From Chondrosia reniformis (Eukaryota > Porifera > Demospongiae > Chondrillida > Chondrillidae): a DNA stretch of 64,000 bases. Location of the stretch: the NCBI GenBank assembly GCA_947172415.1, contig OX359193.1, positions 6,938,501-7,002,500 on the forward strand. The letters run 5' to 3'. Under the pieces are notes generated by a model. That model ran no database searches, was not told the DNA's origin, and saw nothing but the letters and a program-made list of their open reading frames with translations. Of this stretch, positions 1 through 64,000 are shown one piece after another. Position 1 is the first letter of the stretch. Each line of letters opens with the position of its first letter. The position numbers and the translations under genes are program-made.

Positions 1-81
1 TATCAAAATGTTCGAGTTTGAATGAAGTAAATTAGTTTATTTCTATTGTCCATGTATAACTAGATTCATGATTCTTGGCAG

Positions 82-3000
82 CTCTCTGCTATAAATGGAC
101 CATCCTACAACCTCTGTTCCACCTATCCTGCACTATTGTACTTTCCGGCATTGTTGAGTGAAGACAGTGTCAAGGCATCAGCTGACTTTAGAAGCAAAGT
201 AAGTCTTTCTCTATTACCATACCACTTGGTCTAGCAAGTCTATCACCAGCATGACATCTTATCGGAACATGGGGAATAATAGTGCTCTGCTCCTCCTGAA
301 GGTGCTCTACAAATGCGTGTCATCTTATGTAGTATTCCTATTCTTTGGGGTTCTGATTTCCCTCTGTTATGTTGCTCTGGATGGAGTAAATGAAAATTCT
401 TGTTAAACCTGCTTAGGGTCGCCTTCCTGTTGTTGTGTGGCAAAAGAAAAGAGGAAATTTCATGCTCCGTTCTGCCCAGCCTCTAACAGGAACCAACTAC
501 AAAGTATGTTTGGCATTATGTATAAGATATTGTTAATCTGGCAGAGCAATGGTGGTCATAACCAGCTATCCTGGGTTCAATCCCCAGCAATTGCTTCTTT
601 CATATCTTCCTCTTATTAATGTTTGATTATTATGAATGTGGTGTGATTATCACTTGGTTATTATTCATGAGTAGCGTTCATCGCACGATGAGGAACTTAT
701 GAGGTGTGCCCTGCAGACCGCACCTCCTGACACTGAGTGTGTCATCTTTGATGCCAGATCATTCATAGCTGCTGGTGGAAACAGGTTCAAAGGGAAAGGC
801 ACGGAAAACCCCCAAAATTACAGCACAAGCAGCAATCTCTGCCGACTGGTCTACCTGGACATTCCCAATATACATGTTGTCAGGGAGAGTATGGATAAGC
901 TGTGTGATGTGTGCCTGTCGGGTGAGAATGACAAGTGGCTCTCCCTGGTTGAGTCCACCGGTTGGCTAAACTACATCAGCCTCATATTAAAGGTTAGTAA
1001 GGAGTCGTAGGTTCTATTGTATCTCAGAAATGGATTTTAGTATTTAGTAATCATATCTACTTCAAAGTACTCATTCCAACCGTAACTGATTTAGTCTTCC
1101 TAAAAACACAAATTCTTGGTCACCAATGGCAACAGATGAAAACATGCATTACTTGCATTGGCCCAGTGGAGAAGAAGAGAAATAGAAGGAAAACTCTTGT
1201 ATCCTCAATCCCAAGCTCTCACTAGGTTTAGTTCCCTATAGGCCTTTTACTCTAAATTTCATGTAGCAAATTTAAAAAATGGTTATATTTCATTATTTGA
1301 CTCAGGATTTATCATCATAGCTTTAAGATTGGCTTTAGATCCTGAGTCCCCTATTTTTAAAAAGGTTGGTTTTTCATTGCTGACTTCCCTCAGGGCTCCT
1401 CCCTTGTGACCCGATACATGGACCAGCGACACTGCTGCACCTTGATCCACTGCAGCGACGGCTGGGACAGGACGTCGCAGTTGTGTGCCCTGGCACAGCT
1501 TATGATGGATCCATTCTACCGAACTATCAACGGTTTCATAGTAAGCTGTTGCAGCTACCAGTCAGTTACTTCTCATTTAGAAATACTCACTTTTGTAATC
1601 ACAGGACATTTGAGAGTTACAGTACAAAAACATACATAATATAGTAACTTAGGCAATTTGATTGGCTTTAGCAAACTACGTACCTGTACTTTGACATATA
1701 GCTATAATACAGCTACGTATAGTAAGATATAATATACATATAATATAGCTATCACAGTCAGTGCCACATAAGCTCTTATTAATTAGATCCTCATTGAGAA
1801 AGACTGGATATCTTTTGGTCATAAGTTTCAGCACCGTCTTGGTCATCCAGCCCATCCTAATGAAAGGTCTCCCATTTTCTTTCAATTCCTAGACTGTGTC
1901 TATCAGGTTTGTGGAAGCTGACATTGATTTAATAATGCTCAAGTAACACATACTCATACAGCAGCTGTACTACTGTGACAGTTGTTGCTAGAGAAGTAAC
2001 TCTAATTACATGTTGTTCCATTAGATATTGGTACAACATGAGAATGAATTTGAATTCAACTCCAAACTCCTGTTAAGAATAGCTGACCACTTGAACTCGG
2101 GATGGTAAACACACTGCATTGATCTACGTAGTTTCCTATAATGTCATCTTCCTTGTATCCTATCTCTTTGTGATGTCTTCAGAGATATGCTGGTCTTATC
2201 TGATCTGATTTTACAATTTCAGGTTTGGTACCTTTATGTGCAATAGCGAGAAGGAGCGGAATGACTATGCTCTAATGGCCAACACTGCCTCTCTGTGGAG
2301 CCACATTCAGGCTGCTACAGATGAGTTTGTCAATCCTTCTTACCAACCTGATTCAAAGCAAGAAGTTAGTTAACAATTTTTCTAAAATGAGATTCACTAT
2401 CTCTCTCCCTCCCTCCCACCTCTTCCCTCCCTCTCACCCACCCTCTTCCTCCCTCCCTCCCTCTCGCCCTCCCTCTCCCTCTCGCCCTCCCTCTCCCCCT
2501 AACACATCATTTCATTACAGTCTGTCATTTTTATGAATTCATGAAAAGCTTTAACCAGGTTGTGATGCATAGTATACACGTACTAGACAGATGTACGTAT
2601 ATATGCATCTCTAGTGCTTTGAATTAGTATCTTCAGCACATCACGATATCACATTACATGCTAAAATAAACTAGATTGTGTACGGCAGCTGCTAGAGGTG
2701 AAGTTGTGTGAAGATACACTCAGTATACCCAGATCACATTGTACTGGAATGATTACTAATTGCTGGTACTAATTCTATAAGCTAACTGAAATTGAGGAAA
2801 TGAGCTTGTGTGATTGCTTACGGTGTGTGAATATCATAACCTCTATACTCCTCTGCTGATATGCTCTGTTGTAGAGCATATCAATAAATAGATGATATGC
2901 ATGAACTCCGCCTACTTTGTGGTTCAAAGGTCAACTGTGAATCATGCTTAAAGCCGTAATATGGAAACATAGGAAAATGAATACCTCAAGTGTTCAACAT

Positions 3001-6000
3001 CAACGGATCCTTTGCTCTCTTTTTGGAGCCATTTTCCTATAGACATGGTTGATATATTAACGTTTCTTCCTTTCCTCTACTGGGCCACACAAACTGTTTC
3101 TGGGAATTCCTCCCTTCAACTGTGGTCCTGGGAATCTTTGCTTTTTTGTCGTCCCCTAAGTACTCATGTGCATTGTACATAATTAAGGTGATACACTGCT
3201 AGAATGTACGTATTCATGAAATAAAGGACTTTAACCACCTTCTATTCGCTAACTACATTGAGACGATTATGTCTTCATAAATCTATATCCATATATATTC
3301 ACATGTATCTACATAAATTTACAGACATAAAGATCATACATTTTGCTATTAGACCATATATATCTACATATATATCTACATGTACGTATATCTACATGTA
3401 CGTATATCTACTATTAGACCATACATTTTGTATATATTAGGTTATATACGTGGAGCATAGTATTCGTAGGCTGAGGCTCTGGCAGGAGTACTTCCTGAGG
3501 TACGACGACACCTTGCTGCTAACACTTCAAGGAGTGGAGGTGGAGGACGCCGTTGAACAGATAGATGCATCCAAGGTATCCTCATTGTCCTGCACAAAGG
3601 ATGTGGTCGTATGGGCCTCAGATAACAAGACCACTGAATGTAAAGGATGCAGACAAAAGTTTAACATTTTAAGAAGAAAAGTGAGTGTCTGATATGTGTG
3701 GATCGTGATACTTGGAGCCAATCCTTTTGCAATTCATTTCTCAGCAATACTCAGTTGGATGTGACCTAATTGTATGAGTGTCATAAAGTTGACATGCACA
3801 CGAGGTTAAGGATGTTGACATGCATACGAGGTTAAGGATGTTGACATGCACACGAGGTTAAGGATGTTGACATGCACACGAGGTTAAGGATGTTGACATG
3901 TGTGTCTTGTATTCTCATCCAAAGCTCTCACTAGGTTTAGTTCCCTATAGGCCTTTACCAGGCCAATGATGTAGTATATAGGAAAATGGTGTTCTAGATT
4001 ATTCATATGAGGTTGGAGATATTGGCTTGTCATATGCTTCGTGACCGCTTTTGTTGGATGTAATGTACCTCTAATAACATTAACCAGACAAAGGATACTG
4101 TTGGTTGGAGAAGTACTTTACTATTTACTTATTAGCTCTATTATGGCACAGATAATTAAGAAACCTACTCTAGTTTGCCTTACTTATAAATGTTTTCCAG
4201 TTAATGGTAACAATAATGTGAAGATGTACCTTACTTCTGATAGCAACTGTTACAAATTAGATAACTAGTCACTGTGACTAAACTATTTTTTTCATTGCAA
4301 TGATGTTATCCTATGGTACAGTGGTTCTACTAACAATGCAGACTGCATGTAAAGGTGCCAACTAATAACTTCAATGGTAATTACTTGCTCAGACATGGTG
4401 TAATAATGAATTACAAGCCTTTAGCCGTAGTGACTATTTCATTATGTTAGTCCTGTAATTAAGGTTGCTTCATTTTCAAGCCAATTAAGTGCAAGTTAAA
4501 TCTAATTTGTCCCAGACTTGAATGAATTATACTTTAAGTGAGCGATCGTGTTTGTGTCTATTCCTGGTAGACCTGAAGGATTAGCTGCTCCTAGTGTTCT
4601 GCATACACAAGTGAGCTCTTATGTTCTGTGGTCACTCTGGAAGAAGGATTATTAGTCTAGGAGTACCTTATTAGCTAATGAGCTAATCTCTCAGTCATAT
4701 GTACGTACTTTTAGCAGACTTCTATTATGGCTCCCTCATGGACATTCCTGTCCAAATATGAGGACACCAGACAAGAACAACATTTAACCAAATCTTCAAG
4801 GGGGCGTGGTCCTCGAGGACTATAAAGGGTGTGGTCATTGAGGACTATAAAGGGTGTGGTCATTGAGGACTATAAAGGGTGTGGTCATTGAGGACTATAA
4901 AGGGTGTGGTCATTGAGGACTATAAAGGGTGTGGTCATTGAGGACTATAAAGGGTGTGATCATTGAGGACTATAAAGGGTGTGGTCCTCGAGGACTTCAA
5001 GGAATGTGATTGTTTAGACTGTTAGTAATTATAATCATTGTGGTGTTTGTATTCTGCCATGGCCTGTTACTCTATATAAATAGATTATCTTAACAGTGTT
5101 AAGTAACAATATATGTTGAATTGTCATGCCTCTTATATTGAACAATAGCGTTTGCTACATATGGTAGAAAATAGCTGTATATGCAGTTCTAGTTAGCCCT
5201 ATGACATTGTTGCATTTTTACAAGATATTAAATAATTTGAAGCGCTTTGTGTTAGTAAACTGTTTTTCTCTCCTCTTCTCCATTATAATGTCCTGAATGG
5301 TCCTCTCAAAGCATCATTGCAGGTGAGTCCAATCTGTTTGAATGGCCTCGCATGACACTTAGTTACTCACGACAATCAATAACCTTTCTGCTGCTGAGAA
5401 GTGTGAATTCTTGTGGATAGTAAGTGAATTTACACTTTGCACTTGTGCACTTGTACAACCTTGGAGGGTTGCCTTGCAGATGTGGTATGGCATGTTGTAC
5501 CTTAATACTATTAAATTGATACACCTTGTTGACAAGTACATGTTAGTGACATTGTGTTAACTTTTGTCGAAACAGCAGCCACAGTTCTGCTAACATTGTC
5601 TGGTAGGTTAGTTTAAGTGAATACAAATGGTTTTTTACTTCTAAAAACAAGAGACTAATTATTTGTTACATTTTAATAACATTTTGATAATGACAACATG
5701 TTGTAAATACAATAGTATAGAGGATATATTTCTCATGATATGAGAGCTTTCCTTAGACCTACATCAGTTGAAAATTAGAAAAGCCAACCTTATAGTTGAA
5801 GCTACGTATGTGTAAAGATGTACCCTGTGGTTCTTAGTTATACTATAGTGTGTGTTTTGCTCAATATTCAGGGCTTGTGGACAAATCTTCTGTAATGACT
5901 GCTCTAAGCATCGCATACAACTTCCTCAGTTTGGTCATGATGGTGAGGTCAGAGTTTGTGATGAGTGTCTGCCCAAGCTAAGCGACTCTACGGATGATTG

Positions 6001-6001
6001 A
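82..6001 (+). CDS. Myotubularin-related phosphatase with C-terminal FYVE finger (MTMR3/4-like), 3' part of gene
   Basis: Partial gene; its 5' end lies left of the window. Exons inferred by splice sites and phase: 82-198, 417-503, 675-992, 1394-1540, 1787-1906, 2025-2104, 2223-2364, 3441-3680, 5312-5322, 5872-6001, giving 463 in-frame residues and a TGA. Myotubularins remove the 3-phosphate of PI3P and PI(3,5)P2 on endosomes. Visible marks are LCSTYP, the EES-TGWL region and the intact Cx5R catalytic loop HCSDGWDRT in exon 1394-1540, so the enzyme should be active. The C-terminus is a FYVE zinc finger: WASD, RRKHHCRACG, eight Cys/His ligands, then VRVCDEC. The order phosphatase then C-terminal FYVE matches MTMR3/MTMR4. 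The FYVE core RxxHHCR is completed by an 11-nt exon (5312-5322). Introns carry minisatellites and pieces of the dispersed repeat. No function beyond the family is inferred. Confidence 0.9.
1156..1275 (+). repeat. Dispersed repeat, partial copy
   Basis: Contains tggcccagtggagaagaaga, actcttgtatcctca, aagctctcactaggtttagt and cctataggcctttt, the 3' half of the family unit. The ribozyme-like half is absent. In an MTMR intron. Confidence 0.8.
2398..2500 (+). repeat. Pyrimidine-rich CCCT/CCCTCT simple repeat
   Basis: About 100 bp of almost pure C/T tract in the intron between the exons ending at 2364 and starting at 3441. It is too far from the acceptor to be its polypyrimidine tract. It looks like ordinary simple-sequence expansion. 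Confidence 0.85.
3066..3155 (-). repeat. Dispersed repeat, decayed copy
   Basis: On the minus strand the blocks ttcccagga, gttgaaggg, ggaattcccagaaac and ggcccagtagagg can be aligned to the ribozyme part, but CTGATGA is mutated. In an MTMR intron. Confidence 0.65.
3786..3904 (+). repeat. 26-bp minisatellite
   Basis: Four or more direct copies of a 26-bp unit beginning ttgacatgcacacgaggtta, with one-base differences between copies, in the large intron before the FYVE microexon. Confidence 0.85.
3912..4015 (+). repeat. Dispersed repeat, partial copy
   Basis: Contains aagctctcactaggtttagt, tccctataggccttta and ataggaaaatggtgttctag, the 3' end of the family unit, immediately after the 26-bp minisatellite. 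Confidence 0.75.
4796..5000 (+). repeat. 25-bp minisatellite
   Basis: Roughly eight copies of a 25-bp unit containing ggactataaagggtgtggtc, the outer copies slightly diverged. It lies in the same intron, some 300 bp upstream of the 11-nt microexon at 5312. Confidence 0.85.
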
Positions 6002-6280
6002 GAACTTGTTGCAGAAGAAACCCTTATATTTTTTTATTCTTTGGCCATGGACTAAATATAATTATTAAAGTTTTATAAATTCCTAGCTATAATGGAAATT
6101 TATAATATGTGAATTATTATATACAATGTAAATGATGTGTATACAGTACCATTGGCATTGTGTGAATATATATATACAATAGTTGTACATTAGATTGTAT
6201 ATACAGTTCAATATTGAAGATGATGGTCGAACAAGTTGTTTAGTCAAATTACAGAAACAAAGATCCTATTTCTTCATTCT

Positions 6281-8798
<2,518 letters not shown>

Positions 8799-9237
8799 TT
8801 CTGCAAGGGATTAAATCTAGGTTTCTCCGTCTATAATCATCTAACTGACCACCCTTGAATTAGTTTATATATCCTGCTTATCTGCATCACTACGGCTTCC
8901 CTGCCATTGTGGTTAACGCTGGCAATATAATTACTTCCTGCCTCAATCATATATGAACTTAATATACAGTGCAGGTATATATGGATATAGTCCTTGTAAA
9001 TGTACATCCAAGGTCATTACCTCATATGATTATATCAGTATGTTACATGATGATATAACTAATAATATGAGATCAATGCTCAATATTAACTATATACTTG
9101 TGAAGTTGAGAATGGTACATTTAACTGTATACACACTAGTTAATCTCTATGTAAGCTGACATTTCGCTCCATAAATTGAACAGTGCAGATAGCCTAATTC
9201 TCCTAACACTGAATATCCTCTTTAACACATTTCAAAT

Positions 9238-9320
9238 GCATGGCCCAGTGGAGAAGAAGACTCTTGTATCCCCATTCAAAGCTCTAAGGTTTCCCCTAGA
9301 AAGTTGTCCTTAGTCTATAT
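9238..9320 (+). repeat. Dispersed repeat, decayed partial copy
   Basis: Contains tggcccagtggagaagaaga, ctcttgtatcc and aaagctctaaggttt from the middle of the family unit, then diverges before the neighbouring minisatellite. Confidence 0.65.
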
Positions 9321-9342
9321 TCTATTTGTTCATAGGCATGAT

Positions 9343-9492
9343 GACATAGGACATAGGATAACATAGGAACAACATAGGATAACATAGGATAACATAGGAA
9401 CAACATAGGATAACATAGGATAACATAGGAACAACATAGGATAACATAGGATAACATAGGATAACATAGGATAACATAGGAACAACATAGGC
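9343..9492 (+). repeat. Minisatellite of 10-13-bp units
   Basis: Alternating units of ataacatagg and aacaacatagg fill about 150 bp in intergenic DNA. A minus-strand open frame across them is a consequence of the repeat. Confidence 0.9.
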
Positions 9493-11129
9493 ATGATGCA
9501 TGTGTTTTGGATTATGCACGCATGGTCCTATATTATGCTCAGTTTAGAGAATTTTCACTGTACTTATGCACAGGATTACATTCATGTATATTCTATAATT
9601 AATTTTGATCATTTTTGAAAGTATTATTAGCTAAGGCACCTCACAAAGGTAGATTGCTTAGCAACAAGAAAAGTTATCTACATGCACCCCAGAATTTTGA
9701 GATATTTATACTTCATGCATGTACATATTCTTTTATGACTATGTGTATAATTAGCAGCTGATTGAAGCTAGTATATCCATGGTTGTTTGGCATCCTTGTA
9801 GTAATTAAATAATGAATTGCCAAATTACCAATTCTCTCATGATAAAAAGAGACAGCATAACTTTATATGTGAAGAAACAAGCTTCTAAAATTCCATAGGT
9901 ATTAAAACTTTGATGCAGCATGTAAACTTTCTTTGATCTTAAGGCAAGACTACAAAGAATCTTGACTCACACTTGTGTGAAATAAGGATGTATAATTGTT
10001 CAAAGCCAAATGTAATCTGAGCTAATGCAACAGCAATTTATATTGTTATTGTGTTAAAAAGTAGAAAGTGGAGTACACAAGCCAGATATATAAAAATATG
10101 TTTAGCCCTGGCAACGTGAATATGCAGAAAAAATGGATTATCCTATCAGAATTGTAAATTCATTGCACAGCTATAAGCATACCATCATTACCCTGGAATA
10201 CCTTTCCATGCCATGGTATTACTTTTCTGACTATATTTGGAAATGCATACTTTAAAGTGGGAATATCTGTATACATAAAAGTGTTTCTTTCTGAGAAACT
10301 GTAGAAAGAAATTCAGCCTCAGATAACAAACATTTATATGCAGTCAAGCATTAAACCAAAGATTCCCATTGGTTTGACCAATAATCAAGCAGCCATTCAA
10401 GGATGAATTCTAAGCATTTTCTCAAGCCATTTTATCAGCTTGTAGAATACATAAAGGTGTTAATTAGATATACTCAAATGAATATACCCTATACTTCATC
10501 ACACCATATATGAACAATCTCACGCACTATGTCTTCTTCTTGATATTTAGTGAGACCTTGCATGTACATGTTTATTGAGCTAGCTAAATGAAATGTCAGT
10601 ATGAGACAATGCGAGTTTTACTCATGCACTTGTCTAATGAAAACCTGCCTTTAGTCTCATATATAACACATATATACATTGTTGTTATGTACATGGCTTG
10701 TATACATCCTTTTAGTACTCAACAGTATGGCACATGATGGAAATGTCTGATCATGAGTGATACACGAGTGTATATGGATACAAATCCAGAGTTAAATGAT
10801 GATGAATATAAGATCTGCTTTAATTTAAATCTTAGAAGTCCCTACTTTTGTATACATATACGGAAATACTTATATTATAGTCATGCTCAAAGCATATTAT
10901 GGAAAAATAATGATTTCCTGATAATAATTGAAATCACAATACAATAATAAAATGACTTTGAGTTAGTTTATAATTACAATCAATGCCAAAAATGGAAATT
11001 TCGCATGTGTTGATACGTACATCACATTATATAACATGCAACAATACACATTAGAATAATAAGTTTATGAATTCCAAACAATACTGGCTGGCTTAGAAAG
11101 GGTCTTTAGCATAATTACTGAAAATAAAG

Positions 11130-19625
<8,496 letters not shown>

Positions 19626-20057
19626 TTTCCACTAATGTTTCTGTGTGAGGAGAGACCTTCAGACAGTAGTTGCGTAAACAGACAACAGAATCACTGTCGT
19701 CGTTGTCAAGATGACGGTCTATAAACTATCTTAGAAGTCTAACAGTTCTTCTCGCTTAGACGAAGAATCGAAGTCACACCTACAAGAGTCGAGGGCCGTG
19801 AGCCACCTAATTCGATGTTTCTCACAGGAGATCCTCAACTCGAGGGCTCACTCTTCTCGCAGAACTCTCTTTATATACCCTTCTGATCGTGACGTAAAAA
19901 GGGGCGTAGATTTTACCTTATTAGGTCAGGGGCGGAGTTTAACACCACTATACGGAATTTAGTAAACCCTCCTGACCGCAAAGCAAATGGCGTCTGATTT
20001 TCTTGATTTAGTAATTTTTCGTAAACTATAGTAATCGTATATAGCCCGCATGTGAAA
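19626..20057. promoter_or_regulatory. Shared divergent promoter region of RPB1 and DDOST
   Basis: The 432 bp between the two start codons. Part of it (about 19780-19870) is less AT-rich than the surroundings, and it contains a TATATA stretch near 19872. Both transcription starts must lie here or just outside; exact sites cannot be read from sequence. Confidence 0.55.
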
Positions 20058-21368
20058 ATGGCTTCTCAAAAAGACATCTTTGTTCTTTTAGCTTTGTTCT
20101 TCTGTGTCAATGCAAAACAGAAGACTTTGGTGCTACTGGAAAGTGAATTCACGAAGGTATCGCATTCTATATTTTTTGACGATCTCAAGTCCAGAGGTCA
20201 CCAGTTACACTTTAAGTTGGCTGATGACGCTAGTCTGGTGCTGTCAAAATATGGAGAATACCTTTATGACAATCTGATCATATTTGCCCCTTCCGTTGAA
20301 AATTTCGGAGGTAGCGTTAGCGTAGAGGCAATTGCAGACTTCGTTGACCATGGAAATGGGAATGTGTTGGTAGCTGCGAGTTCGGCAGTAGGAGATATTC
20401 TACGTGATTTGGGCAATGAAGTGGGATTGGAGTTAGACGAGGAGGGCACTGCAGTTATTGACCACGTGAACTACGACATTAAGGACAGGGGAGATCACAC
20501 TCTTTTGGTAATTGACCCGAACAACTTGATCGATGCTGAAAAGATTGTCGGTAGGAGACCCTCCAGTCCAATGTTGTACCAAGGCATAGGAATGATTTCC
20601 GATCCAGAAAATCCTCTTATCTTGGAATTTCTTACTGGTTCATCCACTTCCTATTCATATTTTCCAGGTGACCCAATTACCGAGTATCCCCATGCAGTTG
20701 GTCGCAGTACTCTTCTTATAGCTGGCATGCAGGCTCGTAACAATGCTAGGGTAGTATTCAGTGGATCCATAGAGTTTTTCAGTAATGAATTTTTCGTTTC
20801 TTCTGTACTGAAGGCAGCCAACACAAAAGGAAAGGAATTTGAACAAAGTAGTAATCATAAAATTGCACAAGCGGTATCTTCATGGGTTTTCAAAGAGAAG
20901 GGAGTTATTCGTTTGGTTTCCGTAAATCACCACCTGGTGGGAGAAACTGATATTCCTGAGGCATACACTGTGACTGACGAGGTGGTCTATACCATTACAC
21001 TGGAAGAATTAAAAAATGAAAAATGGGTACCCTTTACACCAAATGACATGCAATTGGAATTTTTCCGATTGGATCCATTTGTCCGCACTGAACTGGTGAA
21101 GAGTAAGAATGGAAAGAGTCTAGAGATTAAGTTCAAACTGCCTGATGTTTATGGTGTGTTCCAGTTCAAGGTCGACTACAATCGCTTGGGGTACACTTAT
21201 TTCTTCAGTACCACCCAGGTCTCTGTAAGGCCCTTCACTCACAGACAGTACGAGAGGTTCATTTATTCAGCTTTCCCATACTACATAGCAGCATTTTCCA
21301 TGATGGGCGGAGTGGTCCTTTTGTCCTGCGTCTTCCTCAACCACAGAGAAAAGACTAAAACAGAATAG
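20058..21368 (+). CDS. DDOST: Oligosaccharyltransferase 48-kDa subunit (OST48/DDOST)
   Basis: Non-catalytic subunit of the ER oligosaccharyltransferase, which attaches glycans to Asn of nascent proteins. It is a single open frame of 436 residues, the usual family length, with no intron. The ATG at 20058 is chosen; the upstream in-frame GTG is not needed. After a signal peptide (about residues 5-21) comes the conserved KTLVLLES start of the mature protein. A luminal domain contains [19 protein letters not shown] and [21 protein letters not shown]. One transmembrane helix sits near residues 405-427, and a short basic/acidic cytosolic tail ends KTKTE. The lack of introns is odd among intron-rich neighbours. 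Confidence 0.97.
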
Positions 21369-21677
21369 TGTTTCCAAGACATGTAGGAACCAATTGTTTA
21401 AACTGCGTACAAGTATTTGCATAGATTAAGGATTATTGGTTACTGAATGATAAAAATGTGATTTTCTCAAGTTGATTGCTAAATACTTTAGCATATGTAC
21501 GTATTGCCAATATACTATACCAATTAAAATAATACATACTGTATACAAGAAGCAAGCATACATAACTATTTCATTTGAATTGTCCTATTTAATCTCAAAA
21601 ATTAGAAAAAAAACTATTAAGTATTATATATGAATACTAAACTTGGAAGTACACACAAATATGTGATGACAGTTTGT
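21369..21677. other. Gap between convergent DDOST and PARG
   Basis: About 310 bp of AT-rich sequence holding the two 3' untranslated regions. An attaaaataat stretch near 21523 could serve as a DDOST polyadenylation signal. Nothing else is seen. Confidence 0.6.
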
Positions 21678-26643
<4,966 letters not shown>

Positions 26644-26884
26644 TAAGCAAAATTAGGTACGCTGTCATGTGATGTTCACGTGCAAGATGTGTGACCACAC
26701 CACAACATAGATACCAAACTTCTGCATGCGTTGTGCAAACACAGATAGAAATACAATTACGGATAAAATTGTTAATATTAACACACAGAGAAGAGAATGA
26801 GAAAAGTCAGGAGGAGGAATAGGGGAGAAACACACAAACACTAGTACATAATTTCACCATACAATTTGGTACACATATTAACTG

Positions 26885-29800
26885 CTATGTTTGGCCACCA
26901 GATGGTTTGACATCAGTTAAACGTTGCTTCAGTGTTTTATTTTCATTCTCTAAATCCTTAATTTTCTTTTGACTTTTCTCAAATTTATGTTTCATAGTTT
27001 CTAGTTCTGCTTTGGTGCTAGTTAGCTCCTTTTGGACAATCTTAAGTGCTTGTGCAAGGGAATTGTGGTCATTGCTGATGACACCATAAAGTCTTTGAAG
27101 TTTAGTCTGTGAAACAGAAAAAAATAATGAGTAATGTATACATGCCAAGGATTCACAGAAGATCAAGATAAAGAAAAAGACAAAGACTCCCAGGATCACT
27201 GATGAAGGGTGGAATTCCCAGAAACGGCTGTCTGACCCAGTGGAGAAGAAGATGAAAGAAGGGAAAAGAAGGAAAAAAAGACTCCTGTATCTTCACCTAA
27301 AGCTCTCTTTAGGTTTAGTTCCCCTATAGGCTCTTTTTACAGAATAGGCATATAGCATGTAGGAAAATGGTATATTAGATTTTTCATGTGACATACGAAG
27401 GGTTTCAAAAGAACACAGTTGAGTGAGCAGGTTACAGTACTTTTTGGGTCGGTTGTCCAGACCGGACATTGCAATAGGTAATTGTAAAAGGTTATTACCG
27501 CAGGCATGGTGACATCATTCTAGTGGGAAAGTTTGTTCAAATGTTAGTTGCAAGTTACCAATGCAACGTTAGGTCTGGACAACCGGCCCAAAAAGTACTG
27601 TATAAGAAAGTGTGGTTTTAGTATCAAAGTCACATTATACAAGTGTACTCCTACACTTATATATACCCTTGCAGCTCTCTCTACAAAACTAACTCCATGT
27701 ATATCTTTAGAAAACATAGCAGATAGAAGTGAAATTACTGCATGTTTCTAATATAGCATAATATGTAAAATATTGGTGAAGTTTCATTTTCCTATTAATA
27801 CTCCTGAACCTTGCCTAAACTGTAACTTTGGACAGAAAACAAAAACACAGAATTCCTTATAAAAACGATTTACTGACAGTAATGATGGCAATTTGTTCAT
27901 TACAAGGTACTTTAATCTTCTGTGGAAAGATATTCTCTTTACTGACTGGATAGAATATTCCTTTGGTGAATTAACAACTCATAATTTAAATATGGAATAC
28001 TCTGTAAATGCATACAGTTAATTATTAGTAAGTTAAATGTAATTGGTAAAGATTCACACTTAAAACTTTAACAATTATGTGTGTTAATAAATGGTTAATT
28101 AGCTAAATTGCTTAGAAAAATAAGATAATCTTTATGACTAAACTTTCTTGATAAGTTGCTGTGTGTAGGTACATATATATGATTGCTGTAAAATTTAACA
28201 GCATACACACATTGAACTATAAGCTGTGAAAGGCTATGATGATAAGTGACTATATAATCATTGGAAGCTATTAAGCCCAACTAGCCCAGTGACCCAATTG
28301 GTTAGAGGTGCTAATGAACTGGTCAATTAGTGAACCCCTGATCAGCCATGAGGTGGTATACACACTAGTTAAACACTATTAGTGAACCAGCCATGAGGTA
28401 CAGCTCAAAGTAAACACTACATGGATGACAAAATTACAGCTCAAAGTTGAGGCTTAGTGTGCACTCACTAAAACATCTCCTACATCATCCATGTGGGTCT
28501 TCATTACGACAGACTGCTCATCTCCAGATGGATCCCTAAGTTAGGAGGAGGAACACAGTTATCAACTTAAGAACACTGATATGGTATGTTAAGATAGCAA
28601 GTCTTACATCACCATTCGGCGTATATAACTGTTAAAGTGCAGTGTGATTTTAGAGGCTATACTTCACACATTTGCCCCAATATAGGTATAGCTACACTTT
28701 CAGTGAGAACGTCTCACTACAGTAAATTACTACTACAAATATTGACTGTTTATATATGTACACTAAACTTTGAATTTATGCATAAAACAACACTAAAATA
28801 ACAGAAAAGTAAATATTGTTACTACATCAAACAGCTATACTGAGGATACCCTACAAAGTGTAACTGAAATGATTTAAAATAATCAATTAACATATTATGG
28901 TCATAGGCCATGAGTGCTGTTGGTAAATATTTAAATTACAGAAAGTAAAATTATCAACTCAACCAACGACAGGCTATTAACATAGACATTTTATCAGTCC
29001 CCTAAATGTATGAGGTAGTCAAGAGCTACTCTAAAGGAATGAATGCTTTAACTTGATTGGCTGTCTCCCTTACTAAAGGTCAGCATAATAAATTACATTA
29101 CATATACAGTAGCAAGAATTGGGTTAATTGAAAGTGGTCAATGATATACTGTTTATATCATTCCCATAACAGAGATGATTTTAACCTTTCAAATTAATAT
29201 ACAAAGTTTAGAGTATTGAAAGACCTCCGTGAATATTCTACATTATTTGAAAATCCACCTTTATATAAAAGGATGCTCTAACGGTTCTGAATGTGCCATT
29301 TATAAAAAGGATCTATGCACAACAATAACGTAACATCAAACATGTACTGAACAAAGTATTAATATCCCGAACACAGGCAACCTGCTAGGCATGAAAAATC
29401 TAAGATACCATTTTCCTACATGCTATGCCTATTCTGTAAAAGAGCCTATAGGGGAACTAAACCTGAAGAGAGCTTTGGATGAAGATACAGGAGTCTTTTC
29501 TTCCTTCTTTTCCCTTCTTTCATCTTCTTCTCCACTGGGTCAGACAGCCGTTTCAGGGAATTTCACCCTTCATCAGTGATCCTGGGAGTCTTTGTCTTTT
29601 TCTTTATCTTGATCTTATATGAATCCTTGGCTCTCTATGCTAAATCTAGGGGCCTTATATACACTATTTTGGCGCCAAAAGTTAAATAAGGTGCATGTAC
29701 TGCTAGACTCGGTGTAACCCACGCAGGCTGCTACACTTGATGGACAAGACTCAAAATCTGTGTTCAACTATGTAAAAATGTTAATAATTCCTTAGCCACT

Positions 29801-32718
29801 TATCTATAGTAGTCATAGATCCAGGAAAATGTGTTTTACACTATTTCATGGATAACATGTTCTTCCCCAAGCACATGCTGACAATGATAAGAAGGTGTGG
29901 CCAGTAAACAGGTCCCTCCCCCAAGGCCCCACATACGTACCATCAGAATACTGGACTGAATCAAAATAATTTATTGTTAAAGCAATGTACACCTTTAAAG
30001 GTGGAAGATCTACTGAAAGTAAAATTGTTCTCTAAAGTAACACTACTTTTGAAACCTTACATCAAATAACTTTACAGGTGAAGTCACACTTGCCATCTTG
30101 CTGGAGTATTAAGAACATGACACCTTTATAATCAGTGGAATCTAGTAGAGCAAAATCACTCATTACAAAGAGATTCCACTAGACTGAGAAAATATTTGGA
30201 CTCGCAGCATCACCATTTGAGGACTAAAACCAGGCAAAAGTTTTCATCATGCAGATTTCAGAACTCAGAGATACTCGTTAATCCCATTTAGTTATATCCA
30301 TCAGAACAGTTCTACAGGTGGTAGCTGCACGTTACTAAGCACAGAGATACCAGTATACAAACAAACAAACACAGTTATAACAGAGCACTAAATCATGCAT
30401 GCTTTCCAGAGATTAACTAGCCTCAAGGTTGAACCAGCTACAGTCGGTTTCTGAAGGACATGTGACTTATTACAGTATTGTCAATCATCCATTTTATCAT
30501 ACACTATACATATTAGAGGCTTGGTAATTCACAACTGTAGTTGATCCTACAGCCGTCACAATTCAAGCAGTAACTTCTTCACTTAAACATAGCATACGGA
30601 TATGCAAGACTGCCACTGCAGGACTTCTAATTGACAATCTTACAATTATAATATATATTGGGGTAATAAACCTTGCAAATATAGAGCTACACACAGCAAT
30701 TAGTATAAAATGTACAGTGATATACAATAGAAGAGGCATACAAACAGTCCATTAATACAATCAGTCCAGTAAGGAAGCTAGTTAAATGACAACACTTATT
30801 TTAAAAGGACTCCAAAAATATGCAAACACACAGCCTTCTTCTATAGGTAGTACCATAGAACAAACCAAATACAGAGAATACATATAGACAAACGTCCCCA
30901 TGCAGTCACCCTATTCATAAGCCCCAACACAAATGATATAGTACTTTACCAAATTGATTGCAAGGGCCTCACATACCACACCTAATTGGAAAAAATTCTT
31001 TTTATGTGTATATTAGATATACCTTGGTTCAGCCATGTTAAGAGTACCTATTAAAGTGGGACAAGTTATCTTACACCCAAATACAATTAACATAAATTCA
31101 GCATGATTACAAGTAGTGACGGGAGGTAAACTTAATATATACGTTTATTTATTGACTAAGAAACAGTTACCTCTCAACGCTAGCAATAATATAATTAGAA
31201 TAAAATCACCTTCATTTTGCATATATACACCTCTGACAATATTGAAAGTTGAATACATTTCCAGTTAGGCTGTGAATGGAATGGTCTGTATACAATACCA
31301 GATAGGATAATATTCTAATTTGTATGTGGACTAACAGTACATGAACACCTTTGACCAAAACAATGGTCTGGCAAAGGTGCAAGGCACAAGTTACAACTTT
31401 CCAATTCACACAACCCCCCAGGTTGCCTAGGAACAGTCATTCTCAGTTGTTATTGCTCAACTTATTTTTCATAGTTGACTTACTTCATAGAAACTCGTGC
31501 TGTGTTGTGCGGTGAAGATGTGGTGGATGCACCAGATGAAACACGTTCCTGTGCCTCCAAAGCTTCAGTCTCCTCCTGCACCACATCCTTTCCTTCCACT
31601 CCAGCTCCTTCTTCTGAGTTATTGGAAGCTAGGGAACTATTAGACAACCCCCTCGACCCCATACCACTGCTCTGACGACTAATAACAGCATCACTTAAAT
31701 CCTCAACATGCTCAACTGGAGTGGAAGTACCCACAGAACTCGGCGGCTTGCTGATGTCATCGATATCTCCTTTCCATTCTTCCAATGAAGTTCTTGAGGG
31801 CTGTGATATCGGACGAGAGTCAGCTGGCCTCAGATCATCTACAGGTGTCTTTGAAGCAGGCCTGGATTCAATTACTTTCATTTCATCGATAGGAAGCTTT
31901 GAAGGTAGTCTTTCGCTTAATTTCACTTCTTCCACCAATACCTTAGACTGAGGTCTCAATTCCACTGTTTTCACTTCTTCTACAGGTAAAGTTGCCATTG
32001 GTCTATTTTCAAGTGAGGCACTGTCTCCATTTGTCTTTAGAGGTATCACACTTTCCCTTTCCTTGGCACCTTCAACTGATAGCCCAGATAAATTAGACAT
32101 GGAGTTTGATGAGAGGTCATTGCGGAGAGGACCAGGGCCCAATAGAGCTACAGCAGAATTAGACTTGATGTCCTCTGCCCTCTCCTTATCCACCTCTTCA
32201 ACTTGCCATCTCTCACGAGTGTACCTATTAACCTTACGAAACCGGCCTACCTGTTGCTGAGAGAGCTGGGAATTAAAAGGCACATTGGTACCCGAGGAAG
32301 GGCCGAGCGAATGGGGGTAGGTCTCCCCCAGGTCCATGACATTATCTTCGGACAAGGAGGGCTGTACGGACTGATCCTTCACTTCAATCACGGTAGCGAC
32401 TTCATCAGAGTGCTGAGACTGCGAAGTGTTCACGTCAATATCCAAAGAGTTCACCGAAAGAGAGTCACTCAAACACACCGAGTTTCTAACTTCGACTCCG
32501 GGGTTTTCTACTTCTGGAGCGTCCTGAATTTCTTCGCCCTCTACCTTCGCTACGGCTGTAATTTTGAATTGGGATTGAGGAGTTTCGCTGACTGTCGCGA
32601 TTCCTTCTTTGGAAACGTGAGGCTGAGGCTGAGCCGAAGCGGGCGCTGATTCGGTTTCTGTAGAATTCTCGGCCATATCCTGTCCAATATTTACAAGACG
32701 CGGCTGCTTCCACACCAT
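26885..32718 (-). CDS. Coiled-coil protein with TSC22-family-like N-terminal motifs
   Basis: Three exons join in phase: 32718-31484, 28535-28469 and 27106-26885, 507 residues (507 from the ATG at 32718, 493 from the next ATG at 32676). The long first exon is Ser/Pro/Glu-rich and probably disordered. It has SQFKITAV (near 32570) and GRFRKVNRYTRERWQVEEV (near 32250-32190), which resemble the two short motifs found upstream of the leucine zipper in long TSC22-domain proteins. It also has a string of imperfect repeats with LPVEEVK, VLVEEVK, LPIDEMK and TPVDDLR. The C-terminal exons form a coiled coil rich in Lys/Glu, but I do not see a standard TSC22 box. The family assignment is therefore tentative, while the gene model is supported by phase and splice sites. 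Introns are unusually long (about 1.4 and 2.9 kb) for this region. Confidence 0.6.
27148..27392 (+). repeat. Dispersed repeat, near-complete copy with hammerhead-like core
   Basis: A unit of about 245 bp running from ggattcacagaagatcaaga to atggtatattagatttttca. Positions 27187-27245 fold as a hammerhead: CTGATGA (27199-27205), stem II AGGG/CCCA, GAAA (27221-27224), a two-pair stem III with a GGCT loop, and GTC. One stem II closing pair is mismatched (A-A). It lies in intron 2 of the coiled-coil gene, antisense to that gene. Confidence 0.85.
27435..27600. mobile_element. Mariner-type MITE, 166 bp, TA target duplication
   Basis: Terminal inverted repeats beginning CAGTACTTTTTGGG at both ends, with about 29 matching outer bases (one mismatch) and weaker matching to about 43. 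A TA dinucleotide flanks each end (27433-27434 and 27601-27602). There is no coding capacity. CAGT ends with TA duplication are typical of Tc1/mariner-derived MITEs. It lies next to the dispersed repeat copy in the same intron. Confidence 0.85.
29388..29634 (-). repeat. Dispersed repeat, copy with canonical hammerhead core
   Basis: Reverse-complement copy of the element at 27148-27392 at high identity. The ribozyme-like part is 29588-29530 on the minus strand: CTGATGA, stem II AGGG/CCCT fully paired, GAAA, stem III AC/GT with loop GGCT, cleavage-site C, and stem I made of TCA/TGA, GG/CC and CTCC/GGAG segments with internal loops. It lies in intron 1 of the minus-strand coiled-coil gene, in the sense orientation. 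Confidence 0.88.
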
Positions 32719-33277
32719 ACTAGTAGCATGTCGTATCACGTTTCCACTCGAAAAGATTGAAACTAGCCCTACAACAAAATTGCGACTACCTACAAGTGAT
32801 TCACTAGGCCTAACTAAAGGTTAAGGGTTGGTAGATTTACACGAATGATGTCCTTCAATCTTCACCTATTTCTTTAAACATAGAATCCGCAAGTTACCTT
32901 TCTCTTTTCAATTTGAAGAATACTCCCCCAATGACTTTATTATGCATGGGAATTTGCGTTAAACCCGCGTGTGCTATATCAAGCAACTACACGTGGCGAT
33001 GAAATGTAATTCGTCGTTGAAGCACCTCACGCTCTATCTAAACTACAAACAGGCGATTCCGTTTATGCGTTACACTTTTTTAGTGAATTGCAGCGTTTTA
33101 TCCAGTCAAGACTGAACTGCCAACAATCACCAAAAGGGGAGACAGCTGCTGACTTCAAAGCAAATTTGATATCGACACATTATCACCAAAACAGTCAGTA
33201 CATCATATACATAATAAATTTAATAAAACAGCTTGCAGTATTATCCTGCGTGCGATATCTACACAGACAAACTCGTG
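32719..33277. other. Gap upstream of the coiled-coil gene
   Basis: About 560 bp between the start of the coiled-coil gene and the 3' end of the MSL2-like gene (both minus strand). It should hold the promoter of the former and the 3' untranslated region of the latter. No other feature is visible. Confidence 0.5.
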
Positions 33278-34057
33278 TCACACTTTCCTTCGTTGAGTTC
33301 TTCCCTTGCAGTCAACTAGCTTATTCTTGGTGCTTGATGTTCTGGTGGAAGGCTTGCAGTCACTCTCTGGCGGAGATCTTGGGCTCATCTCTTCCAGTCT
33401 GGGAGACTTGACTTGAGAACAAACATCTCCACTTAGGAGATCATTTTCAGGCTGTTTTGATTCAGGAACATCTCTCCTCTCTACAGTAGTTGAAATGTCA
33501 GTCTGATCCACAGGTTGATTAGATAAATGGTTTTGAAATTCTAGTGGAACCGGCCGTTTAATGATATCCCATGGACAAACGTAATTAGAGTCCCAAACCT
33601 CTCGCAACAAATGAGTCACAGAATCGACTTGCCTGCTGGTCCTCGACTCATTCAATAAACTGCCATCGGGTTCTGAAAATGTTGCAGGTTTATACACATT
33701 CCGCAACAAGAAGCACAGGCGGTGATAGCAGCGTACCACCATTTGAATCTGTTGGGCAGATTCCAAACCATTTCGCTCTTTACATTGTCTACAGCGGATT
33801 GGCCATTCGGGTTCAACAAACTGGCAATTGTAGCAGTAATGGTGATCACAGATTGGCGACACCATAGCTTCCGTTAATATCTTACTACACGCACAACATG
33901 ATACAAGTTTTCGCAGGTACGGTAGTCGACTCCGTAAAAGTTCTGCGTCCTCTACGCCGTCGCCATGTTGAGCTTGTAGATTTAACACGTTTTGTAAAAC
34001 CATGGCATAGACTTCCGTAGCACAAGCTGCAACACCAGCGCTCCTTGGCAAAGGCAT
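33278..34057 (-). CDS. MSL2-like RING finger protein (short form)
   Basis: One exon of 259 residues from the ATG at 34057 (frames further up start without ATG). An N-terminal helical part LLRSRLPYLRKLVSCCACS leads into a C3HC4 RING: CxxC, then CDHHYCYNC, then CRQC, followed by the QMVVRCYHRLCFLL helix. The order and spacing match the N-terminus of male-specific-lethal 2, a ubiquitin E3 of the MSL histone acetyltransferase complex. The C-terminal half is Ser/Pro/Lys-rich with no evident CXC domain. It is about half the usual animal MSL2 length. Either the CXC part was lost or never present, or this is a paralogue. It lies head to head with PCCB, starts 147 bp apart. Confidence 0.6.
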   Translation of the reverse strand: MPLPRSAGVAACATEVYAMVLQNVLNLQAQHGDGVEDAELLRSRLPYLRKLVSCCACSKILTEAMVSPICDHHYCYNCQFVEPEWPIRCRQCKERNGLESAQQIQMVVRCYHRLCFLLRNVYKPATFSEPDGSLLNESRTSRQVDSVTHLLREVWDSNYVCPWDIIKRPVPLEFQNHLSNQPVDQTDISTTVERRDVPESKQPENDLLSGDVCSQVKSPRLEEMSPRSPPESDCKPSTRTSSTKNKLVDCKGRTQRRKV

Positions 34058-34204
34058 TGAGGAGACAAAATACAAAGAGTAACGCGGTAGTCAATCTGAT
34101 GCATACAGCCCACAGCACCAATCCCACCAGCCAGCCTCCATTTTGAATGACGTCATCGAAGCTACTAATTAACAGCTGACCACAGGGGCGGAGCATTTAA
34201 TAAA
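34058..34204. promoter_or_regulatory. Divergent promoter region of the MSL2-like gene and PCCB
   Basis: Only 147 bp separate the two start codons. It includes a small GC-rich patch, accacaggggcggagc, just upstream of the PCCB ATG, which resembles an Sp/KLF GC box. Confidence 0.5.
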
Positions 34205-37200
34205 ATGGCTGCAGTACTGCGTAGCTGTCGTGCCCTCCGAAAGTCTTTTGCCCCCAAATCGCTTACTTTGTCACATGTACGATGGTTGGCAGCACAACCT
34301 GGAGAGATATTGGAAGTTAAGCGTCAAAATGCTCTCATTGGTGGAGGGGCTAAGCGAATCGAGAACCAGCATAGAAAAGTACATGTCTAAATAGATATAC
34401 TACTGTAGACAAGATTCAAGTCAGTCTGTATACGACGGCACATTCCTTTAAATGTCGCTATCCTTGTAAATTGATTAATAGAGCTATCTTGGCTGTTTTA
34501 TTAATTTATTTATGCTGTGAATAGGGAAGGCTGACTGCTCGCGAGCGAATAGAGTTACTTCTAGATCCCGGCTCTTTTAAGGAATATGACATGTTTGTGG
34601 AGCATTCATGCACTGCATTTGGTATGGACGCACCTGACAACAAGGTATGGTTTGACAAGACAGTGACAGTTAATTTTGTGATTGGAATGCAGGGGTCGTG
34701 TATTTTAATTCATTTGATACTCTTTAATTTTATTTCATTCTGTTAAAATGTTTTGGAAATTTTATTACAACTATAATTGTGATTGTGCTTCTAAAATAAT
34801 TCTTTTAAACCTAATGCCCAGTGGGCGTTATCCATATGCATATCACCAAACACTGGTTGTTGAAGGCATATGCTAATGGCAATGTGAATGGCAGTGTGAA
34901 CATGATTATATATACTTAACAGTGGATGTATGCTTAACAACAGTACTGTATTTGGCGCTGTACCATGTATGGGCCAACCAAGTGTATTGAAAACTGGACC
35001 AACGGCACTAAATTAGCAAAGAGAACTAGTGTTTAATAAAAAAGAACCTTTTCCAATCAATTTAAGGTTGAATGCTACACATTCTAACAGTACCTTCTTT
35101 AGTGGATGCAAGTGTTGCACTGCTTGTCACTGACAGTGCAGCACTACAAAAGTAGAAATGTATGTCTTGTCGTTAGTTCCCAGGTGACGGAGTGGTAACG
35201 GGTCAAGGACTTATAAATGGCCGACCAGTGTTTCTCTTCAGTCAGGTATGTATGAATGTGTTCATGTGACAAACTTATAAATTTTGATGTGTGATTTGTA
35301 CTGACAGGTGTTATAGATAAGAATATGTGAAATTCATCAGATTAGATGCTTTTCTGTGAAACATTACATTGCTTACATTTTTCATAGGATTTCACAGTTT
35401 TTGGTGGAAGTTTGTCAAGTATGCATGCCAAAAAGATATGCAAGGTGATCTACTATACCAATCCTTTTGGAACAGAGCCCGATACCCATACCTGTAGAGA
35501 CAGTACATCTATAAGACAAGCAATCCATACAAGTTATTTCTCAACATATGTTGTCACACTCAGTTGACTTGGAACTGTTTATATCTCTCAGGTGATGGAC
35601 AAGGCACTGGAAGTGGGTGCCCCAGTTATTGGGCTTAATGACTCTGGTGGTGCCAGAATACAAGAGGGAGTGGATTCACTGGCAGGCTATGCCGATATAT
35701 TCTTAGTGAGGCCACCATTACCTTACAATGGGAGTGTTATATGTACCTAATGTACCTAATGTATACGGAAGTAGTTGCCATTTTCTTCCTAAAGAAGGAG
35801 TGTGTCCCCTATTGTGAGGTCATGCAATCTGACTGATTACATTGGATGTATTGCGCTGGCTGTGATAGATTATGTGCCAATTATGTTGCAATAAAGGTGA
35901 CTGATTGTGTAATCACGATGTAATGTCACCTGAGTGACTTGTAATGAATCTGGCCTACTGGTTATGAAAGGAACAAGGTATTAGCTTTCCAGCTAATTAT
36001 GTTGGTCGGCAATATATAATATTCCAAGTGTAATTGTGTTCTTAGAAATGTCAGCTATTTTACAACAGTATTCAGATAGACATATTGTATATCTCACTCA
36101 TCTCAAAATTGTATTACTTCTTTAACACACTATTTGCTGCACCTACTCTGTGGGTTTTTAGACTGTCTTGCCTACCTGCCTTGGAGATACATTCACCGAC
36201 TATATACAGTATGTAGGACAATAGTGGGAGAGGGGGTAGGGAGAGCATTTGCCCCCTCTTTAAATATCCTCCCTCTCCTTGATAAAGTCTTAATAGCTAA
36301 CAAGATTGCCCCATCTATATCTTACTACACATTGGATATGCCCCCCCTCCCTTGTGATATTTCTAAAAGAAACCTGCATTAGGTTCCCTAAAGATAGTCA
36401 ATTTCAATTTTCCTTCACTTTCACTGTGTGTAGAGGAATGTAATGGTGTCTGGGGTGATTCCTCAGATATCCCTAATAATGGGACCCTGTGCTGGAGGGG
36501 CAGTATATTCACCTGCCATCACTGACTTTACCTTCATGGTCAAGAATTCATCTTACCTCTTTGTGACAGGACCAGATGTGGTAGAGGTTTGTTAACACTT
36601 TGTAGTCAGACAGGGTTGCTTGTGTAAGAGTAACACTTCCTTGTGTTATGCACAGCTCAGTTGACTATAAAGTTGTCAGTTTACAAGTTTCCTATTCACC
36701 AAGTACATGACTGCCTTGTGGAGGACTCATCTGATTGGGTGTATTGTGTATACAGTAGCTGGTGTGCTGTGTCCACTCACAGTTTTATGTGATCAGATTG
36801 TGTGCTTGACGTATGCTCTCTCGGACCCAGGGGTGGATCTAGAAAGGGGGTGCTAAGTTATATATGAATGCATAGTCAAACTCAGAGTGGGTATGTCAGT
36901 ACTTAGAGCTCCTCCCTAAACCGACCACTGGACCAGAATGACAGTCAGCCTGATTGGGATATACTAGTATATTGTCACACTTAACTTGCACACTTATCTA
37001 ATGGCATTAGTAGTATCCAGTAATATGTTATCCTTACAGCAAGTGACGAAGGAGGTGGTTACATTTGAAGAGCTTGGGGGGGCCGCCACCCACTCCAAGA
37101 AATCTGGTGTCTCTCACAGAGCATTTGCCAATGACATTGATGCTTTGTCTCAGTAGGTCTACAGACATCCAACACACACATACACACGTAGCTATATCAT

Positions 37201-39630
37201 CTCACTTAACATCTTATAGGTTAAGAGAACTATTTGACTTTCTACCACTGAGTAACGCTCAAAAGAGTCCAATTAGACAGACATCTGACTCAAGGTAGGT
37301 GTGCATTAATAGGAATGTATCTAGAGGCAGAGATGTACTTTGAATATTGTATTGCTAAGAATTGAATTGAATTGAATTTTAATTGGGAAAGCCACTAGCT
37401 GAATAGCTACTACTAAAGGATATACGTATATAAAAGGATAAGAATGTACTTGGATGGGGAATAAACAGGTTCAAATAAATATGATTTACAGACTTGAAGA
37501 ATGATTCTTTAGATTTGATTATGGTAGGGAGTGAGTTCCAAATTGAGGTGCCTTGAAAACAAAAGGATTTCTTGCCAAAGTTGCTATGAACTTTAGGGAG
37601 GGAGAGGATTAGATAAGAATAAAAAATATGAAATACTCATTTCAACTGATCATCTGTTTCTTTATAGCCAGCTATTATTGTATATGTCATTCAATCCTTT
37701 TCATTTCTGGTACTAATGTTGTTTTGTTCTTAATGGAAGAAGTTTGTAGGGGATTTTTGTTAATGGTACATAACCTCTTGAACTTACTGTAAGTCTTCAT
37801 TTTAAGAACACTAATGGTGTAATACAAGATGTACAAGTGTGCTCTGTAGGGTGTGACCAATACGCATGACATAATATGTACTCATGCACAGTTTGGCGTG
37901 TACTTGAAAGTGTTTTTGTTATCTTTAGGGACCGCCTAATCCCTGCTCTGAATAGCATCATTCCTCCTTACCCCAACCAACCCTACGACCTTCATGACAT
38001 CATCAAACTGGTACATCACTATCACCATCACTGATCACCATCACCATCACTGATCACCATCACTGATCACTATCACCATCACTATTACTGATCACTATCA
38101 CCATCACTGATCACCATCACTATCACCATCACTGATCACTATCACCATCACTGATCACTATCACAATCACTGATCACCATCACCATCACCATCACTGATC
38201 ACTATCACCATCACTGGTCACTGTGAACATCGCTATTGTTCAAATCCTTATCCTACTCCAGGTTATTGATGAGGCAAATTTCTTTGAGATAATGCCAGAC
38301 TATGCTAAGAATATCGTAGTTGGCTTTGCTAGAATGGATGGCCGCACTGTTGGGATTGTGGGAAACCAGCCCCAGCAGAAGGCTGGATGCCTTGACATCA
38401 ATTCCTCAGTAAAAGGGGCTCGTTTTGTTAGATTTTGTGATGCATTCAACATTCCTCTCATCACATTTGTAGATGTCCCAGGATTTCTACCAGGTACCCT
38501 ATAGCAGTTACTTAGTAACTTAGGCAATCATTAATCTGTCTCACCCAGGAACCGATCAGGAGTATGGTGGAATAATTAGACAGGGTGCCAAGTTGCTGTA
38601 TGCGTATGCTGAAGCTACAGTCCCTAAGCTGGCCGTCATTACCAGAAAGGTGGGAAGCACAGACTCAGAGCTCTGTCCCTCTCTACCTGCCCCCTCTTCC
38701 TCCCTCCTCAGGCCTTTGGGGGTGCCTATGATGTAATGAGCTCCAAGCATCTCCGTGGAGATATCAACTATGCCTGGCCCACTGCCCAAGTAGCTGTTAT
38801 GGGACCTGAAGGAGCGGTGGCCATTTTACACAAGAGAAAAGAACAGGAACTACGTTAGTAACCATAAAAGTAACTGTTCCTAATGGATTTGTATAAAGGT
38901 TGAAGTCTGTTCTGATCTTGCACAATATCACTTATCTGACTATATACTATAATAATTATATAAACTTCTTATTTGATGTTTAGGACAAGAGCATATCACA
39001 GAGCTGTTGGAGTCAGAGAGCATTCACTTGAGAAAGATATTAAACCACATCCCTAGATTCCTCACACCAGATGTTTTACCTGAGTATGACCCTATCATTA
39101 ACCTATTAGATTCACTAGGATATTTTAGCACTGATGATAAGGCTACAATTTCAGACTTAAGGGAAACTCCAAAGAAACTGGGTCACTTTGTCAGTAGTGC
39201 AGTCCAGACCAAAGGTGAGGTGTTCCTGAGACACCTCATTGAGGCACTGAGAGATGGCTACCAGCAGCATACAGCCTACAAGAAGCTACTGCAGACCCTC
39301 TACCTGTTTCTGGACAGAGGTACCATCTGACTATACAGGATCAAACGGATTTATATGACAACTAATTTCCCTTTTTCTCTCCTTTCAGTTAAGAATGAAA
39401 TTGAGTATGAACAGACCCTTTGCAACCCCTACCAGGCAGCTGCCAGAGGTTAGACACTTGTGGGAGTGGTCACTGTTAAATGTAATTTTAAATTGTTACA
39501 CCTTCCAGGTTTCCTTGATGACATAATTGAACCAGCAACCACAAGAAAAAAACTCTGTGAAGATTTGGAACTTTTGGATGCTAAGGAACAGATGATGCCA
39601 AAGAAAAAACATGGAAATATTCCTTTATGA
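34205..39630 (+). CDS. PCCB: Propionyl-CoA carboxylase beta chain, mitochondrial, with extra CARD-like exon
   Basis: Carboxyltransferase subunit that converts propionyl-CoA to methylmalonyl-CoA in the matrix. Fifteen exons: 34205-34378, 34525-34644, 35177-35245, 35388-35444, 35592-35705, 36434-36586, 37040-37152, 37220-37294, 37929-38010, 38262-38493, 38549-38649, 38712-38853, 38984-39319, 39389-39448, 39509-39630; phases all join. Without exon 38984-39319 the protein has 537 residues, the usual PCCB length; with it, 649. The N-terminus is a basic, Ser/Leu-rich mitochondrial presequence. Conserved segments: [91 protein letters not shown], and the C-terminal [13 protein letters not shown]1 follows 184 bp downstream. 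Confidence 0.96.
38012..38222 (+). repeat. Minisatellite of CATCAC/TGATCAC units
   Basis: About 200 bp of short units (atcaccatcactgatcac and variants) filling most of the PCCB intron between exons ending at 38010 and starting at 38262. Confidence 0.92.
38984..39319 (+). other. CARD-like death-fold exon inside PCCB
   Basis: A 336-nt exon with phase 1 on both sides, so the frame is kept whether it is included or skipped. Skipping joins HKRKEQEL to [16 protein letters not shown], which aligns with ordinary PCCB. Inclusion adds 112 residues beginning [13 protein letters not shown]. The insert reads like a caspase recruitment domain: six predicted helices, [12 protein letters not shown], then [19 protein letters not shown], then the typical [17 protein letters not shown] and a final KKLL helix. 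Acceptor (tttag|G) and donor (GAGAG|GTACC) look normal. Confidence 0.75.
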
Positions 39631-39814
39631 TGTATTGCAATGTTTGTTCAACTTTCTGAAGAAACTCACATATATATCTATGCAAAAGAATAGTTTCCGC
39701 AGGAAACAGAAAGTCCAAAGTGCACTTAAGCCACGCCCTTCAACTAATTAAAGGGGTTGACTAATCTATAGATTTGTCTCTTTGTAGTCCGTTGTGTGCT
39801 TCGTCTAGGTGGAA

Positions 39815-40075
39815 ATGCCTTCCAAACAACTTATGAGAACAAAAAGCGGACAATATCAGCAAAACGTTCAAAAGCGGGGGCAGGTAGGAAAGACTTTGAA
39901 GGCCGAGAGCGACAAGTCGCCGGTCGGTCCGTACCTCTTAGCCCTTTTCGTCTTCGTAGTCTGCGGCTCAGGTTAGTTAGTTAAATCTGTAGCATGTTTA
40001 TCTAATAAGGTATTAAATAACTCTTTTATTCTCGCAGCTATTTTCCAGATAATTCAGAGCATCAGGATGGGTTGA
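39815..40075 (+). CDS. SERP1: Stress-associated ER protein SERP1/RAMP4
   Basis: Small tail-anchored protein bound to the Sec61 translocon. Two exons, 39815-39971 and 40038-40075, join in phase to give 64 residues, the normal family length (about 66). The N-terminal part is basic (MPSKQLMRTKSG). A Gly-Pro step then leads to one membrane helix, [20 protein letters not shown], ending IRMG. This gene is too short and split to show well as a long open frame; the longer frame starting at 39796 is a shadow in another phase. It lies just behind PCCB on the same strand. Confidence 0.93.
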
Positions 40076-40439
40076 AAATGGAAGTGGAGAATTTGGAAAG
40101 CGTTTACTGACCCACAAAGTACTCTCTAATTATAAAAACAATACTTTTATTTATTTTATAGCAGCACATTTATTGTAACACTTTTTTCGCTGTGATCGTA
40201 CATTGTTATCTAGCTATGACACGCTCTGCGCTACTATAGCCGTGTTGATGAGATACGTGCACGTGGTTAGTTATCAGTAGTTGACACTTTGGAGGCCAAG
40301 CCTTATAATAAATGTGTGCTAATGACTAGGAATTTAAAAGTTTTATTTGAGGTTGAGATTCATGTAAAAATTCAGTAAAATTTTGGTCTAATTTTTGTAT
40401 GGAGTTGGACTGGAAGTTGAAATGAATTTGGAGCAAACT
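40076..40439. other. Gap between convergent SERP1 and ANKMY1
   Basis: About 360 bp of AT-rich 3' flanking sequence of the two convergent genes. Nothing else is seen. Confidence 0.5.
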
Positions 40440-43400
40440 TTATTGTTCCTTTGTTCTTTCTGATTGCTTGTCTTCTGTGACCTACACACAAAAGAAATCC
40501 ATAGTAATAGCTACTTGTTTGTGGATTAGACAATCATTGTGGTTTTCCAAGTTACTTCTGTCAGCCAAGTGCCCCTGAAAGGATTCCCCTTTACTTAAAA
40601 GGAAATGAAACCTCAATGCCAATTGGAAACATTGACATTTGATTCCGGACATCAGACCATATTTACAAAAGAGATACCACATTCATAAGTATTGGGTCAA
40701 CAGATGAGTCAATTTGTAGCAATGATGTACAGTAATCACATTCAGCAGAATGATAAGAACATACAGCATAAAATTTGTTTACTTAATAATACGTGTATTT
40801 GTTTACTTTCTGAAGATTTCTCCTCTTTTGCCATTTTTATTGCTTTTTTCTCTGAAGATGAAATCCCCTTACATTCTAAATAATGACCACTCTCTAAATG
40901 CTTGAGTTTGCACTTATTGCTGCAATAAAATATGATTTTACACATCTGGCATGGAAGTGGACTGGAATGTACATAACGGCCACAGCTGTAGCAAAACTGG
41001 TATATCATCAGTTGGCAGCTGTCTTTCTCCAACTGTGTTTCTGTCCCTATAGAGCATTCCTTTGGTTGAGGAAGAGAGCAGGATTGAGAGAGTCCTATCA
41101 CTGCAAATTTTATACTTTTCTTTGGTTTCTTCTGTGGATCAAATCGGCTTTCCTGTAAATGCCCAGATGGGTAACTTACTAATAAAGAAGGTTTGTATGA
41201 AACCTTTTCTGTTGCTTTGCTTGCTTCTGCAAATCAATGAATAACTAGTTCATGCACGTGACAGAAGAGAGACACCACACCATTCAAAATGGGCCTACCT
41301 GTTTGGCCAACAGCTTCTGTCTTCAGGAGAACCACCAGATGCTGAATAAGGAATTTGATGATTTGGATTTTTGTGTGACCACTCTTTACAGTCATACCAG
41401 AGACTGGTGGAAACGACATTACGTGTTTCCTCTACAAAACACCAATCCACAGCTGATATATGCATATACACTAAGTTGGTTGGATAGAGCCAAATTACAA
41501 ACCTTGTTGGATAGCTGTTGATATGCCCAGTCTATTACTGTTCCAATACACCTACCAACATCATCACCAGAGTCTACCAGCTGAGACACTTGAGCACCAT
41601 AGCACTTAAGCTTATTTATCTACATAACAATAAAAGATTCTAATCCGTTGGATTTTGAGAACAGAAGTAATCTTCAATGCACATACCATATTTATGGTGT
41701 CAGTACAGGATCTGTGGTGGAGGGCCTCTGGAGTAACTAGAGAGCACAGAGCTGACCCTACCGTTCTACCCAAGCAGAGTCCAGGATCAGCACCTCCATC
41801 CAGCAAAATGTCTATTACCTGTAATTAAAGCAATAAGAAGTGACACATTTTCATTATGTAAGGGAAATCTAAAGTACGTACTTTGTTCAGGTTGTGCACT
41901 ATGGCCAGGGAAAGGGGACTGTGATCTTGAGCTACCACATTTGGATCAGCACCATGTCGAAGCAAGATTGATACAACCTCAGATGCTATGCTGCTGTCAA
42001 GATTACCCTTCAGGCTACAGGCACAGTGAAGAGGCGTCCAGCCCTCTAGACCTTCCAAAGATGACCTAACCTTCTGATTTTTGACCTTTTCCAAACTCTT
42101 TGTTGGAGCTATGGCACAACCTTCATTTCTAGTGTTGGTAAAGGTATCGGGTAGAGCTCCAATGGTCAGTAGGTGCTCCAAGACCCTTGGTTTCCCCACT
42201 GCTATGGCCAGGTGGAGTGGAGAATAGCCTCCCTTACCAGCTGGCAAGCACAAGTCTAATGCTGCACCTTTGGACTGTAGTCTTGTCAGTCCTTCGTTGT
42301 CACCTGCTAGAGTAGCATAGTGAACTGGAGGCAGGGGATATGTGCAAATGTTTGCATCAGCCCCTCTAGATAAGAGTCGATCTATCATAGCTCCCGTATT
42401 TCTGTATGGAGAGAGCAATTGGTTATAAGCAAGACAAAATTACAATTCCATCTTTTAAAATACCCACCTCGTGATAAATTTTGTGTCACCTATTTCCAAT
42501 TTATGCTCAGTAATAAAAGGAGTAGAACTTTTTCCATCATCATCACAGTTGTCACTGTCACATAAGATAACAGTACTCTGGGCTGCACTTACAACTGATC
42601 CAAATGAAGAAGAGTTGAAAGAATACCGCATGTGATGGCCACCCCATGTCTGGCTTTCCGGTTGCTCATCCAGTGACAAGCTAATTACACTCTCTTCCTC
42701 TTCCAAGAGCCCACTACTTTCCTTTAGGGTACTAGGAGGGGCAGATGGAATACTCGGATGACCTGATGTACGCTCAAAATCTCTAACATCCACTCTCCTA
42801 TTCATCTGCGGTAACTCTGGATCAGAGTGAGAACTTGTCAGCCTAGATGCTTGCTTTATCAGCTCTTTACTAAGTGATCTTAGTTTCTGATTAGGAAAAT
42901 GCTGTTGCAGCACCTGTCTGGTAGCTTGAATAGTTGGGAGGGTAGTGGATTCTTCTTTGTCACCCCAACTCTTTGGGTCTGGCTTATCCTTTTCAACCCA
43001 GCAAAATTTAGCCAAGGAGCTTGGGTGAATAACAGCCTGATTTATTTCACCATTGATCACTCTTTCTCTTTGCAAAAATCTTTTGGAGGGAGGAGTAGCT
43101 GATGTATGGTGGAGCTGTGGACTTAAAGAGCTCCTTGTAGTGGATCCTGAGTTACTCCTTTCTCTTCTCAAGGGGACTGGTGAATGGAAGCCCCTTAGTC
43201 TATTTGCCATGAGACTGCTAAGTGGCGAGGCACTCACTGATGAAATGCTAGAATTAAAGTCTGTGCATGTAGATACAAAGTTTGACATGATCCCAGAAGG
43301 TGAGATTGTCATAGGTGTGTTTTGTTGGCTGTCAAATTCAAAAGGTGTTCCAGAGACTGTGTATCCAAGATCACTAGAGTCTATAGTGTATTCTGATGCA

Positions 43401-44969
43401 TCTAGAGATGTTTCTGCTCCACTTCTCAAATCATATAAATGATACTGTCAGAAAGTGAAAAGAAAGGGGACAAAAACAGTAAAATATACATAAGGACGTA
43501 AGCATTGATACACCATTCAAATGTAAATGTAGCATCAGACATAGTGAGGATTGGTCTAATTACTACCATTCTGTAGATGTTCATCCATATTTGGAACCCA
43601 ATTTTGAAATTACACATACCTTTGTGTGTCCCACTTGAGCCTTGTAGTGAAGATGATAGCAAGCAGAGAGTGGAGTGTACTGGGAAGTAGCAACTCTATT
43701 AACGTCTGCTCCTTCATTCAAAAGGAAATCTACCAGTTCAACATGTCCATGTATGCTGGCAGCAAACAGTGCAGACACCCCCATTCTATCAACCACATCT
43801 ACATACACCAGTCCAGAATGCACCAGGCTCGCCATCCTATCCAGATTACCTTGACAAGCTGATAGAATCAGCTCTTGAGATGCCATCTGAAGCAAAATTA
43901 ACAAAAGTGCTATATTATACGCTGTACTAGTAGAGCTATATTTTATAATTAACTGCTGAGTTAGATCAAAAGTCTGTGCGGCAAATATATACATATAAGC
44001 ACCTGATTCATATACATGTACATTTCAAGGTGCTAGTTGAAAGCATTTTGCACAAATAATAATGTAATGTGATAATTTATCATAAATATACAACATGCAG
44101 TTATAAATCAATCATTAGCAAGTTACAATTACACATAAGGTTCATTGTTGCATCAAGGGATAAGTACCTCAAGTGGTCCCTTTGGTAGATGGTTCCCTCG
44201 ACTTTTGAGATCAGGTGTGTACAAAGTGTAGGAGTCTGAGTACAAAGGGGAGGATGCTTCTGGAAGGGCAAACTTCAACTGGATCAATTTACTTCCTCTC
44301 CACATGCCAACATCCTGTCTCCTGTTAACATATGTCATTGTACCTTCTCCATGGCGAATATCATCTTTATACATACCCTAATATTTGAAATTAATTATAC
44401 CTTACATTATATTCTCAAAATCATAACAATAGTCATAATTCTGTACTGCGCAAAGATTTTCCTTACTTCAAATGTCTCTTCTTGAGCAGATACATAAATA
44501 CCGTGTCCATCTCTCTTATCTTCTCTGAATGAACCAGTGAATGTCGCACCGGACGGCCAAGTATATCTCCCTCTTCCCTCGCGTCTGTCCTGCACAAATT
44601 CTCCTTCATAACACTATAGAAGCAGAAACGAGAATTGTAAAAAGTAATACTCCAATATTTGGCAACCACAGAAAGAAGCTACGATTAAATAAAAATCTTA
44701 AGGGTAGGTATTTTTCTTACTTCTCCAGAAGGCCATACGTGTTTGCCGAAGCCGTGACGCATGTCATTTGCAAAATTTCCTTCATAAGTCGATCCGTCAC
44801 TCCACCGTTGGATCCCAAAACCATGTCGTTTACCATCCCTCAAATCGCCGTGATATTCCATATTCTGTGCAGATGGAACGGCAGCAATACGGGATCTATA
44901 CTGAGAACTGTCTGCAGTGACCTTCACCTCCTTTCCTTCTGGTAGACTATTTACAATGTTTCGCTCCAT
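40440..44969 (-). CDS. ANKMY1: Ankyrin repeat and MYND zinc finger protein with MORN repeats (ANKMY1-like)
   Basis: Exons: 44969-44721, 44613-44467, 44377-44168, 43886-43620, 43444-42468, 42401-41882, 41818-41687, 41619-41503, about 41426 to about 41293, a 23-nt exon near 41227-41205, 41152-40793, 40481-40440. Order of domains: four or so MORN repeats (YHGDLRDGKRHGFG, YEGNFANDMRHGFG, YEGEFVQDRREGRG, FTGSFREDKRDGHG), an ankyrin block (VSALFAASIHGHVELVDFLLNEGADVN), a 325-residue Ser-rich disordered exon, more ankyrins (YSPLHLAIAVGKPRVLEHLL, WTPLHCACSLKG, ILLRHGADPN), and a C-terminal MYND finger CYSCGRY to HYLEC. This matches ANKMY1, an uncharacterised, probably cilium- or testis-related protein. 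The 3' small exons are the least certain part. Confidence 0.85.
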
Positions 44970-45138
44970 TAAGACAAAGACGCTCTAGATCCCTTGCCTA
45001 ACGGTACATACTCGGAGAGGCAACCTGTTTATTTATATTTTACTGATGCCCATACAAAGGACATTCATAGGGGATAAACAATTAGGTGTTATTGTATAAT
45101 GATATTCATTGCTTATTACATATTCGCAGCTGGAATAA
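44970..45138. promoter_or_regulatory. Divergent promoter region of ANKMY1 and TMCO3
   Basis: Only 169 bp lie between the two start codons, so the genes share regulatory sequence. No clear TATA box or recognised factor site is visible. Confidence 0.45.
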
Positions 45139-48100
45139 ATGGCCGACTATAGGGATGTAAACTATTGTTTTACAGTTTTAATTTTCCTAATTTTATTACC
45201 AATTGTAGCTTTGTCTAAGGATGACAGTAATGTAGGAAAAGATAATCTAGCTATCTCTACGAAGGAACTTTGTTCAGAATTATTAGTTCTCTTGCACAAA
45301 GAAGCAAATATCTTGACTACTGTTCAGAAGAGCATTCAGAAGGTTCTAGATATTAACCATATAAGTCACGAGGAGAGAGAGTATAAGCTGAAAGTATTGA
45401 AGATATTTAAAATGGAGTTGGAAGCATCTGAAAAAACGTTGCAAGTAGTCATAAACGACTTTAAGAGAACTTTACATAGTGATTTTCAATCTCTGCAAGA
45501 TATTGAAGAAAGTTGCCATCATAGGTTAAAGGACATGAGAAACCTGACTCTGGAGGTTGAAAAGGACTTTCATTTGATTAAGGAACTACAGAAGGAGATT
45601 GAAATGCATCATGTCAATACCTCCAACCCAGCCGGCAACCAAGGGTCACTGATGGATGACGTTCTACTCACTTTATCACATGCAGCTGGTAAGAATGACT
45701 TGATAATTAATAGCATGAATTATCTAATACACCATTTTAATGGTAAAAAGGTATGATAATTGATCCAGGCTTTACCAATTCTATATGTCCTCTCATTTTT
45801 GTCCATTGGTCCAGATTATTAACTGGGGAATTCCCTATTCAGCAGATTCTAAAAGATAGGTATAATATGTGTCTAATAGCAGCTACGAAAATAAGAGACA
45901 CTTTGAGCTGCCTGCTTAGGTCCCTTCTGAGCTGTATCCCCAAATTCCATACATTCTACTCATTATTGGTGTACCTGCAGTTGCCCTATCATGATTGAGT
46001 CTGTTCTGATTCTGATTCCAGATGAACTGGAAAGGGAACTGAAGGACGATACCTTTAAGTCTGCCTTAAAGGGCAGTGGAGTCAAGGTTGAGACTGTCAT
46101 CCAATTAAACGAAGATCTATCCAACTACTACCATCTCCATGACGATGGCGGCAGTGAGGAGCCTCTAGTATTGGTGGATCCCAGAAGCAACCTCTACACT
46201 TTGTCGAGGCCCCAAGACACCACTGTCCCCCACCAGGACCACAACCTCCTACACGATATACTACTTGTGGTCATCTTCTGCTTCATGTTCGGAATGGTCT
46301 TCTCCTTCTTGAAGGCCCCGCCCATCTTTGGCTACATGCTAGTGGGCGTGGTCTTAGGGCCCTCTGGTGGGAACATTATGAAGGTCAGCACAGCACAATA
46401 GAATGACCAGATGGCACTGATACATTACACTATTTATCATCTGTAGGAAAGTATGAATTTCCTAAATTAATAAATAATTAAGGAGAATGGATATATATTT
46501 GCTTTATTGTTTCTGGACATCTGGTGTACTGTATATTTGTATGCTAGTTTTGATTACATCTGGTGTACTGTATATTTGTATGCTAGTTTTGATTACATCT
46601 GGTGTACTGTATATTTGTATGCTAGTTTTGATTACATCTGGTGTACTGTATATTTGTATGCTAGTTTTGATTACATCTGGTGTACTGTATATTTGTATGC
46701 TAGTTTTGATTACATCTTTAATAGTCAGTGGTACAGATAGAGACACTTGGAGAGTTCGGTGTCTTCTTCATTATGTTCATGATAGGAGTCGACTTTTCGC
46801 CTGATAAAGTTAAAAAGGTACATCAAACCCAACTCCCACTGTCACCTACATGTTCTATGCCCCTATGTGTATCACAATGATGTATACAGTACATTAGATA
46901 TGTCAGTGCAATATGTTAAAGTGTATATGTAATGCAATACAATAGGTATGGCTAATGGCTAAAGTTATTGGCTATAACTCTACTCTCTGTCCCCATGGAA
47001 TGGGATATGATACAGTATTGTGGGGAAAAGTTTATAAGATGCAATTTTTTACATTTTTGTGAATTAATCTCAATTAGCAGCAGTATTAACCTGCCAATAG
47101 GTGCAGCTATCAGTCCCAGCTCTTGGAAATTAAAACCGCAAAATGTACCAGGCAACACAAAGATTTACACTTGTGAATATTCTTGCTGTATATTAGTGCT
47201 TGATGTACATTAGTGCTTGATGTATATTAGTGCTTGATGTATATTAGTGCTTGATGTACATTAGTGCTTGCTGTACATTAGTGCTTGATGTACATTAGTG
47301 CTTGCTGTATATTAGTGCTTGATGTACATTAGTGCTTGCTGTATATTAGTGCTTGATGTACATTAGTGCTTGCTGTATATTAGTGCTTGATGTACATTAG
47401 TGCTTGATGTACATTAGTGCTTGCTGTATATTAGTGCTTGATGTATATTAGTGCTTGATGTATATTAGTGCTTGATGTACATTAGTGCTTGATGTATATT
47501 AGTGCTTGATGTATATTAGTGCTTGATGTACGTACTTTAGTGCTTGATGTACGTACATTAGTGCTTGATGTATATTAGTGCTTGATGTACGTACATTAGT
47601 GCTTGATGTATATTAGTGCTTGATGTACATTAGTGCTTGATGTGTATTAGTGCTTGATGTACGTACTTTAGTGCTTGATGTACGTACATTAGTGCTTGAT
47701 GTACATTAGTGCTTGATGTACATTAGTGCTTGATGTACATTAGTGCTTGATGTACATTAGTGCTTGATGTACATTAGTGCTTGATGTACATTAGTGCTTG
47801 ATGTATATTAGTGCTTGATGTATATTAGTGCTTGATTTGTATTGTGTTTAGGTGTGGAAGACCTCAGTAGAAGGAGGTAATATACTGTTGCTGGTAAGCC
47901 TCATAGTTGGGACAGTCGTTGGCGTCTTGCTCGGGTTAGATGTCACACAGAGCATATTCCTAGCAGCCTGCCTCACATTCTCCAGCACTCCCATAATCCT
48001 CCAGTTTATACACTCTGAAGGTATAGTGGATAGAATTTCAAGTTACTTGAAGCACCTCTTCTATCTAGTCTGTGCGCATGTGTACTACTTCTCGCTGAAG

Positions 48101-49844
48101 ACCTGTCTCTGTCCTTACTAGGCAACTCAAGAGCCACTTCTCCGGACATCCCTTTTCTGAGTGAGTTGAGCTCTGTTACCTTAAGACTACTATTATTTAA
48201 ACTTTGAAATATTTGCTAACTCAAATTGATTCTGAGTGTTTGTTCTTTATTTACAGATTGTTAAGGTAGTGGTCAACTTTGTCCATTGTTAGTATTGAGT
48301 CTTTTTGTAATGATAATTTCAAGTTTATAAGAATGAGAATTATGATTCCAGTGATTATATGCAACCAATCTTGAAACTTTGAATGAGATTTGCAATGAAA
48401 TCACTATATTAACAAGCACCTAATCCAACGGCTCCTCAAACCATTACTACCCACTATAATAAGGTACCAGGTAGGTAAGGGTGTGATGAAATGTGGCTCT
48501 TTGTGTTTGCATGTAGTAAAGGCATCTGTGCCAATGGCAGAGTATCCTAGCAACCTGATGGGTCTGCTGGTCATGCAGGATATCCAGCTGGGGGCTATGA
48601 TGGCTCTACTGCCTCTCTTTGGGGACTTTAGCCACTCCTCCTCACACCCATATTTGGTACGCCTGCTCATCGTCCTGCAGACTGTGATAGGAGTGGTATT
48701 GATGTTGATACTAGCCAAACTGTGCTCTAACCCTCTAATGGAAAGGGTGTTTAGGTTTGTTGAGGAGCCACTTGATCTGCTAATTTCTTCACAAACCACA
48801 AGTGTTGTAATTTCTCTCTGTTCAGGGTTGTCAAGGGATTTTTGACTAGTAGTGATGGCAGTGTTTTGGCAGCCGTGACTGCATGTTTCTCAATGTTACT
48901 GGTGAGACTGGGTTGATGTATGTACTGTACATAGCAATAGAGTGTTACCAGTGACATCCTTGTGCACAGCTAGCTGATTTTCTTGGAGTAGCCCTTGAGC
49001 TTGGGTGCTTTCTTGCTGGAATTACCCTTGGGTTCAAAGGTCACACAGTGGTGGAGAAAGTAAGTACACCATCAAGCTAGACTAGAAATATACACTTTGG
49101 TAGAAGAAATGGGATTGTCTAAAGGACCTGTAATTTCGATCAAAGTTAAATGTTTCTTTCATATGATTTCTGTGTTCAATCCTCACTTTAGGTATCACTA
49201 TTGGTTGAACCGTTGAAGGACTTTTTTAGCTGTTTCTTCTTTGTCTCCCTGGGTAGGTTTTAATTCCTTCATCATTACATATCTTGAGTGGGCTTTGCTG
49301 TTTATCCACTGAGTGTTAACTGTGTAGTTTCTCTTTTATATTCCACTTGGTTAATGTCTCTTTCAATTCTCAGGGTTTCATATTTTCCCAACATTTCTCA
49401 AGTCTGAACTACATACAATTGCCATATTCACGTTTGTTACCATGTTCCTTAAGGTAAAATAATTTCACCTTCAAGTTATGCCTGTATGAAAAGATCACAT
49501 CTCTCTCCTTGTCTAGTTTGTACTATCTTACACTGTCATTGGTTGCTTCACAGAGCACAAGGATATTAACACTTTTATGATAAGTGTCGGTTTGTCACAG
49601 ATTAGTGAATTTACATTTGTGTTGGGAAGCAGAGGGAGGAGGCTTAGAATAATCTCCAGAGAAGTAAACACTTTGCCATCTTTTTGCTAAGCTCTTGTTG
49701 ACATGTTAACTCTTTGTGTAGGTTTACTTGCTGATGCTAAGTAGTACCATTGTTAGCCTCTTGTTGACCCCATTTGTTTGGAAGATGGCTGTAAGCATTG
49801 TATTTAAGCAAGGAACATTTACAAGGACTTTCACTCATAGTTGA
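45139..49844 (+). CDS. TMCO3: TMCO3-like monovalent cation:proton antiporter (CPA2 family)
   Basis: Twelve exons join in phase: 45139-45742, 46022-46383, 46725-46817, 47852-48020, 48122-48160, 48517-48754, 48826-48901, 48970-49059, 49192-49252, 49374-49453, 49517-49663, 49722-49844, giving 693 residues (animal TMCO3 is about 680). A signal-like helix (residues 9-26) is followed by a luminal coiled coil of about 180 residues. A CPA2 transporter domain of about 12 membrane spans then begins near LLHDILLVVIFCFMFG. Conserved parts are FGYMLVGVVLGPSG, ETLGEFGVFFIMFMIGVDFSPDKV, LTFSSTPIILQF, MQDIQLGAMMALLP, ELGCFLAGITLG, FHIFPTF and LSQISEFTFVLGSRGR. Other CPA2 members exchange K+ or Na+ for H+; the ion here is unknown. 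Two minisatellites fill introns at 46509-46718 and 47190-47838. Confidence 0.92.
46509..46718 (+). repeat. 39-bp minisatellite, about five copies
   Basis: Exact 39-bp period (units start at 46521, 46560, 46599 and so on), each containing ctggtgtactgtatatttgt. It lies in a TMCO3 intron directly upstream of the exon at 46725. The open frames through it look like repeated membrane segments but are repeat artefacts. Confidence 0.95.
47190..47838 (+). repeat. 17-bp minisatellite, about 37 copies
   Basis: Unit attagtgcttgatgtac with variants (gtatatt, gcttgctg, extra cgta), running about 650 bp up to the acceptor of the TMCO3 exon at 47852. Copies are head to tail without unique spacers. Confidence 0.96.
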
Positions 49845-49944
49845 CCGTGTTAATAGACTAATGTGTATGATATGGACAGTATTTTTAGCCTGTGGTTATC
49901 TGGTTTGAAATAGTTGTGGTTTGTTATCAAAACTATTTCTGCGC

Positions 49945-50652
49945 ATGCTCGAGAGCACGTTTGCTATGGAGCGATTTCGCCACCCTGACCCTGGACCCTT
50001 ACCGCCGGCAGAATCAGTTGCTGGGATTCAAAAGGGTTCCGTTACCTTTGTTGCTCCATTGCCTGACGACCCTCCTGCTGCTCCTCCACAAGAGCCGCGT
50101 CCCGAGGGATGCCGGACAGTGTACGTTGGGCTGGTACCAGAGGACTGCACTGACACCAACATTCACGATGCCTTTAGTAGTTGCGGGAAAATAGAAGACA
50201 TTCGTCTGAATGCAAAAAAGAGGTTTTGTCACGTTCAGTTTTTTCGGGAGGCTGCTATAGGGAAGGCAATTGCTTACAATGGCTACTGGTTCAGGGTGGG
50301 GCCTGGGCAGTCTCCGCTCACCGTCAGCAGAATAGTAATGAATTACGCTCATAGCCGAGATAAGGAATATCTCCCCTTCACAGAGCAGAACATGAGGTTA
50401 ATATCACAGCAGCTGAAGGACAAGAAGCTGTTTGACAGGGCCTCCTTCCAAGTGAAGAAGTGGGTTGCATCAGGACATTGTACTCCAGAGACATCGGCTG
50501 GCTTCTTTGCTCTGCTGAGTGCTATTGGTGCACGTGTAAAGCAGGTCGCAGAAACGGCAGAGAGCTATGAACAGAACATGTATGAGATGATAAAGGAGGT
50601 ACATGAGGGAACTGCAGAGACCTGTGAGTTGCCCATTGTGTGTTCGGAGTGA
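49945..50652 (+). CDS. Short ENOX-like protein with an RNA-recognition-type domain
   Basis: Single open frame of 235 residues from the ATG at 49945 (228 from the ATG at 49966), starting about 100 bp after the TMCO3 stop. After a Pro-rich N-terminus, GCRTVYVGLVPEDCTDTNI to RFCHVQFFREAAIGKAI forms an RRM, with the spacing and surrounding residues of ECTO-NOX proteins. The following LISQQLKDKKLFDRASFQVK and GFFALLSAIGARVKQVAE region aligns with the helical part after the ENOX RRM. The protein then stops, while ENOX1/2 continue for some 250 residues of coiled coil. No intron is needed. It may be an ancestral short form, a truncated paralogue, or the 5' part of a longer spliced gene. Confidence 0.65.
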   Translation: MLESTFAMERFRHPDPGPLPPAESVAGIQKGSVTFVAPLPDDPPAAPPQEPRPEGCRTVYVGLVPEDCTDTNIHDAFSSCGKIEDIRLNAKKRFCHVQFFREAAIGKAIAYNGYWFRVGPGQSPLTVSRIVMNYAHSRDKEYLPFTEQNMRLISQQLKDKKLFDRASFQVKKWVASGHCTPETSAGFFALLSAIGARVKQVAETAESYEQNMYEMIKEVHEGTAETCELPIVCSE

Positions 50653-50991
50653 CACCTCCTCGTGAGGAGTAGGAGTTAATTTCCTACGCAAATGTTAAGA
50701 TAGATAATGTTTATTAAACTGAACCAGCCAAGTGACTTAACAAGATGGATTTGATAATTTTTGTCATTTTGGATGATCAAGAGGCAATCATTATTTGCCA
50801 TTTAATGAGACTTTGGTCTCCTAACCAAGATAAGATGTTCACTTGATTGGTTTTGTGTAGTATGTCTAACAGTTGGCCATCTTGCTGAGTAGTACTATGC
50901 ACTGCACATTCTACGCTGACTATCACAACACTAAATGAGCTGACAGATCATATCTGTTTGTAAGCACTTACATATTTCTCCTAAACTCACA

Positions 50992-52500
50992 ATGATGGCT
51001 GCCAAAGGTTTTGCATTTATTGACTACTTATCTGTTCCCAAAGGCGATGTGTATGCTGAGATATTAGAAGCAATCGTGAACAGTCCTTTGTCTTGGGAAG
51101 CCTTTGGGAAACCACAGCAGAACTCACTACTACAGAGCCTGGATTGGCTGAGAGTAAGATCTGAGACGTGCTAAAAGTCATGACTACGTATGTTTACTTT
51201 AAAAGTGCTGCAGCTATTGTGCGACTTTTTAGTTAGTACTTTGACAAATAAGTCACGTTGATTTGATCATTTATACGTATATACATATATCGAAGTTTTT
51301 TAAAAGGTAAGAGAGTTTTTGCGTTTGAATGTGTTTTTCTTGTGTGTGTGCCATTGATCTTTTAGGATTTTTTGACAAGGCTGGACCAAAGATCACATTT
51401 TGTTTTGGAAAGAATTTCTGATTTTTCGAGTGAAAAAGAGGAACCTTCTGCTAAAAAGGCCAAGATTAGCGGTAATTTAGCGACTTTTTCTTTTTCCCTA
51501 TATTTTGCTTGCGAATTACAGCAGTTCTAAGTTTTGGATTTCTCCATTAATATCCCATAATTGTAAATCGATCGTCACATCTCGCTATATTTAACACATT
51601 ACCATAGTGGCTTTCAGCTCCTTTGTGTTACATGTATTGAATTGTTAGTATCACTTTATTTCAGATGGAGCCGAGGTGTTGAGAAGCGAGATTCGTCAAC
51701 TGAGGAGAGATATGGATACAGTAAAGACTAAACATACAGTAGAAATGAAGGAGAAGATGGATCAGGTACGTCAGTAGAGCATAGTTTTATTGTTTTGGCT
51801 GTACCGTACATTTAGACACTCTGTTTCAATTTAGGTTTACTCTGTATTATTATTTGTCACAATTCCTCTTTCTATCAGGAAATATGAAAATGTAATAATG
51901 ATATACAGATAATGAAATAATTCACTATGCTCTATTGATGTAAACAAGTATTGCATTCACTGATTCTGTACTCTACTCTGTCCTGTTAGATTAATCAGTT
52001 GATGGGGTTAACCACCAGGTTCAGAGAGGTACGTACGTACTTGTGTTTGAGCGAAATTTGTGAAGAATGTTATTGATTTCTGTCATTTACGTAATTCTTT
52101 TTAGAATTTTCCCAGTGAATGGAAACAGGTTACTGAAAACGAAGTAGCCAATGTTGGCCAATCCGTCATTACTAGTACTGTGGACCTTCCGTTCCAGGCA
52201 CTCAAACCCAAACAGACAGCTAACACTATGACCCTCACAAATGATGAGATTGCAGTGACCTCCATTTTGACAGTGTTCCTAGCCATCCATCCCCTCGGAG
52301 CCAGTTTGGGAGAAATTGCTGAATATGCATCCAACTTTGGCAGCAAGATTGACTATGTTTATATTGAAAAGCTAATGAAGAAGCTCCCCACGGTGTTTAA
52401 AATGACAAAGTCCCAGGGAAGTGAAGAAACAAAGTGGTTATTTCTGGGGTTTCAGACAGTCAGAAGCTCCTTCGATCTTGATAGGGCATCCAAGAATTAA
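50992..52500 (+). CDS. Unrecognised helical, coiled-coil and winged-helix-like protein
   Basis: Five exons join in phase: 50992-51153, 51366-51471, 51665-51765, 51990-52028, 52105-52500, giving 267 residues. I do not recognise the family. The N-terminal 90 residues look helical. A lysine-rich patch (SAKKAKIS) follows and could be a nuclear localisation signal. Then comes a coiled coil of about 60 residues (LRSEIRQLRRDMDTVKTKHT). The C-terminal 80 residues, with LTNDEIAVTSILTVFLAIHP, GASLGEIAEYASNF and YIEKLMKKLPTVFKM, have the helix-turn-helix-strand order of a winged-helix fold. The clean phases and short introns support a real gene. A nuclear or complex-forming role is a guess. Confidence 0.6.
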
Positions 52501-52825
52501 CACACAGCTGACTTTATCTGTTATTCACACTTTAAGTGCCTTTTTGTATTTGTTATTGATGAGAAATGCTTTAGCTTTTAAAATGTTTAATGTGGTGGTT
52601 GGTTTGATAATCTCTTTGATTGTCCGTGTGTACTTAATTTTATGTATTCTCTGATTAGACGAATTGAACCATTGGATTGGCCAATAGATTCATATTAAGC
52701 TGAAATTAAGTAATGACTGTATATGCAGTTAAATATCATGTTCTATAGCTTGTAAATTTGATTGTGGTGTATGTATTTCCCTTTCATAATACATGTGTAA
52801 ACGTTTAACAAAAACTTTTTCAATT
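52501..52825. other. Gap between convergent genes
   Basis: About 325 bp of AT-rich 3' flanking DNA. The open frame 52421-52654 overlaps the last exon in another phase and is not supported. Confidence 0.5.
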
Positions 52826-54668
52826 TCAACTTTCTTCACATGAGCTTTCGTTATCCACAACGTGCTCTTCAAGTGTGAAGTATACAGTCTCCTTCATCTC
52901 TTCATGCAGTGGTCCTCCATTGGACTGCACATGCACAGTTACTGTTGCTACATCCAAACCTAGGCCTTCTTCTCTCTCTTCTGGCGAAATGGGTTGCAAG
53001 GTACTGTAGATGTTTTGGGCTACTAGATCCTCTTTGTCTAGTACTGCCTTACCATTGGAGGTATCCTTATTTGCTCCGGCTTCTTTAGGAGGATGTCCCT
53101 TATCAATAGGTAGGGTGGGGCTATCACAGTTTATTGGGAGTGTCTCATTGATGTTGTCAAAAGGCAGCTCCTCGTAGATAGCCACAATGTTAGTTGCCTG
53201 AACAACTGCTAATAGAAGGGAAATTAAAATGTGCAGCTCTGTTGTAATAACACATACTTGCATGTTGATGCTAAAAGTTTAAAATTTCTACTTGATTTGT
53301 AATTAACTTTGCATTGTTTAATCACTTGGTCAGAAAATTTATATATCTCAATTTTATCAACTCAATTATATATTAGTAGTTGGTATATACATTTGTATGT
53401 ACCTCTCTGCTTGTCATTCTGTAAATCGTGTGCTTCTTTTAATCTTTTCATCTTTTTACAACACTTTCCAATCACACAGATGCAGACAAGAAGTACAAAG
53501 AGACAATTAAGTGTCACCGAGAGAATTAGACCAACCAAAAAGAGAATGTTTTTGTATTCCATGCCTGCATCAGTACTGACCTCTGGAGGTTAAAGGATTG
53601 TGAATGGAGGAAAAAGAAGTTTCAATTTACGTAACATCATAATGTAATATACAATTTTAAACTGACCTTTGAGTCAGTATAATACAAATTAAATTTACTG
53701 TGTTTTGTAGTATACAATTGAGTTAGGTTAGGTAAATATCTATAACTTAATAGGTGTGTAAGTAGCTATATAAGAAGCAGTATTACTTTGCAGCTATGCT
53801 GTACAAGTCTGAGAGGTTTTCCTCAAAAGGTGCTATACTTTTATACTACATAATGCATGATGATATAGATGACATAATAATATGTTCATCTTTTAAGTTT
53901 TAAGTTATGCATATATGTATATATACATCACCACTGATTTACCTAATATGCTTGTGTGATTATAACTTGATTTTGAGCTATTCTGTGTCTCCTCCAACTT
54001 GCTGGATTTACTAGCTGTGGTGATGATAAAGGTCATAGGCCAAACTGCTGTAGTACAGTTAGTGAGGTTTCCTTGAGCAGTAGTATAAATTCCATTTGCC
54101 AAGCCCAATGTATCTAATCCAACAATTCCACAGCATGGCGTGCCCTTGGCTATACATTTTGTTTCCATTCCAACTGTGAAATTAGGTTTAACTTCAGTAG
54201 GAGTATTGTTATATTCCAAAACCATGTCACTATTAATCCATTCACTTGTGTTAGCATTCACTAGCTCTGATACAAACTGATACCTTCCATCTTCCCTTGG
54301 CATCAGTAGGAAGACTCTGATGGTCAATATAGAGTTGTTAGAACAAAGTTGATTGCTAAATAATTTAATCTTTGTAATAGTTCCCTCGATGTTAAAGTGG
54401 AAGAATTGGCCAATTGAACATCTGTGTTCTAGATGTTTGGTTGTGTTGCTATTTCTGAAGGCATCAGGGAAAGAGGTGGAGACATTTCTCATAGAGTCCC
54501 CTAAATCAGCTGGAGAAAGTGTTAATTTAGCTTAAATTAACTGGAAGTCTTAACAGACGAGACCCATGCAAGTAACTACATATGTGTATACAGTTTACCT
54601 TGTATCTGCAGTAGAGCTGCCAGAACCACAGCAAGGATAACAGTCACTGTGTTAGTCCTAGTAAACAT
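52826..54668 (-). CDS. Type I membrane glycoprotein with three cytoplasmic YxxL motifs
   Basis: Four exons join in phase: 54668-54599, 54509-53943, 53582-53403, 53208-52826, giving 399 residues. Exon 1 encodes a signal peptide. Exon 2 is an ectodomain of about 190 residues with around ten N-glycosylation sequons and six or more cysteines; I do not recognise its fold. Exon 3 carries one membrane helix (ILFLVGLILSVTLNCLFVLLVC) followed by a CC-KK-K stop-transfer patch. The tail of about 150 residues has IYEEL, IYSTL and VYFTL, spaced about 40-55 residues apart, and many acidic residues. Such YxxL sites are docking sites for SH2 proteins or endocytic adaptors. It has the layout of an inhibitory or adhesion-type receptor; the ligand is unknown. 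Confidence 0.7.
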
Positions 54669-54868
54669 TCCTTGGTATTTATATATACTGTCAGAATCCT
54701 TTGATTAAAGTTAAGAAAGCTAGACTCAACAGCAGAAGGTAATCTGAACTCCCTCACAAACTAGTAGACAGGTGAAACTAACTCCCGTACACCAAACAAT
54801 TAACTATGTATAAATAACAATTCGATGTATTTTCAATATGTTGTAAGAATGTATAAACACAAGGTTAG

Positions 54869-55040
54869 TATTCTTCACTTCTCTTCAATATACATAGCAA
54901 CATATACGCAGAAATGCTTTGTATATACTGTATAGTAAAAATAATGGCAATTGTAAGAATATTCTTCACTTCTCTTCAATATACATAGTAACATATACAC
55001 AGAAATGCTTCGTAAACTGTATAGTAAAAATAATGGCAAT
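54869..55040 (+). repeat. Imperfect tandem duplication of about 90 bp
   Basis: The segment attcttcacttctcttcaat through aaaaataatggcaat occurs at about 54870-54950 and again at about 54960-55040, differing at a few bases and small indels. Confidence 0.88.
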
Positions 55041-55306
55041 ACTTCATATACCAGTTCTAATGTATATATATTTAGTGCTGCAACTATATCAGATATGAAG
55101 TTGAAACTTGGTGTCAGCAGTCAGACATTCATAACTCTAATGCTGATGCTAGTAGGCATCCACAGAGTAAACCTATTTTATCCCTTGTTTCATAAATGAC
55201 CCCTCCCCCCTTTGAGAAGAAAAATATATGTCTATTTGAAAAACTATAGAATGCTTTCAAAGACTTTTTATGTCAAAGGTGGATATTTATCACCCAACCA
55301 CTGGTC

Positions 55307-55580
55307 TTAATCCGTATATGATTTTTCTCTGCCAGTAATTAGGTGTAGTACTCTTAACTCTGACACCATCCCAGTCCATCTCATGTGGGTTTCATGGGCA
55401 GGAACAGGAATGCCATTGTTAGAATCACCTCTCCTCACTTCCTGTTTGTACACCCCAAGTCTCACCTTCAGAGTCCTCTTTGTCTCACCTATATAGGTCC
55501 TGTTGCAGTCCTTGCAAGGGACTTGGTACACTACCCCTTCTCTTCTTATTCTCTGGAGTACACATCATGCAGAATACATC
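55307..55580 (-). mobile_element. GIY-YIG endonuclease remnant of a Penelope-like retroelement
   Basis: On the minus strand a frame reads YQVPCKDCNRTYIGETKRTL, then RLGVYKQEVRRGDSNNGIPV and AHETHMRW. This is the classic YIGETxR form of the GIY-YIG nuclease with upstream CxxC that ends Penelope-like elements. The upstream sequence (55580-55700) is a lysine-rich low-complexity stretch, and no reverse transcriptase is present. The conserved His of the EHK motif is changed to Tyr (VYKQ), so this is a 3' fragment and probably dead. Confidence 0.8.
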
Positions 55581-56744
55581 TTTTTCTTCTATTCGGGTCG
55601 TTTTCTTTACTTTCTTCCTTTTTTCCCTTTTTTCCTTTTTCGTTATATTTCCTCGTTTTTCTTTTTTTCTGTTTTGTTTCCTCTTCACTGACAGCACACG
55701 ATTTATGACGGACTTCGGATTTTTATAATTTTCAAAAGTATACTGAATGCTTACATAGATGCATTTGCGATGAGCTAGGTTATATATATCTTAATGTATA
55801 TCTTATTGTACCAATCTCACTATGAATTCATCAATATGAATGGGGATTGTATATGGGCACGGTGCACTCTAATAATTATATTGATTGATTGATTGATATA
55901 ACCGCTGCACAATGATCATTTTTGCTTGACAATTGTTTAACAATTCTGAAATATAAATTATTACATACATGGTTTTAAAATTAAAAAAGTTCAAAAATGT
56001 AGTTCTTTTAACAAGTTCTTCATGGTTGTAAAGAGACCATGCTGTTTCTTCTCCTTTTTGAGTGTTACTGGAACGGTGCTGCAGTACTTCGTTTCGCATC
56101 ACTTTACTGAGTGTAAAGGTGACCCCAGGGCACACCACGAGGAGGTAGAAGTACTTCGTGCCCCAAATGGCCTCCGGTTTCTCAACTCTGTTTGACACTT
56201 CCACTACTTGCGTCGTAAGAGAAGTTGCACGGGAGCGATCCGGCGTACCTGACCGTCCTATGACCAGTTACTAGTCTTGCCCTGCTACACTACGGGCAGA
56301 ACAAGCCCGACCCTGGCGGACCACAAACTCCCACCAATGAGAATCATCATGTGCACACAACGTAGCTTGGGAACACTGTACACAGACTTTAGCTCATTGG
56401 GATCGGCCAGGCGCTTTAGAGTAGGGACCCATCAGTTCAATGAACTATAAGAAAAGAATTGAAAATACATGATATACAATGAAATACTGTATTGATGCAT
56501 GGATACGAAAACTGAATACAATTTAAATTCAAATGCAAATGCCTTCTAAACCAACCTGAAGCTGCAGCCTACAACAGGGGTTCCTGACCGACTACGTAGT
56601 GGCACTGGACCCACGCTCCTCCAGGTACGGGTCGTATAGCAAGAATCCGCAAGTGCCAATTTAACACACAAGCAGGATTAATAGTGAGATACATCTCCAG
56701 GCACTAACCCATGATAGAGAGACCACCCCACTATACGAACACCG

Positions 56745-56966
56745 ATGACCCTTTGTCGCATGGTACCATGGTCGTGCTCCTACCACGGTTTTCGCATCGA
56801 TCCACACCAAAGTAGACCTCCAGAGTTGATAGCCCGGAGGCCAAAGACTGAAAATTTCCTCGACTATTTATTAGAAATTGTCGGCGGGAAACATCGTGAA
56901 CTTGGCGGAAAATTGTGGAACCAAGATTTTGCTTATTGTTTTCGAGGTCCTGTTCAAGAACAATAG
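56745..56966 (+). CDS. Doubtful small open frame with a RRPKTExFL motif
   Basis: A 73-codon frame in a less AT-rich patch. It contains PPELIARRPKTENFLDYLL, and R-P-K-T-E-D-F-L occurs in JARID2-type chromatin proteins. One short motif is weak evidence. No adjoining exon was found. It may be a decayed fragment or chance. Confidence 0.2.
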   Translation: MTLCRMVPWSCSYHGFRIDPHQSRPPELIARRPKTENFLDYLLEIVGGKHRELGGKLWNQDFAYCFRGPVQEQ

Positions 56967-58205
56967 ACTACATGCAGAACATAACCTGGCCTATTCAACA
57001 AGTTGTTATTGTTATTGAATTTCTATTAGAAATCAAACATGGCTATCCAGCGAAGCAAATCATAAAATGTCCAGTGACCCATGAATAGAAATGCTTATTA
57101 ATAAACAAGCTATCTATATCTTAATGAATCTGTGATTGTTTTAGCAATGATCTTTTATTTCATAAGCTCTTACAAGCGCATGAATCGACATGTACATATC
57201 AATCGGCATGTTCCATGCACAACACAGGACAACATAACAAGGATATTTATTGAACAAGAATCACTTACGCTATTACATACGTAGCTAAATTCTCGTGCTA
57301 TTGCTCAATCAATTTGTGAATCCACAATGGCCGTTGGCTCAAATATTGTAATTGCCTAGTTTGAAGAACTTTACCCTAGGTAAGTCATCTTGTTTAGAGA
57401 ATCAGACAAACTATATAGCTACTTTAAAATGTTTCTTTTTCTTTTAAATGTTATGATTAGCATTCACATCCTTACCTCATGTAAAATACCTTTTACTTGT
57501 GAGACTGCAAAATGTAATTTGTACTTGACTAACATTAGACAAGTATATGTCTTATTGTGCAGCCTATACTTGATTTGCTGTACACGTATATTTTATATAA
57601 TTGTCATGGAAGTCAAGTATCAGTTACCTAGCAACATGTCCAATTAAGAAACAAGGAGGACCGAGTGCAATTATTATTAAAGCTATTGACTTAACCCATT
57701 TAGGTAGGAAAAGATAGTGAAAGAAAGTGTTGGATCAAGAGATGGAATTTACAGTGAGTACAACAACTGTAAATGTCCTAGATTACATCTGCTCAATGAG
57801 ACCACCAGATTTAGCATGTCTACCAGTTCCAAGTAACTAGTAACTCCTAGCTACTGTAATTCAGTTAAGGGAGGTGTGTAGTACATGCTTAACAGGTTCT
57901 TTGTATTCTGTAGATCAGTTTGCTTGCTGTTTGGCTATGAAACTGTACAATCCCTTTGAGTACTAAGTTAATGTTCTAATTGTTCAGTTGCAGCCGAATT
58001 GATTACATGGATTGCAGCAGTTGCTATGGCAATCTTGAAATTCTGATGAATGGTAACATTTGCCCTATCTCTCACTATAATTAACTTCGTTTTAATGTAC
58101 ATGCTGTAACTTCGAATGGACATGAGCATTTTTGTTTACAATCAATGTATTGCATTTTCACTTGGTATACCAATTGCATGCATTCAGTATTGCTTTAGCA
58201 ATAAA

Positions 58206-59652
58206 ATGGCGTCAGAGGGAAGCTCTAAGAAAATAACGCATGTCATATTCGATGTTGACGGACTATTAATAGGTAATGCAAGTACTCCTTTGTAGATTTT
58301 ATTGAACATGTTAGCGTTAGACAAATACTCTTAGTATTAATCCTGCTGGTGGTGTAGTTACCGCATGCATCCTCCAAACACTCAGAAACTGAAATTATGT
58401 ACACAAAGGTGACTCAGGGAATCTTGGACCGCTACGGGAAGAAGTTTGAATGGAGTTTAAAGTCGCAGCTCATGGGTCGACCGCCCATTGAGGGCGCTAG
58501 GATACTAGTCGACACGCTGCAGATACCTGTAGAGCCGCAAGCATTCCTCGACGAACTGCATGGTGAAACAGAAAAGCTTTTCCCAGATGCCCAACTTATG
58601 CCTGGTACGTGTGCTTGTCTGAAGAGCTAACGAAACATCTTTACCCTTATAGCTGGAGTTGATTCTAATATGGGCAGTGCATTAAGAGCTAGAGGTATGG
58701 CATAATATGATATGTTAGTGTTGTCTCAAAATGTGTAGGTGCAGAGCGTCTAGTCAGACATTTGCACAAGAATGGCGTTCCCATGGCAATGGCCACAGGG
58801 TCCGCCAGGAGACAGTACACTAAAAAGGTAGAGAAGAAACAGGAGCTCTTCAGTTGCTTCTCCCATGTGGTCTGCAGTGATGATGACGGCATTGAAAAGG
58901 GAAAACCCCATCCAGATATGTATCTTGTAGCAGCTGGTAAATTTGACCCGCCTCCTAAATCAATGGAGAATGTTCTAGTCTTTGAGGATGCTCCAAATGG
59001 TGTCCAGTCAGCTAAGGCCGCTGGAATGGTGAGCACACGAACATCTCTAGCTCATCACATGTTATTCACAGTTGTACAACATCATAAGCAACCGAAAATC
59101 CAATCTATACAGATATAGTGAATGAATTGCCAATATCCTACAAGATACTTTTGTCTTGAATTTACATGCAAAATATAATTCATCATAACAATTACAATGA
59201 ATAAATCAAGTAAAAAGCCATCTCAAATAAGCTTGATGATGACTGATGACATCATAAGTGAACTTGGTAGTCTTCAAATTGTGTATAACCTGAAGGAAGA
59301 ATTATTGTTAATGCTCATTTTGCTGTGATTAGATGTTCCTAGGTAGACAAGTCTGTATGTACAGTTTGTATGTGACAGGTGTGTGTGACAAGGCTAACAG
59401 TGAAAGTGTTTGACAGCATAGCACTCTTATGTGTAAATTGTTTGTGAAAATGAGTGATGGAATGATGATGAGTATATCATTATACTGGTATGTACTACAT
59501 AGGGCCTTTCCATATATGTACATTTTCCTGGTTAGGTATGTATTATGGTGCCAGATGAAAGAATTGATAAGGAAAAGACAAAAATGGCCGACCAAGTCTT
59601 GAAGTCTCTTTTTGATGTAGATTTAGCCAAATTTGGCCTCCCTTCTCTATAA
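58206..59652 (+). CDS. PUDP: HAD-family phosphatase, HDHD1/pseudouridine-5'-phosphatase-like
   Basis: Four exons join in phase: 58206-58272, 58386-58604, 58739-59028, 59536-59652, giving 230 residues, the normal length. Visible HAD motifs are FDVDGLL (motif I, both aspartates present), MATGS (motif II), KGKPHPDMYL (motif III lysine) and VFEDAPNGVQSAKAAGM (motif IV). The closest animal family is HDHD1/PUDP, which dephosphorylates pseudouridine 5'-phosphate in the cytosol. Where the family has LLDT/SE after motif I, this protein has LLIETE, so the usual Asp is Ile-Glu. An extra 42-nt segment at about 58654-58695, phase 1 on both sides, could be an optional exon. Confidence 0.88.
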
Positions 59653-60017
59653 ACATTTACAAAGCAACCATAATATTATTATTTTTGAGAAATTACTGAC
59701 TAATTTTGTATTTCCATCTTCTAGTTAATCTCTTATAAGTCAAAATGTATGGATATAATTGATAATCTATTGTCTCAAACTGTACAAATCACATGTTCCT
59801 TGTCACCATGCCCTTGCATAGCATACCAGCTTGTCAGTGTGTAGATAGGGTGTGCTATAAATGGAATTCTAATGAACATAGAAGCCTTATTGTAGTCTAT
59901 ATTCATGAGTCAACTGGTATTGATGCACATTCATTCTATATGTGCACATCCTTCCTCTGTTTCGGAAAGAGGATCCTTCTTCCTAAACAGTCAGACAAGT
60001 ACATGCCAATCAGTCCA
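59653..60017. other. Gap between convergent PUDP-like and TMEM126-like genes
   Basis: About 365 bp of 3' flanking DNA of two convergent genes. The open frame 59793-60032 has no support. Confidence 0.45.
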
Positions 60018-60383
60018 TTAAATAGACCTTAACAACACTCCTTGCTGCCATGCCCTTCTTACGCTGGTTCTGCAGCTCCCTCCTGACGTTCTTCCCTGTA
60101 CAAATACTGCAGTTGCAAGAATACCTGCAGCTGGTGCGATGAAGCCACCAGTATACCCAATTGCTAGCCCTCGAGCAATGATGCATGAAGGACATGCAAG
60201 TTGACCACTCAGAATTGGCTCTTGTAAGCACTTTTCCCAAGCTAATACAGTTCCTGTGGCTACCACTGAAGTGGATACTACACCTGATATCAGAGAGATT
60301 GGTGCAAATGCTTTCCTCTTAAGGTAAGGAATTAAAGAAATCCCAAAAGTTCTCACAGCAAGAATGCAACCTTCGCTGGCCAT
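60018..60383 (-). CDS. Small membrane protein, TMEM126-like
   Basis: Single exon of 121 residues from an ATG at 60383. It has two to three hydrophobic segments (about 32-52, 70-95). Between them LACPSCIIARGLAIGYTGGF recalls the C-x2-C-x3-R-G signature of TMEM126A/B, mitochondrial inner-membrane proteins that help assemble respiratory complex I. The C-terminus is short and Arg/Ser-rich. Animal TMEM126 proteins are nearer 195-230 residues, so this is a short or partial member, or a look-alike. Its start lies 121 bp from the DLG start on the other strand, sharing a promoter region. Confidence 0.5.
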   Translation of the reverse strand: MASEGCILAVRTFGISLIPYLKRKAFAPISLISGVVSTSVVATGTVLAWEKCLQEPILSGQLACPSCIIARGLAIGYTGGFIAPAAGILATAVFVQGRTSGGSCRTSVRRAWQQGVLLRSI

Positions 60384-60504
60384 TTATAATCACGTGATCA
60401 ATTATTCCCTTCTGATTGGTCATCGGTAAAAGGGAGTGAGGCGTGAAACATTCCTGTATCGAATATCCTGTCTAGTAGCCCAGCAATACTGACGTTTATA
60501 GAAA
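60384..60504. promoter_or_regulatory. Divergent promoter region of the TMEM126-like gene and DLG
   Basis: 121 bp between opposing start codons. It contains cacgtgat near 60390 and gattggtcat near 60413, an inverted CCAAT box context (ATTGG). Both genes must be driven from here. Confidence 0.5.
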
Positions 60505-63500
60505 ATGTCAGCGAACAGAGTTAGAAAGAGAGGTATGTCTTTTAACATTTCTATAGTTAGTTTTATTATCGGCTAGATTTCTTTTTTCACTTTGGATCCT
60601 CCGCATAATACCTTCTTCATATTGTTTTTGTATCATTGACATCTCACATTGTACATCGTGGCCTTATGCAGAAGCGTACCTTGCTTTGGAAAGGCTTGAA
60701 TCGTATCGAGACAAGTTAAATAAGACAGGGGATAGAGAACTCCGTCAAGCTTTGGACCAGGCGATAACGGCAATAAGATCTAAACTCTTTCAAGCTCTTT
60801 TAGGTAAGCGTCCGGTGTTCTTAAGGACTGGTCCTGTGGTTTGTTAGTGTATACCGAAGTACTGGAATGGTTGCTATACTTTTTAGTAACATAATATTTG
60901 GTTTTATTTGAAATTTCAATCTTATATTAAGCAAGATAGTCATTGAATGTCCAGGGGTTGTTGTGTTTAAAAGTAACAGCAGATGAATGGCTTGAATATT
61001 GAGATATTTCTCTCCTTCTTCTCTTCATTCAACATATACTCACTCCAACTGTTCTATTAATAATATAAGGACTATGCTTGAGGGAATGATTTGTCTTTTT
61101 GAACCAATAATTGCTTTCTTTAATGAGTAAACATTTATCATCAAGCATTCATACATATTTGTGTTAAAGAGATGCAATGAAATGCTCTTTGTATTATTAT
61201 TATTATACAAGCTCTATTCAGTGAAGTTATCATCAAGAAGACATCCATATTTACATTGTATATATTATATGCGTACATGTACGGACATCCATATTTACAT
61301 TGTATATATTATATGCGTACATGTACAGACATCCATATTTACATTGTATATATTATATGTGTACATGTATGTATCCCATTCCAAACTCATACTGATGGCA
61401 AGCCAGTTTTAGGTTATTAATATGTGAATGATTTGCATCTGCAGTTATTAGAACTACATGTGTGTTTGTATCTGGTATTGTCCTACTTCCCAAGTACAGT
61501 CAGTTTTGACACTTTGTGGTCTACACCTCTTTACTACCCTTCACAGACTAATCTATCAGCAGGTAAAGGATGGTGTGATGATCACTCAGTGTTGTAAATG
61601 GATCATATTAGTGCTTTGTGTTATTTTCTTGGTGGACTTATGTGTCTTAATTGGTGATAACTCAAGAGATCTCACAGTCACAGAGTACAGTGCATGATCT
61701 CATATACTCCCTATTCAAGCCAAGTTTGGCTTACACTAAACAATGTTATCAACACTTGTATATATTTCAGTGTGGTATTGCAGAGATGATATTTTGTTGT
61801 GGTATGGAACTGGTTATCACATTAACATGTACATTTGTACATTCCTGTAATGTTTTAATGTATGCTGAGTGTGCCTAGGAACTAGGCCTATGTGGACAAT
61901 TAGGTTCTCTTATATAATTGTCACACTGCTGTTAAGGAAGATGTCTTCCATTAGACAATTGGGTTTTGAACCACATGAATTAATGCACTTCTGTTGTGCA
62001 AATCAAAGTAGCTACTTACCTACTGGATCTTCCTGTACAGCACTTTGTTTAGGGGCGGGGCAGGGGGATTGCCCTCCCCCTTGATAAAAGTAGTAAATAA
62101 ACATGTTTGACTCTCTCAATATTTGTTTTTCCCTCCTTCCTTGTATATAGAACCATGATACATACTGGGTATATGTTTATTATATGTCTCCAGCTGAGAT
62201 TGATAACCTTAATAACATTCATTGGTTTAGGGAGTGTCTTAAGCCTGCCAGTTGGTCTTTACCACAAAGCCTGTGTGGGAATCACAACACTCAGTCCTTT
62301 CTTCTATTATATGTAGTGTACTGCATATGTATACATATAGTACTGTATGTACTGCAGTTTATATGTACAGGCATACATCTGGATATTAATAATTCTATAC
62401 ACAGACAATAATTACATATTATACGTATATATAGTCACTGTTAGTGTAATAATTGGTCTGTTTATGGACATGTTCAAATGTCCCATTCCAAAGTGCTACC
62501 CACTATTGCATCTGTTCACTGTTCACAGTCATTAAGGAGACTTAATGGATAAAAGTTTTATATTCCGCTGCCTTAGAACATGGGGTTTTTAATCTTGTAA
62601 GTAGCACCTGTAGTAACGGTGTTCATTTCCTTTTGGGCTAACGTTTCATTTGTAGGAAGTTTCAATTAGATACAACTGACCTTCCTAATTGTTTATTTTT
62701 GGATAGCTCCTGCATTCCATGAAAAATCTAAGATACCATTTTCCTACATGCAATATGCCTATTCTGTAAAAGAGCCTATAGGGGAACTAAACCTGAAGAG
62801 AGCTTTTGGATGAGGATACAGGAGTCTTTTCCCTTCTTTCATCATCTTCTCCACTGGGTCAGACAGCCGTTTCTGGGAATTCTACCCTTCATCAATGATC
62901 CTGGGAGTCCTTGTCTTTTCTTTATCTTGATCTTCTGTGAATCCATGCACTCCTGATGTATACAAGTACATACGTATGTATGAAAGTAGGAAGTTAATTA
63001 CACAAAGGTAGTACAAAGACTATGATGAATGATTCTAATTATTTATTTGGTACGTAATTTATGTGAATATATCAGGATTTCACTTAAAATACCACAAGGA
63101 AAAGATTGATTGATTGGATACCACAAGAGAGGGAGGCAAAATACAAGTTTTAAGGCAACCTAGTTCTATATGTTTATTTGCTATTAAAATTTGGCAATTT
63201 GACCTTCTCTAAGAGGAAAATTAAATTTTAAGAGAAGCAAATTGTCCCCTATAGAAAGTCTGTATATAATACATACGTATGTGTGTGTGTGTGCATAGTG
63301 GCATGCATGTATTTAGTCTTTACTGTTGTTTGCAACTGACACTTTGTGTAGACATTCAAGAATTCTATGTACATACGCTGGATGCGTCACTCCCTGAGTC
63401 TCAGAAGGCAGACCAGACAAGACAGTTGGCAGACAGATGGAAGACCCACTCTCCAGTGCCTACTACACCAAGGGAGGACCAGCCTCAGGAGAGAACAGCT

Positions 63501-63527
63501 CCTTTTACTAGCAGTACACCGCAAAAG
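60505..63527 (+). CDS. DLG1: Discs-large scaffold, N-terminal L27 domain (5' part of gene)
   Basis: Three exons at the right end join in phase: 60505-60532, 60672-60803 and 63352 to about 63527; the gene continues beyond the window. The protein starts MSANRVRKREAYLALERLES, then YRDKLNKTGDRELRQALDQA, IRSKLFQALLDIQEFYVHTL. This is the L27 domain that opens DLG1/SAP97, which builds hetero-complexes with MPP and LIN proteins at cell junctions. The following stretch is Pro/Ser/Thr-rich, as expected before the first PDZ domain. The donor at 63527 is inferred; an in-frame stop follows at 63549 if the exon is not spliced. The intron 60804-63351 holds a repeat copy and a 44-bp minisatellite. Confidence 0.85.
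61240..61372 (+). repeat. 44-bp minisatellite, three copies
   Basis: Unit gacatccatatttacattgt plus tatatattatatgcgtacatgtac, starting at 61240, 61284 and 61328. It lies in the second DLG intron. Confidence 0.93.
62717..62947 (-). repeat. Dispersed repeat copy with mutated hammerhead core
   Basis: Reverse-complement copy of the element at 27148-27392. The ribozyme-like part spans 62907-62849 on the minus strand; the core reads TTGATGA instead of CTGATGA, a change expected to kill activity. It lies in a DLG intron, antisense to the gene. Confidence 0.85.
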
Positions 63528-64000
63528 GTTCTCCCAGTTAGTTCATTTTAAACATTTTGTGGCATGCATGATGAATGCCTGGTGAATTAAGGCCATATGT
63601 TTTTGAAATGGTAATTTGTTTGGTGCAAGCACCTATACAAGTAGCTTGGTGCAACAATGCTTATGTGGACCCTAAAAGACATTATTCTTTGGAATCTCCT
63701 GGTTTACCGGTCCATTGTACATGCTAAGAGCCTTGAGATTTCCCATTCACTGTTTAATGGATTGCAGAATGTGTCATTTACTTCAAATGAGCCCAGTAGT
63801 CCTCAAATGGCTAAGTTTTAATTGTAACACAGCCTATTGTAGAAGAGAACCTTGGGCAACCTGGCAATGAATGGCAAAATACCTTTGTTAATTATAGCTG
63901 TAGCACTAACTGAATCAATATTCTGAATAGCATGTTTCTTGAAATTTTACCTATTTCTTAATTTTCATGATTATGAAAAAGTTAGCTAACGTACTGTACT

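Follow-up and report, generated by a model that had tools for sequence, protein, structure and literature searches.

Does the propionyl-CoA carboxylase of a sponge carry a death-fold domain within one of its chains? The question is raised by a stretch of 64,000 nucleotides from Chondrosia reniformis (the window), in which the gene for the beta chain of the enzyme, PCCB, was predicted to contain a symmetric exon for a CARD-like domain, placed so that it could be skipped or included without disturbing the reading frame. It involves two separate issues: whether this stretch, exon 13 of the gene model, is an exon of PCCB, and whether its product is a CARD.

The flanking exons belong to PCCB, on one strand and in one frame, as is evident from the gene model (Table 1) and from alignment with human PCCB. 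The original prediction was correct on this point, as it was on the coordinates, the 1-1 phase and the frame of exon 13. When the exon is skipped, a normal PCCB of 537 residues results, of which residues 24-537 match the human protein (E = 2.3e-243); homology to PCCB extends over the full length and both halves of the carboxyltransferase, and thereby identifies the product as a carboxyltransferase beta chain. Exon 13 comprises 336 nt, or 112 codons without a stop in the PCCB frame, and since it is entered and left in phase 1 its inclusion adds exactly 112 residues, as had been claimed, generating a form of 649 residues (Pfam Carboxyl_trans, E = 9.6e-196). A search of the whole genome (117,379,552 bases in 15 contigs) with the skip form, by a tool that scores only its best candidates, returned 15 matches, 14 of which are pieces of this gene and the other a 37%-identical, single-frame carboxyltransferase on contig C14, probably another member of the family such as MCCC2; this is therefore the only PCCB locus detected, no second one having been found among the candidates scored. 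Read by eye in the translation, the N-terminus of the protein is basic, with no acidic residue before E34, and looks like a mitochondrial presequence.

Table 1. Features of the PCCB gene, in window positions; a slash marks an exon-intron border.
Feature	Position	Strand	Basis or detail
PCCB, complete gene	34205-39630	+	15 exons, all joins GT-AG, open reading frame
PCCB exons 1-4	34205-34378, 34525-34644, 35177-35245, 35388-35444	+	GT-AG joins, open frame, human PCCB alignment
PCCB exons 5-8	35592-35705, 36434-36586, 37040-37152, 37220-37294	+	GT-AG joins, open frame, human PCCB alignment
PCCB exons 9-12	37929-38010, 38262-38493, 38549-38649, 38712-38853	+	GT-AG joins, open frame, human PCCB alignment
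Possible mitochondrial presequence	34205-34300	+	Translation read by eye, about the first 32 residues
PCCB intron 12, 130 nt, phase 1	38854-38983	+	Donor TAC/GTTAGT
PCCB exon 13, symmetric phase 1-1, 336 nt, 112 residues, CARD-like	38984-39319	+	
PCCB intron 13, 69 nt, phase 1	39320-39388	+	Acceptor TTTCTCTCCTTTCAG
PCCB exon 14, directly after the length-variable segment	39389-39448	+	Gene model, PCCB alignment
PCCB exon 15, C-terminus ..KKHGNIPL and stop	39509-39630	+	Gene model, PCCB alignment

The point at which the 112 residues would enter the enzyme was located through five alignments of the skip form, with human PCCB in two versions and with the PCC beta chains 3n6r, 8sgx and 6ybp. Beyond approximately query residue 100, length differences occur only at residues 473-478, where relatives have one or three residues more, or one less; the insertion point of exon 13 is residue 478, with ..KRKEQEL before it and KNEIEYEQ.. 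after it, in the C-terminal half of the carboxyltransferase. Since this segment is variable in length, the enzyme should be capable of folding both with and without the insert. We take the segment around the insertion point to be a helical hairpin, with the insert perhaps at its tip; in a death fold, both ends lie close together. For the PCC of Leishmania, the passage considered here names alpha-beta contacts among which the segment of the presumed insert does not figure, the residue numberings of the two proteins being unreconciled (PMC10148081).

Several lines of comparison point to CARD. In a scan of the exon 13 peptide against 24,736 Pfam families, CARD (PF00619) was the sole family returned, with a match covering residues 46-98 of the searched peptide (E = 0.0027, 18.1 bits; E = 0.0022 and 18.4 bits for a trimmed version). 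On a profile built from 30 CARD loci of C. reniformis itself, exon 13 and its own open reading frame (ORF) ranked first among the 417 window ORFs of at least 50 aa (HMMER, 9.0 bits). Employing hhalign with the same profile, exon 13 scored 22.7, above every shuffle in three sets of 60, 30 and 250 (340 altogether, with best scores of 15.1, 14.4 and 22.2, respectively), and was also first among the 119 window ORFs of at least 80 aa, the best other ORF reaching 16.2. The profile can be considered sound because ten of its loci, once aligned, retrieve APAF1, caspase-9, BCL10 and other solved CARDs. Furthermore, the similarity favours CARD over Death and DED, exon 13 lying above 30 of 30 shuffles on the CARD profile and below the best shuffle on the own-genome profiles of the other two (13.6 versus 18.7 for Death, 18.4 versus 19.25 for DED). 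When aligned with ten CARDs, its hydrophobic positions fit, but identities are only 8-20%.

Other comparisons set the exon apart from recognized CARDs. The Pfam match lies under the curated cut-off of 23.9 bits, and it drops to 14.9 bits (E = 0.026) when the exon is searched inside the whole protein; exon 13 is also absent from the matches of a genome-wide CARD search, performed with a tool whose first look is partial. Scored by HMMER on the same-genome profile, two of 2,000 shuffles exceed it and 1,998 fall below. CARDs left out of the profile, with their close relatives removed, reached 43.46-85.84 in 28 of the 29 cases scored (the remaining one, a short match, reached 20.58, and one of the 30 went unscored), while weaker CARDs of the genome, with Pfam scores like that of exon 13 (17.8-20 bits), reached 31.71-102.91 in 20 of 20 cases, some of them being close relatives of profile members. 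In addition, the best of 30 Death domains scored 21.9 on the CARD profile, just below the 22.7 of exon 13. The score of the exon is outside the range of same-genome CARDs and, judged by these comparisons, falls between theirs and the level of noise. The Pfam search returned none of the Death, DED or PYD families at E <= 10, with filters that may drop weak matches; NCBIfam yielded nothing, and the four PDB entries that a sequence search retrieved at E <= 10 include no death fold, the best being an endonuclease (E = 0.059). A ten-CARD profile to which exon 13 had been added is uninformative on the exon, since the same solved CARDs are found with or without it.

The proposed CARD-like identity, for which comparison of the 112 residues with CARD, DD, DED and PYD profiles had been suggested, consequently holds in part: CARD is the only one of these families to respond, but it does so below the cut-off, below nearly every CARD of the same genome and barely above the best shuffle. 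Exon 13 would encode either a CARD-like domain that has diverged very far or a helical insert without relation to CARD, and the evidence is no more than suggestive of a CARD. Provided that the exon is real, we consider a death-fold product fairly probable. A tentative but credible alternative is that exon 13 genuinely belongs to PCCB but encodes something other than a death fold, namely a lineage-specific helical extension of the length-variable C-terminal segment that resembles CARD by chance; such an extension would agree with the low standing of the score, with insertion at a naturally length-variable segment and with the lack of a relative of exon 13 elsewhere in the genome, but a chance resemblance sits poorly with the return of CARD alone out of all Pfam families, and with a CARD similarity that tops the window ORFs and is specific as compared to Death or DED.

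Regarding the first issue, the anatomy of exon 13 suggests a genuine exon, its splicing into mRNA being what we infer from it. Its borders are an acceptor, TTATTTGATGTTTAG/GA, and a donor, GAG/GTACCATC, with leave-one-out scores of 5.13 (gene range -1.69 to 10.85) and 5.98 (gene range 0.45-9.46), respectively; sites that score at least as high number 241 of 4,119 AGs and 196 of 3,909 GTs in the window. G+C content is 0.44, versus 0.27 and 0.36 in the two adjoining introns. Codon log-odds of +0.075 in the true frame, versus -0.34 to -0.52 in the remaining five, provide weak support, both because the values of the other frames include a penalty for their stops and because the codon score is middling among the 66 open stretches of at least 100 codons in the window, many of which are not necessarily coding. 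The likelihood of such an arrangement arising by chance was assessed by simulating 6,000 stretches of 535 nt under each of three models (intron, own composition and window) and counting any symmetric phase-1 AG..GT frame of at least 300 nt. Such frames arose in 18, 15 and 28 cases, respectively (0.25-0.5%, a rate per stretch, in a window that has many introns), and those in which both splice scores equalled or exceeded those of exon 13 in 0, 1 and 0.

It is nevertheless conceivable, if improbable, that the stretch is unused, as a decayed or never-spliced open frame, and that the mRNA joins 38853 directly to 39389. PCCB is complete without exon 13, and skipping should be favoured by the combination of a weakish intron 12 donor (2.66, the fourth lowest of the gene's 14) and an intron 13 acceptor that is the strongest of the gene (10.85), the sites of exon 13 itself being within the gene range. 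Against this stand the exon-like G+C content, the 112 codons free of stops and frame breaks, and the fact that a comparable symmetric, phase-matched frame with equal splice sites arose at most once in 6,000 stretches per model. The splice site scores are consistent with exon 13 being, probably, a cassette exon. That it belongs to some other transcript, as a gene of its own, an alternative last exon or part of an overlapping gene, is hardly credible: the stop three codons past its donor, when the frame is extended, makes a last-exon form conceivable, but exon 13 has no Met codon in frame, its phases match PCCB on both sides, no AATAAA or ATTAAA was seen by eye within 39320-39388, and introns of just 130 and 69 nt leave no room for a separate CARD gene.

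If exon 13 does encode a diverged CARD, potential donors exist, given the many CARDs of this genome. A profile search yielded at least 90 CARD matches at E <= 1, at least 36 of them over the cut-off, with a model that was also matched, below the cut-off, in two of the 14 control genomes from prokaryotes. For Death, at least 150 matches were obtained at E <= 0.01. Many CARD and Death exons are clustered on contigs C2 (approximately 1.1-2.5 Mb) and C7 (approximately 6.0-6.1 Mb), and several Death matches on C2 hold TAG. Downstream of the 30 CARD loci, the donor with the highest score falls in phase 1 in 19 cases, versus 122 of 366 candidate GTs, and upstream of them the best acceptor does so in only six, perhaps because several CARDs start at Met; only four loci are 1-1. 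The latter two counts leave the idea of a ready-made 1-1 CARD module without support, and all of these phase counts offer a hint only, as related loci are not independent.

Specific sources for the exon were also considered and rejected. Recent duplication of some other CARD exon was set aside, since neither a paralogue nor a DNA copy of exon 13 or its introns was found elsewhere in the genome. Insertion by way of a repeat was set aside as well, because a search around the exon detected no repeats, direct or inverted, of at least 14 bases. Among 124 candidate prokaryotic stretches there was a single match (L032:5001-5237, 31% identity), located within a 734-residue Phycisphaerales ORF that shares the eight-residue word PDVLPEYD and some following residues with exon 13; it was judged to be due to chance. 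A viral scan gave none among 12 candidates.

The surroundings of the gene do not point to an immune gene cluster: of 20 long window ORFs scanned with Pfam at E <= 0.001, the 12 that match a family correspond to PARG, OST48, RPB1 (three), RRM, MSL2 RING, ankyrin (two), MYND, HAD and myotubularin, with no CARD or Death among them. Pieces of a gene for RPB1, the largest subunit of RNA polymerase II, occupy 11133-18708 on the minus strand, with C-terminal heptad repeats at the 3' end. The ORF with the MSL2-type RING (33281-34090, minus strand), just above the Pfam cut-off, lies head-to-head with PCCB, and the two may therefore share a promoter. Just 3' of PCCB, a short two-exon reading frame (approximately 39815-40075, plus strand) presumably resembles SERP1/RAMP4, and beyond it the ankyrin-repeat ORFs and the MYND finger ORF (40742-44024, minus strand) perhaps form a single gene that faces PCCB.

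The reading preferred here, which as a whole we hold to be about evenly poised between right and wrong, is that a genuine symmetric coding exon was gained within an intron of the sole PCCB gene detected, and that its roughly 112 residues make up a helical insertion domain, which most likely is a CARD-like (death-fold) module that has diverged strongly. Placed at the one length-variable segment of the C-terminal half, the insert would allow the enzyme to fold in its presence or absence. The gene model, the phases, the open frame, the insertion site and the single detected locus are observations; in the scheme that follows, mRNA splicing, CARD-like fold, position on the enzyme and function are inferred. 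The protein would be imported into mitochondria and the insert would fold independently. With the exon included, the beta-6 core of the mitochondrial alpha-6-beta-6 enzyme would bear as many as six of these domains, whose role would most plausibly lie in assembly or docking and not in catalysis. A further-reaching proposal, which we regard as unlikely, is that a CARD-like polymerising domain in the sole PCCB detected allows the carboxylase to be drawn into death-fold assemblies, one alternative exon thus acting as a switch for propionate metabolism and innate signalling or filament formation. In view of the mitochondrial-looking presequence alone, contact with cytosolic CARD partners would be less, not more, expected, and a link to death signalling would call for a partner to bind in the compartment that the enzyme occupies.

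If exon 13 is spliced in, it would represent a clean exon gain in a housekeeping gene: one symmetric exon, at a site that tolerates changes in length, would have brought an entire domain to an old and highly conserved mitochondrial enzyme. Should that domain be a true CARD, it would connect propionate metabolism physically and directly to the assembly of death folds. Judged by title or the start of the abstract, the matches listed from the open-access literature included no report of a PCC-CARD fusion, and the four that contained both PCC and CARD terms were, by title, three pharmacology guides and one review on skin disease.

In comparison with known systems, the skip form is an ordinary PCCB, aligning over residues 24-537 with the human chain (7YBU_C, E = 2.3e-243), whereas the include form exceeds human PCCB and the PCC beta chains by 112 residues at a place where the five aligned chains differ by three at most. 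With respect to CARD (PF00619), the residue pattern over peptide residues 46-98 is like that of APAF1 and of this genome's own CARDs, although exon 13 remains below the cut-off and scores under nearly every same-genome CARD tested. The usual setting of a CARD is an immune receptor or a caspase, and here it would be embedded in an enzyme. In the sponge Dysidea avara, the portion of the report considered here gives 39 CARD and 128 DEATH genes (PMC12909245), numbers that suggest an abundance of donors among sponges; in the NLRs described there, CARD or Death is N-terminal to NACHT-LRR, whereas the CARD-like domain of C. reniformis would sit inside an enzyme of metabolism.
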